From: Leucobacter sp. PH1c
Lineage (GTDB): Bacteria > Actinomycetota > Actinomycetes > Actinomycetales > Microbacteriaceae
NCBI RefSeq assembly: GCF_000633415.1
Contig: NZ_AYMV01000016.1
Coordinates: forward strand, 1 to 64,000
Length of the DNA: 64,000 nt
Direction of reading: 5' to 3'
Numbering within the stretch: the first letter of the stretch is position 1; every line of letters begins with the position of its first letter. The position numbers were made by a program, and so were the translations under genes. Positions 1 through 64,000 of the stretch are shown one piece after another. A model generated the notes under the pieces. The model saw only the letters and a program-made list of their open reading frames with translations. It searched no databases and was not told where the DNA came from.

Positions 1-109
1 GATCAAAGTCGAGCCGATTTTGGGAGCGGGGGGGGCGGGGCGGCGGCGGGGCGGGACCGGGGACTGCAGCCGGGCGGGAGCCGCGCAGCAGGCAGAGCGG
101 GGTAAGCAG

Positions 110-592
110 TTACCCCGGCGAGAGTAGCGAGCCCCCTGGGCTCCGCCGATACGTCCTGAAGTACGGAAACACGTCCGCGAACGTCCAGGTCTCTTCCGCG
201 ACGGCCGCGAGGAGCTTCTCGCCCGCCTCAAACCAGGGATCCGGCAGCAGGCCACCGACCTCGCAGTCCTTTACGAGCGCCGCATCCCCCGCGCTGATCC
301 ACTGATCCGTCCACGACCGCAGTGCCGACTCGAGGGACGCGCTGAGGGCGAGCTGCCCGGGCGTCACCGGGCCGTCGACGCCACTCCAGAGCGGCCACGC
401 ACTCCCCCAGGCTGGCGTGAAGCGGATGCGCTGGAGCACCCCACGACGCGCGAGCTCGGCGCGCTTCTGCGCTCCGCTCACCGTGCTGAACGGCGGATGC
501 GGCAGTGTGGCTCCGGAGCGGTCGTCCGCGATCCGGGGCCAGCTCGCTTCGCCGGGAAACCGATAGCGGTCGATGCGGGCGGGGAGGCTCAT
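110..592 (-). CDS. Conserved hypothetical protein (160 aa)
   Basis: I do not recognise a family. The soluble 160-residue protein is rich in Trp and aromatic residues (WPLWSGVDG near the middle, FPYFRTYRR near the end), with no signal peptide or membrane segment. The reading frame stays open upstream, but the ATG at 592 is preferred: a TAGACT hexamer at 601-606 lies 8 nt upstream, the usual spacing for a leaderless actinobacterial start, and the extra N-terminal residues are low-complexity Arg/Ala/Pro. It lies 79 bp downstream of another small leftward gene and probably has its own promoter. Function unknown. Confidence 0.7.
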   Translation of the reverse strand: MSLPARIDRYRFPGEASWPRIADDRSGATLPHPPFSTVSGAQKRAELARRGVLQRIRFTPAWGSAWPLWSGVDGPVTPGQLALSASLESALRSWTDQWISAGDAALVKDCEVGGLLPDPWFEAGEKLLAAVAEETWTFADVFPYFRTYRRSPGGSLLSPG

Positions 593-671
593 GCATCCGC
601 AGTCTAGATCGTTCGCTCGACGGGCGGGGAGACAGGCAAGCGGGCAGCAGGCAGCCCCGCCACCCGAGGCG

Positions 672-1049
672 CTACTCCGCCGAGGGGCGCGCCGCTCCCG
701 CGGCGTGGAGCTCACGGCACAGGGCCTCGGCGTCCGCCACCGAGAGGGTGAGCCGGTCGAAAGGCTGCCCGCCCGCGATCCCCACGGTCAGCGCCGGGCC
801 GCGTCCGGATACGTTCCAGTAGTGGCGCTCGCCGCCGGGGTGGAAGGTGCCCGACAGCTTGCCCCCGACGTCGAGCCCGGGGCCGCGCCACCCCGTCGGC
901 ACGCGGAGCGGTGAGGGCTCCACAGCGACCTCGGTGATGCGCTCGAGCGGTACCTCGATGCGCCGCCGGAATCCCCAGATCTTGTCCATCCCCCGCGGGA
1001 TCACCACGAGAGCGCCGCGCTCGATGGAGACCGCATTGCGCGCGCTCAT
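672..1049 (-). CDS. Small hypothetical protein, possible PH-like fold
   Basis: A 125-residue soluble protein whose alternating short hydrophobic strands (GALVVIPRG, RIEVPLERITEVAVEP, FDRLTLSVADAEALCREL) and single C-terminal helix recall small bacterial PH-like domains. This is a resemblance in pattern, not a recognised motif. Its ATG overlaps the stop codon of the preceding ASCH gene (ATGA at 1046-1049), so the two are translationally coupled and probably co-transcribed with the SRPBCC gene further upstream. No catalytic residues or membrane segments are evident. Function unknown. Confidence 0.75.
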   Translation of the reverse strand: MSARNAVSIERGALVVIPRGMDKIWGFRRRIEVPLERITEVAVEPSPLRVPTGWRGPGLDVGGKLSGTFHPGGERHYWNVSGRGPALTVGIAGGQPFDRLTLSVADAEALCRELHAAGAARPSAE

Positions 1050-1522
1050 CGGGCACCCTCCGGCGCCCAGACGAGCCGGAAGCGCTCGCAGAGGATCGGC
1101 ATGTCCTCCGCGAAGCCCCGTCCGCTCACCCCGAAGGCGCGCCAGTAGGCCTCGTGCGTGTCGCGCCAGTCGGCGAGCGTGCGGTCGCCCTCCCCCTCCG
1201 CGTGCGCATGCTCGGCGGAGACCTCAGCGAACGGCACAGTCGCGAGCGCGGTCGTCTGGATCACGGCGCGCGGCGCACCCGCCCCGTCGAGGATGACGCT
1301 GTAGTCCCCCACGCGGGGCACGGCCTCCCCGGTGGCCTCGAGATCCCACACGGCGGTCGCGGTGCCCGTCTTCGTCCCCGCCCGGACGAGCGCGAGCAGT
1401 TCGTCCGCGTGCGCGGCCGTCGCCCCGAACGGCCATGCCTCGGGCACGGCCTCGGGAAGTCCCGGCACCGCGGCGCGGCAGCGCGCCCAGAAGGCGGCGA
1501 CGCGCGCCTCAGCACCCTCCAC
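1046..1522 (-). CDS. ASCH domain-containing protein
   Basis: A 158-residue protein with the ASCH signature: an N-terminal helical part (VAAFWARCRAAVPG, AWPFGATAAHADELLALVRAGTKT) followed by the beta-barrel core with GDYSVILDGAGAPRAVIQT and a C-terminal WRAFG...MPILCERFRLVW segment. ASCH proteins share the PUA-like fold and are thought to bind RNA or modified nucleosides; some hydrolyse acetylated cytidine. No substrate can be named here. The start is GTG at 1522, 8 nt after the stop of the SRPBCC gene, and its stop overlaps the next start. It is the middle gene of a three-gene leftward operon. Confidence 0.85.
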   Translation of the reverse strand: MEGAEARVAAFWARCRAAVPGLPEAVPEAWPFGATAAHADELLALVRAGTKTGTATAVWDLEATGEAVPRVGDYSVILDGAGAPRAVIQTTALATVPFAEVSAEHAHAEGEGDRTLADWRDTHEAYWRAFGVSGRGFAEDMPILCERFRLVWAPEGAR

Positions 1523-1530
1523 GGTCGCGG

Positions 1531-2031
1531 CTACTCCGGGCGCAGCGCGAGGTACGCCTCACGCAGTGCGGGGTAGTACTGGTCGAAACCGGCGCGCTCG
1601 GTGTCCTCCGTCGCAGCCACCAGGAGATCCAGGTAGTACTCCCAGCCGGGGCCGATATCCCCCACGTCCGCATCCGAGTCGAGGTGGTGCACGAAACGCA
1701 GCAGCGTGTCCTCGTCCCCGTCCTCCTCCAGGCTGAGGTCGAGCTCCCAGCTCCCGTACTCGTCGACGGTGTGCAGGGCCAGCCGATGCGGCGCCTCGCA
1801 CGCGACGATCCGGGCCCGGACCGCGGGCTCGCTCTCCTCGAAGCGCATGCGGATCCGCACGCTGCCGCCCGCGCGCGCGTCGCCCTCCCACGGACCGAAC
1901 CAGCGCTCCGTGCGGTCGGAGTCCGTGAGGAACGCCCACGCCTCCTCGATCGGCAGCGCGAGCGAGCGCACGAGCACGAGATCGCGCCCCCGCGGCGTCG
2001 CGATCAGGCGACCACTGGCCTCCATCGTCAT
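1531..2031 (-). CDS. SRPBCC (AHSA1-like) domain protein
   Basis: A 166-residue START/Bet v1-type protein of the AHSA1 group. The N-terminal half has the typical pattern of LVLVRSLALPIEEAWAFLTDSDRTERWFGPW, followed by curved beta strands (GGSVRIRMRF, HRLALHTVDEYGSWELDLSLEED) and a C-terminal helix (GWEYYLDLLVAATE). These domains bind hydrophobic ligands or partner proteins; the role here is unknown. The ATG at 2031 is chosen because the upstream 27 codons are low complexity and would run into the control region of the divergent ABC-F gene. It is first in a leftward operon with the ASCH and PH-like genes. Confidence 0.85.
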   Translation of the reverse strand: MTMEASGRLIATPRGRDLVLVRSLALPIEEAWAFLTDSDRTERWFGPWEGDARAGGSVRIRMRFEESEPAVRARIVACEAPHRLALHTVDEYGSWELDLSLEEDGDEDTLLRFVHHLDSDADVGDIGPGWEYYLDLLVAATEDTERAGFDQYYPALREAYLALRPE

Positions 2032-2075
2032 GGGGTCCCCGTTTCTTCGGTGATGTCCTCCCAGCGTACTCGGGG

Positions 2076-2238
2076 TTGCCCCGGCCCCGGGGGCGTCGCG
2101 TACACTCGACACCGTGAAGCACTAACGCAGCCCCGTTCCGCGCCCGAGGCAGAGGAACGCAGCACCGGTTCGAGCACGCTCCCGGCCCGCTGCGCACTCA
2201 CCGCCCGGCAGAGCCCACGCTCGTTCCGAAAGGCCGCC
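2076..2238 (+). promoter_or_regulatory. ABC-F leader: promoter, 3-codon uORF and alternative hairpins
   Basis: A TACACT -10 box sits at 2101-2106, with a weak TTGCCC 19 bp upstream (2076-2081). Seven nt later GTG AAG CAC TAA (2114-2125) forms a leaderless Met-Lys-His mini-ORF. GGAACG at 2154-2159 can pair either with CGTTCC at 2134-2139, just behind the mini-ORF, or with GCTCGTTCC ending at 2227, directly before the GAAAGG Shine-Dalgarno of the ABC-F gene (six plus three pairs around one bulged C). This layout resembles ribosome-mediated attenuation of antibiotic resistance genes. The motifs are visible; the regulatory role is inferred. Confidence 0.5.
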
Positions 2239-4179
2239 ATGCCCGCGCCGCACTCCCGTCCCTCCACCCGCCCCGCCCACGGCACCCCGGATCTCGCCGC
2301 CGCCAACCGCGCAGCCGCGCGGACCGCTTCCGGCGGAGCCGCACCACGCTCCGGCCACCTCTCGGCCACCGGGATCTCCGCGGGCGCCCCCGACCGCCGC
2401 ATCCTCACAGACCTCACCTTCAGCGCGGCCCCCGGCGATCGCATCGGCGTGATCGGCGAGAACGGCACCGGGAAATCCACGCTGCTCGGCATTCTCGCCG
2501 GACGGATCACGCCCACCGCCGGAGAGCTCCGACTGCCCGGAACCGCGACCCACCCCGCACGCGTCGGGCTGCTCGCCCAGGAACTCGGCGTCTCCGAAAC
2601 GACGGCGATCGGGCAGGTGCTCGACTCCGCGCAGCACACCGCTCGCAGGGTGCTGGCGGAGCTCGAACGGCTCGGGGCCGAAATCGCGGAGCGCCCCGAG
2701 GACCCCCGCATCGCCGCAGCGTTCGCGAGCGCGCTCGCCGAAGCCGAGCGGAGCGACGCCTGGGCCGCGGACGCGCTCCGCGGCGAGGTCGTCGCCGGGC
2801 TCGGGCTGGGCGGGATCCCCGAAGCCCGCCCGGTCTCATCCCTCTCGGGCGGTCAGCGGATCCGCCTCGCGCTCGCCGCAGTGCTCCTGGAGGCGCCGGA
2901 GGTGCTGCTGCTCGACGAGCCGTCGAATCACCTCGACGATGCGTCCTCGGCGTACTTGGAGCGGGTGCTCCGTGCGTGGCCGGGCATCGTGATCTTCGCG
3001 AGCCACGACCGCTCGCTCCTCGACGCCGTGGCGACCCGGATCCTCGATCTGGATCCGCTGCCTCGGCCCGCGCGGGAGCTCGCCGACGCGGTGTCGGTCG
3101 AGGCGCCACCCGGAGAACCGGCCGGAGGGCAGCCCGGCGCTCAGCCGACGGGTGGGGGCGCACCGCTCGGGGCGCTCGGGACCGAAAGGCCCGGGAGCCC
3201 GGCACCCACTCCCCCGGCACCCGAGAGCGCCGCGCCCGGCACCGACGACTCGGGATCCGGCTACGGCGCACGGCTCTGGGGCGTCGGCTACTCGGAGGCC
3301 CGGGCGGAACGCCGCGCCGAGCTCGTGCGCTGGCGCGAGCGCTACGCGGCCGAGTCCGAGGAGCTCGCCGCGCTCCGGCACGAGATCGAGGTGGGCTCGC
3401 GCGAGGTGAACCGGAAACACGAGTCGAAATCGGAGAGCCGCATCACCCGGAAGTTCTACGCCGACAAGGATGCGCGGGTCACCGCGCGGCGGGCGCGGAA
3501 CGCCCGGGTACGGCTCGACGCGCTCGAGCGCACGCGCGTGCGGCGCCCGCCGGAGCCGCTGCGCTTCCGCGGCTTCGGATCGGGATCCCCCGGCTCGGAG
3601 TCGGGCCCCGTGCTGAGCGCGAGGGACGTCGCGGTCAACGAGCGGCTCGCACCGGTGTCGCTGGAGCTCGCACCGCGCGGCCGGCTGCTCCTCACCGGGC
3701 CGAACGGGGCGGGCAAGTCGACGCTGCTCTCCGTGCTCGCCGGTCGGCTGCGTCCCGATGCGGGCGCCGTCGAACGCACCGCGCGGGTCGGGCTCCTGCC
3801 CCAGGAGTTCGTGTTCCCGGATCCCAGCCGCACCGTGTCCGAGGTGTGGCGCGCGGCGCTCGGCGCCGAGCTCGGGGAGACCCTCGCGCCGACCGCGAGC
3901 GGACTCGTCTCATCGCGGGATCTGGATCGCCCGCTCGGCGCGCTGAGCGTCGGCCAGCGTCGGCGCGCGGCGCTCGCGCTGCTCATCGCGGATCCGCCGC
4001 CCGTGCTCATCCTCGACGAGCCCACGAACCATCTCTCGCTCACGCTCGTCGAGGAGCTCGAGGCCGCGCTCCGGGAGTATCCGGGCGCGCTCGTGCTCGC
4101 CTCGCACGACCGGTGGCTCCGCGAACGCTGGCCGGGGGATCTACTGGCCCTCGACGCCCCGGTTAGTCGCCGAAGCTGA
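2239..4179 (+). CDS. ABC-F family ATPase (probable ribosome protection protein)
   Basis: A 646-residue protein with two ABC domains and no membrane segment, as in ABC-F translation factors that eject antibiotics from the ribosome or help stalled ribosomes. Domain 1: Walker A GENGTGKST (about 73-81), signature LSGGQ (202-206), Walker B LLLDEPSNHLD (about 223-233). Domain 2: GPNGAGKST (487-495), LSVGQ (569-573), LILDEPTNHLS (about 590). Both Walker B motifs keep the catalytic Glu. The interdomain region carries a Pro/Gly-rich insert and then the basic helical linker (REVNRKHESKSESRITRKF) expected to reach the ribosome. The ATG at 2239 has GAAAGG 5 nt upstream. The target drug class cannot be read from sequence. 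Confidence 0.9.
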   Translation: MPAPHSRPSTRPAHGTPDLAAANRAAARTASGGAAPRSGHLSATGISAGAPDRRILTDLTFSAAPGDRIGVIGENGTGKSTLLGILAGRITPTAGELRLPGTATHPARVGLLAQELGVSETTAIGQVLDSAQHTARRVLAELERLGAEIAERPEDPRIAAAFASALAEAERSDAWAADALRGEVVAGLGLGGIPEARPVSSLSGGQRIRLALAAVLLEAPEVLLLDEPSNHLDDASSAYLERVLRAWPGIVIFASHDRSLLDAVATRILDLDPLPRPARELADAVSVEAPPGEPAGGQPGAQPTGGGAPLGALGTERPGSPAPTPPAPESAAPGTDDSGSGYGARLWGVGYSEARAERRAELVRWRERYAAESEELAALRHEIEVGSREVNRKHESKSESRITRKFYADKDARVTARRARNARVRLDALERTRVRRPPEPLRFRGFGSGSPGSESGPVLSARDVAVNERLAPVSLELAPRGRLLLTGPNGAGKSTLLSVLAGRLRPDAGAVERTARVGLLPQEFVFPDPSRTVSEVWRAALGAELGETLAPTASGLVSSRDLDRPLGALSVGQRRRAALALLIADPPPVLILDEPTNHLSLTLVEELEAALREYPGALVLASHDRWLRERWPGDLLALDAPVSRRS

Positions 4180-4555
4180 ACGCGGCAGCGCGCGCTGCGC
4201 TGCGGCGGTGACGCACGAAGAGCACGCCGCCCGCGACCACGTACACGACACCCGCGGCGAGGAACCAGCCCGCGCCCTCGGCGCCGCCGAGCTCGGGGAT
4301 GCCCGGCAGGGCGACCGCCGGTTCGGCGCTCGCGACGGGGCCCGCCGCCGAGACGGCGTCCACCCCGGTGTCCGCGCCGGCATCGCCGGTCGTGGCCGAT
4401 GCGGCGCTTGCCCCGCCGAGCACCGCGCCCACGAGCACGGCGACGCCGAGCGCCGCCTGCGCGCTCCGCCGAGCGAGCCGGTGGCCGAGCGATGCCGTCG
4501 CGGACGGGTGCCCGGGTGCCGGGTGCGGCGTGGCGGGACTCGTGCGTGCGGTCAT
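4163..4555 (-). CDS. Small secreted membrane-anchored protein
   Basis: A 130-residue protein with an N-terminal signal-like segment (about 28-55: RRSAQAALGVAVLVGAVLGG, then ASAASA), a short Ala/Gly/Pro extracellular part, and a C-terminal membrane helix (GWFLAAGVVYVVAGGVLFV) followed by RHRR. The end resembles a sortase tail without an LPxTG motif: LPGIPELGG precedes the helix. The start ATG has a GGAG 8 nt upstream; an in-frame extension upstream is low complexity and rejected. Its 3' end overlaps the converging ABC-F gene by 17 bp. Probably exposed at the cell surface; function unknown. Confidence 0.6.
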   Translation of the reverse strand: MTARTSPATPHPAPGHPSATASLGHRLARRSAQAALGVAVLVGAVLGGASAASATTGDAGADTGVDAVSAAGPVASAEPAVALPGIPELGGAEGAGWFLAAGVVYVVAGGVLFVRHRRSAARAAAFSFGD

Positions 4556-4875
4556 CAGGGACTCCAGGATCTGCGTGCGGGTGCGAAGGACGGGTTCCAG
4601 TCTTCCCGGGCGTGGCGCAGTACGGGCCGGATCGTGCGCGGAACACGTGTACTTCGGCCCAGAATTGCGTGTTCCCGTGCCCGAACTAGGTAGTCCACGG
4701 CCCCGCGCCCACCCGAACCCGGGTGCGCGTCCCCCCGCGCTCCCGAGTTCGGGGGGACGAACCCCGAAATCGCGCCAAATCGAAGCCCTGAGCGGGGTTC
4801 TCCCTCCCTCGCGAAGCTTGCTAGCGTGGCTCATCGAGCGCGGAATCACGCGGGAAAGCGGGGCCAGAAACGACC
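4556..4875. other. Divergent intergenic region with two competing hairpins
   Basis: This 320-bp gap separates the leftward small membrane protein from the VIT1/CCC1 gene. It holds an imperfect 17-bp stem (4713-4729 with 4736-4752, two mismatches, 6-nt loop). A second stem, TTCGGGG at 4748-4754 with CCCCGAA at 4762-4768, shares bases with the right arm of the first, so only one can form at a time. A possible -10 box for the transporter is TAGCGT at 4822-4827. No coding sequence is convincing here. Confidence 0.5.
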
Positions 4876-5598
4876 ATGAGCGAGATCAACATCGCGCACC
4901 CTCACGAATACGATCACCGGCACGCCGACGTCTCGTCGGGATGGCTGCGGGCGACCGTCTTCGGCGCGATGGACGGCCTCGTCTCCAACGTGGGCCTCAT
5001 CGCCGGCATCGCCGCCGCGGGCGCGTCCTCGGGCATGGTCGTCGTCACGGGCGTCTCGGGCCTCATCGCCGGCGCGATCTCCATGGCGCTCGGCGAGTTC
5101 ACCTCCGTGCGCACCGCGAACGAGCAGCTCGACGCCGAGGTGCGCATCGAGCGCGAGGCGCACACCCGCAACCCCGCGGGCGAGCAGGCCGAGCTCGCAC
5201 TGCTCTTCGAGCGCCTCGGCATGCAGGAGGAGGTGGCGCGCGTCGCCGCCGGCCAGGTGCACACGAACAGCGAGCAGGCCGTGCGCGTGCACCTCGCACA
5301 CGAGCTCGGTCTCAGCCCCGAGGAGAAGCCGTCCCCGTGGGTCGCGGCCGTTTCCTCGCTGCTCTCGTTCAGCGTCGGCGCACTGATCCCGATCCTGCCG
5401 TTCCTCTTCGGATTCGGCACGCTCGGCTGGGGGCTCGCCTTCGGCGGGCTCGGGCTGCTGCTCGCGGGCGGGCTCGCCGCGCGCACCACGCGCCGCAACT
5501 GGCTGCTCGGCGCTGTGCGCCAGCTCACGTTCGGCGGCGTCGCCGTCGCTGTGACGTACACGATCGGCACGCTGCTCGGCGTCTCGGCAATCGGCTAG
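4876..5598 (+). CDS. VIT1/CCC1 family iron/manganese transporter
   Basis: A 240-residue membrane protein of the VIT1/CCC1 family, which move ferrous iron or manganese across membranes. The first helix has the family pattern GWLRATVFGAMDGLVSNVGLIAG, where the Asp and Asn lie on the transport path. The second is VVVTGVSGLIAGAISMALGEF with a conserved Gly/Met-rich core, followed by the amphipathic cytosolic helix pair (SVRTANEQLDAEVRIERE...AELALLFERLGM) that binds metal in the plant VIT1 structure. Three more helices follow (about 150-240). In bacteria such proteins usually export excess Fe/Mn. The direction of transport is not shown by the sequence. Confidence 0.88.
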   Translation: MSEINIAHPHEYDHRHADVSSGWLRATVFGAMDGLVSNVGLIAGIAAAGASSGMVVVTGVSGLIAGAISMALGEFTSVRTANEQLDAEVRIEREAHTRNPAGEQAELALLFERLGMQEEVARVAAGQVHTNSEQAVRVHLAHELGLSPEEKPSPWVAAVSSLLSFSVGALIPILPFLFGFGTLGWGLAFGGLGLLLAGGLAARTTRRNWLLGAVRQLTFGGVAVAVTYTIGTLLGVSAIG

Positions 5599-5653
5599 CC
5601 CCTCGCGCGGCGCGTGCGGGGTGCGCGGGGCACGCACGCCGTAGGCTTACTGC

Positions 5654-5989
5654 ATGCCCAGCCCCGAGTTCGTCGACGCCGTGCTCGCCGTGGTGCGCCG
5701 GATCCCGGCCGGCCGCGTCATGACGTACGGCGATGTGGCGCTGGCGATCGGCTCATCTGCGCCCCGCGCCGTGGGCCGAGTGATGGCGCTCTACGGCCAC
5801 GCGGTCGCCTGGTGGCGCGTGGTGCCCGCGAGCGGTCTGCCGCCGCAGGGGCACGCCCCGCTCGCGCTCCCCCGCTACCGGGAGGAGGGGACTCCGCTGC
5901 GCCACGCCGAATCCCCGGACTACCGCATCGCGCTCTCGGCGGCTCGGCTGCCCTACACCCACGAGATCTATTCGGAGGTCGCGCTATGA
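5654..5989 (+). CDS. Alkyltransferase-like (ATL) protein, MGMT family
   Basis: A 111-residue protein matching only the C-terminal DNA-binding domain of O6-alkylguanine-DNA alkyltransferase: FVDAVLAVVRRIPAGRVMTYGDVALAIG, then SAPRAVGRVM containing the arginine finger. The active-site PCHRV is replaced by A-W-W-R-V (Trp53 at the acceptor Cys position), the hallmark of alkyltransferase-like proteins. These flip and flag alkylated guanine for nucleotide excision repair instead of repairing it. TAGGCT at 5642-5647 lies 6 nt before the ATG, so the mRNA is probably leaderless. Its stop overlaps the next start (ATGA). Confidence 0.88.
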   Translation: MPSPEFVDAVLAVVRRIPAGRVMTYGDVALAIGSSAPRAVGRVMALYGHAVAWWRVVPASGLPPQGHAPLALPRYREEGTPLRHAESPDYRIALSAARLPYTHEIYSEVAL

Positions 5990-6831
5990 GCGAGCCCACT
6001 CCTGCCCCGAGCGACGCGACCCCCGAGGACGCGGGCCCGGCCCCGATCCGGCTCGGCTTCGCCCGCGGCATCGCCCCGAGCACCTGGGCCCAGCGCTGGG
6101 AGACCGTCACCGGGTCCTCGCTCGAACTCGTTCCCGTGAAGATCGCCTACGGCCGTTCGGCCCGCGTCGAGTGCGACGTGATGATCGAGCGCGCGCTTCC
6201 GGGCGTGCGTCCGGGTGCCGCAGCCCCGGGCTCCGGCGCAGCCGAGCCCGCACCCGCCCGGCACGCCCTCCGCCTGTACGAGGAGACGATCACCCTCGTC
6301 GTCGACACCGACCACGAGCTCGCCGAGGCCGACGCGATCGAGCTGTCGGAGCTCGCGGCGGTGCGTCTGCTGGATCACCCCGATCACCCCGCAGAGTGGC
6401 CCGCTGCCGAGCCGTGGGAGGATCCGAGCTGGATGCCCCGCAACGTGCCGGCCGCACTCGAGCTCGTCGCCACGGGCGCGGGCGCGATCCTGCTCCCCAC
6501 GCTGCTCGCGCGGCACCTCGTGGACAAGCGCCGCCACCGGATGATCCCGGTGACCGGCGCGGACGCGCTGCCCCGCACGGCCGTGTGGGCCACGTGGGAC
6601 GTCGCCCGAGATGGCGCCGATGTGCAGCAGCTCATGGGCGTGCTCCGCGGCCGCACGGCACGCAGTTCGCGCTCGACGCCCGACGCCGAGCCCGCGCCCC
6701 GCGCGCCCCGGCCGGCGAAGAGCGCGCAGCAGCCGCAGAAAAAGAAGAAGGCGGGGCCGAAGCCCGGCTCGCGCGGTGCGCAGCTGGCCGCGACGAAGAA
6801 GAAGCCGCCGCACGCCCGGGGCCGCCGCTAG
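5986..6831 (+). CDS. LysR substrate-binding-like protein without DNA-binding domain
   Basis: A 281-residue protein starting at the ATG that overlaps the ATL stop. Residues about 15-215 resemble the effector-binding half of LysR regulators: IRLGFARGIAPSTWAQRW, LELVPVKIAYG, then the second lobe with ITLVVDTDHELAEAD, LELVATGAGAILLPTLLARHL and a closing helix. There is no N-terminal helix-turn-helix. The tail (from about 220) is disordered and Lys/Arg/Pro-rich (KSAQQPQKKKKAGPKPGSRG), which could bind nucleic acid non-specifically. Coupling to the ATL gene suggests a shared job, but none is known. Confidence 0.75.
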   Translation: MSEPTPAPSDATPEDAGPAPIRLGFARGIAPSTWAQRWETVTGSSLELVPVKIAYGRSARVECDVMIERALPGVRPGAAAPGSGAAEPAPARHALRLYEETITLVVDTDHELAEADAIELSELAAVRLLDHPDHPAEWPAAEPWEDPSWMPRNVPAALELVATGAGAILLPTLLARHLVDKRRHRMIPVTGADALPRTAVWATWDVARDGADVQQLMGVLRGRTARSSRSTPDAEPAPRAPRPAKSAQQPQKKKKAGPKPGSRGAQLAATKKKPPHARGRR

Positions 6832-7250
6832 CTGTCGGCCACGGGGAGATCACCCCTGACGTGCCTGCCCACACGACACACGTGTGCAACGTGTCGACGG
6901 CGGATCATGCGCCGCGCACAGACATGCGCCTCAGTCCAGCCCGTGGGCAGGAGCGAAAGCTCGGACCGATCCAAGCAGCAACAGTGCGGCATTCCGTACT
7001 GTTTTCTTCCCGCTACGTGGTTCCTTGCCGAGTGTCCAACCTGGTTGGGTGAGACACTCGCCGAAGCTACGCCACCACACCACCACACCAGCCAGCAAAT
7101 CCGCTCGACTGTGATCCGGTATCGGGGGCGAATACCGGATCACAGTCGAAGCGATCTTTGGGGTGGGCCGGGCACGGGCACGCACGGACACGGGCACGGG
7201 CGCGGGCACGCACGCCCGCACGCACGGGCGCGAGCCCGTCCCGCGCCCCG
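6832..7250. other. Convergent intergenic region with several hairpins
   Basis: A 419-bp gap between two converging genes, less GC-rich than its surroundings between about 6940 and 7110. It holds an imperfect hairpin at 7030-7059 (GAGTGTC...GACACTC enclosing CCAACC-T-GGTTGG), the long perfect inverted repeat listed separately at 7105-7149, and a run of degenerate GGGCAC/ACGCAC repeats at about 7169-7231. No ORF here looks real. The hairpins may serve as bidirectional terminators, or the tract may be a relic of a lost gene. Confidence 0.55.
7105..7149. repeat. 18-bp perfect inverted repeat
   Basis: The arms are TCGACTGTGATCCGGTAT (7105-7122) and its exact reverse complement (7132-7149), with a 9-nt loop. 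Skipping one bulged base (7150) extends the stem by three further pairs (7102-7104 with 7151-7153). No U-run follows on either strand, so an ordinary intrinsic terminator is not the only reading. A mobile-element end or protein-binding site is possible. Confidence 0.7.
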
Positions 7251-8144
7251 TTAGAGCTGCGAGGCGGGCACGTCGAAGGTTGCGCAGGCCGTCGGGCCCT
7301 GCTCGTACCCCGTGCGGAACCAGCGCTGCCGCTGCTCGGACGTTCCGTGCGTGAAGCGCTCCGGGTTCACGCCGACGCCCGCTGACTCCATGATGTGGTC
7401 GTCGCCCACCGCGGCAGCCGCGCTCATTGCGTCCGCGATCTGCTCGGCCGTGACCGGCTTCAGGAAGGGGACGCCCGCGCTATCCGTGACGCTCGACGCG
7501 TTCTGCACCCAGGCGCCCGCGAAGCAGTCGGCCTGGAGCTCGAGCCGCACCGAGCCCGAAGCCGCGCCCGATTCGCGGCCCACGCTCTGCAGCGAGCCGA
7601 TGAGGTTCGAGATGTGGTGGCCCCACTCGTGCGCGAGCACGTACATCTGCGCGAGCGAGCCGTCCGAGGCGCCGTAGTCACGGCTGAGCGTGTCGAAGAA
7701 CGCGACATCGATGTAGATCGTCTCGTCGGCCGGGCAGTAGAACGGGCCCGTCGCCGAGGAGGCTGCGCCGCACGGCGACTGCGTCTGGCCGCTGAAGAGC
7801 ACCACGGGGCCCGGCGCCCGATAGTTGCCCACCTGCGTGGCCCAATAGCGGTCGAGCGAGTCGGCGGCGCCGTTCATCGCGCACTCCACATCCTGGTTCG
7901 CGTCGGCCCCGGTCTCGCAGTTGCTCAGGGCTCCGGCGTGCTCCTCGGAGACCGCGCCACCACCGAGCAGCTGCTCCGCGGCGGGCTGGAACGGCATCAG
8001 GTTGATCCCGAGCAGCTGCGAACCGAGCGCGAGGAGCAGCGCGATGCCCACTCCGCCGCCCGCGATCATGCCGCCGCGCCGGGCGCCGCCGCTGCGCTTC
8101 GAGACCTTGCTCGGGTCGATCCGAACGTTGTCGTTGAACGTCAT
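7251..8144 (-). CDS. Neutral zinc metallopeptidase, YpfJ family
   Basis: A 297-residue membrane-anchored protease. After about 25 cytosolic residues (MTFNDNVRIDPSKVSKRSG) comes one transmembrane helix (about 27-50, GGVGIALLLALGSQLLGI), then the extracellular catalytic domain. The zinc site is HEWGHHISNLIG, with a downstream Glu in LELQADCFAGAW, as in YpfJ/KPN_00809-type peptidases. The upstream part YWATQVGNYRAPGPVVLFSGQTQSPCG is also typical of the family. Substrates are unknown. The ATG at 8144 has a GGAGAG 10 nt upstream. Only 7 bp separate it from the upstream prolyl aminopeptidase, so the two peptidases are probably one operon. Confidence 0.9.
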   Translation of the reverse strand: MTFNDNVRIDPSKVSKRSGGARRGGMIAGGGVGIALLLALGSQLLGINLMPFQPAAEQLLGGGAVSEEHAGALSNCETGADANQDVECAMNGAADSLDRYWATQVGNYRAPGPVVLFSGQTQSPCGAASSATGPFYCPADETIYIDVAFFDTLSRDYGASDGSLAQMYVLAHEWGHHISNLIGSLQSVGRESGAASGSVRLELQADCFAGAWVQNASSVTDSAGVPFLKPVTAEQIADAMSAAAAVGDDHIMESAGVGVNPERFTHGTSEQRQRWFRTGYEQGPTACATFDVPASQL

Positions 8145-8151
8145 GGGCGTC

Positions 8152-9183
8152 TCACTCTCCGTGGGTTTCGGCGGCGCGGTCGTCAGCGGCGCGGTCGTCG
8201 GCGGAACCGGCCGCCGCGTCCGCGAAGCGGTCCGTCGCGCGCACGAGGGCATCGATGATTCCCGGCTCGCTCGCGGCGTGCCCGGCGTCATCGATCAGCT
8301 CGAACTCCGCCGCCGGCCAGGCGCGGTGTAGGTCCCACGCCGTGCGCGCGGGGGTGCAGACGTCGTAGCGGCCCTGGACGATGACGCCCGGGATCCCGCG
8401 CAGCTTCTCGGCGGCGTCGCGGATCAGCTGCCCCTCCTCGAACCAGCCGCCGTGGGTGAAGAAGTGGTTCTCGATGCGGGCGAACGCGACGGCCGCCGCG
8501 GTGTTCGCGCGGGCCGCGGCGATTGCCTCGGCATCGGGGATGAGGCGGATCGTGGTGTTCTCCCACACCGTCCAGGCCACGCCCGCGGGGGTGTGGATCG
8601 CGGGGTCCGGATCGCTCAGCTGGCGCGCGTAGGCGGCGATCAGCTCGCCGCGCTCGGCTTCGGGGATTGGCGCGAGGTACTCCTCCCACGCGTCCGGGAA
8701 GAGGTGGGAGGCACCGTCCTGGTAGAACCAGTCGAGCTCGGCGCGGCGCAGCGTGAAGATCCCGCGCAGCACGAGCTCCGTCACCCGTTCCGGGTGGGTC
8801 TGGGCGTAGGCGAGCGCGAGCGCCGAGCCCCACGATCCGCCGAACACCTGCCACCGGTCGATGCCGAGGTGGGTGCGGAGCCGCTCGATGTCGGCCACGA
8901 GGTGCCACGTGGTGTTCGCCGAGAGCTCGGCATCGGGCGCGCTCGCGTGCGGCACGCTCCGCCCACAGCCGCGCTGGTCGAGGAGCACGATCCGGTAGCG
9001 CGCGGGGTCGAAGTAGCGCCGGTGATCCGGGCCGCAGCCGCCGCCCGGGCCGCCGTGGAGAAACACCACAGGCTTGCCATCGGGGTTGCCGCAGGTCTCC
9101 CAGTAGATCTCGTTGCCATCGCCCACGGGCAGCATGCCGTGCGCGGTGGGTTCGATCGGTGGATAGAGCGCTCGCAGTGCCAT
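8152..9183 (-). CDS. pip: Prolyl aminopeptidase (proline iminopeptidase)
   Basis: A 343-residue alpha/beta hydrolase of peptidase family S33 that removes N-terminal proline from peptides in the cytoplasm. Visible motifs: oxyanion HGGPGGG (43-49), DQRGCGRS (69-76), nucleophile GGSWGS (Ser117), Asp in the GRYDVCTP segment and His in DAGHAASEP. The family-specific lid with WTVWENTTIRL is present. The ATG at 9183 is chosen because TAGAGT at 9191-9196 lies 7 nt upstream (leaderless pattern); an upstream in-frame start would precede the transcript. The C-terminal tail (SADDRAADDRAAETHGE) is acidic and disordered. Confidence 0.93.
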   Translation of the reverse strand: MALRALYPPIEPTAHGMLPVGDGNEIYWETCGNPDGKPVVFLHGGPGGGCGPDHRRYFDPARYRIVLLDQRGCGRSVPHASAPDAELSANTTWHLVADIERLRTHLGIDRWQVFGGSWGSALALAYAQTHPERVTELVLRGIFTLRRAELDWFYQDGASHLFPDAWEEYLAPIPEAERGELIAAYARQLSDPDPAIHTPAGVAWTVWENTTIRLIPDAEAIAAARANTAAAVAFARIENHFFTHGGWFEEGQLIRDAAEKLRGIPGVIVQGRYDVCTPARTAWDLHRAWPAAEFELIDDAGHAASEPGIIDALVRATDRFADAAAGSADDRAADDRAAETHGE

Positions 9184-9208
9184 ACCGCTCACTCTAATGC
9201 CCCGCACG

Positions 9209-9252
9209 GGTGCCGGGGCGGGCGGCTCGATCGCGCCTCCCGCCCCGGCACC
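9209..9252 (-). terminator. Terminator after acyl-CoA oxidase
   Basis: A perfect 14-bp stem (9209-9222 with 9239-9252, arm GGTGCCGGGGCGGG on the + strand) with a 16-nt loop lies 6 nt beyond the acyl-CoA oxidase stop and just upstream of the pip promoter. There is no long U-run, as is common in actinobacteria. Confidence 0.65.
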
Positions 9253-9257
9253 GCACG

Positions 9258-11324
9258 CTAGCCGCGCGCAGCCTGCTTCGCCTGCTTCCGCAGCTCCTTC
9301 TCATGGATCGGCCAGGTGCCCGCGGCGCGCTGCGCCTCCACGTAGGCGTGCGCCTCGGCCTGACGCTCGGCCTCGATTCCCGTCGCGATCTCCGCGCGGA
9401 GCAACTCCGGTCCGAGCCCGAACGCGTCGACCAGGTCAAGCGCGTGGGGCCGCAGCCGCGCGATCAGCCGGTCGATGTACGCCGTCACAGCCTCGGCGCG
9501 CTGCCCCGAGATCCGGCCCTGCACGAGGTACCAGGCCGCGTGCTCCTCGATGAGGCCGAAGCCGAAGAGGTCGCGGAGCCAGGTGAGCACCTGCTGCGAT
9601 CCGGGATCCGAGATCTGCTCGAGCGCCTCCGTGAACGCCTCCCACTGGAGCAGCTCAGCGTGCGCGCGGGCCGCCTCGATGAGCTTGTGCTGCTGCGCGT
9701 TGAACGCCTCCTCGTTCGCGATGGCCTTGCCCCGCGCATCGCCCTTCGGCACGTGCTTGGTCGCCTCGCGGAGGGCGAGCGCGATCTCCGAGACCATCGT
9801 CTCCACGCGGTCGGTGAGGAGCGCCCGCTGCGCCTCGGGGGTACGCATGCTCTCGACCGAACGCGCGACCCGGCCGAGGTCGGCGATGCTCTGGCCCATC
9901 TGGCGCAGCCCGAAGCGGCTCACCCGGTCGCCGAGCTGCGAGGCCGCAGCCTTCGCGATCGCCGCCTTGTCGCCGCCCGCGAACTGCTTCGCGTAGTCGG
10001 TGAGCAGGCGCTTCCCCACGAGCTGCAGGAGCACGTTGTTGTCGCCCTCGAAGGTGACGTAGATGTCGAGGTCCGCGCGGAGGCCCACGAGCCGGTTCTT
10101 CGCGATGAAGCCGGCGCCGCCCGTGGCCTCACGCGCCTCCTGCAGGGTCTCGAGAGCAGCCCAGGTGGAGAGGGGCTTCAGGCCAGCGGCGAGGGTCTCG
10201 AGGTCCTCGCGGTTCGCGTCCGTGTCCTTCGCTCCTGAGAACACCTCGTCGAACACCGTGAGCAGGCGCTCGCTCGCGAACGCCATCGCGTACGTCTGCG
10301 CGAGCTTCGGGATCAGGCGCCGCTGGTGCTGCCCGTAGTCCATGAGGACGGTCTCGCGGCCGGAGGCGCCCGGGAACTGCCGCCGCTCGCTGCCGTAGCG
10401 GATCGCGATCGTGAGGGCCGCCATCATGGCCTTCACCGCGGAGCCGTCGAGCGAGACGCGGCCCTGCACGAGCGTGCCGATCATCGTGAAGAAGCGACGG
10501 CCGGGGCTCTCGATCGACGACGAGTAGCTGCCGTCGGCCGCGACGTCGCCGTAGCGGTTCAGCAGGTTCTCGCGCGGGATCCGCACGTGCGTGAAGTGCA
10601 GGCGACCGTTGTCGATGCCGTTCAGGCCGCCCTTCACGCCGTCGTCCTCGCTGCCGACGCCGGGGAGCAGCTCGCCCTCGGGGGTGCGGATCGGCACGAA
10701 GAACGCGTGCACGCCGTGGTTCACGCCCTTCGTGATGAGCTGCGCGAACACGACGGCGGCCTGGCCGTGCAGCGCCGCGTTGCCGAGGAACTCCTTCCAC
10801 GCGCCCGTGAACGGGGTGTGGATCTCGAACTCCTCGGTCTCGGGATCGTAGCTCGCGGTCGTCCCGACCGAGGCCACGTCCGAGCCGTGGCCGATCTCCG
10901 TCATCGCGAACGCGCCGGGAAGCTTCAGGCTCATCACGTCGGGCAGCCACTTCTCGTGGTGCGTGCGCGTGCCGAGGTGCAGGATCGCGGCGCCGAACAG
11001 CCCCCACTGCACACCGCTCTTGATCTGCAGCGAGGGATCGGCGAGCACGAGCTCCTGGAACGCGGCGATGTTGCCGCCGTGGTTGTCGCCGCCGCCGAGA
11101 TCGCTCGGGTACGCGCGCTGAATCGCACCGTTCTCGACGAGGATCCCGAGCTGCTCGAGCACGCGGGCACGGTGCTCGTCCATCGACTGACCGTTGATGG
11201 TGTGCAGCCGCGGGTCGGCGGCGAGGGCGCGGGATTCGAGGCGCTCCCGCTTCCACTTGCCCAGCAGGGCGTCCCCCACGACGGTGGTGTCGATGCGGGC
11301 CTCGTTCGGGATGGTGTCGCTCAT
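9258..11324 (-). CDS. Acyl-CoA oxidase / dehydrogenase family flavoenzyme
   Basis: A 688-residue protein of the acyl-CoA oxidase branch, which oxidises acyl-CoA to trans-2-enoyl-CoA with FAD in fatty-acid breakdown. Features in order: N-terminal helical domain, substrate/flavin loop GAFAMTEIGHGSDVASVGT, beta domain with KEFLGNAALHGQAAVVFAQL, then the flavin-binding helical domain (YGSERRQFPG, ATGGAGFIAKNRLVGLRADLDIYVTFEGDNNVLLQ). GAGFIAKNR followed by TFEGDN is typical of oxidases, whose catalytic Glu lies there. The length suits oxidases rather than dehydrogenases (about 380 aa). It has a strong AAAGGAG Shine-Dalgarno. No peroxisomal-type tail is expected or seen. Confidence 0.9.
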   Translation of the reverse strand: MSDTIPNEARIDTTVVGDALLGKWKRERLESRALAADPRLHTINGQSMDEHRARVLEQLGILVENGAIQRAYPSDLGGGDNHGGNIAAFQELVLADPSLQIKSGVQWGLFGAAILHLGTRTHHEKWLPDVMSLKLPGAFAMTEIGHGSDVASVGTTASYDPETEEFEIHTPFTGAWKEFLGNAALHGQAAVVFAQLITKGVNHGVHAFFVPIRTPEGELLPGVGSEDDGVKGGLNGIDNGRLHFTHVRIPRENLLNRYGDVAADGSYSSSIESPGRRFFTMIGTLVQGRVSLDGSAVKAMMAALTIAIRYGSERRQFPGASGRETVLMDYGQHQRRLIPKLAQTYAMAFASERLLTVFDEVFSGAKDTDANREDLETLAAGLKPLSTWAALETLQEAREATGGAGFIAKNRLVGLRADLDIYVTFEGDNNVLLQLVGKRLLTDYAKQFAGGDKAAIAKAAASQLGDRVSRFGLRQMGQSIADLGRVARSVESMRTPEAQRALLTDRVETMVSEIALALREATKHVPKGDARGKAIANEEAFNAQQHKLIEAARAHAELLQWEAFTEALEQISDPGSQQVLTWLRDLFGFGLIEEHAAWYLVQGRISGQRAEAVTAYIDRLIARLRPHALDLVDAFGLGPELLRAEIATGIEAERQAEAHAYVEAQRAAGTWPIHEKELRKQAKQAARG

Positions 11325-11556
11325 CGGTGCTCCTTTGGCGTGCGCGCGTGACCGCATCGGCGGTCGTCGGTTGACCTGCTGCCAGGCTAGGCCGCTCGCC
11401 CGAGGCGGACAACCGAGCGCGCGTCACCCGACAACGGCCGCCGCGCGCGCCGCGTACGCCATTGTCGAATGGCGCCAAATCGAGCACGCCAGATCTAGAG
11501 GTTCGCGCTAAGTGCGCGGTGCTCCCCACTGCCATGAGCACGCGGGCGGAGCCCGT

Positions 11557-13173
11557 TCAGCGCGGGTCGACCGCTCCCTCCGGAATGAAGTCCTCGAACA
11601 CCTCGGGCACGATCCCCGCGTTCTCCAGCAGTTCGCGCGTGCGCTTCTGTCGTGTGCGCGCGATCACCGTCACGACCACGCCGTCCCGGCCCGCCCGACC
11701 CGTCCGGCCGGCGCGGTGGAGGTAGGTCTTGTAGTCGTCCGGCGGATCGGCCTGCAGCACGAGGTCGACATCGTCGACATGGATGCCGCGCGCCGCCACG
11801 TCGGTCGCCACGAGCACGGAGGCCTTCCCCGTCGCGAACTTCTCGAGGTTGCGCTCGCGGCGCGACTGGCTGAGGTCGCCGTGCAGCGCTGCGACGCGCA
11901 GCCCTGCGTCGGCGAGCATCTCGGCCACCCGCTCGGCGTACGCACGGGTGCGGCAGAACACGAGCACGCGGCCCGGCGTGCGGGCGAGCTGCACGAGCGC
12001 CTGGTCCTTGTGCTCCCAGAGCACGATCTGCACCCGGTGCCGGACCGTGCCGTCCGCCGCGGCCTCGGCCTCGTGCACGGCGGGATCCCGCAGGAACTCT
12101 TCGACAAGCTCGGAGACCCCGGCGTCGAGCGTCGCGGAGAAGAGGAGGCGCTGGCCGCCCCGCACCGTCTGGCGCAGCACCTGCTGCACGGGCTCGAGGA
12201 AGCCGAGATCGCACATGTGGTCGGCCTCGTCGAGCACGGTGACGAGCACCTCGCGAAGGTCGAGCTTGCGCCGGTTGACGAGATCCTGCACGCGGCCGGG
12301 CGTACCGATCACGATGTCGACGCCCCGCTGCAGCGCGTGCACCTGGGGATCGAGCGGGACGCCGCCGACGAGCTGCGCGGTGTAGAACCCCACGGAGCGC
12401 GCGATCGGCTGGATCGTGCGGTCGATCTGCAGCGCGAGCTCACGCGTGGGAGCGAGGATCAGGGCGCGCGGATTGCGCGTGGGCTTCTGCGGGGCGCGGG
12501 CGCCCCGCTCCCCGCGCTTCGGCTGCTTCGCCCCTCGCTCCTTCGCGCCGGGGGCCGCACCGAACGCACCCTGCGTCTTCAGCAGGAGGAGACGTTCGAC
12601 GAGGCCGGAGCCGAAAGCGATCGTCTTGCCGGATCCCGTGCGCGCCCGCCCGAGCACGTCGCGACCGCGCACGATATCCGGGATCGTGGCGACCTGGATC
12701 GGGAACGGGCGGTCGGCGCCGAGCTCACCGAGCACGCGCACGATGTTGCCGCCGAGGCCAAGATCGCCGAAGCTGATGCCCGCGGCGTCCTCCGCTGTGG
12801 TGATACGGGCATCGAGGCGCGCGAGCGGCTGCTCGCGCGGGGCGCGCTCGCGGGGCGCGCGCTCCCGCTCGGTGCGCTCACGCGGGGCGCGCTCGGGGGC
12901 CATCCGCTCGTTCGTCGCGCGCTCGCCCCCGGAGCGACCGCTCGCCGCGCGGCCGGTGCCCGCGCGCTCGCGCCCGCCGCGGTCCCGCTCGTCGCGCCCG
13001 GAGCGCGCAGCACGCACGCCGCCCGGAGCGTCGGAGCGCCCCTGCTGCGCGTCGTCGGCACGGCTCGTGCCCTGCGCCTGCGCCCGCCCGCCGTGGAACT
13101 TGCGCCCCTTGGGCTTGCGCCCGGGCTCGTAGTTCGCGGGGGCCTTGAAGCCGCGTCGTCCCTTCTGGGCCAT
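11557..13173 (-). CDS. DEAD/DEAH-box RNA helicase
   Basis: A 538-residue SF2 helicase. About 140 N-terminal residues are a disordered, Arg/Gly/Glu-rich extension with imperfect ERAPRER repeats, probably RNA-binding. The core has the Q motif region (PFPIQVATIPDIVRGRDVLG), Walker A ARTGSGKT, Ia LAPTRELALQI, GTPGRV, DEADH, SAT, and in the second RecA domain VLVFCRTR, VLVATDVAARGI and HRAGRTGR. All catalytic residues are intact. It likely acts in ribosome assembly or RNA decay. Its ATG directly abuts the stop of the upstream RND gene with zero spacing, so translation is probably coupled. Confidence 0.93.
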   Translation of the reverse strand: MAQKGRRGFKAPANYEPGRKPKGRKFHGGRAQAQGTSRADDAQQGRSDAPGGVRAARSGRDERDRGGRERAGTGRAASGRSGGERATNERMAPERAPRERTERERAPRERAPREQPLARLDARITTAEDAAGISFGDLGLGGNIVRVLGELGADRPFPIQVATIPDIVRGRDVLGRARTGSGKTIAFGSGLVERLLLLKTQGAFGAAPGAKERGAKQPKRGERGARAPQKPTRNPRALILAPTRELALQIDRTIQPIARSVGFYTAQLVGGVPLDPQVHALQRGVDIVIGTPGRVQDLVNRRKLDLREVLVTVLDEADHMCDLGFLEPVQQVLRQTVRGGQRLLFSATLDAGVSELVEEFLRDPAVHEAEAAADGTVRHRVQIVLWEHKDQALVQLARTPGRVLVFCRTRAYAERVAEMLADAGLRVAALHGDLSQSRRERNLEKFATGKASVLVATDVAARGIHVDDVDLVLQADPPDDYKTYLHRAGRTGRAGRDGVVVTVIARTRQKRTRELLENAGIVPEVFEDFIPEGAVDPR

Positions 13174-16100
13174 CTACTTCTCGTCGCTTTCCGTCGCTTC
13201 GCGACCGGTGGTGGGCTGCTGGGGGTCGGCATCCGCCGCGGGGTTCGCAGCTCCGGGGTTCGCAGCTCCGTGGTCCGCGGCTCCGGCCACGTCAGCGCCG
13301 GGAACCTGGGCGCCGGGCTCCTCGTCGACGTCCTGCGTCGCCTGCCAAAGCAACTGCTCCCAGTTCAGCTCGCCCGTCACGGGAGGAGCGGCGCCGTCCT
13401 CGCGGAACGCCCCGCTCGGGGCGGGCTCGGCCGATGCCGGTGCCGCCGCGGCAGTCTCCACCGCGGCGGCCTCTTCCGGTGCGGGATCCTCAGCGGCGGG
13501 ATCCACAGCGGCGGGGTCATCAGCGGCGGGGTCCGCCTCCACGGCGTTCTCGGCTCCCGGATCCCGCACCGGAACCGGCACAGGAATCGGGGCAGGAACG
13601 GGCGCCGGAACCAGCGCCGGGACCGGCTCCGACTCCAACTCCGGCACGAGCTCGGGCTCAGAATCGGGCTCGGTCGCCGACTCCTGCGCGGGCTCGGCCG
13701 CCTCGGGCAGCGGGTTGTCCTCGCCCGTGAAGCCCAGCTGCGCGAGGTCCATCGACATCTGCTCGGTCTCGGGGCCCATCGCGGTCGGCTCCGAAGCGCC
13801 GGGCCCCTCGCTCGGGGCCGGCGGCAGCACGACGGCGGAGGGCTCGCCGTGGGCGCCCGCGGTCTCGGGGGCCGCGAGCCCGGCGCGCAGCAGTTCGCTG
13901 AGCACGGCCTGCCGGCGCACGGCCTCCTCCGCCTCGGCGGCGGCGTTCTCCGCGGCCTCGGCCTCGAGCGCCTCGGCACGGGCCAGATCCTGCTCCGCGG
14001 CGTGGGCCGCCTCGACCTCGGCGATCCGGGCGGCCTCGGCTGCGGCGGCGTCGCGGGCTGCGCGCTCCGCCTCCGCGGCGGCCGCGCGGGTCACCTCGGC
14101 GATGCTCGCCTCCTCGGCGGCCAGGCGCTCGGCCTCGGCCTGCTCCTCCGCGAGCCGATCGGCCTCCGCCCGCTCCGCGGCGACGCGCTCGGCCGCGACG
14201 CGCTCGGATTCCGCGGCGGCGGCCTCGGCGGCGGCTGTCTCAGCGGCGGCGGCTTCGGCCTCCGCGACCGCGACGGGGTCGATGCGGGGCGCATCGGCGA
14301 GCTCGGCCTCCACGATCGCCGCGGCCTCGCTCGCCGCGACCGGGGCGGGGAGCGCGTCAGCGGAGAACTCGGGGAGCACGTCGCCCGTGTCGCTCACGTC
14401 ACCCGGAACGAGGACGGCGGCTTCCGGCGTCCCGGCCGAAGCGTCTGTCGCGCTCGTCGATCCTCCGCCGGTCGCCCGCACCGGCCCTGCCGCAGCGGTG
14501 CCGATGGCGCCCGTGAGCCCGGATCCCGCGAGCACCAGAGCGCCCCCGTCCCCGTCCCCTCGGAGGCCCTTCTTCCGCGCGCGCCGCTCGGCGCCGCCCT
14601 CGCGTCGCCGCTCGACCGCGTAGTACAGCGTCGGCAGCACGACCAGTGTGAGCACGGTCGACGAGAGCAGACCGCCGATCACCACGACGGCGAGCGGCTG
14701 CGAGATGAAGCCGCCCTTGCCCGTGATGCCGATCCCCATCGGCGTGAGCGCGAGGATCGTGGCGAGCGCCGTCATCACGATCGGACGCAGTCGCTGCAGG
14801 GAGCCGTGCACGACGGCGTCGCGGAGCGGTTCGCCGCGATCCCGGTACTGGTTCACGAGGTCGATCAGCACGATCGCGTTCGTCACGACGATACCCACCA
14901 GCATGAGCACGCCGATGAGCGAGGCCACGCCGAGCGGGATCCCCGTCGCGATGAGCAGCAGGATCGCGCCCGTGGCCGCAAAGGGCACCGAGATGAGCAG
15001 CAGCAGCGGCTGCAGCAGGCTGCGGAACGTCGCGACCATCACGACGTAGACGATCAGAATCGCGACGAGCAGCGCCAGGCCGAGCTGGCCGAAGGCCTCC
15101 GCCTGCTGCGACATCACGCCGCCGATCGAGGCGCTCGCGCCCGCAGGCAGTTCGACCCGGTCGAGCGCGGCGTTCACGGCGGTGCTCGCGGTACCGAGGT
15201 CGTCGCCCTCGGGAAGCGCCGAGATCGTCACCATGCGCGAGGTGTCCTCGGTGCGGATCGTCACGGGGCCGTCGGCCACCTCGACCGTCGCGAGCGCACT
15301 CAGGGCGCGCGGGCCGGAGGCGGTCTGGATCTGCAGCGCGGCGACGCCGGCGACGTCGTTCGGCGCGTCGGCGGTGGCGAGGTACACGGCCGTGCTCGTG
15401 TCGTCGATCGCGATCTGGCCGATCTGGGTCGGCTGCATCTGCCGGGCGACCTGCCCCGCGACCGCCGCCTCGCTGAGGCCGAGGTCCGCGGCCGCCGCGC
15501 GGTTCACCGTGACCGAGAGGTACGGACGTGACTGCGCGAGATCGCTCTCAACCTGCTTCAGGCCGGGCGCATCGCGGAGCTCCGCGAGCACCGCCTCGCT
15601 CGCGGTCTCGAGCGTGTCCTGATCCGGCGCCGTGACGCCGACCTCGATCGAGCTCGACATCGTGACGCCGCCGCCCGACTGGCCGAGGGAGAACTCCCCC
15701 GCGTCGTCGAGCGCGTCGACCGCGGCGCGGATCTCGTCCTGCACGACGGCCTGATCCGCGTCGGGCGAGGTGGTGAGCGAGTAGGTGATGGCCCCGTCGC
15801 CCCCGCCGCCGAAGATGGCCGCCATACCGCCGCCCGTGCTGCCGACGGTCACCTGCACGGAGTCGATCGCGCTCACGTCCGCGAGCGCGCCCTCGACCCG
15901 CTCCACCTGGGCGAGCTGCGCATCGAGGCTCGTTCCCGGCGCGAGCGTCTGCACGAGGCCGACCGAGTTCTGCTCGTCGGAGCCCATGAAGTTGGTCTTC
16001 ATCAGCGGGGTCGCCGCGATCGTCGCGCCGAACACGAGCGCAGCGACCATGAGCGTCACCGCGGGGCGCCGCAGCGTCCAATCGATCACGGGCCGGTACC

Positions 16101-17802
16101 AGCGCTGCAGCGCCGTCGGCTGCGCGGCCGCGCGCGCGGTCTCGGGAGCCGCGCTCGAACGGCGGGCGCCCGGGCGCCCGAAGCGGGCGGCGAGCGCGTT
16201 CGGCTTCCGCCCCTCGCGCTCGGGCGAGATGAACCAGTACGCGAGCACCGGCACGATCGTCAGCGAGACGAGGAGCGACGCGGCGAGCGCGATCGTCACC
16301 GTGAACGCGAAGGGGCGGAAGAGCTCGCCCACCATGCCCGCGACGAAGGCCATCGGCAGGAACACCGCGACCGTCGTGACCGTCGAGGCCGTGATCGCTC
16401 CCGCCACCTCGCGGACTGCGCGCACGATCGTCGCGGCGCGATCCTCCTCGGAGACGAGGTGCCGCTTGATGTTCTCGATCACCACGATCGAGTCGTCCAC
16501 CACACGGCCGATCGAGATCGTGAGCGCGCCGAGCGTGAGCATGTTCAGCGTGTAGTCGGCGAAGTTCAGGCCGACGAAGGTGAGGAGCACCGAGGTGGGG
16601 ATCGAGATCGCCGTGACGAGTGTCGCGCGCACCGACATCAGGAAGACGAGGATGACGAGGACCGCGAAGAGGAGGCCGAGGAGCCCCTCCGTCGTGAGCG
16701 TCTCGATCGACTGCTCGACGTACGGCGCCTGGTCGAAGATCACGCTCAGCTTCGCACCGCCGAGCTGACCCTCCAGGTCCGCGAGCGTGCTCTGCACCGC
16801 GTGCGAGACGTCGACGGTGTTGGCCGCGGACATCTTCGTCACCCCGATCGTGAGGGCCGGGGCGCCGTCCACCCGGGAGATGCTCTCCACTGGACCGGGG
16901 CCGAGCTCGACCGTCGCGACGTCCGCGATGGTCACGGCCTGCAGCGCGGGCGCCGCGTCGGCCTCGGGCAGGGCGGTGGTGCGCGTGCGATCCGCCTGCG
17001 CGAGCGCCTCCTGCTGCGCCACGAGCGCCTGCTGCTGGGCCTCGAGCTGCGCGGCGCTGATGGGGATCGGAAGTGCCGCGATCTCGTCGGCCGAGGTGAC
17101 CTCGGACCCGGCCTGCACGGCGAGCGTGCGGTCCCCGTCGGCGACGGTGCCCGCGGCGACGAGCACGCCGCTCTGCTGGAGGGCATCGGTGATCGACTGC
17201 GCGCTCAGGCCGAGCGAGGCGAGCGCCGCGGTGTCGGGGGTGATCGTCACCCGGTCGGGCCGCGCGCCCGCGAGCTGCGCGTCGCGCACCCCGGGCAGAT
17301 CCGAGAGCTCGGGTACCACGACCCGCGAGATCAGCTCGGCCGCGGCCTCGGGGGTCTCGCCGTCCGCGGGGGTCACCGCGATCTGGATCACCGGGAAGTC
17401 GTCGATGCTGCCCGACATCACCTGGGTGTCCGACGCCTCGGGCAGGAGCTTCGAGATCCGGCTGATCGCGCGCTCCACCTTCTGCTCGGTCGCCGCGATG
17501 TCGACGCCGTAGGTGAACTGCGCGAGCACCATCGAGGCGCCCGTGCTCGACGTGGCGGTCGAGCTTTCGAGCTGGGGCACACCGCGCAGCGCCGTCTCGA
17601 TGTGCTCCGAGACGTCGGCGTTAACCACCTCGGGCGAGGCGCCCGGGTAGCTCGTGACGACCGCGATCGCGGGGAACTGGACGGAGGGCATGAGCTCTTG
17701 CTTGAGCGAACCCATGCCGATGAGGCCGAACACCGCAGCTACGACGGTCACGAGCGCGATCAGGGCACGATTCTTCAGGCTGAGCGCCGTGAGCTGGTGC
17801 AT
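13174..17802 (-). CDS. RND superfamily efflux transporter with long Ala/Glu/Pro-rich tail
   Basis: A 1542-residue proton-driven transporter of the AcrB/HAE type. The N-terminal helix (ALIALVTVVAAVFGLIGMGS) and the GSLKQELMPSVQFPAI start are standard. Helix 4 has the DDSIVVIENIKRHL relay motif, and the second repeat ends with IPLGVASLIGVLMLVGIVVTNAIVLIDLVNQYR. The transporter core ends near residue 1065. The last 475 or so residues are unusual: a long Ala/Glu/Arg helical repeat (about 1155-1310, such as ESERVAAERVAAERAEADRL), then a Pro/Val/Glu stretch. The ATG at 17802 lies 7 nt behind GATAAT (17810-17815), a leaderless pattern. No membrane-fusion protein is nearby. Substrate unknown; lipids or drugs are likely. 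Confidence 0.9.
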   Translation of the reverse strand: MHQLTALSLKNRALIALVTVVAAVFGLIGMGSLKQELMPSVQFPAIAVVTSYPGASPEVVNADVSEHIETALRGVPQLESSTATSSTGASMVLAQFTYGVDIAATEQKVERAISRISKLLPEASDTQVMSGSIDDFPVIQIAVTPADGETPEAAAELISRVVVPELSDLPGVRDAQLAGARPDRVTITPDTAALASLGLSAQSITDALQQSGVLVAAGTVADGDRTLAVQAGSEVTSADEIAALPIPISAAQLEAQQQALVAQQEALAQADRTRTTALPEADAAPALQAVTIADVATVELGPGPVESISRVDGAPALTIGVTKMSAANTVDVSHAVQSTLADLEGQLGGAKLSVIFDQAPYVEQSIETLTTEGLLGLLFAVLVILVFLMSVRATLVTAISIPTSVLLTFVGLNFADYTLNMLTLGALTISIGRVVDDSIVVIENIKRHLVSEEDRAATIVRAVREVAGAITASTVTTVAVFLPMAFVAGMVGELFRPFAFTVTIALAASLLVSLTIVPVLAYWFISPEREGRKPNALAARFGRPGARRSSAAPETARAAAQPTALQRWYRPVIDWTLRRPAVTLMVAALVFGATIAATPLMKTNFMGSDEQNSVGLVQTLAPGTSLDAQLAQVERVEGALADVSAIDSVQVTVGSTGGGMAAIFGGGGDGAITYSLTTSPDADQAVVQDEIRAAVDALDDAGEFSLGQSGGGVTMSSSIEVGVTAPDQDTLETASEAVLAELRDAPGLKQVESDLAQSRPYLSVTVNRAAAADLGLSEAAVAGQVARQMQPTQIGQIAIDDTSTAVYLATADAPNDVAGVAALQIQTASGPRALSALATVEVADGPVTIRTEDTSRMVTISALPEGDDLGTASTAVNAALDRVELPAGASASIGGVMSQQAEAFGQLGLALLVAILIVYVVMVATFRSLLQPLLLLISVPFAATGAILLLIATGIPLGVASLIGVLMLVGIVVTNAIVLIDLVNQYRDRGEPLRDAVVHGSLQRLRPIVMTALATILALTPMGIGITGKGGFISQPLAVVVIGGLLSSTVLTLVVLPTLYYAVERRREGGAERRARKKGLRGDGDGGALVLAGSGLTGAIGTAAAGPVRATGGGSTSATDASAGTPEAAVLVPGDVSDTGDVLPEFSADALPAPVAASEAAAIVEAELADAPRIDPVAVAEAEAAAAETAAAEAAAAESERVAAERVAAERAEADRLAEEQAEAERLAAEEASIAEVTRAAAAEAERAARDAAAAEAARIAEVEAAHAAEQDLARAEALEAEAAENAAAEAEEAVRRQAVLSELLRAGLAAPETAGAHGEPSAVVLPPAPSEGPGASEPTAMGPETEQMSMDLAQLGFTGEDNPLPEAAEPAQESATEPDSEPELVPELESEPVPALVPAPVPAPIPVPVPVRDPGAENAVEADPAADDPAAVDPAAEDPAPEEAAAVETAAAAPASAEPAPSGAFREDGAAPPVTGELNWEQLLWQATQDVDEEPGAQVPGADVAGAADHGAANPGAANPAADADPQQPTTGREATESDEK

Positions 17803-17908
17803 GGGCTCGATTATCCCACGCCGCGCCGATCCCGCCCAGTTCGTCCTGCGCGCGATCCCGCACGACCCCGGTCCCCGACCTGGGCCCGGAGCAGCCATAA
17901 TGCTGAGT

Positions 17909-19204
17909 ATGCCGCTGTCTCGAAGCCGACGCACCCTGGGCGCTGTGACCCCTGACGATTTCCAGCGCCTGCGCGACCTGCGGCGCATGCAGCGCATCGC
18001 GGTCGGGCTGCTCATCGGCATGGCCGTCGTCTTCGTCGTCTCCTTTGTGCTGCAGGATCGCTACCCCTGGCTCGGCTACGTCCGCGCCGCGAGCGAGGGC
18101 GGCATGGTCGGCGCGCTCGCCGACTGGTTCGCGGTGACGGCGCTCTTCCGGCACCCCCTCGGGATCAAGATCCCGCACACGAACCTCATCTCCAACAAGA
18201 AGGACGAGATCGGAGCCGGCCTCGGCTCCTTCGTCGAGGAGAACTTCCTCGCCGACGATGTGGTGCACGCAAAGCTCTCGGAGATCAGCGGCGCGCGCAC
18301 GGCGGGCCGCTGGCTGTCCGAGCGGGCGAATGCCGAGCGCGCGGCCGGCATGGTGGCGAGCGCGGGGCTCGGCGCGCTCACGGTGCTGAACGACAACGAT
18401 GTGCAGGACTTCGTCGAGGGGCTCGTACGCAAGCACGTGGTCGACCCCGAGTGGGGGCCGCTGCTCGGGCGCGCGGCCGACTCCTTCGTCTCGGGCGGGC
18501 ACCACGAGGCGCTCCTCGACATCGCGGCGGAGCGGCTCGAGGACTGGCTCGTCGGCCACCCGGAGGCATTCGACCGCGTCGTGTCGTCGCGGCTGCCCTC
18601 GTGGATGCCGAGCGTCGTCGAGAAGTTCGTCGACAACCGCCTCCACGCCGAGGCCGTCCGCTTCGCCCAGCGCGTCGCGGCCGAGCCCGAGCACCCCTTC
18701 CGCCTCGCCGTCACGAAGTTCCTGGGCGACCTCGCGCGGGACCTGCAGGAGCAGGAGCGCCTCCAGGGGCAGCTCGAGAACTTCAAGCACGAGCTCTTCG
18801 ACAGCCCCCGCGTGCGCGCTCTCGCGACGAGCACCTGGGAGACCGCGCGGGCCGCGCTCGTCGAGATGCTGGAGGACCCCGAGAGCGACCTGCGCGTCCG
18901 CATGGTGAGCGCGGCTCAGGACTTCGGGCGCAAGCTCGTGGAGGACGCCACCCTCCAGTACAAGATCGATGTCTGGGTGATGGGGATCGTGGAGCACCTC
19001 GTGCGCAACTACCGCCACGACCTCGCCGGCGTGATCACGGAGACGGTGCAGCGCTGGGACGCGCGCGAGGCGGCCGAGAAGATCGAGCTACAGGTCGGGA
19101 AGGATCTGCAGTTCATCCGGATCAACGGCACCGTGGTGGGTGCCCTCGCCGGGCTGACGATCTTCGCGGTGGCCACGCTGGTGATCGCGCCGCTCGCCTC
19201 CTAG
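17909..19204 (+). CDS. DUF445 family membrane protein
   Basis: A 431-residue DUF445 protein. An N-terminal membrane helix (RIAVGLLIGMAVVFVVSFVL) is followed by the family signature AASEGGMVGALADWFAVTALFRHPLGIKIPHTNLISNKKDEIGAGLGSF, a long helical soluble domain and a C-terminal membrane helix (VVGALAGLTIFAVATLVIAPL). Its role is not established. CATAAT at 17896-17901 lies 7 nt before the ATG at 17909, so this start is preferred over the ATG at 17900, which is inside the promoter. It is divergent from the RND gene, whose leaderless start is 107 bp away. Confidence 0.88.
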   Translation: MPLSRSRRTLGAVTPDDFQRLRDLRRMQRIAVGLLIGMAVVFVVSFVLQDRYPWLGYVRAASEGGMVGALADWFAVTALFRHPLGIKIPHTNLISNKKDEIGAGLGSFVEENFLADDVVHAKLSEISGARTAGRWLSERANAERAAGMVASAGLGALTVLNDNDVQDFVEGLVRKHVVDPEWGPLLGRAADSFVSGGHHEALLDIAAERLEDWLVGHPEAFDRVVSSRLPSWMPSVVEKFVDNRLHAEAVRFAQRVAAEPEHPFRLAVTKFLGDLARDLQEQERLQGQLENFKHELFDSPRVRALATSTWETARAALVEMLEDPESDLRVRMVSAAQDFGRKLVEDATLQYKIDVWVMGIVEHLVRNYRHDLAGVITETVQRWDAREAAEKIELQVGKDLQFIRINGTVVGALAGLTIFAVATLVIAPLAS

Positions 19205-19222
19205 CCCGCCGGGACTCCTCGC

Positions 19223-19250
19223 CCGTCCGGCGTGCTCGCGCGTCGGACGG
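19223..19250 (+). terminator. Terminator after DUF445 gene
   Basis: A 10-bp stem with one G-T pair (CCGTCCGGCG at 19223-19232 with CGTCGGACGG at 19241-19250) and an 8-nt loop lies 19 nt beyond the DUF445 stop. It faces a converging gene that ends at 19333. Confidence 0.55.
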
Positions 19251-19332
19251 CAGGGCCGAGCCGCTGAGTCGCTGAGCAGGATCCGGCCGCGGGGCGGCGC
19301 CCGCAGCGCGAGGATCGCTCAGCGCAGCAGGG

Positions 19333-19974
19333 TCACGCGGCGCGGAAGCCCACGGGCAGCAGCAGGTCCTGCACCCGGTCCCGGGCCGCGGTGTGATCGG
19401 CGCGGGTCGTGATGGCGCAGCGGCTCACCCGGCAATCGAGCCCGTCGATCGTCGCGGGAGGCACGGTCAGCGTCGCCGTGAACGTGCCCGTCGCATCGTC
19501 GTCGTAGCTCTGCGTCGCGAACGCGCGCCAGGCCCAGTCGCTCGTGATCCACGCGCTCGACAGTCCCGTCTCGGCCTGGGCGCCGCCCGTCTCCGCCCCC
19601 TCAGGGATGCCCCCGAGGCAGGGGCCGGGCTTCTCCTCAGGCGACTCGGGAATTGCGCAGATCGCGAGGTATATTCCGATGCCGGAATCAAAACCGGTGC
19701 CCGTCACGACGAGTGACTCGCCCGGAGCGATCGCGTCGAGCTCGGCCGGCTTCCCATCGTTCGTCTCGGCGGAGAGCGTGCGCGTGCGCCCGTCGGCGCC
19801 GGTCGCGCTCACCTCGGAGACGAAGTCCTGCGGCACTTCCTGGCCCGATCCGCCCGCGCTCTGGTGCGTGAGGATCGGGAGCAGCACGGCGAGCGCACCG
19901 GCCAGAACGAGCACGGCCACTGCGAGCAGCGCGATGAGCACGATCCTGACTGGGCGCGGGCGAGAAGACGTCAT
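19333..19974 (-). CDS. Putative membrane-anchored extracellular protein
   Basis: A 213-residue protein with one N-terminal membrane helix (VRIVLIALLAVAVLVLAGALAVLLPIL, about 9-35) and an extracellular beta-rich domain containing two Cys pairs (AICAIPESPEEKPGPCLGG and LDCRVSRCAI). The segment LVVTGTGFDSGIGIYLAIC and the spacing of the Cys residues recall the neocarzinostatin-like domains attached to some actinobacterial haem or surface proteins, but the match is only by eye. TACGAT at 19981-19986 lies 6 nt before the ATG (leaderless pattern). Function unknown. Confidence 0.65.
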   Translation of the reverse strand: MTSSRPRPVRIVLIALLAVAVLVLAGALAVLLPILTHQSAGGSGQEVPQDFVSEVSATGADGRTRTLSAETNDGKPAELDAIAPGESLVVTGTGFDSGIGIYLAICAIPESPEEKPGPCLGGIPEGAETGGAQAETGLSSAWITSDWAWRAFATQSYDDDATGTFTATLTVPPATIDGLDCRVSRCAITTRADHTAARDRVQDLLLPVGFRAA

Positions 19975-20017
19975 GTGTTCATCGTAACCGGCCGATCTTC
20001 GCGCATGCCGGTCATGC

Positions 20018-20023
20018 TAGAAT
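20018..20023 (+). promoter_or_regulatory. -10 box of the DUF3073 gene
   Basis: TAGAAT lies about 80 nt upstream of the ATG, giving an unusually long leader for this window. The leader includes an A/T-rich patch at 20030-20051. The -35 element is not clear. Confidence 0.45.
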
Positions 20024-20103
20024 CTGCTCCATACGTCTATTTAAATTGGTACTTGCCTCGTGGAGCATATTCCGCGGGGCCCGAATGTGTAAGGGGGTCA
20101 CGC

Positions 20104-20292
20104 ATGGGGCGCGGCCGTCAGAAGGCAAAGCACACCAAGGTCGCCCGGGAGCTGAAGTATTTCAGCCCCGACACGAACTACTCGGCGCTTGAGCGAGAGC
20201 TCGCATCTGAATCCGAGAAGCATTCGGGCGAGGACCCCTGGGCCGAGTACGCGGACAAGTACAACACGGACGAGGACTCCGACGACGATTGA
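20104..20292 (+). CDS. DUF3073 family protein
   Basis: A 62-residue protein with the conserved start MGRGRQKAKHTKVARELKYF and a very acidic tail (NTDEDSDDD), typical of DUF3073, a family found across actinobacteria and of unknown role. The basic front and acidic end suggest a nucleic-acid- or ribosome-associated factor, but this is inference. A TAGAAT -10 box at 20018-20023 would give a leader of about 75 nt that includes an unusual A/T-rich patch (ATACGTCTATTTAAATTGGT) for this genome. The Shine-Dalgarno is AAGGGGGTC. Confidence 0.9.
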   Translation: MGRGRQKAKHTKVARELKYFSPDTNYSALERELASESEKHSGEDPWAEYADKYNTDEDSDDD

Positions 20293-20329
20293 CGTCGCGG
20301 CGCCGCCCCTGGCGCCCACCGAGTCGTTC

Positions 20330-20359
20330 AGCGCAGCGGGCCGATCGGTCCGCTGCGCT
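20330..20359. terminator. Hairpin after DUF3073 gene
   Basis: AGCGCAGCGG (20330-20339) pairs perfectly with CCGCTGCGCT (20350-20359). The loop itself contains the palindrome CCGATCGG. It lies 38 nt beyond the DUF3073 stop and is the probable terminator for it. Confidence 0.6.
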
Positions 20360-20393
20360 GCTGCGTGAGGATCCTCCGCTCGAACGACGCTTG

Positions 20394-20431
20394 CAGCCCG
20401 CACCGGGATGACGTGGAACCGGTGCGGGCTG
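20394..20431. terminator. Second hairpin between DUF3073 and gpmA
   Basis: A perfect 13-bp stem, CAGCCCGCACCGG (20394-20406) with CCGGTGCGGGCTG (20419-20431), and a 12-nt loop. It can work in either direction between the converging DUF3073 and gpmA transcripts. Confidence 0.6.
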
Positions 20432-20514
20432 TGGCGTTCCTGCGCGCGGGTCCGGCGGCGCGCCCTGCGCCAGGGACGGCGGGATGCCGGGGTGCCGGCC
20501 TCCCGGAACCGCAA

Positions 20515-20546
20515 CGGCCCCGCCGCACCGGAGTGCGACGGGGCCG
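20515..20546 (-). terminator. Terminator after gpmA
   Basis: CGGCCCCG (20515-20522) pairs with CGGGGCCG (20539-20546), and inside it CGCAC pairs with GTGCG around a 4-nt loop, with one C-A mismatch between the two stems. It lies 58 nt beyond the gpmA stop and is the third hairpin in a row in this convergent gap. Confidence 0.55.
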
Positions 20547-20604
20547 AATGCGCGGAACCGAGTGCGCGGGGACGGCGAGCCGAGCGTCCGCCGCCTCGCA
20601 GCGA

Positions 20605-21348
20605 CTAGTGCTTGCCCTGGGCGGCGACCGCGGCAGCGCCTGCGGCAGCGGCCTCGGGGTCGAGGTAGCGGCCGGGACCCGTGGGCGTGCCGTCCTCCGC
20701 GATGTCGTAGACGAGCGGCATGCCCGTCGGGATGTTGAGCGACGCGATGTCGCCGTCGGAGATGCCCTCGAGGTGCTTCACGAGCGCGCGCAGCGAGTTG
20801 CCGTGCGCGGTGACGAGCACCGTCTGCCCCGCGTTCAGGTCGGGCAGGATCTCACCCTCCCAGTAGGGGATGAGGCGGTCGATGACGTCCTTCAGGCACT
20901 CGGTCTGCGGGCGCACGCCGTCGATGCCCGCGTAGCGCGGATCCCGCGCCTGCGACCACTCGCTCGCGTCGTCGAGGGCGGGCGGGGGCGTGTCGAAGGA
21001 GCGTCGCCACTCCATGAACTGCTCCTCGCCGTACTTCTCGAGCGTCTCCGCCTTGTCGAGGCCCTGCAGCGCGCCGTAGTGGCGCTCGTTGAGCCGCCAG
21101 GAGCGCTTCACGGGGATCCAGAGACGATCGGCGGTGTCGAGCGCCAGGTTCGAGGTCTGGATCGCGCGGCTCAGCACGGACGTGTGGAGCACGTCGGGCA
21201 GGAGGCCCGCGGCGGCGAGCTGCTCGCCCGCGCGCGCGGCCTCGCCACGCCCCTGCTCGGTGAGGCGGACATCGACCCAGCCGGTGAACAGGTTCTTCTG
21301 GTTCCACTCGCTCTGCCCGTGGCGCAGCAAGATCAGCGTGTTCGTCAT
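20605..21348 (-). CDS. gpmA: 2,3-bisphosphoglycerate-dependent phosphoglycerate mutase
   Basis: A 247-residue glycolytic enzyme that interconverts 3- and 2-phosphoglycerate in the cytoplasm. It has the phosphohistidine motif [10 protein letters not shown] near the N-terminus, the acid/base region [14 protein letters not shown], and the second His in [18 protein letters not shown]. The length is typical of GpmA. The C-terminus ends in an Ala-rich tail ([16 protein letters not shown]). TAGGCT at 21355-21360 lies 6 nt before the ATG, so the gene probably has its own leaderless transcript even though ygfZ ends only 30 bp upstream. Confidence 0.95.
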
Positions 21349-21378
21349 GTCCCTAGCCTATCCGGTCGCCCGGGCGGG

Positions 21379-22521
21379 TCAGAGCCGCTTGAGGCGCGGG
21401 ATCTCGCGGGCCGCGCCGGCGTCGGCGGGCACGATGACCTCCTGGCCCGCGGCGATCACCTCGGGGATCTCCGCGGGATCGGCCTGGGCGTCGGCCGCGT
21501 GCTCACCGCCGCGCACCTCGAGTTCGGCGTCCTCCGGGACGGAGCGCTTGAGCAGCGCGAGCGCCATGCCGCCCCACTCGTAGTGGAGGGCCGCCCGGGT
21601 GATCCGGCCGACGGGCCGGGCGCCGGGCGTGCGGGCCTCGCCCGCGCGGAACACGAGCGCGCCCGGCACGGGCAGCGAGCCGCCGGATCCGTCCAGGTGC
21701 AGCAGCGCGAGCCGGCGCGGCGGGTGGCCGAGGTTGTGCACCTTGGCGATGGTCTCCTGCCCGCGGTAGCAGCCCTTCGTGAGGTGCACCGCGGTGCGCA
21801 GCCAATCGAGCTCGTGCGGGATCGCGCGCTCGTCGACGTCCGCGTGCTGCGCGGGGCGCCAAGCACGGACCTCGAGCGCATCGAGCGCGAGCAGGCCGGC
21901 CACGGCAAAGTCGCCGGCGGCGGCGCGCGCGGCGAGGCCGGGGAGCGCGGTGCGCGGGAAGACGAACTGCGCGGCGCTCCACTCGGCGCCGGCGTGCTGC
22001 TCGGTCTTCGCGTACTGCACACCGCCCGGGAGGACGCCGCGCCACGGGTCTTCCCAGATCGCGGCGGGCTCGGCTGCGCGAAGCGCGTCGGCGGCGGGGC
22101 CCGCGAAGGCGAGCACGGCGGCGTACTCGTCGGAGGCGTCGCGCACGCTCACCCGGAGGGCGAAGCGCATGCGGGTGAGGAAGGCGGCGAGCGGCTCGGC
22201 GGAGCCCTCGTCGACGAGCAGCCAGCTCCGCTCGCCGTCGTCGACGATGCGGATGGCGCGCTCGATGCGCCCATTGGGGTCGAGGAGCATCGTCTCGGTG
22301 CTCACCCCGGGGCGCAGGCCAGCGAGCTGCTGGCTCGTCATCGAGTGCAGCCAGCTCAGGCGGTCGGCACCCTCGACGATGATCACGCCGCGGTGCGACA
22401 GCTCGACGATGGCGCGGCCCTCATCGAGGGCGCGCTGCTCAGCGAGCGGCTCGCCGTAGTGGGCGGGCACGCCGAGCTCCGGGACGACGATCGCCCCGGG
22501 AAGCTCACGGAAGGCGGTCAT
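21379..22521 (-). CDS. ygfZ: YgfZ/GcvT-like folate-binding protein
   Basis: A 380-residue aminomethyltransferase-fold protein. The YgfZ signature KGCYRGQETIAKVHNLGHPPRRL is present; its Cys is the conserved residue needed for tetrahydrofolate-dependent maintenance of iron-sulfur enzymes. The N-terminal region GRAIVELSHRGVIIVEGADRLSWLHSMTSQQLAGL matches the folate-binding domain. It acts in the cytoplasm, probably in Fe-S cluster assembly or repair. The start has GGAGGGGTGG upstream. It follows a 36-residue membrane peptide gene by 36 bp and precedes gpmA. Confidence 0.92.
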   Translation of the reverse strand: MTAFRELPGAIVVPELGVPAHYGEPLAEQRALDEGRAIVELSHRGVIIVEGADRLSWLHSMTSQQLAGLRPGVSTETMLLDPNGRIERAIRIVDDGERSWLLVDEGSAEPLAAFLTRMRFALRVSVRDASDEYAAVLAFAGPAADALRAAEPAAIWEDPWRGVLPGGVQYAKTEQHAGAEWSAAQFVFPRTALPGLAARAAAGDFAVAGLLALDALEVRAWRPAQHADVDERAIPHELDWLRTAVHLTKGCYRGQETIAKVHNLGHPPRRLALLHLDGSGGSLPVPGALVFRAGEARTPGARPVGRITRAALHYEWGGMALALLKRSVPEDAELEVRGGEHAADAQADPAEIPEVIAAGQEVIVPADAGAAREIPRLKRL

Positions 22522-22557
22522 GTGGTCACCACCCCTCCGAGTGCGGGACGCAGGCGA

Positions 22558-22668
22558 CTAGCGCTGCCCCTTGAAGAGCTTGTAGATGACAGTGCCCGAG
22601 ACCCACGCAATCGCCAGGGATGCGAGGCCCAGGAGGCCGAGAAAGAAGAGTTCGAGCGCAAGCAGCAT
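22558..22668 (-). CDS. 36-residue single-pass membrane peptide
   Basis: A short gene for a 36-residue peptide that starts MLLALELFFLGLLGLASLAI and ends VIYKLFKGQR: one membrane helix with a basic C-terminal tail. TAGACT at 22675-22680 lies 6 nt before the ATG, the same leaderless arrangement seen at many genes in this window, which supports that it is real. It is followed by ygfZ after 36 bp and may share its transcript. The family is not recognised. It could be a small subunit or regulator of a membrane protein. Confidence 0.65.
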   Translation of the reverse strand: MLLALELFFLGLLGLASLAIAWVSGTVIYKLFKGQR

Positions 22669-22704
22669 GCGGCCAGTCTACCCGAAATCGAGCCGGGTGA
22701 GGAC

Positions 22705-23007
22705 TCAGCCGATGAGCAGCCCGATGACGTCGATCGCCCCGATCACGAGCACCGAGCCCGCAACGCTGAACGCCACGCGAGTGATGAAGCCGACGCGCTG
22801 CGCCGTGCCGAGCTGGAGCCCGAAGGTGACGAGCGTGCTCGCCCCGATCGCGAACACGAGCCAGGCGAAGCGGTCCTCGTTCGGGACGAGGATCGTGACG
22901 AGCGCGCCGATCACTGCGGCGACGGCCCACGCGGCGATGAGTCGCGGCACGTGCCAGGAGTGCACGTCGGGCATCTCCCGAGGTTCTTCGATCTGGGACT
23001 CGGTCAC
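22705..23007 (-). CDS. Small multi-pass membrane protein
   Basis: A 100-residue protein from a GTG start (VTESQIEEPREMPDVHSWH...), with three to four membrane helices: LIAAWAVAAVIGALVTILV, RFAWLVFAIGASTLVTFGLQL and VAFSVAGSVLVIGAIDVIGLLIG. An in-frame ATG lies further upstream but would overlap the promoter of the divergent regulator. The next internal ATG (at PDVHSWH) is also possible. No known domain is visible. It ends 36 bp before the 36-residue membrane peptide gene. Function unknown. Confidence 0.7.
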   Translation of the reverse strand: MTESQIEEPREMPDVHSWHVPRLIAAWAVAAVIGALVTILVPNEDRFAWLVFAIGASTLVTFGLQLGTAQRVGFITRVAFSVAGSVLVIGAIDVIGLLIG

Positions 23008-23111
23008 GGCCACATTCTTCCACACGGCGCCGAAACCTGGGCGAAACGGAGTCGAAACGTACGCCCCCGTAGACTGGGGGTGTTCAGGGAACGAGGAAGG
23101 GAGCATCGCGC

Positions 23112-23801
23112 ATGGAGCTGCTCTGCCTCACGGACCGGGACCCGGCCGAATCGCTTCCCGGGCTCGACCTGCTACCCCACGAGCTGCGCACCTCGCCGCT
23201 CGCGCTCCAGATCCCGGAGACGCTCGCCGCCCGCTACGACGCAATCCTCATCGACGGCACGCTCGACGCCCGCCGAGCGCGCAGCGCGTGCCTCAGCCTG
23301 ACCTCGGGCGTGAGCACGCCCCGCGTGGTCATCCTCCCCGAGGTCGCGCTCACGGCGCTGACCGCGGAGTGGGGGATCGCGGAGCTGCTGCTCCCCACGG
23401 CGAGTCCCGCGGAGATCGAGCTCCGCCTGCGCCTGCTCGCACAGCAGTCCTCCGCGCAGACTCCCCCGCCCGCGGTCCAGGCCGCGGGCGTTGTCATTGA
23501 CGAGTCCAATTTCACCGCGCGCCTGTTTGGCCGCCCGCTCGACCTCACCTACAAGGAGTTCGAGCTGCTGCACTTCCTCGCCGGGCACCCCGGGCGGGTG
23601 TTCACCCGCGAGCAGCTGCTCAGCGAGGTCTGGGGCACCGACTACTTCGGAGGCACCCGCACGGTCGACGTGCACGTGCGGCGGCTCCGAGCGAAGCTCG
23701 GCGATCACGAGGGGCTCATCAGCACCGTGCGCGGCGTCGGCTACGGATTCGCGCGAGCCAAGCTCGCCGGGGAGGATGAGGAACATGGCTCCGCGCACTG
23801 A
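23112..23801 (+). CDS. OmpR-type response regulator, GlnR-like
   Basis: A 229-residue regulator with a degenerate N-terminal receiver domain and a C-terminal winged helix (about 130-215: LTYKEFELLHFLAGHPGRVFTREQLLSEVWG, TVDVHVRRLRAKLG, ISTVRGVGYGF). No sensor kinase gene is nearby. Adjacency to mshD is the conserved setting of actinobacterial GlnR, an orphan regulator that works without classic phosphorylation and controls nitrogen assimilation. The receiver keeps the Asp of AILIDGT, but its acidic pocket looks incomplete. A TAGACT -10 at 23070-23075 and GGAAGGGAG Shine-Dalgarno precede the ATG. The GlnR assignment rests mainly on synteny. Confidence 0.8.
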   Translation: MELLCLTDRDPAESLPGLDLLPHELRTSPLALQIPETLAARYDAILIDGTLDARRARSACLSLTSGVSTPRVVILPEVALTALTAEWGIAELLLPTASPAEIELRLRLLAQQSSAQTPPPAVQAAGVVIDESNFTARLFGRPLDLTYKEFELLHFLAGHPGRVFTREQLLSEVWGTDYFGGTRTVDVHVRRLRAKLGDHEGLISTVRGVGYGFARAKLAGEDEEHGSAH

Positions 23802-24795
23802 TCTGCTCGAGTTCACCGCAGCGGGGCGAGCGCCCGAGGCCGAGCTGCTCGCAACGGCGCGCGGGATCATCGCCGCAGCGGAGGCCACCGACGGTGTGCC
23901 TCCCGTGTCGGATCAGGCGATGCTCGCCGCCGCCCGCGGCGAGCGCGCACTCATCGTGTTCGCGGCTCCCAGCGCGACGCCCGGCACCGAGCCCGGCGCG
24001 ACGCCCGGCGATGCTCCGCACGGAGCAGACGCGCTCGCGCTCGGGATCATCGGCGACGGCGAGCTCGACCTCGTGGTCCGCCCCGAGGCGCGCGGCCGCG
24101 GTGTCGGCGCCCGGGCGCTCGCTGCGCTGCTCGCCCGGCATCGGCCCGCGGACGGCCCGCTGCGCGCCTGGGCCCACGGCACGAATCCGGCCGCCGATGC
24201 CCTGCTTGAGGCAGCGGGTTTCGTCCCCGTGCGCTCGCTCTTCCGCATGGCGCTCGATCCCGCACTGCTCCCCGCGGACGGCCGCGACCCGCTCGCGCTC
24301 GCTCCCGCCGGCCTCGGGCTGCACCGCTTCGGTGCCGAGCCGGGCGACTCGGCCGCGTGGGTGCGGGTGAATGCGGCCGCCTTCGCGACGCACCCCGAGC
24401 AGGGGCGCATGACGGAGGCGGATCTCGCGCAGCTCGCCGCCGAGCCCTGGTTCGACGCGGCCGACCTGATCCTGCTCACGGATGCGCGGGGCGAGGCGAT
24501 CGGCTCGACCTGGGTGAAAACGCTCCGCGACCCGGAGACGGACGCCCGAGACACCGAGCTGTACGCACTCGCCGTGCACCCGGAGCACGCGGGGCGCCGG
24601 CTCGGCAGCTTGCTCCTCGACGTCACGCTCGCGCGCATGGCCGAGCATGCGCCGCGCAGTGTGACGCTCTACGTGGACGGTGAGAACGAGCGCGCCGTGC
24701 GGCTGTACGAGCGCGCGGGGTTCACGGTCGATTCACGCAGCCGCCAGTGGGAAACGGGCGCCGGCGACGGCGCAGGTGCCAGAATGGACGCATGA
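23785..24795 (+). CDS. mshD: Mycothiol synthase
   Basis: A 336-residue protein made of two GNAT acetyltransferase domains, the last enzyme of mycothiol synthesis. It acetylates Cys-GlcN-Ins with acetyl-CoA. Domain 1 has [25 protein letters not shown]. Domain 2 has [29 protein letters not shown] and [21 protein letters not shown], the MshD-type ending. Domain 1 is usually inactive in MshD. The start overlaps the regulator gene by 17 bp and the stop overlaps ppk (ATGA), so the block is one operon. Mycothiol synthesis itself marks the host as an actinobacterium. Confidence 0.92.
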
Positions 24796-26918
24796 GCGAA
24801 GAGACGCCCGAAGTCGCCACCGATCTCGCCCCCCTGCCCGCGGATCGCTACATCGACCGTGAGCTGAGCTGGCTGGCGTTCAACCAGCGGGTGCTCGAGC
24901 TGGCCGAGGATCCCACGATCCCGCTGCTTGAGCGCGCGAACTTCCTCGCTATCTTCGCGTCGAACCTCGACGAGTTCTTCATGGTGCGCGTCGCGGGGCT
25001 GAAGCGCCGCATCGTCACGGGGCTCGCGGTGCCGACGAACGTGGGGCGCGCCCCCACCGAGGTCCTCGCCGACATCAACCGCACGGCGTACGAGCTGCAG
25101 CTGCGGCACGCGAACTGCTTCCGCGAGCAAGTGCAGCCCGCGCTCGCCGAGGCCGGGATCAAGATCGTCGACTGGGAGCAGCTCGACGACGCGGACCGCG
25201 TGATCCTCACGGACTACTACGAGCAGCGGATCTACCCCGTGCTCATGCCGCTCGCCGTCGATCCCGCGCACCCGTTCCCCTACATCTCGGGCCGGGCCCT
25301 CAACCTCTCGATCCGGGTGCGCAACACTCGCACCGACAAGATCGAGTTCGCGCGCCTCAAGGTGCCGCAGATGATTCCGCGCTACGTGCGCGTCGACCGC
25401 CGCGAGGACGCCGAGGACATCCGGTACATCCCGCTCGAGGCGCTCATCGCGAACCAACTCGACGGTCTCTTCCCCGGCATGGAGGTCATCGACCACCACG
25501 TCTTCCGCGTGACGCGCAACGAGGACATGGAGATCGAGGAGGACGAGACCGAGAACCTCATCCAGGCGCTCGAGAAGGAGCTGCTGCGCCGTCGCTTCGG
25601 CCCGCCGATCCGGCTCGAGATCTCCGACGACATGGATCCGGCGACGCTCGAACTACTCGTCCGCGAGTTCGACATCGACGAGGAGCAGGTCTACACGCTG
25701 CCCGCGCCGCTCGACCTCTCAGGGCTGTTCGCGCTCACGGGGCTCCCCCGGCCGGACCTGAAGTTCAAGCCGCACATCCCGGTGACCCACCCGAAGTTCC
25801 GCACGAACTCGCCGAGCGAGCGCCCGGACACCTTCGCCGCCATCGCGCGCCGCGAGGTGCTCGTGCACCACCCGTACGAGTCCTTCGCGACGAGTGTCCA
25901 GGCCTTCCTCGAGCAGGCGGCGACCGATCCCGATGTGCTCGCCATTAAGCAGACGCTGTACCGCACCTCGGGCGACAGCCCCATCGTCGCCGCGCTCATC
26001 AAGGCCGCCGAGGCGGGCAAGCAGGTGCTCGCGCTCGTCGAGGTGAAGGCTCGCTTCGACGAGGAGGCGAACATCACCTGGGCCCGCAAGCTCGAGCAGG
26101 CGGGTGTGCACGTGGTCTACGGCCTCGTCGGGTTGAAGACCCACTGCAAGCTCGTTCAGGTGATCCGCGAGGAAGGCGGCAGGCTCGCCCACTACTGCCA
26201 CATCGGCACGGGAAACTACAACCCGAAGACGAGCCGCATCTACGAGGACTTCGGCCTGTTCACCTCCTCGCCCGAGGTCGGCCGCGACGTGACGAAGCTC
26301 TTCAACGTGCTCTCGGGCTACGCGATCGAGACGGACTACAACCGGCTCCTCGTCGCGCCGCTCCAGCTGCGCCACGGCCTGCTCGAGCGCATCGAGCGCG
26401 AGGCCGATCACGCGCGGGCCGGGCGCCCGAGCGGCATCAAGCTCAAGGCGAACTCGATGGTCGACGAGGCCATCATCGACGCCCTCTACCGCGCGAGCCA
26501 GGCCGGTGTGCCCGTCGAGGTGTGGGTGCGCGGCATCTGCTCGATCCGCGCCGGCGTCCCGGGGCTGTCCGAGAACATCCAGGTGCGCTCCGTGCTGGGC
26601 CGCTACCTCGAGCACTCTCGCATCTACGCCTTCGAGAACGCGGGCGAGCGCGACGTCTTCATCGGCAGCGCCGACCTCATGCACCGCAACCTCGACCGCC
26701 GCATCGAGGTGCTCGTGAGCATCACCGACCGGGAGCACCTCGAGCGCATCGACCGCTTCTTCTCGTTCGCGTTCAGCGACGACGTGTCGTCGTGGCGGAT
26801 GCTGCCGGATGGCAGCTGGCAGCGCCGGGTGATCAGCGAGGAGGGCGAGCTGCTCCCCGATCTCCAGGACCTCGTGATGATCGACCGGACCGAGGCGAGG
26901 GCACGGAGAACGCGGTGA
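24792..26918 (+). CDS. ppk: Polyphosphate kinase 1
   Basis: A 708-residue polyphosphate kinase that reversibly makes polyphosphate from ATP. N-terminal domain: [21 protein letters not shown] and [25 protein letters not shown]. The phospholipase-D-like C-terminal domains carry the two catalytic His regions: [14 protein letters not shown] with [19 protein letters not shown], and [16 protein letters not shown]. The ADP/Mg site ([15 protein letters not shown]) is intact. It starts at the ATG overlapping the mshD stop and ends overlapping the GTG of the next gene. Its place next to the pst genes fits a phosphate storage role. Confidence 0.97.
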
Positions 26919-27865
26919 GCACCGAGATCCTCGCCGCGGGCACGGTCTGCTGGCGGCGGGTGCCGACGCCGGCGGGCGAGCAGCTGCACGTGCTCCTCAT
27001 CCACCGCACGAAGCAGCGCGACGTGTCGTTCCCGAAGGGGAAGCTCGACCCGGGCGAGAGCATGCCCGAGGCCGCCGTCCGCGAGACACGCGAGGAGACC
27101 GGCCTCGGCGTCACGCTCGGCGTGAACCTCGGCACGATCCACTACGAGCTGAGCGGCGGCCGCCGGAAGACCGTGCAGTACTGGGCGGCGGAGGTGACCG
27201 GCGCCGCAGCGCTCGCGTCGACGTTCACCCCGAACAACGAAGTGCAGGCGCTCGAGTGGGTGCCCGCGAGCGCGGCGCGCGCACGGCTCTCGTACCGCGC
27301 CGACCGCGAGCTCTACGACGTGTTCCTGCGGCTCGCCGAGCACGAGCTGCTCGACACCTTCTCGGTGACGCTGCTGCGCCACGCGAAAGCCGAGCCGCGC
27401 GGCGAGGGCGCTCCCGTCGACCACCTGCGCGGCCTGACCGACGCGGGCGAGCTGCAGGCGCGCACGCTCGTGCCGATCCTCGCCTGCTTCGGGCCGAAGC
27501 GGATCCGCTCGTCGAGCGCGCGCCGCTGCCTGGAGACCGTCGCCCCGCTCGCGGCGCACCTCGACAAGCGCGTCCGCGTCTCGGAGGCGCTGAGCCAGGA
27601 CTTCTGGGACGCGGGGGATCTCGCCGAGACCCGGCGGCTCATGGGGAAGATCATCACACGGGGCAAGAGCACCATCGTGTGCAGCCACCGGCCCGTTCTC
27701 CCGGACCTCGCGCGCGAGCTCGTCCTCGCGACCGGCAGCGTGCCCGGAGACTACCTGAGCGAGGCGACCGCGCTGCCGCCCGGGGGATTCTCCGTGTTCC
27801 ACTTCTCCCGCACCCGCCCGGGCGCCGGGATCCTCGCCGTCGAAACCTATCCGCTGAAGCACTGA
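26915..27865 (+). CDS. Nudix hydrolase fused to histidine phosphatase (MutT1-like)
   Basis: A 316-residue two-domain protein starting at the GTG that overlaps the ppk stop (GTGA). The N-terminal domain (about 1-140) has a complete nudix box, [24 protein letters not shown]. The C-terminal domain is a SixA-type histidine phosphatase with [11 protein letters not shown] and a second His in IVCSHRPVL. This fusion is that of mycobacterial MutT1, which cleans oxidised (d)GTP and dinucleoside polyphosphates. Here it is operonic with mshD and ppk, linking oxidative-damage and phosphate functions. Confidence 0.9.
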
Positions 27866-27917
27866 GCGGGAGCCTCGCCCGGATCCGCGGCGGGCCCGCA
27901 TGGGATCCGCGCCCGTT

Positions 27918-27952
27918 CGCGGGCCGAAGCGAGTGGCGAACCTCGGCCCGCG
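27918..27952 (+). terminator. Terminator after the mshD-ppk-nudix operon
   Basis: CGCGGGCCGA (27918-27927) pairs perfectly with TCGGCCCGCG (27943-27952) around a 15-nt loop, 52 nt beyond the nudix gene. No U-run follows. Confidence 0.5.
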
Positions 27953-28039
27953 GCGCCCGGAATGACGGCCAGGATCTGAACTCGGGGTGACCGTCCGGGG
28001 TCGCGCCCCGGCGCCGCCGACGCACAGCCGCTCCCACTC

Positions 28040-28061
28040 GTTCACCCGTTGTTCACCCGCT
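28040..28061 (+). promoter_or_regulatory. PHO box (PhoP direct repeats) before pstS
   Basis: Two adjacent 11-nt direct repeats, GTTCACCCGTT (28040-28050) and GTTCACCCGCT (28051-28061), match the actinobacterial PhoP binding unit. A possible -10 box TAGCGT is at 28089-28094, so the box overlaps or lies just upstream of the -35 position, as expected for activation. It indicates induction of pstSCAB under phosphate limitation. No phoR/phoP genes are in the window. Confidence 0.8.
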
Positions 28062-28153
28062 GGCAGACCGCGCTTCACACTGCCCGCTTAGCGTGGGGAT
28101 GTGGTCGAACGAGACCACCCCCAACATCCGCTCTCAGATTGGATCACACGCAA

Positions 28154-29254
28154 GTGAAGCTCTCAGCACTGACCAAGGTCGCGGCCATCGGCGGACTCGC
28201 CGCGCTCACGCTGACCTCCTGCGCCGCGAACGAGTCGGGCTCCACGGCCCCCACGGACGGCAACTCCTCCTCGCTCGCGGGCGAGCTCGTCGGTGCCGGC
28301 GCGTCCTCGCAGGGCTCGGCCCAGGAGGCCTGGGTCGCCGGTTTCCAGACCACCCACGCTGACGTGACCGTGAACTACGATCCCACCGGTTCGGGTGCGG
28401 GTCGCGAGACGTTCCAGCAGGGCGCGAGCGCCTTCGCCGGTTCCGACCGCGCGTTCAAGGCCGAGGAGATCTCGGCCGGCCCCTTCCAGGCCTGCGCCCC
28501 CGACACTGGGATCGTCGAATTCCCCGCGTACATCTCCCCCATCGCCCTCATCTTCAACGTCGAGGGCGTCGACTCCCTGAAGCTCGATGCGTCGACCGTG
28601 GCGAAGATCTTCTCGGGCTCGATCACCAAGTGGAACGACCCGGCGATCGCGTCGCAGAACGAGGGCGTCGCACTCCCCGACCAGAACATCACCGCCGTGC
28701 ACCGCTCGGATGAGTCGGGCACCACCGGCAACTTCACCGACTACCTCGCGGCAGCGGCCCCGAACGACTGGACCGTCGGCTCGATCGAGTCGTGGCCGAC
28801 CGAGTTCGGCGGCGAGGGCGCCCAGGGCACCTCGGGCGTCGTCGAGGCCGTGACCAACGGCGTCGGCACGATCGGCTACGCGGACGCCTCGCGCGCCGGC
28901 GAGCTCGGCACCGTCGAGATCAAGGTCGGCGACGAGTACGTGGCGTACACCCCCGAGGCCGCCGCCGCGATCGTCGACGCGTCGCCCCTCGAGGACGGCC
29001 GCACCGATCACGATCTCGCGATCAAGCTCGACCGTAACTCCACCGAGGCCGGCGTCTACCCGATCGTCCTCGTGAGCTACCTCGTCGGCTGCGAGCAGTA
29101 CGCCGACTCGGCCAACGCCGAGCTCGTCAAGGAGTACTTCAGCTACATCGTGAGCGAAGAGGGCCAGAAGGTCGCGGCGGACGCCGCGGGCAGCGCCCCG
29201 ATCTCGGCCGATCTGCGCACCAAGATCCAGCCCGCGATCGACGCGATCAGCTAA
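28154..29254 (+). CDS. pstS: Phosphate ABC transporter substrate-binding lipoprotein
   Basis: A 366-residue periplasmic-type binding protein that captures phosphate outside the membrane and hands it to PstCA. The N-terminus is a lipoprotein signal (MKLSALTKVAAIGGLAALTL, then TSC with Cys23 for lipidation). The mature protein has phosphate-contacting segments GAGASSQGSAQEAWVAGF, DPTGSGAGRETFQQG and VHRSDESGTTGNFTDYL. The start is GTG at 28154; longer in-frame alternatives upstream lie in the promoter. A 15-bp hairpin follows 5 nt after the stop, which probably keeps pstS mRNA more abundant than pstCAB. Confidence 0.95.
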   Translation: MKLSALTKVAAIGGLAALTLTSCAANESGSTAPTDGNSSSLAGELVGAGASSQGSAQEAWVAGFQTTHADVTVNYDPTGSGAGRETFQQGASAFAGSDRAFKAEEISAGPFQACAPDTGIVEFPAYISPIALIFNVEGVDSLKLDASTVAKIFSGSITKWNDPAIASQNEGVALPDQNITAVHRSDESGTTGNFTDYLAAAAPNDWTVGSIESWPTEFGGEGAQGTSGVVEAVTNGVGTIGYADASRAGELGTVEIKVGDEYVAYTPEAAAAIVDASPLEDGRTDHDLAIKLDRNSTEAGVYPIVLVSYLVGCEQYADSANAELVKEYFSYIVSEEGQKVAADAAGSAPISADLRTKIQPAIDAIS

Positions 29255-29259
29255 TCGCT

Positions 29260-29293
29260 CGAGTGGGGCGCGGCGCACGCCGCGCCCCACTCG
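29260..29293 (+). terminator. Intercistronic hairpin between pstS and pstC
   Basis: A perfect 15-bp stem (29260-29274 with 29279-29293, arm CGAGTGGGGCGCGGC) capped by GCAC sits between pstS and pstC. No promoter is obvious behind it, so it more likely acts as a partial terminator or RNA-stabilising element. Confidence 0.7.
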
Positions 29294-29335
29294 CCGTGTT
29301 CGACCCACCACACCCGTCACGAACCAGGAGCCCGA

Positions 29336-30274
29336 GTGACCACCGCTTCCGCCCCTTCCAAGCCGGTGCTGAGCCTCGGCGATCGCGTCTTCTCGCGGTC
29401 CGCGCTCTTCGCGGGCAGCATGATCCTCGTGACGCTCGCCGCCGTCGCGATCTTCCTGATCGTCCGCAGTCTCCCCGCGTTCGTCGCGACGAACGAGACC
29501 GCATCGCTGCTCAGCAGCAACTTCTGGGCCTACGTCGGCCCCCTCGTCTTCGGCACCGTATGGGCGGCAACGCTTGCGCTTGCGGTCGCGCTGCCGCTCG
29601 CGATCGGCATCGCGCTCTTCATCTCGCACTACGCGCCCCGCCAGCTGGCGCAGCTGCTCGGCTACATCGTCGACCTGCTGGCCGCCGTGCCGAGCGTCGT
29701 GTTCGGCCTCTGGGGCATCGGCGTGCTCGCACCCGCGGCCCAGCCCGTCTACGCCTGGCTCAACGACCACTTCGGCTGGATCCCGCTCTTCGGCGGCGTC
29801 GTCACCGGTACCGGCCGCACCATCCTCACCGCGGCCCTCGTGCTCGCCGTGATGATCCTCCCGATCATGACCGCGATCTGCCGCGAGATCTTCCTCCAGG
29901 CGCCCGTGCTCCACAAGGAGGCGGCGCTCGCGCTCGGCGCGACCCGCTGGGAGATGATCCGCCTCTCGGTGCTCCCCTTCGGCCGCCCCGGCATCATCTC
30001 CGCCGCCATGCTCGGGCTCGGCCGCGCGCTCGGCGAGACCATGGCCGTCGCAATGGTCCTCTCCGCGACCGGCGTCGTGAGCTTCAAGCTCCTCACCTCC
30101 GAGAACCCGTCCACGATCGCGGCGAACATCGCGCTCGCCTTCCCCGAGGCCTACGGCGAGAACATCAACGTGCTCATCGCGACCGGCCTCATCCTGTTCA
30201 TCGTCACCTTCCTGGTGAACGCGCTGGCCCGCTGGATCATCAGCCGCCGCGCCGAGTTCTCCGCCGCCAACTGA
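29336..30274 (+). CDS. pstC: Phosphate ABC transporter permease PstC
   Basis: A 312-residue inner-membrane permease with six predicted helices. The ABC-contact EAA loop is KEAALALGATRWEMIRLSVLPFGRPGI, followed by GLGRALGETMAVAMVLSATG, both typical of PstC. The start is GTG at 29336 with AGGAGCCCG upstream. Its stop (TGA at 30272-30274) overlaps an ATG that opens the pstA frame, though a better pstA start lies 42 nt further on. It forms the membrane channel with PstA. Confidence 0.95.
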   Translation: MTTASAPSKPVLSLGDRVFSRSALFAGSMILVTLAAVAIFLIVRSLPAFVATNETASLLSSNFWAYVGPLVFGTVWAATLALAVALPLAIGIALFISHYAPRQLAQLLGYIVDLLAAVPSVVFGLWGIGVLAPAAQPVYAWLNDHFGWIPLFGGVVTGTGRTILTAALVLAVMILPIMTAICREIFLQAPVLHKEAALALGATRWEMIRLSVLPFGRPGIISAAMLGLGRALGETMAVAMVLSATGVVSFKLLTSENPSTIAANIALAFPEAYGENINVLIATGLILFIVTFLVNALARWIISRRAEFSAAN

Positions 30275-30315
30275 TGCTGCAGCAGACCGAACGGAAAGAA
30301 AAGAGGAGCGCACCC

Positions 30316-31395
30316 GTGGCACTCACCGTCCGCCCCGTCCATGCGGGATCCGCCCTCGCGGGCAACCGGCTGCCGCGCAGCACGCCCTGGATCGTGCTCG
30401 GCGCGAGCCTCGTCGGATCCTTCGCGCTCTTCGCGCTCCTCTCCGCCGCGAGCGGTTCCGAGTTCTCGCTCGTGGGCGCCGTGCTCATCGGCGTGCTCGC
30501 CTACCTCGCGGTCATCACGATCCTCTCGGGCACCGTCGAGGGCCGCCGCCAGGCCGTCGACCGCCTGGTCACCGGCCTCGTGACGGGCGCGTTCCTGCTC
30601 GCGATGGTGCCGCTCGTCTCGGTCGGCATCACCGTCGTCTCGAACGGCATCGCGCGCTTCGACGCCGAGTTCTTCACCTCCTCGATGCGCAACGTCACGG
30701 GCGAGGGCGGCGGCGCGCTCCACGCCATGGTCGGCACCCTGCTGATCACGCTCGCGGCGACCATTATCTCGGTGCCGCTCGGGCTCATGACCTCGATCTA
30801 CCTCGTCGAGTACGGCCGCGGCCGCCTCGCGAAGACCATCACCTTCCTCGTGGACGTGATGACGGGCATCCCCTCGATCGTCGCCGGCCTCTTCGCCTTC
30901 GCGCTCTTCGCGGTGTTCTTCGGCCCGGGCGTCCGCATGGGCATCGTCGGCGCGGTCGCGCTGTCGGTGCTCATGATCCCGGTCGTCGTGCGCTCGAGCG
31001 AGGAGATGCTGCGGCTCGTGCCGAACGAGCTCCGCGAGGCCTCCTACGCGCTCGGCGTGCCGAAGTGGCGCACGATCCTGAAGATCGTGCTCCCCACCTC
31101 GATCGCCGGTATCACGACGGGCGTCATGCTCGCGATCGCCCGCGTGATCGGCGAGACCGCACCCCTCCTCATCACCGCGGGCTTCACCGCGTCGATGAAC
31201 TACAACCTCTTCTCGGATCGCATGCAGTCGCTCCCCGTGTACGTGTACACGCAGTTCGCGAACCAGGGCAACCCGGCCTTCGCGTTCCTCGAGCGCGCGT
31301 GGGCCGCCGCCCTCCTCCTGATCCTCATCGTCATGGCTCTGAACCTCCTCGCTCGCCTCATCGCGAAGTGGTTCTCGCCCAAGTTCGGCCGCTAA
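30316..31395 (+). CDS. pstA: Phosphate ABC transporter permease PstA
   Basis: A 359-residue permease partner of PstC with six C-terminal transport helices plus two extra helices at the N-terminus ([39 protein letters not shown]). The EAA loop reads [27 protein letters not shown], and [13 protein letters not shown] is the PstA mark. The GTG at 30316 is preferred because AGAGGAGCG lies 7 nt upstream; the in-frame ATG at 30274 would couple to pstC but adds a charged, non-conserved stretch. Confidence 0.93.
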
Positions 31396-31435
31396 CGCGG
31401 CGCCCAGAGTTCGCAGCCAAAGGAAAGCACACCGA

Positions 31436-32215
31436 ATGTCGAAGCGCATCGAGGTCTCGGACCTCAACGTCTACTACTCGAAGTTCCTCGCGGTCGAGGG
31501 GGTCACGATGAACATCGAGCCCCGCAGCGTCACCGCCTTCATCGGCCCCTCGGGCTGCGGCAAGTCGACCTTCCTCCGCACCCTCAACCGCATGCACGAG
31601 GCGATCCCCGGAGCGCGCGTCGAGGGAGAGGTGCTGCTCGACGGCGAGGACCTGTACGGTGCTGGCGTCGATCCCGTGCTCGTGCGCCGCCAGGTGGGCA
31701 TGGTCTTCCAGCGCCCGAACCCGTTCCCCACCATGTCGATCCGCGAGAACGTGCTCGCCGGCGTGCGCCTCAACAACCGGAAGCTCTCGAAGAGCGACGC
31801 CGAGGACCTCGTCGAGAAGTCGCTCACAGGCGCGAACCTCTGGAACGAGGTCAAGGACCGCCTCGACAAGCCCGGCTCGGGCCTGTCGGGCGGCCAGCAG
31901 CAGCGTCTCTGCATCGCGCGCGCGATCGCCGTCTCCCCCGAGGTGCTCCTCATGGACGAGCCCTGCTCCGCGCTCGACCCGATCTCGACCCTCGCGATCG
32001 AGGACCTGATCGATCAGCTGAAGCAGGAGTACACGATCGTGATCGTGACGCACAACATGCAGCAGGCCTCCCGCGTCTCCGACCGCACCGCGTTCTTCAA
32101 CATCGCGGGCACCGGCAAGCCGGGCAAGCTCATCGAGTACGACGACACCTCGACGATCTTCTCCACGCCCTCCGTGCAGGCCACCGAGGACTACGTGTCG
32201 GGCCGCTTCGGCTAG
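31436..32215 (+). CDS. pstB: Phosphate ABC transporter ATPase PstB
   Basis: A 259-residue ATPase with all ABC motifs: Walker [11 protein letters not shown]-loop [17 protein letters not shown] (the PstB-specific form), signature [16 protein letters not shown], Walker [14 protein letters not shown] and the His switch [15 protein letters not shown]. It powers phosphate import through PstCA. An AAAGGAAAG Shine-Dalgarno precedes the ATG. It is the last gene of pstSCAB. No phoU follows; the next gene is an APC transporter behind a strong terminator. Confidence 0.97.
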
Positions 32216-32237
32216 ATCTCCCCGCGCTTCCCCTTCC

Positions 32238-32308
32238 CGATCGGGGTCGCTTGGGCAGGGTGTCGCCGCGCTGTGGCGCGCGACACCGTGCCCCAGCGGC
32301 CCCGATCG
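32238..32308 (+). terminator. Long terminator after the pst operon
   Basis: A long interrupted stem: CGATCGGGG (32238-32246) pairs with CCCCGATCG (32300-32308), CGCTTGGGCA pairs with TGCCCCAGCG with one mismatch, and GGTGTCGC (32259-32266) pairs with GCGACACC (32280-32287) around a 13-nt loop. Roughly 27 base pairs in total. It ends the pst transcript 22 nt after pstB. Confidence 0.75.
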
Positions 32309-32327
32309 CGTGTGTGTGCCGTGGCGC

Positions 32328-32357
32328 TGGACACCCCGGCGGCCGCGGGCGTACTGT
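32328..32357 (+). promoter_or_regulatory. Promoter of the APC transporter gene
   Basis: TGGACA (32328-32333) and TACTGT (32352-32357) are separated by 18 bp, and the GTG start follows 6 nt later. The transcript should therefore be leaderless. Confidence 0.6.
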
Positions 32358-32363
32358 TACGCC

Positions 32364-34340
32364 GTGCACACCTCCGCATCCCGGTCCTCGCTCGAGACCG
32401 CCCCTCAGGACCTCCCCGACGCCGGGCACGGCCACCGCCTGCGCACCTGGCTCATGGCCGAGACGGCGGAGGCCCCGGGCGAGCACACCGGCCCGCACGG
32501 CCGTCCGGGCGAGCATCGCCGCACGCACTGGTTCCGCGTCATGTGCCTCACGGGCGTCGACTACTTCTCGACGCTCGGCTACCAGCCGGCGATCGCGGCA
32601 CTCGCCGCCGGGGCGATCGCCCCCATCGCCACGATCGTGCTCGTGCTCGTGACGCTCGCCGGGGCGCTCCCCGTGTACCGCCGCGTGGCGCAGGAGAGCC
32701 CGCACGGCACCGGGTCGATCGCCATGCTCGCGAAGCTCCTCCCCCGCTGGAGCGGCAAGCTCGCCGTGCTCGCGCTGCTCGGCTTCGCCGCGACCGACTT
32801 CATGATCACGATGACGCTTTCCGCGGCCGACGCCACGGCGCACCTCGTCGAGAACCCGTTCGCCCCGGCGGAGCTCCGCGGCCAGGAGGTCGTCATCACG
32901 CTCGCGCTCCTCGGCGGGCTCGGGATCGTGTTCCTCCGCGGCTTCCGCGAGGCGATCCGCGTGGCCACGCTCCTCGTCGGGCTCTTCCTCGCGGCGAACC
33001 TCATCGTGATCGTCGTGGCGATCGTCCATCTCGTGGGCAACCCCGCGCCGATCGGTGACTGGTGGGGCGTACTCACCACCCAGCACGGCAACCCGCTCTT
33101 CGTCATCGGGATCGCGCTCGTCGTCTTCCCGAAGCTCGCGCTCGGCCTGTCGGGATTCGAGACGGGCGTCGCCGTCATGCCGCAGATCCGGGGCGACGCG
33201 AACGACACCGAGGCCCACCCCGCCGGACGGATCCGCGGGGCCAAGCGCCTCCTCACCACCTCGGCGCTGATCATGAGCGGCTTCCTCATCGCCTCCTCGA
33301 TCACCACCGTCGCGCTGATCCCCGCCGCGGAGTTCCAGGAGGGCGGCGCGGCCAACGGGCGCGCGCTCGCCTACCTCGCCCACGAGTTCCTCGGCGAGGG
33401 CTTCGGCACCGCCTACGACCTCGTCACGATCGCGATCCTGTGGTTCGCGGGCGCCTCCGCCATGGCCGGCCTCCTGAACCTCGTGCCGCGCTACCTCCCC
33501 CGCTTCGGCATGGCCCCCGCCTGGGCGCGCGCCACGCGCCCGCTCGTGCTCGTCTTCACCGCGATCGCGTTCCTCATCACGTGGATCTTCGACGCGAGCG
33601 TGGACGCCCAGGGCGGGGCCTACGCGACCGGTGTGCTCGTGCTCATCACCTCCGCGGCAGTCGCCGTGACGCTCGCGGCACGCGCCCGCGGGGAGCGCCG
33701 AGCCACGATCGGCTTCGGCGCGATCAGCGTCGTGTTCCTGTACACGACGGCCGCGAACATCATCGAGCGCCCCGACGGGATCAGGATCGCCGCCTGCTTC
33801 ATCCTCGGCATCCTGGTGGTGAGCTTCGTCTCGCGCATCGCCCGCTCGACGGAGCTGCGCGCCACGGCCGTGCGACTCGACGCCCGGGCCGCTTCCTTCG
33901 TCTCCTCGGGACACCCCGTGCACCTCATCGCGCACGAGCCCCAGGATGTGAGCCCCGAGCGCTACGCGGCGAAGCTCGCGCACGCGCGCGTGGCCCACAG
34001 CCTGAGCGACGCCGCACCGCTCTTCATCGAGGTGACCGTGACCGACAGTTCCGACTTCGAGGGAGAGCTCGAGGTGCGGGGCATCGAGCGGCACGGGTTC
34101 CGGATCCTGACGGTGGAGTCGAGCTCGATTCCGAATGCGATCGCCGCGGTCGGCCTGCACCTGCAGGAGGCCATCGGCTGCACGCCGCACATCTACTTCC
34201 GCTGGACCGAGGGGAATCCGCTGGCGCAGCTCGCGCGGTTCTTCCTGTTCGGCGACGGTGAGATCGCCCCCATGACGCGCGAGGTGCTGCGCGAGGCGGC
34301 GCCGGATCCGCGCCGACGCCCCTGGGTGCACGTGAGCTAG
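32364..34340 (+). CDS. APC superfamily permease with C-terminal cytosolic domain
   Basis: A 658-residue membrane protein. About 12 helices follow [29 protein letters not shown], whose unwound first helix is typical of the amino acid/polyamine/organocation superfamily. The last 150 or so residues form a soluble mixed alpha/beta domain ([46 protein letters not shown]). A transporter plus regulatory domain of this size recalls KimA-like potassium importers and large actinobacterial permeases, but the substrate cannot be decided. The GTG at 32364 is chosen because of the promoter directly upstream. Confidence 0.75.
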
Positions 34341-34397
34341 CGCAGATCGTCCGCGCGAAGAATAAGACCGAACCGCAGAAACGCCTCTCGGCGGAAG

Positions 34398-34412
34398 GCC
34401 GCTCGAAGCGGC
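34398..34412 (+). terminator. Short hairpin after the APC transporter
   Basis: GCCGCT-CGA-AGCGGC (34398-34412) followed by GAAAATT, 57 nt beyond the stop. A small stem, plausible as a terminator for the rightward transporter. Its A-rich flanks also suit the converging transcript. Confidence 0.4.
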
Positions 34413-34557
34413 GAAAATTGGAGCCCGGGGTTACTGCGGCCCGGCTCCCCCAGTGTACCGCAGCCCGATTCCGCGCGTCAGGGCGGGTTGCGCCCGCGCG
34501 CGCCCCGGCGCGCTTCGCCCTGGATCCCGGTCGGCCCGGCTATCCCGGCTTTCCCGG

Positions 34558-35187
34558 CTAGGCCAGGGTGCCGTCACGCCAGCGGCGTGCCCCGGCGTGG
34601 AGTTCCTGGCTGAGCGTGGAGTAGCGCAGCGCGCGCGTGGTCAGCTGGCCCGCGTGCGCCTCGTCGTGCGCGTCCCGGGCGTCCGCGAGATCCGCCGCCC
34701 CGAGCGCCATCACCCGGCAGTAGCTCGCCGCGCGCTCGAGCGCGGCTCCCAAATCGCCGACGAAGGCGCCGCGGAGGATCGTGTCGCAGAGCGCGACGAT
34801 CGAGAGCGGCGTGACCGGCTCGGCGGCACCCGCAACGATTGGGTCGATCGTCACGGAGACGGCGGAGCCGCGCCGGAAGAGGTCTGCCGCGGCCTCAGCG
34901 TCGGCCTCGACGACGCGGCGCAGCAGGTACAGGCGCCAGAGCACCCCGGCGAGGGAGTGCGCCGTCTGACCCGCCCACAGCTCGGCGATGTCGTGCAGGC
35001 CGTCGCCGGAGGCGAGGCCGACCACTCGGTCCACCACGTCGGGGTCGGTGCCCCGGCGCACACGGTCGAGCAACGCCCAGGAGGTCTCCTGGGCCAGCCG
35101 GTGCGCGGCGCCCGCCTCGTCGGAACCAATCACCCAGTCGAATGACAGGCTCGGTTGCAGCACGGGGCGCAGGTGTTCTCGGGTCAC
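34558..35187 (-). CDS. Conserved hypothetical helical protein (209 aa)
   Basis: A soluble, almost wholly helical protein of 209 residues with no recognised domain. Notable segments are FDWVIGSDEAGAAHRLAQETSWALLDRVRRG, LAGVLWRLYLLRRVVEADAEAA and LSIVALCDTILRGAFVGDLGAALERAASYCRVMALG. The GTG at 35187 has GAGGAGATGC directly upstream and is preferred over the longer frame. The next leftward gene upstream (35353-35832) encodes a similar type of small helical protein; they may be distant relatives. Function unknown. Confidence 0.75.
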   Translation of the reverse strand: MTREHLRPVLQPSLSFDWVIGSDEAGAAHRLAQETSWALLDRVRRGTDPDVVDRVVGLASGDGLHDIAELWAGQTAHSLAGVLWRLYLLRRVVEADAEAAADLFRRGSAVSVTIDPIVAGAAEPVTPLSIVALCDTILRGAFVGDLGAALERAASYCRVMALGAADLADARDAHDEAHAGQLTTRALRYSTLSQELHAGARRWRDGTLA

Positions 35188-35352
35188 GCATCTCCTCGCT
35201 CGGGATCGCCCGCCGCCGCTTCCCGGCACGGGACCTGGCGAGTCTACGCCGCCGAGGGGCGCCGCGCGTGGATCGGGCGTTCGGGAAGGCGCGGTAGACT
35301 GAACTGAGCGCCGGCACTCCCCGAGTCTCCGGCCGCGCCTCGCCCCGATCGC

Positions 35353-35832
35353 TCAGGCGTCACGCGCACGATCGATACTTCGAGCCAGGTGCGCGCTGCG
35401 CTGGGCGGCGTCGGAGACCGGTCCCGCAGCAAGACCGATCATCTCGGCCGCCTGCTCTGGGCTCACCCCCGCGTCCGGGCTTTCGGCAACGACCGCGCTC
35501 GCGAGGAGAGCCTCTCGAATCGACTCGCACGCGCGCCCGGAGGACTGCAGTAGCCGAGTGATCGCGGTCTCCTCCGCACCAGGCAGCACCACCAGGTCGA
35601 GGACATAGAGATCGAAGGTCTGCATCGCGACGCTCAGCTGCTCCCCCGGGGAGAGCGACTCGTGCCACGCGCGAATGAACGCATCGCACCACTCCGGACG
35701 AGTCTCACCTGCACCCTCGGAGAGTGTCCGCATCACCGCCGAGATCGACAGCTCTGCGGCGATCTGCACCGCCGCACCGAGGTCCTCGCGCAGTATCGCG
35801 CGTTTCAGGCTGTTGTTCCTTGACCCAACCAT
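35353..35832 (-). CDS. Conserved hypothetical helical protein (159 aa)
   Basis: A 159-residue soluble helical protein starting MVGSRNNSLKRAILREDLGA, with LSPGEQLSVAMQTFDLYVLDLVVLPGAEETAI in the middle and an Ala-rich end (DAAQRSAHLARSIDRARDA). No known domain, signal or membrane segment. GAAAGG sits 6 nt before the ATG. Size and composition resemble the C-terminal half of its downstream neighbour. It is divergent from tRNA-Lys. Function unknown. Confidence 0.7.
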   Translation of the reverse strand: MVGSRNNSLKRAILREDLGAAVQIAAELSISAVMRTLSEGAGETRPEWCDAFIRAWHESLSPGEQLSVAMQTFDLYVLDLVVLPGAEETAITRLLQSSGRACESIREALLASAVVAESPDAGVSPEQAAEMIGLAAGPVSDAAQRSAHLARSIDRARDA

Positions 35833-35927
35833 TGCTGACCTTTCGAGAGGTGATGGGCTCGCTGATCGGAACGTGCGCGGCCACTGAGTGGTGCACCTGC
35901 GTGGATCGGGAGAGCGGGAAAACACGA

Positions 35928-35933
35928 TAGATT
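35928..35933 (+). promoter_or_regulatory. -10 box of tRNA-Lys
   Basis: TAGATT lies 11 nt before the mature 5' end of tRNA-Lys, the usual place for a tRNA promoter -10 element. The -35 element is not clear. Confidence 0.5.
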
Positions 35934-35944
35934 AGAGCGCGTAG

Positions 35945-36017
35945 GGGCCTCTAGCTCAGTTGGTAGAGCATCGGACTTTTAATCCGCGGGTCGCCGGTTC
36001 GAGCCCGGCGGGGCCTA
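35945..36017 (+). tRNA. tRNA-Lys (anticodon UUU)
   Basis: The 73-nt cloverleaf is complete: acceptor GGGCCTC pairing with GGGGCCT (with G-U pairs), D-arm GCTCAGTTGGTAGAGC, anticodon loop CTTTTAA with anticodon TTT, T-arm GCCGG-TTCGAGC-CCGGC and discriminator A. The 3' CCA is not encoded. It forms the left boundary of the RiPP cluster: the converging ABC exporter gene ends 10 bp away. Confidence 0.96.
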
Positions 36018-36025
36018 CTGCCCCA

Positions 36026-36058
36026 GTCACCCCGCGTCGCGCTGCGTCGCGGGGTGAC
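36026..36058. terminator. Bidirectional terminator between tRNA-Lys and the RiPP cluster
   Basis: GTCACCCCGCG (36026-36036) pairs perfectly with CGCGGGGTGAC (36048-36058) around an 11-nt loop. It lies 8 nt beyond the tRNA and overlaps the last codons of the converging ABC exporter gene, so it can serve both. Confidence 0.65.
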
Positions 36059-37784
36059 CGCGTTTCGGCGCCGCGATGCGCGCCTGGGGATCAAGTGGCG
36101 TCGTGTACGTTGGGGCGTTCGCCGTCTCAATTTCGAGCACCTCGTCGAAGCGCTCCAGGGTTTCCGCGCGGTGGGAGGCGGCCAGCACGGTTCCGGGGAA
36201 TCGGGCGATGACGTCGGAGATCGCGCGCTCCGATTCGGGGTCGAGGCTGGCGGTGATCTCGTCGACGATCAGCACGCGGGGGCGCCGGACCAGCGCCCGC
36301 GCCAGCCGCAGCCTCGCGTGCTGCCCGCCGGACAGCCGGACGCCCTGCTCGCCGAGTTCGTCGTCCAGCGAGATCCAGCCATCGGCTCCGACCTCGGCGA
36401 GGGCGCTGCGCAGAGCCTCGTCGCCGCACCCGTCTGTGCCCGCGCCGCGGAGCAGATTGTCCCGGACCGTCCCCGGGAAGAGGTGTCCGTCCTGCTCCAC
36501 GAACCCGATGGCACGGCGGAGTTCCGCATCGGGGATCGCATCGAGCGCGTACCCGCGTCCGGTGCCGTCGACGAGCTCGACCGAACCCGAGTCCGGGTCC
36601 CAGAGGCGGCCGGCGAGGGCGAGCAGGGTGCTCTTCCCCGCGCCGGAAGCGCCCGCGAGACCGACGTGGGCACCGGGACGGACCGACGCGGACCAGCCCG
36701 AGACCACGGCGGCCCGCCCGCCGTAGGAGAACCCCACCGTTCTGAAGCGGATCCCGAGGGGGCCGCCGGGAAGCGGCGCTCCGTCCCGCGTCCCGCCGAC
36801 GACGGCTGGCCGGTCGAGCCCCGCGGCGACGTTCCGCGCGCTCGCGACCAGGGGCCCGAGCTGCCCGAGGGTGGCCGCGGCATCGCTCAGCGCGGCGACA
36901 CCGGCGACCGCGATCGCGATCAGCGCGGGAAGGATCGCCGTGGTCCCGGCGGGCACCGGATCGCCGCCGAGGAGTCCCGCGGCCGCGGCCCCGGCGAGGA
37001 CCACCCCGATGACGACGACCGCGACGGCGAGCTCGCGGAGCCCGGAGACGGTCTGCGCGAGCATCTCCGTGCGGGCCGAGGTTCGCGCCGATCGCCGGGT
37101 CGCCGCCTCGGCGTCGGCGATCACCCGGGGTTCCAGCCCCGCCGAGAGCACCTCCCGCAGCGCTCCCAGCGCATCGACGATGCTCGTCGTCAGCTGTTCC
37201 CGTTCGCGCTGCTCGCGGACGCCGAGTGCGCGCGCCGTCCGGGCGCCGAGCAGGATCGACCCGAGCACGAGCGCCCCGCCGAGCAGCACGACCAGGGCCG
37301 CGGCGGGCAGCAGGACCGCCGACGCGACCGCGGACAGCAGGAACACCAGCGCCGAGGTCGCGAGCTGCGCGACCGTGTGCGCGTAGAAGAACTCCAGTTT
37401 CTCGATGTCCCCGAGCGCCGCCGCGGCACCCTTCGCCGAGTGCTCCCGCCGACGGGCCGGCGTGCTGCGCGCGTACGAGTCGAACAGCGACGCCCGGAGG
37501 CGGGCCAGCACCCGGTACGCGAGCGCGTGGGAGAAGTCCATCTCGTGCCAGGTGAGCACCGCACGGACGAGTACCAGCGCGAGGACCGCGGCGATCCACC
37601 AGCCCGGCGGCCACGCTCCCGTCACGAGCGCGCCGCCGACACCGCCGGCGATGAGCGCCGAGAGCACGGCGAGGCCCACCGCGCTCGCGGCGCCGGTCGC
37701 GAATCCCCGCACCATGCCTGCGCGTTCGGGCCGCAGGGCCACCAGGAGCCGGGCATAGGCGCGCAGGGCCTCCGACGTCTTCAT
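36027..37784 (-). CDS. ABC exporter half-transporter, CydC-like (RiPP cluster)
   Basis: A 585-residue protein with an N-terminal six-helix exporter domain (about 1-300) and a C-terminal ATPase: Walker A AGASGAGKSTLLAL, Q-loop FVEQDGHLFPGTVRDNLL, signature VRLSGGQHARLRLARAL and Walker B VLIVDEITASLDPESE. It resembles CydC/CydD-type heterodimeric exporters, but no cydAB is here. Its ATG overlaps the stop of the other half-transporter (ATGA at 37781-37784), so the two form one exporter. As last gene of the precursor/YcaO operon it most likely exports the modified peptide. Confidence 0.85.
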   Translation of the reverse strand: MKTSEALRAYARLLVALRPERAGMVRGFATGAASAVGLAVLSALIAGGVGGALVTGAWPPGWWIAAVLALVLVRAVLTWHEMDFSHALAYRVLARLRASLFDSYARSTPARRREHSAKGAAAALGDIEKLEFFYAHTVAQLATSALVFLLSAVASAVLLPAAALVVLLGGALVLGSILLGARTARALGVREQREREQLTTSIVDALGALREVLSAGLEPRVIADAEAATRRSARTSARTEMLAQTVSGLRELAVAVVVIGVVLAGAAAAGLLGGDPVPAGTTAILPALIAIAVAGVAALSDAAATLGQLGPLVASARNVAAGLDRPAVVGGTRDGAPLPGGPLGIRFRTVGFSYGGRAAVVSGWSASVRPGAHVGLAGASGAGKSTLLALAGRLWDPDSGSVELVDGTGRGYALDAIPDAELRRAIGFVEQDGHLFPGTVRDNLLRGAGTDGCGDEALRSALAEVGADGWISLDDELGEQGVRLSGGQHARLRLARALVRRPRVLIVDEITASLDPESERAISDVIARFPGTVLAASHRAETLERFDEVLEIETANAPTYTTPLDPQARIAAPKRGHPATQRDAG

Positions 37785-39451
37785 AGGATGCCTTCCTGCG
37801 ACCGGAGCCGGCCGGCGTCGAGCAGATGGATGTCCGAGACGCCGCGGAGCGTCTCGATCCGGTGGGTGATCATCAGCACGATCCGGTCCCGGGCGACCTC
37901 GTGGAGTGACCGCATCACGATCTCCGCGCTCGCCGGATCGAGCGCGCTGGTCGGCTCGTCGACGAGGAGGATCGGGCGGTCTGCGAGGAGGGCACGGGCG
38001 AGGGCAATCCGCTGCCGCTGCCCGCCGGAGAAGCTCGAGCCCGCCTCGGTCACCTCGGTGCGGAAGCCGTCGGGCAGGGCGCGGATCTCCGGCAGGATTC
38101 CGGCGCGGGCGCAGGCGTCGACGAGCTCGTCCTGCGATGCGCGCCCGTGCGGGTCGAGGTTCTCGCGCAGCGTGCCCGCGAAGAGCACGGGCCGTTGGGA
38201 GAGCACGGCGGTGTCGCCGGTCCGGAGCGGACGTCCGTCGAGTTCGATCCGGCCGGAGTCGGGGGTCAGGAAGCCGAGCACCAGATCGAACAGCGTCGAT
38301 TTGCCGGCGCCCGAGGGCCCCACGACGGCGTGCAGGCGGCCGCGTTCGACGACGAGCTCGGCATCGTGCACCACGCCCTGCTCCGCCGACGGATAGCGGA
38401 ACGACACGCGATCGAGTCGGAGGACCTCGCCGTGCGTGGATGCGGCGGGGGCGTCCTCGGGGCGGGGAAGCTCCTCCCGACCGGGATCCCGACCCGGATC
38501 TCCTGCCGGGAAGGCGCCCAGCTCGCGCAGGCTGGGCACCGCAGTCAGGCCGAGGAACCCGGCGTGCCAGTGCCGGGAGAGATCGCGAACCGGCCGGAAC
38601 GCCTCCGACGAGAGCAGCAGCACGGCGTAGATCGCGAACGGCGCCGGGGAGCCGGAGACCGCGCTCCCGATCGCGACGAACGCTGCGGCGACGAGCCCGC
38701 CCTGCACCGCGAAGTCGGTCACCGCCGTGCCCGCGAGAGACGCCCGCATGGTTCGTTCCGTCGCCCGGCGGAGCGCGTCGGAACGGTGCGCGATGCGCTC
38801 CCGCGTGCGATCCACGTCGCCGAGCAGGCGGAGCGTCGACATGCCCCGCAGCGAGTGGAGCACCTCGCCGCTCAGGGATTCGTACTCGCCCCACTGCCCG
38901 TCGCCCCGTCGTGCCAGTGCACGCTTCCAGAGCAGCGGCCCGAGAACCGCGAGCAGGACGCCGAGGGCGACGCATCCCGCTGCGAGCGGAGAGACGGAGC
39001 AGAGAGCCAGGAGCACGAGCGGGGTGCCGACGACGAGCTGCACGGTCGCCGGAATGTACTTCGACACGTACGCATCGGTCCCCTCTACGCCGTCGACGAT
39101 CGCGGCGGCCGCGGCGCCGTCGCCCGCTGCCGCGTCGTGCAGCCGTTCGGGTCGCAGCACCGAGATCAGCGCTCCGCGGCGCAGAGCGCTCCGGACGCGC
39201 CCGCCGAGCCGGGCGGACGCGGCCGCCTGCCCCAGCGCGAGCAGGATCCTGAGCACCGCACCGACGAGGATCGCGATGGCGCAGGCGATCACCTGCGAGG
39301 CATCGCCGCGGAAGAACCCCGACAGCGCCCACGCAATGGCGGTCGCCTGCAGCACGTGCGTCGCGAGGACGGCGAGCTGCAGCACCGCGGAGAGGAGGAA
39401 CAGCGTCGGGTGCCTCAGGGCTTCGCGCCAGAGAACGGGCACCAGCATCAT
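37781..39451 (-). CDS. ABC exporter half-transporter, CydD-like (RiPP cluster)
   Basis: A 556-residue partner with six membrane helices (first: FLLSAVLQLAVLATHVLQATAIAWALSG region) and an ATPase domain: Walker A VGPSGAGKSTLFDLVLG, Q-loop VLSQRPVLFAGTLRENL, signature SSFSGGQRQRIALARAL, Walker B ILLVDEPTSALDP and switch MITHRIETL. The fold follows CydD. It begins at ATGATG overlapping the stop of the SagB-type gene and ends overlapping the second half-transporter, so all are translationally coupled. In this setting it should be a dedicated peptide exporter rather than a cysteine/glutathione exporter. Confidence 0.85.
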   Translation of the reverse strand: MMLVPVLWREALRHPTLFLLSAVLQLAVLATHVLQATAIAWALSGFFRGDASQVIACAIAILVGAVLRILLALGQAAASARLGGRVRSALRRGALISVLRPERLHDAAAGDGAAAAAIVDGVEGTDAYVSKYIPATVQLVVGTPLVLLALCSVSPLAAGCVALGVLLAVLGPLLWKRALARRGDGQWGEYESLSGEVLHSLRGMSTLRLLGDVDRTRERIAHRSDALRRATERTMRASLAGTAVTDFAVQGGLVAAAFVAIGSAVSGSPAPFAIYAVLLLSSEAFRPVRDLSRHWHAGFLGLTAVPSLRELGAFPAGDPGRDPGREELPRPEDAPAASTHGEVLRLDRVSFRYPSAEQGVVHDAELVVERGRLHAVVGPSGAGKSTLFDLVLGFLTPDSGRIELDGRPLRTGDTAVLSQRPVLFAGTLRENLDPHGRASQDELVDACARAGILPEIRALPDGFRTEVTEAGSSFSGGQRQRIALARALLADRPILLVDEPTSALDPASAEIVMRSLHEVARDRIVLMITHRIETLRGVSDIHLLDAGRLRSQEGIL

Positions 39452-40494
39452 CGGTCGGACTCCTTCGATCGGGCGAGCAGCGCGGACGCGTGCAGGATCC
39501 AGGTGCCGGGTTCCGGCGAGATGCCGGACACCGGGCGGACGCCGTACGTGCCCGAGCGCAGCGCCGAGGTGAGTAGTTCGGCGGCCTCGAGGTGCGCACG
39601 CCAGAGCTCTCGGAGCAGCAGGTCGGCCGGCGGATCGGCGGGCACGGACCAGACGCGCACCACCGAGGCGCCCCGGACCCACGATTGCCCCGAGGCGAGC
39701 GCGACGCGTTCGGCCCCGGGACTCGGCGGATTTCCCTCGGCCCGGGCGAGATACTCCGAGCGCTCCGGGCTCCGCCGCTCGCGCAGCAGGCTCCGATGCG
39801 AGTCAAGCACCGCGGGGTCATCGGCGATCTCCATCGTCGCGAGCGGGAGCAGCGGCGCGAGCCCGAGCCGGAGCCAGGCATCGACGTCGTGCGCGGCGGG
39901 GAACGCCAGCAGCGCGCGGAGGTCCGCGTCGGGACCGAGCCGGACCCGGTGAGAGCCGGCCAGCACGAAGCGCGCCGCCTGCAGCGCGTACGCCGTGTCC
40001 GCGATCCACAGCGGCCAGGCCCGATGCCGATAGCGGCCGAAGCTCCGCCCCGGTTGGACGGCGAGCACCAGCCAGCTTCCCCGGGGGCGGACCCCGGAGG
40101 GCCATCCGGCGACGCGCTCCCGCGCCGGGCTTCGTCGCCACCAGCGGTCGGTATCGGGGTCGTAGGCGAAACGCCCGCCGTCGGAACCCACTAGGTGGAG
40201 CTGCACCGGGTACGCACCCCCGGCCGAGGGGATCGGGCGACGAGGGATCGAGGTCGGCTCGCCCGACGCGGTGCGGTGCGGCTCCCCCGCCCGCAGCAGC
40301 GCGTCGGCGAGCGCCCGGATCCCCGGTGCGACCTCCGCCGGTTCGGCACCCCCGTTCCACCAGGGGTTCCCGCGCGGGCCGGGAGGCACCGGAGGGCCCG
40401 GGTGCGCGCCGGAGAATGCGCGCCGGAGGAGCTCCGGAATCGGGGGCGCCGCGACGGGCGACGGGAGGATGCGCGGTCCCATCGCGCGTCTCAC
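39448..40494 (-). CDS. SagB-type nitroreductase-fold dehydrogenase (RiPP cluster)
   Basis: A 348-residue FMN enzyme of the SagB/ThcOx group, which oxidises azolines made by YcaO to azoles. The typical nitroreductase/SagB start of the fold is RRPIPSAGGAYPVQLHLVG with FAYDPDTDRWW after it. The rest is a helical flavin-binding fold with WPLWIADTAYALQAARFVLAG. The frame opens at GTG 40494, whose GTGA overlaps the stop of the YcaO gene; an ATG at 40482 is an alternative. The C-terminal 100 residues (SAPERS to SKESDR region) are less conserved-looking. Cytoplasmic. Confidence 0.82.
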   Translation of the reverse strand: MRRAMGPRILPSPVAAPPIPELLRRAFSGAHPGPPVPPGPRGNPWWNGGAEPAEVAPGIRALADALLRAGEPHRTASGEPTSIPRRPIPSAGGAYPVQLHLVGSDGGRFAYDPDTDRWWRRSPARERVAGWPSGVRPRGSWLVLAVQPGRSFGRYRHRAWPLWIADTAYALQAARFVLAGSHRVRLGPDADLRALLAFPAAHDVDAWLRLGLAPLLPLATMEIADDPAVLDSHRSLLRERRSPERSEYLARAEGNPPSPGAERVALASGQSWVRGASVVRVWSVPADPPADLLLRELWRAHLEAAELLTSALRSGTYGVRPVSGISPEPGTWILHASALLARSKESDR

Positions 40495-42854
40495 ATGTGC
40501 GGGGGCGGGACGAGGGTGAACTCGTCCGGGCCCCCGGTCCAGCGATCGCGCCAGCCGCGTTCGAGCGCCGCCTCGCCGAAGCGCGGCATCCCGAGGTAGG
40601 CGAAGGCGGCCGGAGCATTGGGCACGAGCCCGGTGACCACGGTGCGCACGACGCGCAGCGCGGTACGGCGCACGTCGGAGGTGGTGAGATCCCGCGTCAG
40701 GACGCGATGGCCGCGCCGTTCCAGTTCGGCGTAGACCTGCGGCATGGTCGTCGGGACGAGCGCGTCGATCGAGCGGACGCCGAGCGCCGGCTCGGTGAAC
40801 CGACGTGCCTCCCGGTGCACCTCGGGGTCGAGCCAGACCTGCACGTGCGCACCGAGATCGATCACCCGCTCGAACCGGGGGCCGGCGATCGCGGTGTAGT
40901 CGGCGTTCGCACGATGCTCGAGATGCAGCCCGGCGGCCATGAGTCCCCGGTCGATCGCGCGGAAGACCCAGCCGTCGGCCGCCGTGCAGCCCTGCGTGTA
41001 GACCCAGGTGTGCACCGCTTCGAGCACCGCCTTGCGCGCGGCCCGCACCGGATCGAGGTGCGCGGAGAACCCCGCGGCGTAGAGGCCGCGCCGCTCGTCG
41101 TGCACGAGCGCCGCGACCGCCGGGGCGAACTCCGACGGCATGGCCACAAGATGCACGCTCAGCTCGCCGCCGTCCAGGTCGTCGAGCAGGCCGGGAACCG
41201 TCGCCGGATCGATACCGAAGGTCGGTCCGTCGAGATGCCACCAGGTTTCGAGCGCGTCCCGTTCGATCACCTCGAGCACACCCCGATCGGCCGCGTCCTC
41301 GGCTCCCGCGCCGGTGGCGATCCCCGCGTAGTTCAGGTGGTGGGTCCTCGGTAGCCCGCGGAACCGGCGCTGACGCCAGTTCAGGTGCGTCAACGCCGCG
41401 GGGAGCCAGTGGGCTCGCCCCGTACGATCCGAGCAGCGGGCCCACAGTGCGGGGGTGTCCTCGCGGAGGGCCCGGTACGGGAAGTCCGCCCGGTCGAGCT
41501 GCCACGGTGCGAAGGACGGGAGCTCGGTCGGCGGCACGACCGTCTCCCCGTCGGCGCGCAACTGCTCGGCGGTGCCGATGCGCAGGTCCTCGGGAAGCGG
41601 ATCCGCCGGGATCCAGTTGCCGCAGTAGCGTTCGATCCCCTCCCCGATCGCGGCGATGCGGGCCGCGGCCGGATCGCCGAACGAGGTGCCGAGGGAGACG
41701 CGGTCCGCGGGCCATTCGCCGAGGCGGCGCGCATCCGACACCGACGCGGTGAGGGCGAGGTACGCCGGCGGGGCGCCGGCCGGCGGTCCGACCCGCGCGA
41801 TCGAGCGGATGAGGCCGCATTCCGCATCGACCAGGTCCTCGACGGGAATCGGGTCGGGCAGGTGGGACGGGTGCATGGGGATCCTCTCGTGGCGCCAGGC
41901 GCCGTCTGCGGGGCCGAAGACCGAGCGGGTCGCCGGGCCATCGGGAAGGGCGAGGGGTCTCCGTGGTCGTGGAACGGGCAGACCCTCGCGGGCGAGCCAG
42001 GCGTCGATGACCGCGCCGAGACCGCCGGCGGTTCCGAGCGCGGCCGCCTCGGCCGGGTCGAGGTCGGCGGCGAGCCGATGACCCCACGGACCGTCGACGA
42101 GGTGGGTGCGACCGGGCCAGACCGCGGCGAGACGTCCGGCATCGGCATGGAAGAAATCGGCGTCGCCGCGGATCAGGAGCAGCGGTTCCGTCCGCCCCGA
42201 GGCGCAGTCTGCGAGGTTCCGAGGTTCGGCGCCCCAGAGCTTGCGCCAGCGTTCGAGAACGTCCGCGGGCCACCCCCAGGTCTCGGCGGCACGCAGCGGA
42301 CCGAGCTCGCGGGCCCGCCGCGCTCGGTCCGACAGCTCGGTCTCGGGCAGGGGCGGGGCCGAACGCGGGCCGCGCCCGTGCTCGTGCCACCATCCGATGC
42401 GGGAGCGGTACTGGGGCGCGCCGTCGACGGAACGGGCGGTCTCAGCGAGCCCGAGCGCCGGGACGAGCAGCAGCATCCCCGCCGGTGCCCCGTCCCAGGC
42501 GCGGGCGGCTTCGAGCGCGGTGTGCGCGGCGTACGAGGCCCCGTAGAGCAGGAGCGGAACCCCGGGGAACTCGCCATCGACGGCGCGGAGGGCGTCGGCA
42601 CCGTCCTCCGCCTCGTGCCGATAGGGATCCCACTCGCCGTCGGAGGCGTACCGGCCACGCACGTCCTGCACGATGCAGCGGTACCCGCGCCGGTTCCAGG
42701 AGCGCGCGATCGGAGCGTGCGCACCGGCGTCGTAGGGGGTTCGGATCAGGACGGTACCGCGCGGACTCCGCGGCGACCAGATCAGCCCCCGCAGCTCGAT
42801 GCCGTCCCGGGTCGAGCAGTGGTGCCGCGCGGGGACGGGCTCAGCGGACCGCAC
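40491..42854 (-). CDS. S15/CocE-type alpha/beta hydrolase fused to YcaO cyclodehydratase
   Basis: A 787-residue fusion. Residues about 1-290 are an S15/CocE-like alpha/beta hydrolase: RGTVLIRTPYD, VQDVRGRYASDGEWDPYRHEAEDG, nucleophile elbow YGASYAAHTALEAA, Asp in IRGDADFF and His in DGPWGHRLA. Residues about 340-787 are a YcaO domain: VSLGTSFGDPAAARIAAIGEGIERYCG and RGVLEVIERDALETWW hold the ATP/Mg-binding Glu residues, and the protein ends PPPHM, a Pro-rich tail as in azole-forming YcaO enzymes. The YcaO part would cyclise Ser/Thr of the precursor to oxazolines; the hydrolase could trim the leader. The GTG at 42854 has GGAGG 9 nt upstream and overlaps the preceding gene by 14 bp. Confidence 0.85.
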   Translation of the reverse strand: MRSAEPVPARHHCSTRDGIELRGLIWSPRSPRGTVLIRTPYDAGAHAPIARSWNRRGYRCIVQDVRGRYASDGEWDPYRHEAEDGADALRAVDGEFPGVPLLLYGASYAAHTALEAARAWDGAPAGMLLLVPALGLAETARSVDGAPQYRSRIGWWHEHGRGPRSAPPLPETELSDRARRARELGPLRAAETWGWPADVLERWRKLWGAEPRNLADCASGRTEPLLLIRGDADFFHADAGRLAAVWPGRTHLVDGPWGHRLAADLDPAEAAALGTAGGLGAVIDAWLAREGLPVPRPRRPLALPDGPATRSVFGPADGAWRHERIPMHPSHLPDPIPVEDLVDAECGLIRSIARVGPPAGAPPAYLALTASVSDARRLGEWPADRVSLGTSFGDPAAARIAAIGEGIERYCGNWIPADPLPEDLRIGTAEQLRADGETVVPPTELPSFAPWQLDRADFPYRALREDTPALWARCSDRTGRAHWLPAALTHLNWRQRRFRGLPRTHHLNYAGIATGAGAEDAADRGVLEVIERDALETWWHLDGPTFGIDPATVPGLLDDLDGGELSVHLVAMPSEFAPAVAALVHDERRGLYAAGFSAHLDPVRAARKAVLEAVHTWVYTQGCTAADGWVFRAIDRGLMAAGLHLEHRANADYTAIAGPRFERVIDLGAHVQVWLDPEVHREARRFTEPALGVRSIDALVPTTMPQVYAELERRGHRVLTRDLTTSDVRRTALRVVRTVVTGLVPNAPAAFAYLGMPRFGEAALERGWRDRWTGGPDEFTLVPPPHM

Positions 42855-43662
42855 GCTCGGGCGCCTCCGGGTACGGGAGCAGCGGGTGCAGTCCGATCGA
42901 TCCGGTGGGCGCCACGAGCTTCCACAGCGTGCGCCGCAGCGCGTCGAGGGTCGGTTCGTCCCGCGCCCAGGCGACCGCGAGCTCGACCACCCGGGCCACC
43001 AGCAGGGTCCGCGCCGCGTCGTCGAGCGGCTGCGGCGGCGAGCCCGCCGTGCGGATCCAGGCATCGAGCTCCTCCGGGGACGCGCTCGCCGCAACGCGAC
43101 GTCCGACGACCTGGATCGCGGTCGGGTCCACCGGCGCGACGGCGAGGGGATCGACGAACACGGTGTCGCCCTCCCGATACGCCCGGATGCGGGCCGCGCT
43201 GTCGCCTGCGCGGGCCTCCCAGGCGGTCCAGGCGTCCCGCAGGCGCGCGTCCTCGGCGTAGAGGACGGTGAGTCCGGACCGTGGGACGGGGACGGGGTCC
43301 GATCCCGGATCCGCCCGGCGCACGTCGGCGCCCCACGCGCTCAGCGCGGCCTCGACGGCATCGAGCACGTCGCCGGCCGGACCGAGCAGCAGCACCTCCC
43401 GGCGATGCTCGGGCCAGCGCTCGACCCGGGCCGCGGCCTCATCGGACCGGATCTCCTCGACCAGTCGTCGGAGGTACTCGGTATCGAAGTCGGCGTCGGC
43501 ACCGCGATCTTCCGGGTCGAGCAGCGATTCGAGACCGTCGGGGCGGTCCTGGATCCTGACCAATCGGCCGGAGGCCAGGTGCACGACGTCCCGTGCGGGG
43601 GCGGAGACGACGAGCTGGGCTCCGGTGCCCGGGATCGGGAGCGCCGGTTTCTGCTGTTCCAT
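42841..43662 (-). CDS. E1-like (ocin-ThiF) leader-peptide-binding protein (RiPP cluster)
   Basis: A 273-residue protein matching the partner proteins of azole-forming YcaO enzymes. The N-terminal 90 residues look like the winged-helix leader recognition element (GRLVRIQDRPDGLESLLDPE, YLRRLVEEIRSDEAA). The remainder follows the E1/ThiF-like pattern (REVLLLGPAGDVLDAVEAALSAWGADVRRADP, DTVFVDPLAVAPVDPTAIQVV, LLVARVVELAVAWARDE). It contains no Cys at all, so the zinc-binding CxxC pairs of classical members are absent. It would present the precursor to the YcaO fusion. GAGGAACC precedes the ATG at 43662. The assignment rests on pattern and context. Confidence 0.75.
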   Translation of the reverse strand: MEQQKPALPIPGTGAQLVVSAPARDVVHLASGRLVRIQDRPDGLESLLDPEDRGADADFDTEYLRRLVEEIRSDEAAARVERWPEHRREVLLLGPAGDVLDAVEAALSAWGADVRRADPGSDPVPVPRSGLTVLYAEDARLRDAWTAWEARAGDSAARIRAYREGDTVFVDPLAVAPVDPTAIQVVGRRVAASASPEELDAWIRTAGSPPQPLDDAARTLLVARVVELAVAWARDEPTLDALRRTLWKLVAPTGSIGLHPLLPYPEAPERAVR

Positions 43663-43691
43663 ATGGTTCCTCGGTGTGGTTCTCGGGGAGA

Positions 43692-43723
43692 GCCCGGCCG
43701 GGCGACGAATCGCCCGACCGGGC
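43692..43723 (-). terminator. Hairpin between precursor gene and modification genes
   Basis: A 14-bp stem with one wobble pair (43692-43705 with 43710-43723), read on the transcript as a TTCG tetraloop hairpin. It lies 28 nt behind the precursor stop and 29 nt before the next Shine-Dalgarno region. Such an element commonly lets the precursor mRNA accumulate above the enzyme mRNA. Confidence 0.65.
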
Positions 43724-43751
43724 CGGATACGGGCCGGGGATGGCCCCGATC

Positions 43752-43850
43752 TCACTCGAAGGGGTTCTCGACCAGGGCGTTCGAGTGGGTGGCCGAGTGG
43801 TGCGCGAGCTGCTCGGTCTCTTCGATCTCGGCGATGATTCGCTGCTCCAT
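43752..43850 (-). CDS. Candidate RiPP precursor peptide (32 aa)
   Basis: A 32-residue ORF immediately upstream of the leader-binding and YcaO genes. The first 16 residues are acidic and helical (MEQRIIAEIEETEQLA), fitting a short leader. The last 16, HHSATHSNALVENPFE, hold the only Ser residues (Ser19, Ser23), Thr21 and all three His (17, 18, 22), and there is no Cys. Ser/Thr next to His would give methyloxazoline/oxazole rings beside imidazoles, a plausible metal-binding array. GAAAGGA lies 8 nt before the ATG. The leader/core border and any modification are inferred. No homologue is recognised. Confidence 0.75.
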   Translation of the reverse strand: MEQRIIAEIEETEQLAHHSATHSNALVENPFE

Positions 43851-43925
43851 GGGGTGATTCCTTTCGTGTGTGCACCGCCCGAGGGTTCTCGGACGGACTC
43901 GCGGGGCGAGTGCTCACACCCTAGA

Positions 43926-43940
43926 TGAAAATGATTCTCA
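43926..43940. promoter_or_regulatory. Zur-like operator between the two arms of the cluster
   Basis: TGAAAATGATTCTCA differs at one base from the palindromic actinobacterial Zur box TGAAAATGATTTTCA (7-1-7 form). It lies 9 nt upstream of a TAGACT -10 box (43949-43954) for the rightward peptidase gene and covers the -35 region. Leftward, it also overlaps the promoter zone of the precursor gene. Zinc-bound Zur should therefore repress both arms. An iron-responsive Fur-type regulator is a less likely reader; the box does not look like a DtxR/IdeR site. Confidence 0.75.
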
Positions 43941-43961
43941 ATATCTACTAGACTCGCCGGC

Positions 43962-45707
43962 ATGCCAGATTCATCGCGCCCTCAGCAGACGCGGGTCGCC
44001 GACTCGCTCGACGCCGCCCTCAGAGACTGGGAAGCGCACGAGCGCCCCGGTCTCCCCGTCGACGGTTTCGTACTCGGCCGTCGCCCGAAGCGGTACCGGA
44101 CCGGGCTCTACCGCGTCGACGGCACCACCGTCATCGAGCCCGAGGGCCACCTGCTCCGCATCACGCCGGCGCCGAATCGACGCCGGATCGCGGTCGAGTG
44201 GGCGCCCCGCGCCGACGAGAACGCCGTGCTCGGGATCGTCGATGCGGAACGCGAGGAGCTTCGCCTCCACGAGCGCATCGGCGTGCGCCACGACCCGGTG
44301 CTCTGGAGCGCCGATTCCTCTCGCCTCGAGGTCGCCGCGAGCCGGGAACGCGCGATCATCGAACTGGACGTCGTATCGGGCCGGAGCACAAGGATGCCCG
44401 TCGCCGGCGTGGAACGCGTCCGGCTGCTGCCCGGAGGCGCGGAGGGCCTGCTCGCCCGGCGACCAGACGGCGGACCGACCGAACTGATCGACCGGAGCAC
44501 CGGCGCATCGGTCGGCCGCTACGGCGCGGTGCACCGGACGGCGATCTGCGACGAGGGGTTCGTCGTCTGGCACGACCGTGGAATCGACCGCTTCACCGAC
44601 CGCGGGGCGCATCGGTGGAGCTGGCACGAACCGGGGCTCCGGATCACCGACCTCGCCTCCTCCGGCGACGGGATCCTCGCGCTCGGGGCCAGCGACGGAC
44701 GCAGCGTCGTGGTGGGTCTCTCCGACGGGGCGTCCCGCGAGATCCGCGAGATCGCCGCCGGCCACGGCCCCGCTGCCGCGACGGGGATCGCGATGACCGA
44801 CCACGGGCCGGTCGTCCGCGTCGAGGCCCCGCTCGTCCCGCCCCGCGTGATCCCGCTGACCGAGGCGACCGCCCCGTTCACGGACGCCGAGCCCGCGCCG
44901 GGCACCGAGGACGGTCCCCGCACCTCGACGCTGACCGTGCGAGCCGACGACGGGACCGAGATCACGGTGATCCTCGCGCTTCCGCACGACCGCACCGGAC
45001 CGATCCCCGTGATCCTCACCTGCTACGGCGGCTTCGGCGTCCCGGCCCTTCCCGAGTTCGAGCCGACCATCCCCGCCTGGGTCGACCACGGTGGCGGCTA
45101 CGCGATCGCGCAGATCCGGGGCGGCGGCGAGCGCGGGAACGAGTGGTGGTGGGCGGGCAGCGGGGCCCGGAAGCAGCGCGCCGTCGACGATCTCGCCGCG
45201 GTGGCCGCGGGACTCTGCGCGGCGGGCATCAGCCGCCCCGAGCTGCTAGTGCTGGCGGGCGCGTCCCACGGCGGCTGCATCGCGGCGGCCTGCGGCCTCG
45301 AGCACCCCGGAAGCTTCTCGGGGATCGCCGTGACCGCGGCTCCGCTGGACCTGCTCGCGCTCGACGCCCACCCGCTCGGACGCCTGTGGCGCGACGAGTT
45401 CGGCGACGACGGGACCGCCGAGAGCCGCGAACGGCTGCGACGCCTCTCGCCGCTCGAACGCGCGAGGAGACTGCGGCCCGATCAGCCCGTTCCGGCGTTC
45501 CTCGGCATCGTGCTCGCGGAGGACACCCGGGTGGCGCCCGACGACACCCGGCGCGTCGTCGACGCCCTGCGCGGGCACGGCGCTCGGGCGGAGCTCTGGG
45601 AGGCCCGGGGAGCCGGCCACGGGGCCAACCACCTGGACGCCCTGCACGCCATCGGGTCCAGGATCCTCGCGTTCGCGGCGCGCACGACCGGGCTGGCCGA
45701 GGCATGA
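43962..45707 (+). CDS. S9 prolyl oligopeptidase family peptidase (RiPP cluster)
   Basis: A 581-residue serine peptidase without signal peptide. The N-terminal part (about 1-320) is a beta-propeller. The C-terminal catalytic domain has VILTCYGGFGVPALPEFEP, IAQIRGGGERGNEWWWAG, nucleophile GASHGG (Ser435), Asp521 in AEDTRV and His553 in GAGHG, the standard prolyl oligopeptidase triad. These enzymes cut short peptides, often after Pro. It could remove the leader or release metal by degrading the imported peptide. TAGACT lies 7 nt before the ATG (leaderless), directly behind the Zur-like box. Its stop overlaps the permease start (ATGA). Confidence 0.88.
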   Translation: MPDSSRPQQTRVADSLDAALRDWEAHERPGLPVDGFVLGRRPKRYRTGLYRVDGTTVIEPEGHLLRITPAPNRRRIAVEWAPRADENAVLGIVDAEREELRLHERIGVRHDPVLWSADSSRLEVAASRERAIIELDVVSGRSTRMPVAGVERVRLLPGGAEGLLARRPDGGPTELIDRSTGASVGRYGAVHRTAICDEGFVVWHDRGIDRFTDRGAHRWSWHEPGLRITDLASSGDGILALGASDGRSVVVGLSDGASREIREIAAGHGPAAATGIAMTDHGPVVRVEAPLVPPRVIPLTEATAPFTDAEPAPGTEDGPRTSTLTVRADDGTEITVILALPHDRTGPIPVILTCYGGFGVPALPEFEPTIPAWVDHGGGYAIAQIRGGGERGNEWWWAGSGARKQRAVDDLAAVAAGLCAAGISRPELLVLAGASHGGCIAAACGLEHPGSFSGIAVTAAPLDLLALDAHPLGRLWRDEFGDDGTAESRERLRRLSPLERARRLRPDQPVPAFLGIVLAEDTRVAPDDTRRVVDALRGHGARAELWEARGAGHGANHLDALHAIGSRILAFAARTTGLAEA

Positions 45708-46768
45708 CCGCCGTCCGCCCGGGTCGCGCGTTCCGCCGGGTCGCGCTGCTGAGCGCCCTCGCCTGCGGGATCCTCGTCGTCCTCGTGGTCTCGGGTTCGA
45801 CCGGCACCGTGCAGGTCGGGCTCGCCGATGCCGCACGGCTCGTCATCGGACACCTGATCCCGGGGATGCCCTGGATGACCGACGGGTCCCTCACCCCGCT
45901 CCAGGATCAGGCGGTGTGGCAGTTCCGGCTGCCCCGCGCCCTGCTCGCGGGCATATCGGGAGCCGGGCTCGCGCTCGCCGGCGCGATCATGCAGGTGGTG
46001 GTGCGCAACCCGCTCGCCGAGCCCTACATCCTCGGCGTCTCCTCCGGGGCGAGCGTCGGAGCCGTACTCGTCATCGTGGGCGGCAGCGCAGCAGCCGCGG
46101 GACTCGGGCTCAGCGGTGCCGCATTCCTCGGCGCGATGCTGGCCGGGATCCTCGTGGTGTTCCTCGCCCGCCGTCGGGGCGAGCTCTCGCCCACGCGGAT
46201 GATCCTCGCCGGAGTCGCGCTCGGTTCGCTGCTCAGCGCCGTCACGAGCTACCTCACGCTCACAACGGATGCGCAGAACGTCGTGAGCATCATGTTCTTC
46301 CTCCTCGGCAGTGTCTCCGCCGCGACCATGTCGTCGCTGCCGATCCCCGCCGTCGCCCTCCTCGTGTCCTGCGTCGCAGCGCTGGCGCTCACCCGCCCCA
46401 TGAACGCGCTGCTCTCGGGAGACGAGTCCGCGCTCGCCGTCGGCGTGCGCACGACCCGGCTCCGCGCGGTGCTGCTCGTCATCGCCTCCCTGCTCACCGG
46501 CGTGGTGGTCGCGGTGAGCGGCGGCATCGGGTTCGTCGGCCTCGTCGTCCCCCACGTCGCCCGCATGCTCGTCGGCTCGGACCACCGGAGGATGCTGCCG
46601 GTGACCGTGCTCGCCGGAGCCCTGTTCCTCATGATCGCCGACCTGCTCGCGCGCACCGTCGCCGCTCCGACCGAGATCCCGCTCGGGATCCTCACGGCCT
46701 TCGTCGGCGCCCCGTTCTTCCTCTGGCTGATGCGCCGCGGAGGCGAGCGAGCGGGGTTCGACCGATGA
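45704..46768 (+). CDS. FecCD-type siderophore/metallophore ABC permease
   Basis: A 354-residue permease of the BtuC/FecCD family with about ten helices. Family marks are WQFRLPRALLAGISGAGLALAGAIMQVVVRNPLAEPYILGVSSGA near the start and GGIGFVGLVVPHVARMLVGSDHRRMLPVTVLAGALFLMIADLLART near the end, where the loop contacts the ATPase. These permeases import siderophore-metal complexes, haem or cobalamin as homodimers; here a single permease gene fits that. It overlaps both neighbours by ATGA and lies in the Zur-controlled rightward arm. Confidence 0.93.
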   Translation: MTAVRPGRAFRRVALLSALACGILVVLVVSGSTGTVQVGLADAARLVIGHLIPGMPWMTDGSLTPLQDQAVWQFRLPRALLAGISGAGLALAGAIMQVVVRNPLAEPYILGVSSGASVGAVLVIVGGSAAAAGLGLSGAAFLGAMLAGILVVFLARRRGELSPTRMILAGVALGSLLSAVTSYLTLTTDAQNVVSIMFFLLGSVSAATMSSLPIPAVALLVSCVAALALTRPMNALLSGDESALAVGVRTTRLRAVLLVIASLLTGVVVAVSGGIGFVGLVVPHVARMLVGSDHRRMLPVTVLAGALFLMIADLLARTVAAPTEIPLGILTAFVGAPFFLWLMRRGGERAGFDR

Positions 46769-47565
46769 GCATCGAGTTCCACGACCTCCGCGTCGACCTC
46801 GGCGGGCACCCGGTCCTCACCGGCATCGACCTGCGGATCCGGCCCGGCCGGGTCACCGCGCTGATCGGTCCGAACGGCAGCGGGAAATCGACGCTGCTGC
46901 GCACGGTCTTCGGCGCACGGCGACCGACGAGCGGCCGGGTCACCGTCGACGGCACCGACGTCGCGGCGATCCCGCCACGGAAGCTCGCCCGAACGGTCGC
47001 CGTCATGCTCCAGGACGCCCCGTCCGAGTTCGATCTGACCGTGCACGAGACCGTGATGGTCGGGCGGGCGCCGCACCAGGCCGCGTTCTCCCCCGAACGG
47101 GCGGTCGACCGTCGCGCCGTCGAGCGCGCGCTGCGCACCGTCGGCCTCGAAGCGCACGCCGGCCGGTTGCTCCGGCAGCTCTCCGGCGGGCAGCGCCAAC
47201 GGGTGATGCTCGCTCGAGCACTCGCGCAGGAGGGCCGGATCCTCGTGCTCGACGAACCCACCAACCACCTCGACATCACCCATCAGCTCGAGATCATGCG
47301 CCTCGTCCGCGGCATCGGGATCACGGTCGTCGCAGCGCTCCACGACCTCTCGCTCGCCGCCGACTTCTGCGACGACGTCGCCGTGCTCCACGAGGGGCGC
47401 GTGCGCGCGTTCGGCTCCCCGGGCGATGTCCTCGGCGCACCCCTCGTCCGCGAGGTGTTCGGGGTCGATCCGCGCCCGTCGACGGAGGATGCCTCCGGCC
47501 ACCGCTTCCTGAGGTTCCGGCCCATCGCCGAGCCCGCACCCACCCGCGCATCCGCGCACGAATAA
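46765..47565 (+). CDS. FecE/BtuD-type ABC ATPase (metallophore import)
   Basis: A 266-residue ATPase with Walker A GPNGSGKSTLLR, Q-loop VMLQDAPSEFDLTVHETVMVGRAPHQ (the GR.PH form of the siderophore subfamily), signature LSGGQRQRVMLARALAQ, Walker B ILVLDEPTNHLDI and switch AALHDLSLAADFCD. It energises the adjoining permease. Its ATG overlaps the permease stop. The family normally serves siderophores, haem or cobalamin; under a Zur-like box, a zinc-chelate role is likelier. Confidence 0.93.
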   Translation: MSIEFHDLRVDLGGHPVLTGIDLRIRPGRVTALIGPNGSGKSTLLRTVFGARRPTSGRVTVDGTDVAAIPPRKLARTVAVMLQDAPSEFDLTVHETVMVGRAPHQAAFSPERAVDRRAVERALRTVGLEAHAGRLLRQLSGGQRQRVMLARALAQEGRILVLDEPTNHLDITHQLEIMRLVRGIGITVVAALHDLSLAADFCDDVAVLHEGRVRAFGSPGDVLGAPLVREVFGVDPRPSTEDASGHRFLRFRPIAEPAPTRASAHE

Positions 47566-47577
47566 TCAAGGAGAACC

Positions 47578-48621
47578 ATGCAGCAGCGCACCCTCACCAC
47601 CCGACCGCGAGCGGCCCGATCCCGCATTCCGCTCGCGGTCTCGGCGTCGGCGCTCGCCCTCGCACTCGTCGGCTGCGGCTCGGCGGTCGCCGACGAGCGG
47701 CCGCAGGCGCGGACGGACGCGGGCCCCGTCGTACTCGAGAACTGCGGCCGGGAGCTCACCGTCCCGAGCACGCCGAAGGCCGTGGTCGGCCTCCACCCGT
47801 CCCAGACCGAACTGCTGCTCCGCCTGGGCGTCGCGGACCGGATGGTCGGCCAGGCCCAGACCACGTCGCTCGCCTTGCCCGACGACGTCGCGAAGCTCGC
47901 GACGAGCATCCCGGTGATCGGCGAGGCGGCCCCGCCCAGCCGCGAGGACCTGCTCGCGGTGTCGCCGGACTTCGTCTACTCGCCGACCACCTACGAGTTC
48001 ACCGCGGAGAAGGGGTTCGCGAGCATCGATCAGCTGACCGCCGCGGGCGCCACGGCCTACGTCGCCACCGGCGGCTGCTTCGAGCGGCGCATGACCGGGA
48101 CCGTCGACGACCTCTTCGTCGATCTGAAGAACCTGGGGCGGATCTTCGGGGCCGAGGACGAAGCGGCACGGCTCACCGACCGGGCGCAGCAGGATCTCGC
48201 CGAGGTGCAGCGGACCATCGACGGCGAGCGGAAGCCGAAGGCCGCCCAGGTCTTCGTCGACGGGACCTCGCTGTCCGCGATTGGGGCGGGTGTCGAGCAC
48301 GACATCATGCGACTCGCCGGGGCCGAGAACCTCTACGGCCCGAAGGACCCCGCGTTCGCCGACTTCTTCGCCGCGCAGATCACCCCCGAGTCGCTCGCGG
48401 CCCAGCGCCCCGAGGCGCTGGTGTTCGCGGTGACTGACGACGCGCACGAGCGTGCCACGCGGGACTACCTGCGGAAGACGTTCCCCGACATGCCCGCGGT
48501 GAAGAACGACCGCCTCATCGCGATCCCCTTCAGCGACACCTTCCCGGGCACCCTGGGCAACATCGACGCGGTCCAGCGGATCGCGGCCGGGCTCTACCCG
48601 CAAACCGCGGAGTCGCAGTAA
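47578..48621 (+). CDS. Metallophore-binding lipoprotein (FepB/BtuF type)
   Basis: A 347-residue substrate-binding protein with a lipoprotein signal (ALALALVGC, Cys33 lipidated). The mature part shows the type III binding fold: LENCGRELTVPSTPKAVVGLHPSQTELLLRLGVADRMVG, then EDLLAVSPDFVYSP, a long connecting helix (DRAQQDLAEVQRTID) and the second lobe with AALAVF-like strands and NIDAVQRIAAGL. There is no His-rich loop as in ZnuA/AdcA zinc-binding proteins, which argues that it binds a chelate rather than the free ion. An AAGGAGAACC Shine-Dalgarno is present. It is the last gene of the rightward arm. Confidence 0.92.
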   Translation: MQQRTLTTRPRAARSRIPLAVSASALALALVGCGSAVADERPQARTDAGPVVLENCGRELTVPSTPKAVVGLHPSQTELLLRLGVADRMVGQAQTTSLALPDDVAKLATSIPVIGEAAPPSREDLLAVSPDFVYSPTTYEFTAEKGFASIDQLTAAGATAYVATGGCFERRMTGTVDDLFVDLKNLGRIFGAEDEAARLTDRAQQDLAEVQRTIDGERKPKAAQVFVDGTSLSAIGAGVEHDIMRLAGAENLYGPKDPAFADFFAAQITPESLAAQRPEALVFAVTDDAHERATRDYLRKTFPDMPAVKNDRLIAIPFSDTFPGTLGNIDAVQRIAAGLYPQTAESQ

Positions 48622-48678
48622 GCCGCCATGAGCATCCAGAGCAAGGGGTAGGTCCCCCTTCCCGAGCTCCGATCTCTC

Positions 48679-48711
48679 CTCGCTCCGCGACGCTGAGCGT
48701 CGCGGAGCGAG
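48679..48711. terminator. Bidirectional terminator at the right end of the RiPP cluster
   Basis: A perfect 15-bp stem (48679-48693 with 48697-48711) around TGA separates the lipoprotein gene from the converging MocR gene, whose stop is 7 nt away. Confidence 0.8.
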
Positions 48712-48717
48712 CGCGTC

Positions 48718-50142
48718 TCAGCCGAGCAGTTCGGCGATGACGTCGAGGCCGCGCGCGAGCCGCGTGGACGGCTCTGCGCCGTAGCCGACGATGAGCCCGT
48801 CGGAACCGCTCACGGATTCCGCGCTTCCCCCTCGGTAGTCCCCCACGTGATCGACGAGCACGCCGCGCGCCGCGAGCGCCGCGACGGTCGCCGCGCCGTC
48901 GCGGCCGTCGAGGGAGAGCACCACGTGGAGCCCGCCGTCGGCCCCGCGCACCGGGATCCCCCGCGCAGCCAGGCGGTCCAGGAGCAGTTGCCGCCGGTGC
49001 CCGTACTCGCGACGGGTGCGAGCCAGTTCCCGGCGGAACCCGCCACTCTCCAGGAAGGCCGCGATCGTGCGCTGTTCGAGCAGCGGGAGCGCGGCCCCGA
49101 GGTCGTCGCGCGCGGCCCGCAACTCGGCGGCGAGCTCCGCGGTGCCCCCAGCGAGCACGATCGCGGCGCAGCGCACCGATGGGGAGAGCACCTTGTTCAG
49201 CGTCGTGATGGTCGCGACGCCCGCCGCAAGCGACCCCATCGCGGGCAGCAGGGCGCCACCGTGCCGGAACTCGCTGTCGTAGTCGTCCTCGATGATGAGC
49301 GCGCCGGTCTCGCCCGCCCACTCGAGGATCCCGAGCCGCTCGGCCGCCGGGATCCGCCCGCCGAGCGGGAACTGGTGGCTCGGCGTGAGGAGCGCTGCGT
49401 CGAGCGGGCCCGATCCGGCGAGCGCACGAAGCGCAGCCGCGGTCGCCCCGTCCGGGCCGACCGGAAGTCGCACGATCTCCGTCCCCGCTCGGGCGAGCGC
49501 GCGGATCCCTTCCTTGTAGCCCGGATCCTCGACGGCGATGCGCGGCGCCCGCCCGTGCAGCTCCCGGAGCGCAAGCGCGAGGAGCAGCAGGGCCTCCGAG
49601 GTCCCGCTCGCCACCGTGATATCCCCCTCGGCGCACACGATCCCCCGGGAGCGGCGCGTGTGGGCCGCGAGGGCGGCGCGCAGTTGCGGGATCCCCCGCG
49701 GATCCGGAGCGTCCGACTCCCAGGGTGCGCGCGCCGCGGCAGTCGCTGCGCGCACCCAGTCGCGCGGCGGAAGCTCGGAGACGAACGGGCGCCCCGGCCG
49801 CAGATCGATGGGGCGCTGCTCAGGCGCACCGGGAGCCACAGCCGCGGGTGCCGCGGCGGGCGCGTGCAGCGCGGGGGCGGCGCCCACGGGGAGCTCCGGC
49901 ACGACGCGGGTGCCCGCCCCCTGGCGGCTCTCGAGGAAGCCCTCGCCGACGAGCCGCTCGTACGCCGCGACGACGACCGTGCGCGAAACGCCGATCCCCG
50001 TGGCGAGCGCTCGGCTCGGCGGCAGCGCCTCACCGGGCGCCATGTCGCCCGCGAGGATCGCGGCACGGATCCGCGCGGTCAGCTGCTCGGCGAGCGGCTC
50101 GGCGAGCGTCCGATCGACGGCGAGCTGCGGAAAGACGTCCAT
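48718..50142 (-). CDS. MocR/PdxR-type GntR regulator with aminotransferase-like domain
   Basis: A 474-residue regulator. The N-terminal winged helix (about 1-85) reads EPLAEQLTARIRAAILAGDMAPGEALPPSRALATGIGVSRTVVVAAYERLVGEGFL. The C-terminal fold-type I domain has the MocR marks TPSHQFPLG, IEDDYDSEFRHG and the PLP-Lys region TTLNKVLSPSVR. Such proteins sense PLP or an amino compound and often control PLP synthesis or transport genes. It follows a LysE-type exporter gene by 11 bp, so it probably regulates that exporter. It is not obviously part of the zinc cluster. Confidence 0.9.
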   Translation of the reverse strand: MDVFPQLAVDRTLAEPLAEQLTARIRAAILAGDMAPGEALPPSRALATGIGVSRTVVVAAYERLVGEGFLESRQGAGTRVVPELPVGAAPALHAPAAAPAAVAPGAPEQRPIDLRPGRPFVSELPPRDWVRAATAAARAPWESDAPDPRGIPQLRAALAAHTRRSRGIVCAEGDITVASGTSEALLLLALALRELHGRAPRIAVEDPGYKEGIRALARAGTEIVRLPVGPDGATAAALRALAGSGPLDAALLTPSHQFPLGGRIPAAERLGILEWAGETGALIIEDDYDSEFRHGGALLPAMGSLAAGVATITTLNKVLSPSVRCAAIVLAGGTAELAAELRAARDDLGAALPLLEQRTIAAFLESGGFRRELARTRREYGHRRQLLLDRLAARGIPVRGADGGLHVVLSLDGRDGAATVAALAARGVLVDHVGDYRGGSAESVSGSDGLIVGYGAEPSTRLARGLDVIAELLG

Positions 50143-50153
50143 GCGGATCCCGG

Positions 50154-50774
50154 TCAGTGGACGAAGAGGAGGAGCGCCGCGACCGCGATGAAGAGGACTC
50201 CGAAGATCGTGTTGAGCGTGCGCTGGCCCCGCACGGTCGAGGCGTAGCGGCGGAATGGCTTCGCCGCGCCGGCGAAGAACCCCCACATCACGACGACGTC
50301 GACGCCGACGACGGTCGCGACGAGCACGAGGTACTGCGGGAGCAGCGGCTGATCGGCCCGGATGAACTGCGGGATGAAGGCGAGGAAGAACACGACGGCC
50401 TTCGGGTTCAGCACGTTGACCCAGAAGCCGCGCCGCAGGAGCTCCCAGCGGCTCGTTGTGCCGGCGCGTTCCGCCTGTTCCTCGGGCTCCGGCCGCGCGA
50501 GGATGAGGCGCACGCCGAGGTACGCGAGGTACGCTGCACCCGCCCAGCGGATGCCCGTGAGCAGCGCGGGGGTGTTCGCCACGAGGACGCCGACGCCGGC
50601 CGCCACGATGAGGATGTGGAGCAGCAGCGCCAGCTGCTGTCCGATGACGCCCCACACCGATCGCCGCCACCCCACGGTGAGCGAGTTCGACATCGTGTTG
50701 ATCGCGCCCGCCCCGGGGGTGAGGCTGATCACGATCGTCGCGGTGAGCAGAGAGATCCAGAGAGCGGGGGCCAC
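50154..50774 (-). CDS. LysE/RhtB family amino acid exporter
   Basis: A 206-residue membrane protein with six helices and the family motif TPGAGAINTMSNSLTVGWRRSVWGVIGQQLAL, plus RRGFWVNVLNPKAVVFFLAFIPQFI. These proteins export amino acids or similar small compounds. A TACACT -10 box at 50781-50786 directly precedes a GTG at 50780, so that GTG would lie at -7 of the transcript. The next GTG at 50774 is 6 nt from the box and is the likely leaderless start. It is the first gene of an operon with the MocR regulator. Confidence 0.88.
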   Translation of the reverse strand: MAPALWISLLTATIVISLTPGAGAINTMSNSLTVGWRRSVWGVIGQQLALLLHILIVAAGVGVLVANTPALLTGIRWAGAAYLAYLGVRLILARPEPEEQAERAGTTSRWELLRRGFWVNVLNPKAVVFFLAFIPQFIRADQPLLPQYLVLVATVVGVDVVVMWGFFAGAAKPFRRYASTVRGQRTLNTIFGVLFIAVAALLLFVH

Positions 50775-50811
50775 CTGCACAGTGTAGTGCCGAGGACGGT
50801 GCCGGAAAGAC

Positions 50812-50850
50812 GAACGGGGCCGATCCGCTTTCGCGTGATCGGCCCCGTTC
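50812..50850 (-). terminator. Terminator after tRNA-Ala
   Basis: A perfect 14-bp stem (50812-50825 with 50837-50850, arm GAACGGGGCCGATC) with an 11-nt loop, followed on the - strand by GTCTTTCC. It lies 3 nt beyond the tRNA 3' end. Confidence 0.75.
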
Positions 50851-50853
50851 CGG

Positions 50854-50929
50854 TGGTGGATCTGAGGGGAATCGAACCCCTGACCTTCTCATTGCGAACG
50901 AGACGCGCTACCAACTGCGCCACAGACCC
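50854..50929 (-). tRNA. tRNA-Ala (anticodon CGC)
   Basis: A 76-nt cloverleaf with encoded CCA: acceptor GGGTCTG pairs with CAGATCC and contains the G3-U70 pair that defines alanine identity. D-arm GCGCAGTTGGTAGCGC, anticodon loop TTCGCAA with anticodon CGC, T-arm AGGGG-TTCGATT-CCCCT. It reads GCG codons, which are common in this genome. Confidence 0.93.
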
Positions 50930-51033
50930 TTACAGCGATCAACCTTAGCAGGCCGCGGGGGCGCAGGTAAAATCCTTCGCCCTGGACGGCGGCGTGTCGC
51001 CTCCCGGCGTGCCGGGCCCCTGAGTGGTGCGCG

Positions 51034-52125
<1,092 letters not shown>

Positions 52126-52204
52126 GAGCATCACTGTACGGCGTCGTCCGCCCGCGCGCGTCCCGGCGCGCCGCAGCGCACCCAGTTCAGCGAATTCGCC
52201 GCGT

Positions 52205-52813
52205 TCAGCGGCCGAGCGAGGTGAGCCGGGCCAGCATCGGCCCCTCGTCGCGCGTCGCGACGAAGCAGTCGTGATCCCGCCATGCGCCGTCGATGTGGAT
52301 GTAGTCGCCGCGGCGCCCCTCGTAGCGGAGCCCCAGCTTCTGCACCACGCGCAGCGACGCCACGTTCTCGGGGCGAATGCAGATCTCGACCCGGTGCAGG
52401 CCGAGCTCGCCGAAGATGAAGTCCATCGCGAGCGCGACGGCGGTGGGTGCGATCCCGTTCCCAGCCACGTGGCGCGAGACCCAGTAGCCGATCTGGGAGG
52501 ACTGGAGCGCTCCCCCGCTCAGTTCGGAGATGCTCAACTGGCCCACGACGTTGCCGTCGAAGAGGACGACGAACGGCACCCCGCTCCCCGCGCGCAGCTG
52601 CCGGCGCTGGAGGCGGATGGTGGGCCGCATCGGCACCGAGCCGGGAACGACGCTGCGGCCGCTCGGGTGCGTCGCTTCCCACGGCTGTAGCCAGTCCCGG
52701 TTCTCCCGAAGCAGGCGCTGCAGCTCACCGGCGTCGGCCGGCCGCACCACGCGGAGCCCGACCCGGCCCGCCGAGAGCGGGCCGGGATCCGGGATCGCCT
52801 GGCCGAGCGGCAC
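52205..52813 (-). CDS. GNAT acetyltransferase, RimJ/RimL type
   Basis: A 202-residue N-acetyltransferase. It has the RimJ/RimL layout: RVGLRVVRPADAGELQRLLRENRDWLQPWE at the start, PFVVLFDGNVVGQLSISEL, then the acetyl-CoA region IGYWVSRHVAGNGIAPTAVALAMDFIFGELGLHRVEICIRPENVASLRVVQKLGLRYEG. The acetyl-CoA loop is RHVAGNGIA rather than the classic QGKGIG. A likely role is acetylation of ribosomal-protein N-termini. It begins 6 bp after galU and is probably in the same operon. Confidence 0.9.
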   Translation of the reverse strand: MPLGQAIPDPGPLSAGRVGLRVVRPADAGELQRLLRENRDWLQPWEATHPSGRSVVPGSVPMRPTIRLQRRQLRAGSGVPFVVLFDGNVVGQLSISELSGGALQSSQIGYWVSRHVAGNGIAPTAVALAMDFIFGELGLHRVEICIRPENVASLRVVQKLGLRYEGRRGDYIHIDGAWRDHDCFVATRDEGPMLARLTSLGR

Positions 52814-52819
52814 GGGCGC

Positions 52820-53734
52820 TTAGCCCTCGCGGCGGGCGCGGAGCTGATCCGCGAAGCCGATCACCCAGTCGGTGATCTCGCCGCCGAGCTCGTCGTGGTC
52901 GACGCCGAGCAGCACGTTCGCCTTGATCCAGTCCGCGCGGTCGCCCGTGTCGTAGCGACGGCCGCGGAAGATGACGCCGTAGACGGGCGCCTCGCCCTTG
53001 CCCTCGGCGAGCTGGTGCAGCGCGTCGGTCAGCTGGATCTCGCCACCGCGCCCCGGGGGGAGCTCGTCGAGGATGTCGAAGATCTCGGGGCGCAGCACGT
53101 AGCGGCCGATCACGGCGAGGTTCGAGGGCGCCTCGGCCGCGGCGGGCTTCTCCACGAGGCCCGTGATGCGCACCACGTCGGCGTCGTCGGTCGCCTCGAC
53201 GGCGGCGCAGCCGTAGAGGTGGATCGACTCCTGCGGGACCTCCATGAGCGCGATGACGGTGGCGCCGCGCGAATCGTGCTCGGCGATCATCCGGTCGAGC
53301 AGCGGATCGCGGGCGTCGATCAGATCGTCGCCGAGCAGCACGGCGAACGACTCGTAGCCCACGTGCCCGCGCGCGCGGCCGACCGCGTGGCCGAGCCCGA
53401 GCGGCTGGCCCTGGCGGAGGAAGTAGACCTCGGCGAGCTCGCTCGACTCGTGCACCTTGCCGAGCTTGCCCTCGTCGCCCTTGCGCTCGAGCGAGTACTC
53501 GAGCTCGGGGACGCTGTCGAAGTGGTTGACGAGGTTGTCCTTGTTGCGCCCCGTGATGATGAGCACGTCGCCGAGGCCAGCGGAGGCAGCCTCTTCCACG
53601 ACGTACTGGATCGCCGGCTTGTCGACGATCGGGAGCATTTCCTTGGGCATCGCCTTGGTCGCCGGCAGGAAGCGGGTACCGAGGCCCGCCGCGGGGATGA
53701 CGGCCTTCGTGACGGCGCGCTGCGTTTCAGTCAT
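52820..53734 (-). CDS. galU: UTP-glucose-1-phosphate uridylyltransferase
   Basis: A 304-residue enzyme that makes UDP-glucose from UTP and glucose-1-phosphate for cell-wall and capsule glycans. Signature segments: VTKAVIPAAGLGTRFLPATKAMPKEMLPIVDKPAIQYVVEEA with the nucleotide-binding loop, FAVLLGDDLI, RITGLVEKP and RRYDTGDRADWIKANV. TAGGCT (53742-53747) lies 7 nt before the ATG, so the message is probably leaderless. It shares a 79-bp divergent promoter region with the 5-formyl-THF cyclo-ligase gene. Confidence 0.95.
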   Translation of the reverse strand: MTETQRAVTKAVIPAAGLGTRFLPATKAMPKEMLPIVDKPAIQYVVEEAASAGLGDVLIITGRNKDNLVNHFDSVPELEYSLERKGDEGKLGKVHESSELAEVYFLRQGQPLGLGHAVGRARGHVGYESFAVLLGDDLIDARDPLLDRMIAEHDSRGATVIALMEVPQESIHLYGCAAVEATDDADVVRITGLVEKPAAAEAPSNLAVIGRYVLRPEIFDILDELPPGRGGEIQLTDALHQLAEGKGEAPVYGVIFRGRRYDTGDRADWIKANVLLGVDHDELGGEITDWVIGFADQLRARREG

Positions 53735-53800
53735 GCAGGCCAGCCTAATGTCGCGGTGTGCCCCCGCAAAGTCGGCCGGGCAGCGATTCGCCAGGCTGGC

Positions 53801-53806
53801 TATGAT
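53801..53806 (+). promoter_or_regulatory. -10 box of the 5-formyl-THF cyclo-ligase gene
   Basis: TATGAT, five of six consensus bases, ends 7 nt before the ATG at 53814. With transcription starting at the A of ATG there is no room for a Shine-Dalgarno, so the message is leaderless. The divergent galU -10 (TAGGCT at 53742-53747) is 53 bp away. Confidence 0.7.
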
Positions 53807-53813
53807 CCCGCGT

Positions 53814-54431
53814 ATGAGCGCATCCCTCACACCGGACCCCCTCACGGCTCGGGCCGCGGCCAAGCGGCGCGTCCGCGCCGCCGTGCGCGCGCACCGCACC
53901 GCGCGCTCCGCTGCCGCCCGAGCGAGCGCGGCGGCGGCGCTCTCTGCGCAGCTGATCGCGCTCGTCGAGGCGAGCGGAGCGCGCCGGGTCACCTGCTATC
54001 TCGCGACCCAGGAAGAGCCGGATCCCTCGGGATTCCTCGCCTGGGCCGCCGAGCACGGCGTCGAGGTACTCCTCCCGGTCTCGCTCGCGGACCGCACGCT
54101 CGCCTGGGTGCGCGCGGGCGAGGGTGCGCCGGTGCCCGGCAGGCACGGGATCCTGGAACCGGTCGGGCCACGACTTCCGGCGAGCGCCGCGGGCTCCGCC
54201 GATCTGCTTCTGATCCCGGCCTGCGCCGTCGACCGCGCGGGCACCCGCCTCGGCTGGGGGCTCGGGTACTACGACCGGTGCCTCGCCGGGCTCGCGCAGC
54301 GCCCGCCCGTCTACGCGGTGGTCTTCGCGGAGGATCGGGTAGCCGGGCTCCCCCGGGATCCGCACGACGTTCCCGTCACGGGGGTGGTGACCCCGGCGGG
54401 CATCGGCCGATTCCCCGCGGAAACGGGGTAG
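53814..54431 (+). CDS. 5-formyltetrahydrofolate cyclo-ligase
   Basis: A 205-residue enzyme that converts 5-formyl-THF to 5,10-methenyl-THF using ATP. The N-terminal helix AAAKRRVRAAVRAHRTAR carries the basic residues that bind ATP; the family ending GTRLGWGLGYYDRCLAGLAQRPPVYAVVFAEDRV contains the diagnostic G.G.G.YDR motif. TATGAT (53801-53806) lies 7 nt before the ATG, a near-perfect leaderless promoter. It is followed 11 bp later by fmdB, a gene order common in actinobacteria. Confidence 0.93.
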   Translation: MSASLTPDPLTARAAAKRRVRAAVRAHRTARSAAARASAAAALSAQLIALVEASGARRVTCYLATQEEPDPSGFLAWAAEHGVEVLLPVSLADRTLAWVRAGEGAPVPGRHGILEPVGPRLPASAAGSADLLLIPACAVDRAGTRLGWGLGYYDRCLAGLAQRPPVYAVVFAEDRVAGLPRDPHDVPVTGVVTPAGIGRFPAETG

Positions 54432-54442
54432 GCTGACTGACT

Positions 54443-54670
54443 GTGCCTACCTACGCTTACCGCTGTGCCGACTGCGGCCACGCATTCGACATCTACCAGT
54501 CGTTCTCGGATGATGCGCTCACCGAGTGCCCCGAGTGCGGCGGCGCGCTGCGCAAGGTCTTCGGCTCCTCGCTGGGCGTGACCTTCAACGGCTCGGGCTT
54601 CTACCGCACCGATTCGCGGTCGAGTGGCTCGTCCGGTTCCTCCGGCTCTTCGAGCTCGTCCTCCGCATAA
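54443..54670 (+). CDS. FmdB family zinc-ribbon protein
   Basis: A 75-residue protein with a zinc ribbon made by CADC (Cys8, Cys11) and CPEC (Cys29, Cys32), the start MPTYAYRCADCGHAF typical of FmdB, and a low-complexity Ser/Gly tail (SSGSSGSSGSSSSSSA). FmdB-type proteins are presumed regulators or RNA-binding factors; the role is unproven. The start is GTG at 54443. A TAGGCT that overlaps the upstream stop codon is 8 nt away and may supply a second promoter. Confidence 0.93.
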   Translation: MPTYAYRCADCGHAFDIYQSFSDDALTECPECGGALRKVFGSSLGVTFNGSGFYRTDSRSSGSSGSSGSSSSSSA

Positions 54671-54763
54671 CGCTCAGCGACGCGGAGTCCCCGCCACCAC
54701 TGAATCCCCGCCACCGCGGAGTCCCCGGCACCTCAGGATCTTGGCACCGCGCGTGAAGCCCGG

Positions 54764-55048
54764 CTAGCCCCAGTGCGGCGGGCGATCGCGCGCGAGCCGC
54801 GCGTCGTTCCCCGGCTCGGCGGCCTGCGCCCCTGCGGGCCGGTCTCCCCAGCCCTCCGACTGATCCTCTCCGGCGCGCGCATCGAGCGCGTGCTCGGACG
54901 GACGCGGGTCGACGCCGTCGGGCGCCGGGCGCTGCGCGCGGCGCGAACCACGCCGCCCGGCGGCACCGGACGAGCCAGCCTCGTGCGCACCGGGCCGGCT
55001 CACGCCGGCACCGGTCGCGCCGGAGTCGCTCACACCGGACTCGGTCAC
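54764..55048 (-). CDS. Small hydrophilic protein coupled to the helicase-like gene
   Basis: A 94-residue disordered, Gly/Ala/Arg/Glu-rich protein that ends in DRPPHWG. Its ATG overlaps the stop of the large helicase-like gene (ATGA), and nearly all its codons end in G or C, as in real genes here. No domain is visible. Small actinobacterial proteins ending in PPHWG-like tails are familiar to me but have no known job. The rest of the gap to fmdB holds nothing evident. Confidence 0.5.
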   Translation of the reverse strand: MTESGVSDSGATGAGVSRPGAHEAGSSGAAGRRGSRRAQRPAPDGVDPRPSEHALDARAGEDQSEGWGDRPAGAQAAEPGNDARLARDRPPHWG

Positions 55049-58000
55049 GCCGGGTCCGCTGCGGGCTCCGCCGTCTCGAGCCCGAGGATCCGCGCGATGC
55101 GTCGCGCGGCCTCGTCAGGGTCGGAGAAGAGGTCGAAGCTCTGCACGCGGTGGTAGTGCCAGCCGAGGCGGCGGAGCACAGCGGGCCGCAGGCGCAGGGT
55201 GTCGCGCAGGCTCTCGGAGCCGTCGCCGAGGTCGACGTCGATCGCGATCGCCCGGCCGTCGTACGAGGCTGCGAGCGGGATCGCGCCACGGTAGTCGAGC
55301 GCCACGGTGAGGCCGAGCGCCTCGAGCCGGTCGGCGAGCTCGCCGATCATCGGGTCGCGCTCCGCGGGGAGCGCGGGCGGCTCGGGCGCGGGGTGCTCGA
55401 GCGCGAGGAGCTCGGCGAGCTCCACGACGCCGTGCTTGATCCGGGCCGAGTCGAGGTCCTTCGGCTTGAAGCAGCTCACGATCGTCATGGCGCGGCGCGC
55501 TCGGGTCATCGCGACCGCGAGCAGCCGCTCCCCGCCGGGCCGACCGAGGCCGCCGAAGTTCGACAGCACGCGCCCGTGCGGGGTGCGGCCATAGCCGATG
55601 GAGAAGATCACTCGGTCGCGGCTCTGCGCGGTCGCCTGTTCGAGCGTCATGACGGCGAACGGCTCCGCGCGGTCGCCGAGCAGGAACTCTCGGTACTGCG
55701 GGAACTTCGAGAACGCCTGCAGCACGGCCTGGTACACGCGCACCGCGTGGCGCTCGCTCGCCGTGATCACCATGAGCGACTCGCCAGCGCGATCGCTCGC
55801 GTGCTGCAGCACGAGCTGCACGACACGCTCCACCTCGGCGTCCGTGCTCTCGACCGCGCCGGTCTGCTGGTCAGGCAGGCCCTGACCGCCGCTCACGAAC
55901 TCGTACGTGAGGCTCGAGTGCCCGAGGAAGCTGCCCGCCCACGGCAGCGTCTGGATCGCCCCGTCGTAGAAGCGGGTGTTCACGAGGTGCGTGAGGTCCT
56001 CGCCGCCGGCGCGGTAGCTGCGCGTCAGCGTGAGCGTCGGCAGCACCTCGCCGAGCTCGGCGAAGGCCGAGCGGCGGTGCAGCGCGTCGGCGTCGCCGTC
56101 GCCGTCCGTGTCGGGCACGGGGGCGCCGACGGAGAGCTCGAAGTGCGCGGGGGTCTGCGTCATCGTGTCGCCGAAGGCGACGACCTGCTCGGCGCGGCGG
56201 ATCGCACCCAGGTTCTCGACGAGCGTGGTCGCTCCGGCGTCGACGAGCAGCACCGTGTCGAAGCGCATGCTGTCGGGCAGCTCGGCGACCTCGTAGGGCG
56301 ACATCGTCCAGACGGGAGCGAGCACCCCGAGCAGGTGCGGAGCGCCCTGAGCCAGCTGCGCGACCGTCACATCGGGGCGGCGGAGCGCCTCGCGCATCGC
56401 GAGCGCCTCCTGCTTGTGGTCGAGCACGGCGACGCGCCACGCGTCGGCGAGGCTCGCGGCGAGCAGTGCGCCGTTCGCGCCGGCGTGCGCGTCGTCCACG
56501 AGCCGGAAGTCGGCCTCGAGTCGCTCGAGCACGCCGATGTTGGCGCTCAGCAGTGCGGGATTCGTGTGCAGCATCCGCTCGAGGGCGGACTGCCACCAGG
56601 CGAGTTCAAGCTCCGCCGCGACGTCCTCGGCGGGCACGTGGCGCGCGGAGAGGTCGTCGAGGAGCGGCTCCAGGTGCGCGGCGCGCATGCGCTCCACGAT
56701 CATGGTGCGCTCCTGGATGTTCTGGAGCACCTCGGACTCGCGCGCGAGATCGGAGATGCGGCTCGCGAGGGATCCGAGCGAGCGGTTCTTCAGGCGGTCC
56801 GGATCGCTCGAGACGCCGAGCACGCGGTCGATCTCGTCGAGGTCCTGGTAGGCCGACTGGAACGCGACGACGACGTCCGAGATGCCGAGCGGCACCTCGG
56901 GGCGCGCGCCGACGACGGTCGTGTAGCGCTGCCACAGCACGCGCTGCTGCTGGATCTGCACGAGGCGCGAGTACATGTCGGTGATGTGGACGCCCGGGCG
57001 CACGTACTCGCGGGCGAGCTTGCGCAGGCGGCGCTTGTTCGCCGCGGTCATCTCCTCGCCGCCGCGCGGCGCGTGGGCCGCGATCACCTCGGTGAGCGAG
57101 CGGTCGTAGACCGAGGGAGTGAAGCGGTCGAGCGTGTCCCGGATGCCCATGAGCAGCCGCAGGTACACCCCGAGCTCGGCGATCGTCTCGTACGGCCGCA
57201 TCGACGTCTGCCCGATGACCTCATTGGCCATCGAGATGAGCCGCGGCAGCTGGGCCTCGGCGAGGTCGACCGCGGTGCCGTACGCGGACCGGGCCTCCTC
57301 GGTGGTCGAGAAGCTCACGCCGTACCAGGGCGAGTCCTCCGGGCCGTACTGGAACTGCCCGAGTCGCGCGACCTCCGTGAGGTCCTCGGCCATCGCGGAG
57401 CGGTCGAGCGTGAGCTGGCCGAGCGCGTGGTCGTCGAGGCGCACGGTGGTGCGCGGCGGGCGCTCGCTCTGCGCGAGGATCGTGAGGCGGCGCAGCGCGT
57501 CGAGGGGCGAGACGCCGTAGCGGGGGTCCTGGCTCGACAGCGCGCCGCGGTAGTCGCGGAGCACTCCGCGGAGGCGGATGAGCGCGGCGTCGACCTCGCC
57601 GAGCTGCTCCGCGCGCGAATTCTCGTTGCGGCTGATCGACTCGACGAGGTTGCGGCGCACGCGGCGCGGGCCGACGGAGAGCCCCGCGAGGCCGGCTCGG
57701 GTGAGGCGGTGCGAGATGCCGTCGAGCGTCGCCCGGCGCGGCGAGACCACGAGGACGCGCTTGCCGTCGCGGACGAGGCTGCCGATGGCGTTGACCACGG
57801 TCTGCGTGCCGCCCGTTCCGGGAAGCGTGTGCACCACGACCGAGTGGCCGGCATCGATCTGCGCGAGCACATCGTCCTGCTCGGCATCGGCGTCGTAGAG
57901 GTGGCGGTCCACGTCGGGAGCGCGCTCGTCGGGGGCGGTCGCGCTCACGGGGCGGTATGCCGCAGCGAGTCGCTCGCGAGCGGGCTCGCTGCCGCACACG

Positions 58001-58830
58001 GCGGCGAGCACGGGCGAGTCGAGATCCTTGACCGCGTCGACCATGCCCTGCGCGACCGAGTGGAAGGAGGAGACGACGAGGCGCGGCTGCACGACGAAGC
58101 CGGAGACCCCGGCGACGGTCTGCCGCACGCGGTCGATCACGGGCTGGGGCTTGAAGACGCCCTCCGACTGCGAGAGCTCCACGAGCGCGCGGGCGTCGAG
58201 CGTGATGCCGAACTGCTCGCGGAGCGCGCGGATGAGCTCCTCGTTCACGGTGGGGAACTGCTTGAGCTTCAGCTCGAAGTCGCGGCCGTAGCGGCGGATC
58301 GCGAGCGGGCGCAGCAGCACGGGGGCGCAGAACTCCTCGCCCTCGAACGTCCACTTCGCGATGCCGACGCCGAGGTGCACGGTCTCGAGGCCGCGCACGG
58401 TGCGCATCTCGATCGCCTTGTCGGTCACGCGGCCCGCGGCGGCGCGGGCGTGGCGCAGCGCGAGGTCGTCGCGGATGAGGGCGGAGAGCAGGATCTTGTT
58501 GCCCGTGATGAACTGGGGCAGCCCGCCCGGATGCGTCGTCGAGAGCTCGATCCGGTTCGCGGGGCGGTCGTCGAAGTGCAGCAGCGGGTTGCGGCCGCCG
58601 ATGCGGGCCGCGGCGCGGCGCCAGTCGGCGTGCTCGTCTGCGTACGCGTCGACGAGGGATACGGGCCCCGTGAGCTGCGCCGAGAGGTCGCGCTCGGGGG
58701 CGGTCGTGGGCGCGGGCGCAGGTGCGAGCGCGCCCTCGTCCTGGGGCGGCACCGCCTCGGCGGTGACCTCTACGGTCTCATTCTCGTCGCCACCCGAGTC
58801 GGGCCGGCGGCGTCGGTCTACACTCCACAC
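55045..58830 (-). CDS. Large SF1 helicase-like protein with degenerate ATPase motifs
   Basis: A 1261-residue protein with the DUF4011/SF1 helicase layout: N-terminal disordered region, a beta-rich domain (GGLPQFITGNKILLSALIRD), RecA1 (about 310-460 and 850-900) split by long helices, RecA2 (SLMVITASERHAVRVYQAVL, AVMTLEQATAQSRDRVIFS, RLLAVAMTRARRAM) and a C-terminal nuclease-like domain (IAIDVDLGDGSESLRDTL, RRLGWHYHRVQSFDLFSDP). The Walker A reads LPGTGGTQT (336-344), with Gly341 replacing the Lys, and motif II is VDAGA (Asp864) rather than DEAS/DEAQ. ATP hydrolysis is therefore doubtful. The gene is otherwise intact and long, so it is probably functional in another way. Confidence 0.8.
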   Translation of the reverse strand: MWSVDRRRRPDSGGDENETVEVTAEAVPPQDEGALAPAPAPTTAPERDLSAQLTGPVSLVDAYADEHADWRRAAARIGGRNPLLHFDDRPANRIELSTTHPGGLPQFITGNKILLSALIRDDLALRHARAAAGRVTDKAIEMRTVRGLETVHLGVGIAKWTFEGEEFCAPVLLRPLAIRRYGRDFELKLKQFPTVNEELIRALREQFGITLDARALVELSQSEGVFKPQPVIDRVRQTVAGVSGFVVQPRLVVSSFHSVAQGMVDAVKDLDSPVLAAVCGSEPARERLAAAYRPVSATAPDERAPDVDRHLYDADAEQDDVLAQIDAGHSVVVHTLPGTGGTQTVVNAIGSLVRDGKRVLVVSPRRATLDGISHRLTRAGLAGLSVGPRRVRRNLVESISRNENSRAEQLGEVDAALIRLRGVLRDYRGALSSQDPRYGVSPLDALRRLTILAQSERPPRTTVRLDDHALGQLTLDRSAMAEDLTEVARLGQFQYGPEDSPWYGVSFSTTEEARSAYGTAVDLAEAQLPRLISMANEVIGQTSMRPYETIAELGVYLRLLMGIRDTLDRFTPSVYDRSLTEVIAAHAPRGGEEMTAANKRRLRKLAREYVRPGVHITDMYSRLVQIQQQRVLWQRYTTVVGARPEVPLGISDVVVAFQSAYQDLDEIDRVLGVSSDPDRLKNRSLGSLASRISDLARESEVLQNIQERTMIVERMRAAHLEPLLDDLSARHVPAEDVAAELELAWWQSALERMLHTNPALLSANIGVLERLEADFRLVDDAHAGANGALLAASLADAWRVAVLDHKQEALAMREALRRPDVTVAQLAQGAPHLLGVLAPVWTMSPYEVAELPDSMRFDTVLLVDAGATTLVENLGAIRRAEQVVAFGDTMTQTPAHFELSVGAPVPDTDGDGDADALHRRSAFAELGEVLPTLTLTRSYRAGGEDLTHLVNTRFYDGAIQTLPWAGSFLGHSSLTYEFVSGGQGLPDQQTGAVESTDAEVERVVQLVLQHASDRAGESLMVITASERHAVRVYQAVLQAFSKFPQYREFLLGDRAEPFAVMTLEQATAQSRDRVIFSIGYGRTPHGRVLSNFGGLGRPGGERLLAVAMTRARRAMTIVSCFKPKDLDSARIKHGVVELAELLALEHPAPEPPALPAERDPMIGELADRLEALGLTVALDYRGAIPLAASYDGRAIAIDVDLGDGSESLRDTLRLRPAVLRRLGWHYHRVQSFDLFSDPDEAARRIARILGLETAEPAADPA

Positions 58831-58859
58831 ACCGCCACCCTAGGCGCTGAAACGCCAAA

Positions 58860-58902
58860 ACAGCGCATCCGCGGCGGAGTTTCGTCGCTGCGGATGCGCT
58901 GT
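58860..58902 (-). terminator. Terminator after the nucleobase permease
   Basis: A perfect 13-bp stem (58860-58872 with 58890-58902, arm ACAGCGCATCCGC) with a 17-nt loop, followed on the - strand by TTTTGGCGTTT. This is one of the few hairpins here with a U-run. Confidence 0.8.
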
Positions 58903-58918
58903 ACGGCGCGGGGCCCGG

Positions 58919-60283
58919 CTAGCGGGTCTCGTCGGCCGCGGGGCCCGTGACGACGGGATCGGCCAGCTGCATCTCACCGCCGCGCGCCTTCGCGAGCACG
59001 CGCATGAGGTGGTAGACGCCGATCGCGGCGATCGTGCCGAGCGCGATGCCGTTGAAGACGACCGAGCCGAACTGGATCGTGAAGTCCGCGATGCCGACGA
59101 TGAGCGGCACGGCCGCGGAGAACTGGTTGATCGGCTTCGAGAAGTCGACCTTGTTGTCGATCCAGATCTTCACGCCGATGAGGCCGATGAGGCCGTAGAG
59201 CGCGACGGTGACGCCACCGAGGACGGCGGGCGGCACGGAGAAGATCACGGCGCCGACCTTCGGCGAGAAGCTGAGGAGCACCGCGATCGTGCCAGCGACC
59301 CAGTACGCCGCGGTCGAGTACACGCGGGTCGCGGCCATGACGCCGATGTTCTCGCCGTAGGTGGTGGTGCCCGAGCCGCCGCCGAAGCCGGCGAGCATCG
59401 TGGAGAGGCCGTCGGCGAGGAGCGCGCGTCCGGTGACGCCGTCGAGGTCGCGGTCGACCATCAGCCCGACGCTCTTCACGTGGCCGACGTTCTCCGCGAT
59501 GAGCACGAGCACGACGGGGAGGAACGCGGGGAGGAGACCCCAGAGCGAGGGATCCGCGAACGGGTTGCCCACGGCGTGGAACTGGGGCAGGCCCACCCAG
59601 TCGGCGTCGGCGACGGCGTCGAAGTTCACGAGCCCGGCGAAAACCGCGATGAGGTAGCCGACGGCCATGCCGAGCACAATCGAGAGGCGGCCGATGAGCC
59701 CGCGGAAGAGGACCGTGATGAGGAGGATCGCCACGAGCGTCGCGAGCGCGACCCAGGACGAGAGCGCCTGATCGACGTCGGGGTTCGCCCCCGGGTTGCC
59801 GGTCCAGTTGTTCCGCACGGCGGGCGCGAGGTTGAAGCCGATGAGCGCGACGATGGAGCCCATGACGACGGGCGGCATGAGGGCGTTGATCCAGCCCGTG
59901 CCGAAGCGGTGCACGATCAGGCCGACGAGCGCCATGAGCACGCCGATGGCGAGGATGCCGAAGGAGGCGCGGCCCAGGTCATCGCCGCCGGCGGTCGCGG
60001 CGAGGATCGGCGCGATGAAGGCGAAGGAGGAGCCGAGGTAGCTCGGGAGCCGGTTGCCCGTGAGGAGCAGGAACAGCATCGTTCCGAGGCCCGAGAAGAA
60101 GAGGGTCGCCGTGGGGCTGAAGCCCGTGAGCAGCGGAACGAGGAAGGTCGCGCCGAACATGGCGACGACGTGCTGCGCGCCGAAGCCGATCGTGCGGCCC
60201 CAGCTCAGGCGCTCCTCGGGGAGGACGATCGCATCGTGCGCGACGTGCTTGCCGTCGCCGTGCAGTTTCCAGGGCAGCGCCAT
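58919..60283 (-). CDS. Uracil/xanthine permease (NCS2 family)
   Basis: A 454-residue membrane protein of the nucleobase-cation symporter 2 family with about 14 helices. Family marks: GFGAQHVVAMFGATFLVPLLTGF, LPSYLGSSFAFIAPI, VLVLIAENVGHVKSVG and GFGGGSGTTTYGENIGVMAATRVYS, where the Glu residues and the GTTTYGENIG loop bind the base. The NIG form suits uracil-type UraA better than xanthine carriers. It imports uracil or a related base with protons. AAGGAGACAGC precedes the ATG. Confidence 0.92.
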   Translation of the reverse strand: MALPWKLHGDGKHVAHDAIVLPEERLSWGRTIGFGAQHVVAMFGATFLVPLLTGFSPTATLFFSGLGTMLFLLLTGNRLPSYLGSSFAFIAPILAATAGGDDLGRASFGILAIGVLMALVGLIVHRFGTGWINALMPPVVMGSIVALIGFNLAPAVRNNWTGNPGANPDVDQALSSWVALATLVAILLITVLFRGLIGRLSIVLGMAVGYLIAVFAGLVNFDAVADADWVGLPQFHAVGNPFADPSLWGLLPAFLPVVLVLIAENVGHVKSVGLMVDRDLDGVTGRALLADGLSTMLAGFGGGSGTTTYGENIGVMAATRVYSTAAYWVAGTIAVLLSFSPKVGAVIFSVPPAVLGGVTVALYGLIGLIGVKIWIDNKVDFSKPINQFSAAVPLIVGIADFTIQFGSVVFNGIALGTIAAIGVYHLMRVLAKARGGEMQLADPVVTGPAADETR

Positions 60284-60366
60284 GCTGTCTCCTTCTGTGG
60301 GGCGGTCCGTTCGAAGCGTGCTGCGCGTCCGCCCCGTGGGCGCGCGACCAATCGATCATCATACAG

Positions 60367-60413
60367 CGAACGCTCAGGATCGGTGCGAAAAATTCACCGA
60401 TCCCGAGCGTTCG
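60367..60413 (-). terminator. Terminator after the cupin gene
   Basis: An 18-bp stem with one mismatch: CGAACGCTC (60367-60375) with GAGCGTTCG (60405-60413), and GGATCGGTG (60377-60385) with CACCGATCC (60395-60403), 9-nt AT-rich loop. It lies 23 nt beyond the cupin stop and also forms the upstream edge of the permease leader. Confidence 0.7.
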
Positions 60414-60436
60414 GCCGAGACGCGATCAGCCCGCGA

Positions 60437-60835
60437 TCAGCCCGCGATGTAGATCTTGCGGATGTGGTCGCCCACGGTCCAGCGCGTGCGCGTGCCCGCG
60501 ACGAGCCGCATGACGTCCCCCGCAGCCACCTCGACCGTGCGCGGCTCCGCATCGGCCGCTGCGCCGGGCTCGCTCAGCAGCTCGATCGATGCCGAGCCGG
60601 AGAGCACCACGAAGAGCTCGTCGACCTCGGTGTCCGTGACGGTGCCGCCGCGGAGCTCCCAGATGCCGGTCTCCGCGCCGCCGATCGTGCCGATCTCGAC
60701 GAAGCCCTGTGCGGGATCCCCCGCGACCACCTCGTCGGGCTCGACCGCCTCGAGCGAGACGGGCGCCGTTGCGGCGTGCAGCACGGCGTTCACCCCATCG
60801 GGCAGCGCGTGCGCCGCCTGCTCCGCGCCGCTCAC
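60437..60835 (-). CDS. Cupin domain protein
   Basis: A 132-residue single cupin barrel: TGIWELRGGTVTDTEVDELFVVLSGSASIELL and VAAGDVMRLVAGTRTRWTVGDHIRKIYI. It is similar to the DUF861-type cupins that often accompany polyamine or ureide catabolic genes. The usual metal-binding His residues of motif 1 are not clear (the Glu and Asp are kept), so it may bind a ligand rather than a metal. The GTG start overlaps the stop of the amine oxidase gene (GTGA), so it is co-translated with it. Confidence 0.85.
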   Translation of the reverse strand: MSGAEQAAHALPDGVNAVLHAATAPVSLEAVEPDEVVAGDPAQGFVEIGTIGGAETGIWELRGGTVTDTEVDELFVVLSGSASIELLSEPGAAADAEPRTVEVAAGDVMRLVAGTRTRWTVGDHIRKIYIAG

Positions 60836-62253
60836 GAGTCGAACCCGAGGCCGAGCGCGTCGAGGGTCTTGAGCAGCACGTTGCGCTTGCCCTCGTTGTG
60901 GTCCGCCCGGTCGAGCGCCCAGCGGGTGAGGTTGATGCCGATCGAGGCGGCGGGCTCGGGCGGGAACGGGAGCGGCACGTCGCGCACCATCTTGAGCTCG
61001 GTGCGCTCGGTCGTGCGGCCTTCGAGGCGGTCGACGATCACGTCGGCAGCGAAGTGGGTGGCGCCGACGCCGAGACCCGTGAAGCCGGCGACGTACTGCA
61101 CGCGGCCGCCGAGCGCCTGGCCGAAGAACGCGCAGAAGCGCGTGCTCGTGTCGATGACGCCGGCCCAGCGGTGCGTGAACTTCACGCCCGCGAGCTGCGG
61201 GAAGGTAGTGAAGAAGTGGCTCGCGAGCTTCCGGTGGCTCTCCATCCGGTCCTCGTGCTCCGGCTTGATCTTGCCGCCGGCGAAGTAGACGGCGTCGTAC
61301 CCGCCCCAGAGGATCCGGTTGTCCTTCGTGAGCCGCGAGTAGTGGAACTGGTTCGCCATGTCGGCGAGGCCCTCGCGCCCGTCCCACCCGATCGAGGCGA
61401 GCTGCTCGTCGCTCAGCGGCTCGGTCATGAGCACGTAGTCGTAGACGGGCACCGTGTGGAAGCGGTAGCGTTTGAGCAGCGAGGGGAACACGTTCGTGCA
61501 GAGCGCCACGCGCTCCGCCGTGACCGTGCCGCGCTCGGTGGTGAGCTGGATCGGGGTGTCGGCGCCGCCGTCGAGGCGCTTCACGGGGGTCTGCTCGTGG
61601 ATCTCCACGCCGATCGACGCAGCGTGGCGCGCGAGCTCGGCCGCGAGCTTCGCGGGGTGGAGGTTCGCGTTCTCCCGGGGCGCGAACTCGCCACCGAGGA
61701 AGGTGGGCGAGGCGATGCGGGCCTGCACCTCCTCGGCGTTCAGTGTGACGACCTCGGGGTCGTGGCTCTCACCGAGCCACTCGACCTGGTGCGGCGCGTT
61801 CGCGACCGAGAGCTGGCCCGTGCGCTCGAAGTCGACGTCGAGCTGGTGCTCCGCGATGAAGCGCTCCATCGCGTCGAGGTTCTCGTAGCCGAGGCGGCTC
61901 AGCGTGCCGGTCTCCTCCGGCCACCGGGCCTCGGCGTTCGGCTCGCCGTGCGTGATGCTCGCCTCGCAGAAACCGCCGTTTCGGCCCGATGCCGCCCAGC
62001 CGACGCGCATGGCCTCGAGCAGGATCACGCGCCGCTCGGGGTGCTCGGTCTTCAGCTTGATCGCGGTCCAGAGACCCGCGTAGCCGCCACCGACCACCGC
62101 GTCGTCGACGCGGGTGTCGCCCGGGAGCGCGGGGTAGCGGGCGGCGCGATCCGCGACGTCGTCGATCCAGAAGCAGGAGAGCTTCGTCTCGGCGAGCGCG
62201 TCGTCAACGATCTTCGCCGCCGGCCGGTTCGTTTCAAAAATGGTCTGGTGCAT
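60832..62253 (-). CDS. FAD-dependent amine oxidase (PuuB/DAO family)
   Basis: A 473-residue flavoenzyme of the glycine/D-amino acid oxidase family. The FAD-binding motif is DDAVVGGGYAGLWTAIKLKTEHPERRVILLEA, followed by GWAASGRNGGFCEA, the PuuB-type second flavin motif. The C-terminal flavin site reads HRWAGVIDTSTRFCAFFGQALGG and GFTGLGVGATHFAADVIVD. Gamma-glutamylputrescine oxidase is the closest known function, but the substrate is not shown. The start at 62253 follows GAGGACCCC; an upstream ATG in frame lies inside a palindromic operator. It is followed by a coupled cupin gene. Confidence 0.9.
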   Translation of the reverse strand: MHQTIFETNRPAAKIVDDALAETKLSCFWIDDVADRAARYPALPGDTRVDDAVVGGGYAGLWTAIKLKTEHPERRVILLEAMRVGWAASGRNGGFCEASITHGEPNAEARWPEETGTLSRLGYENLDAMERFIAEHQLDVDFERTGQLSVANAPHQVEWLGESHDPEVVTLNAEEVQARIASPTFLGGEFAPRENANLHPAKLAAELARHAASIGVEIHEQTPVKRLDGGADTPIQLTTERGTVTAERVALCTNVFPSLLKRYRFHTVPVYDYVLMTEPLSDEQLASIGWDGREGLADMANQFHYSRLTKDNRILWGGYDAVYFAGGKIKPEHEDRMESHRKLASHFFTTFPQLAGVKFTHRWAGVIDTSTRFCAFFGQALGGRVQYVAGFTGLGVGATHFAADVIVDRLEGRTTERTELKMVRDVPLPFPPEPAASIGINLTRWALDRADHNEGKRNVLLKTLDALGLGFDS

Positions 62254-62300
62254 GGGGTCCTCGTCTTCGATGTCCGAGTTGATCCTTGCACAGATCCCCG

Positions 62301-62325
62301 CGAATGTAAATGCCATTGACATTCG
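62301..62325. promoter_or_regulatory. 25-bp palindromic operator before the amine oxidase
   Basis: A 12-bp inverted repeat around a central C with a single mismatch: CGAATGTAAATG (62301-62312) against CATTGACATTCG (62314-62325). It is markedly A/T-rich for this genome and sits 48-72 bp upstream of the amine oxidase start, where it would overlap the promoter. Probably the binding site of a dimeric regulator that is not in the window. Confidence 0.65.
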
Positions 62326-62361
62326 CGTTTACGACGTGTTCCCGCCTGCGGCGCGGCGCCG

Positions 62362-62592
62362 TTACTCGGCCGGCGGCTTCATGATGGCGCCCGTCGCGAG
62401 CCCCATCGCGAGACCGGCGGGCAGCCACAGCCAGAACTGGGTCAGCGCACCGAGGACGACGCCCATGATGGCGCCCATCACGATGCCGACGATGATCTGC
62501 TTCCGCCGCGCCTCGGGCGACGGCGCGGGGGTCTTGCCCTTCCCCGCACCGCGGTCGTTGCGCCCCGGGCCGGGCTTCGCTCGCTTGCTCAT
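62362..62592 (-). CDS. Small two-helix membrane protein
   Basis: A 76-residue protein with a basic, disordered N-terminus (MSKRAKPGPGRNDRGAGKGK) and two membrane helices (QIIVGIVMGAIMGVVLGALTQF, WLWLPAGLAMGLATGAIM). Gly/Met-rich helices recall small glycine-zipper proteins. Its ATG overlaps the stop of the CYTH gene (ATGA), so it is co-translated with it. No family recognised. Confidence 0.75.
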   Translation of the reverse strand: MSKRAKPGPGRNDRGAGKGKTPAPSPEARRKQIIVGIVMGAIMGVVLGALTQFWLWLPAGLAMGLATGAIMKPPAE

Positions 62593-63299
62593 GCGTCCAG
62601 GGTACGCGCCGCAGCCTGATCGGCGGCATCGAGCTGCTCGATCGCGCGCAGCACCTCGGGAGCTGCGCCCCGCTCCCGCGCGAGGCCGAGGAGCTTGCCC
62701 GTCGCGCGGGCGATCTTCGCGGGGCTCGCGGACGGCTCGGCGCCGGCCGCGCGCAGCACGGGATCGAGCGCGTCGAGCTGCGCCTCCGTTCCCGCGGGCA
62801 GCAGTTCGGCCTCCCACTCACGCCAGGCCCGACGCACCCCGTCCGACAGGTCCGTCGCGCGCACGCGGTCGTCGGCGAGCTCGACGAGCGCGGCGCCCGC
62901 GCCATCGCGCAGCACCACGACGGTGCGCTCGGTGAGCAGTTCCGCCCGGGGCTGCACGGCACCGGCCGCGATCCCGACGCGGGCCACAAGCTCCGCGAGC
63001 AGACCGGCCGGCATCTGGGATTCGAGCGGCCAGTGCTGCTCGCGCACCCCGTCGGGCTCGCGCCGCTTCACGTGCCATCCCGCGTCGGCGCCGCCCTCGC
63101 GCACGCGCACCGCGATCCCGGCGCGCGCGAGTGCCTCGTCCGGGGTGTCGAAGTAGCGCGCGGCGAGCGCGAAGGTCTCGGGCGGATCGGCGGCGAAGCC
63201 CGCCGCGGCGAACGCCGCCGCGCCCGGCAGCGGCGCGTCGACCGCGATCTCGTACTTGCGCTCGATCTCGAGCGATTCGGTTCCCGGCTGTGTCGTCAC
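62589..63299 (-). CDS. CYTH domain protein (triphosphate tunnel family)
   Basis: A 236-residue protein with the CYTH signature LEIERKYE near the N-terminus, then GIAVRVREGGADAGWHVKRREPDG and a helical C-terminal region. CYTH enzymes bind triphosphates in a barrel lined by Glu, Lys and Arg and can be inorganic triphosphatases or adenylate cyclases; some only bind polyphosphate. It starts at GTG 63299 with TAGACT (63306-63311) 6 nt upstream, a leaderless pattern that overlaps the end of the upstream exporter gene. Confidence 0.88.
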   Translation of the reverse strand: MTTQPGTESLEIERKYEIAVDAPLPGAAAFAAAGFAADPPETFALAARYFDTPDEALARAGIAVRVREGGADAGWHVKRREPDGVREQHWPLESQMPAGLLAELVARVGIAAGAVQPRAELLTERTVVVLRDGAGAALVELADDRVRATDLSDGVRRAWREWEAELLPAGTEAQLDALDPVLRAAGAEPSASPAKIARATGKLLGLARERGAAPEVLRAIEQLDAADQAAARTLDA

Positions 63300-63303
63300 G
63301 CGG

Positions 63304-64000
63304 TCAGTCTACGCGGCGCTCCCCCGCGCTCTCCGCCGCCGGCCCGTGCCCGCCCGAGAGCCAGACGATCCCCGCGCCCGCGGCGACGACGAGCAGGATC
63401 CCACCGAGCGCGACGGGGGTGAGCAGCTGGTCGAGGAGGAGCGCGCCGAGGATGGTGCCGACAACCGGGTCGAAGGCGAAGAAGACGCCGAGCACGCGGG
63501 CCGAGGTGAGACGCCCGGCGATCGTGTCGACAGTGAAGGCGAGCGCGGTGCCGAGCACGGCAGAGGCGAACAGCGGGAGCAGGTGCTCCACGCGTACGAG
63601 CGGCATCGCGGGCGCCGAGAACGGCAGCGTGAGCACCGCGGCGACGGTCACCGAGAGCGCGACGCTCGGGAGGCCGCCGTCCGACTGCCCCACGCGCGCC
63701 GCGAGAAGAGTGTAGAGCCCGAAGGCCGCCCCGGCGAGCGCGGCGAAGAATAGGCCGAGCGGGTCGAGCTCGCCGCCGAAGCCCGCGATGAGCCCCACGC
63801 CGATGAGCGCGACGACGGCGAGCATGCCCTCCCGGAGCCGCCGGGACGCGGCGAGCGCGACGAGGCACGGTCCGAGGAAGTCGATCGTCGTGGCGATGCC
63901 GAGCGGCAGGCGATCGAAGGCGAGGTACAGGAAGGCGTTCATCGCGGCCATGGCGACGCCGTAGAGCACGATGCCGCTCCACTCGCGGCGCGTGCGGCCG
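63304..64000 (-). CDS. EamA/RhtA-type exporter, 5' end beyond the window
   Basis: A membrane protein of the drug/metabolite transporter superfamily (EamA). The visible 230 or so residues include MAAMNAFLYLAFDRLPLGIATTIDFLGPCLVALAASRRL, the RhtA-type first repeat end, and the second repeat with VLGTALAFTVDTIAGRLTSARVLGVFFAFDPVVGTILGALLLDQLLTP. It likely exports amino acids or related metabolites. The frame runs open to the last base of the window, so the start codon and first helices are missing. A GTG at 63969 lies in frame but would omit conserved helices. Confidence 0.88.
   Translation of the reverse strand, partial: GRTRREWSGIVLYGVAMAAMNAFLYLAFDRLPLGIATTIDFLGPCLVALAASRRLREGMLAVVALIGVGLIAGFGGELDPLGLFFAALAGAAFGLYTLLAARVGQSDGGLPSVALSVTVAAVLTLPFSAPAMPLVRVEHLLPLFASAVLGTALAFTVDTIAGRLTSARVLGVFFAFDPVVGTILGALLLDQLLTPVALGGILLVVAAGAGIVWLSGGHGPAAESAGERRVD

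Follow-up and report, generated by a model that had tools for sequence, protein, structure and literature searches.

A conserved Zur-like box accompanies streptamidine-type ami gene clusters, including a mobile copy in Leucobacter sp. PH1c

Introduction

Klebsazolicin and bottromycin are antibiotics, and we know of no link between either of them and zinc. Methanobactin is a ribosomally made metal carrier, as is proposed below for the product of ami gene clusters; it binds copper, and its enzymes and ligands differ from those of ami. The amidine rings of klebsazolicin and bottromycin are made by YcaO enzymes, as is that of streptamidine, the ami product (cited in the accessible part of PMC8442711). 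The role of the more than 230 published streptamidine-like clusters, a family described in 2021 by Russell et al. (PMC8442711, accessible part), has so far been an open question, for which a shared Zur box gives a concrete and cheap test.

According to the accessible text of that paper, streptamidine carries a six-membered amidine within an HLSATH peptide whose Ser and Thr are unmodified; the peptide is unoxidised although the dehydrogenase is essential, and no azole is reported. Production needs amiB, amiC, amiD and amiE together with the importer genes, the exporters are required for full yield only, and amiX is partially conserved in the published clusters. The authors suspected metal import and left the role unknown. 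The same portion of the source reports that streptamidine did not bind Fe, Co, Cu, Mg, Mn, Ni or Zn, that an amiD mutant had no phenotype under metal starvation, that no antibacterial or antifungal activity was found, and that the CAS assay for iron was negative (PMC8442711).

Among known zincophore systems, coelibactin of S. coelicolor resembles ami in being actinobacterial, in its Zur control, which ami would share, and as a predicted metal carrier; it is made by a non-ribosomal peptide synthetase, whereas ami has a gene-encoded precursor (accessible parts of PMC5472717 and PMC3430247). Our search of PMC, whose scope leaves aside subscription papers and preprints, found no paper that joins a YcaO enzyme to a zincophore or to the zinc uptake regulator; a link between streptamidine and Zur may have been reported elsewhere.

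Results and Discussion

We analysed a window of 64,000 nt, the whole stretch of DNA considered here, from Leucobacter sp. PH1c (genome of 3.12 Mb in 73 contigs). Between 36027 and 48621 the genes form two divergent operons, with one box in the intergenic space that separates them. The precursor peptide is encoded on the minus strand by a 32-aa open reading frame, amiA (43752..43850), which matches the streptamidine family model NF040714 at 65.3 bits (cut-off 40). The same strand carries amiB, for a predicted E1-like leader-peptide-binding protein (42841..43662); an amiC-amiD fusion of an S15/CocE-type hydrolase (PF02129, 60.5 bits) with a YcaO cyclodehydratase (PF02624, 140.7 bits; 40491..42854), which also matches the NCBIfam models CocE_NonD and TOMM_cyclo_SagD under their cut-offs; amiE, for a putative SagB/McbC-type flavin dehydrogenase (39448..40482); and two ABC exporter halves with PF00664 and PF00005 domains, the CydD-like amiT1 (37781..39451; CydD 324 bits, cut-off 435) and the CydC-like amiT2 (36027..37784; CydC 214 bits, cut-off 329). 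The plus strand encodes an S9 prolyl-oligopeptidase-like protein (43962..45707; PF00326, 90 bits), followed by an importer that consists of a FecCD-type permease (45704..46768; PF01032, 310.9 bits), an ATPase (46765..47565; PF00005, 118.5 bits) and a substrate-binding lipoprotein (47578..48621; PF01497, 77.4 bits). This binder belongs to the siderophore/cobalamin class, the type used for chelates, and has a lipobox-like LVGC seen by eye. All of these parts, from the precursor to the Zur-like box, had been named in a preliminary description of the locus, and open reading frames, Pfam, NCBIfam and relatives place each of them at or near where it had been put.

Two assignments come from family profiles. 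The window's AmiB protein has no match of its own in Pfam or NCBIfam, and its E1-like character is assigned because relatives match TIGR03882 (TOMM precursor leader-peptide-binding protein), namely 13 of 23 aligned family members, the best at E 2.7e-6. The window's AmiE gave a weak single-sequence match (E 0.0056); compared with solved chains, the AmiE family profile reached a putative nitroreductase at E 1.8e-8, CyaGox and a SagB-type dehydrogenase at about 4e-5, and McbC at 0.11.

Relatives were collected by searching genome contigs with a three-sequence YcaO alignment, which found 180, of which the best 80 were kept; because these are the best 80 of 180 and many are Streptomyces, the loci are not independent of one another. 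The closest named relatives of the YcaO protein in the scan of genome contigs were from Leucobacter sp. Ag1 (97%) and OLIS6 (96%).

AmiB, AmiC, AmiD, AmiE, the exporter and a FecBCDE-type importer occur together in the window, and this gene content, with the NF040714 precursor, strongly indicates that the cluster is a copy of the known streptamidine (ami) RiPP family. The new class proposed in the preliminary description is not supported for the RiPP, the family having been in print since 2021 with its more than 230 clusters (PMC8442711, accessible part). Its oxazol(in)e product is likewise unsupported: the azole-type enzyme set is present (YcaO, E1-like, SagB-type), yet the precursor belongs to the amidine-making family (NF040714), and the product characterised from that family is a hexapeptide with an amidine and no oxidation (PMC8442711, accessible part). 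Set against the ami cluster of Streptomyces albidoflavus J1074, as the accessible part of PMC8442711 presents it, the window has the same precursor family, AmiB, AmiC, AmiD and AmiE, two exporter halves and a FecBCDE-type importer. It differs from J1074 in its core (HHSATH rather than HLSATH), in the fusion of hydrolase and YcaO, in its divergent importer with a prolyl-oligopeptidase-like gene, and in having no amiX; Zur goes unmentioned in the accessible main text of the J1074 paper (PMC8442711). The fusion recurs in 4 of 79 relatives among the best 80 of 180.

A search for AmiX in the window returned no convincing match (best E 0.37). It is present in 73 of the best 80 of 180 loci, and the Leucobacter loci L012 and L013 also lack it. 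AmiX itself has no Pfam or NCBIfam match and no convincing relative among solved structures (best profilins, E 0.04), and kinship with the zinc chaperone AztD was rejected at a profile comparison probability of 2%.

Two genomes of the same genus, G1184 and G1175, have the flanks without the cluster. Homology to them is lost at 36054 and 36071 and picks up again at 48734, the tRNA-Lys being kept, so the span 36027-48621 is almost exactly one insertion. Judged from these alignments, the precursor, enzymes, both transporters and box travel together as a mobile unit. No exact flank repeat that could mark attachment sites at the island edges was found among the matches listed (20 of 28 repeat families).

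The Zur-like box, TGAAAATGATTCTCA, occupies 43926..43940 between the divergent operons; it precedes the precursor start by 75 nt and that of the peptidase by 21 nt. At up to three mismatches the window contains three matches, two of which are this site read on both strands, with 0.16 expected. The site has no mismatch at the 11 fixed positions of tGaNNatSatNNtCa, the Zur motif derived by ChIP in S. coelicolor (PMC5472717, accessible part). No sigma-70-type promoter was found at the box.

We then turned to the relatives, searching the 300 nt before each precursor start for the closest match to TGAAAATGATTTTCA. The precursor is readable in 77 of the best 80 of 180 loci, the contigs breaking off in the other three. 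For 74 of these 77 precursors the match has no more than 3 mismatches in its 15 positions, as against 1 of 1540 dinucleotide shuffles; the remaining precursors have four mismatches (two loci) or six (L027). The distance from box to start is 60-96 nt in all 77. Scored against the ChIP motif (PMC5472717, accessible part), 33 of the same 77 sites have no mismatch and 26 have one, with 0 and 6 of the 1540 shuffles reaching these levels. The box is common to Leucobacter, Microbacterium, Nocardiopsis, Saccharomonospora, Streptomyces and other genera. Of the 45 loci (among the best 80 of 180) whose importer is co-directional with the biosynthetic genes, 43 have a second box (at most two mismatches) in the 2.2 kb preceding the permease, a count made without a shuffle control. 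In our alignment A3, row L066 has its end in the wrong frame.

Nine further loci, found with a precursor HMM, had at most two mismatches in 7 and at most three in 8. These nine include three copies from one genome, G139, in one of which (L007) no box was found, and they probably overlap with the 80, because the precursor of L003 ends like that of L077.

The preliminary description had called for co-occurrence of the gene set with Zur boxes in other genomes, and the 74 of 77 precursors supply it. It had named homologous clusters lacking both importer and box as evidence to the contrary, and no such cluster occurred among the best 80 of 180 loci: L027, L030 and L031, the three that exceed three mismatches, all keep the importer. 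We conclude that a Zur-like box goes with the ami family, which is a new observation, and that the ami cluster is very likely under Zur control.

Genome searches bear on whether this box marks zinc genes elsewhere. At no more than one mismatch, TGANAATNATTNTCA gave 65 sites in 20 ami-bearing genomes, and the reversed control gave 8. Genes beside the boxes were called with a simple script in 40 regions, which account for 41 of the 65 sites; left out were 21 sites taken for ami sites by position and 3 others. A zinc-homeostasis gene adjoins the box in 20 of these 40 regions: ZnuA by Pfam in eight, a frame-split znuA in one, an ABC-3 permease in one, CobW_C proteins in five, a FUR protein in one, L28 with L33 in one, ABC ATPases read as ZnuC in two, and an AztD-like protein in one (355 bits, under the cut-off of 400). 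Seven more lie at other transporters, comprising four SBP_bac_5 binders, one FecCD permease, one metal-type P-ATPase and one binder beside ami. The other 13 of the 40 have no evident zinc link.

The genome of the window itself has six sites at up to two mismatches and none in the reversed control; the ami site has no mismatches. One site lies 43 nt before a znuA-type gene (PF01297, 242 bits) in a znu-type gene set, near which there is a FUR-family gene (84.8 bits), a candidate Zur-type regulator. Another lies 21 nt before an ABC-3 permease, and at the remaining three of the five other sites no zinc link was seen. With a matrix built from 13 rpmB promoters, the ami site was the top-ranked site of its locus in 43 of 77 cases and among the top two in 63 (best 80 of 180). 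The training sites of this matrix were the best Zur-consensus matches in the 200 nt upstream of rpmB, with two to four mismatches and 12 of 13 at 39-43 nt (L086 deviating), and were picked without a shuffle control. Together these searches support the view that the box marks zinc genes in ami-bearing genomes.

A paralogue of rpmB also flanks ami in 13 of the best 80 of 180 loci, 12 of them with an rpsN paralogue; the one rpsN protein read, that of L067, has no cysteine.

On balance, and with reservations, we think it probable that zinc starvation induces the ami cluster and that the cluster helps the cell to acquire zinc. Sequence comparison strongly indicates family membership, a conserved Zur box and linkage to the importer; the amidine chemistry and the need for the amiB-F genes are carried over by analogy from the published relative, and a zincophore role is plausible. 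Zinc-loaded Zur bound to the box at 43926-43940 would keep both operons off, and a drop in zinc would allow both to be transcribed. The precursor would then be handed by AmiB to the YcaO domain; this domain, AmiE and the fused hydrolase would together make a peptide with an amidine from the H-H-S-A-T-H core. Export through AmiT1/T2 would follow, and the peptide may take up zinc outside the cell; the FecCD-type importer could bring the zinc complex back, and the peptidase might open the re-imported complex.

Three things suggest that the peptide carries zinc: the Zur-type regulation, an importer of the chelate type, and the published finding that production depends on the importer genes. A predicted chelate importer encoded with the peptide is also what a zincophore-type system would have. 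The main fact against zinc carrying is that the hexapeptide did not bind zinc (PMC8442711, accessible part); the HHSATH core, which offers only His, Ser and Thr, is a weak chelator set and also counts against it. Further points against the reading as a whole are the amiD mutant's lack of a metal-starvation phenotype (PMC8442711, accessible part), the 13 of 40 box regions and three of five own-genome sites with no zinc link, the missing importer in the stretch from L176, the missing box at L007 and the negative promoter search at the box. As the published hexapeptide bound no zinc, a larger or oxidised peptide may be the actual ligand, and streptamidine may be what is left of it after trimming. 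We tentatively suggest, short of thinking it probable, that ami is the first ribosomally encoded zincophore system, in which AmiF returns zinc to the cell on a Zur-controlled peptide that exceeds streptamidine in size or oxidation, with streptamidine and shorter forms being fragments spent after import. Such a system would account for the need of both dehydrogenase and importer in streptamidine production despite an unoxidised hexapeptide, and for the failure of the hexapeptide to hold zinc.

It is also conceivable, though we consider it unlikely, that Zur controls the cluster and that the peptide is a signal or competition molecule in zinc starvation, with the importer recapturing or clearing it. 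The published absence of zinc binding and of a metal-starvation phenotype fits such a role, and the authors themselves suggest signalling or development, but no antibacterial or antifungal activity was found (PMC8442711, accessible part). The importer, too, argues against it. A FecCD/PF01497 importer is present in 76 of the best 80 of 180 loci, the other four being contigs of 3.7-11.4 kb, and the Streptomyces importer has its own Zur box in the 43 of 45 loci described above. It runs opposite to the biosynthetic genes in 31 of these loci, 30 of them with the peptidase, and is co-directional in 45, all with a longer or truncated Streptomyces-type layout. Five extra stretches added the permease in three, one stretch ending before it; in L176, from an extra genome, AmiX and the peptidase are present and no importer lies within the fetched stretch.

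If instead the peptide were an intracellular zinc buffer or delivery ligand, the importer would serve another chelate and merely be co-regulated. The zinc-regulated context accommodates this, as do the extra FecCD sets in some loci (L034). We judge it improbable, however, given that 75 of the best 80 of 180 loci have an exporter (the other five being on truncated contigs) and that production needs the importer genes (PMC8442711, accessible part).

An iron system, as the fecBCDE names of the original paper suggest, would agree with an importer family that is mostly annotated as iron-siderophore, but is very improbable. DtxR- and Nur-type boxes, searched by consensus sequence, were not enriched at ami, and the best DtxR-type matches had 8-10 of 19 mismatches, no better than shuffles. 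The box that was found is the Zur one, which marks zinc genes, and the published CAS assay was negative (PMC8442711, accessible part). A single box in a single window would count for little, but that it is a chance match in a cluster unrelated to metals is scarcely credible beside its conservation in 74 of 77 relatives (best 80 of 180) and its single occurrence in 1540 shuffles.

Zur control would also make it understandable if the role of ami had escaped earlier metal assays. If a zinc carrier were confirmed, a gene-encoded and easily engineered peptide would join the non-ribosomal and opine-type zincophores.

The precursor family is rare, matching 3 of 396 genomes in a sample of the phylum, 3 of 398 in the family and 6 of 396 in the order, with the window's own genome counted each time; the related family NF040715 matched 0 of 396 genomes in a search in which no positive control responded. 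In the window the predicted core HHSATH is followed by SNALVENPFE. The first core reads H-x-S-A-[S/T]-H in all 77 precursors from the best 80 of 180 relatives, with x being L in 43, D in 24, A in 8 and H in 2; His at this position characterises the window and two Leucobacter loci. Two cores per precursor occur in 10 of the same 77. Dehydrated HHSATH has a predicted [M+H]+ of 671.3008 and its zinc adduct a predicted [M-H+64Zn]+ of 733.21; the [M+H]+ calculation gives the published 647.3260 for HLSATH.

Insertion of the ami cluster

The streptamidine-family ami cluster is a clean insertion (window 36060-48730), whose neighbours are a tRNA-Lys gene (35945-36018) and a MocR/GntR-like regulator gene; the empty site was found in two same-genus genomes (L190 and L191). 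The same two genomes also lack a second stretch of ~600 nt (window 35299-35898), which contains a 190-aa ORF and has a 33-nt imperfect direct repeat (79%) on both sides.

An additional protein of related loci

AmiX (A4), a protein of ~400 aa, was found in 73 of the best 80 of 180 ami loci of relatives (for example, L016:6667-7866 and L067:1939-3240), where it is encoded at the Zur-like box, divergently from either the importer or the precursor. A family search with AmiX returned no match. It has invariant EHAG, EH and DGHGD motifs and is a candidate metal-binding protein.

Genes at other Zur-like boxes

SBP_bac_5 (peptide/nickel-type) binding proteins adjoin boxes in four Streptomyces stretches (L135, L136, L137 and L141), and these sites may represent a second chelate importer under Zur control. 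Directly downstream of ami in the Glycomyces locus L034 (from 15986 on) lies a second set of binder, permease and ATPase with its own box. At another box, a znuA-like gene (L138:2524-3587) encodes a very His-rich loop and is spread over two frames in the L138 assembly.

Copy number and precursor variants

One genome (G139) carries three near-identical ami copies (L009, L010 and L011), two of them close to contig ends. Precursors with two tandem cores occur in L014, L015, L019, L020, L026, L029, L030, L031, L034 and L035.
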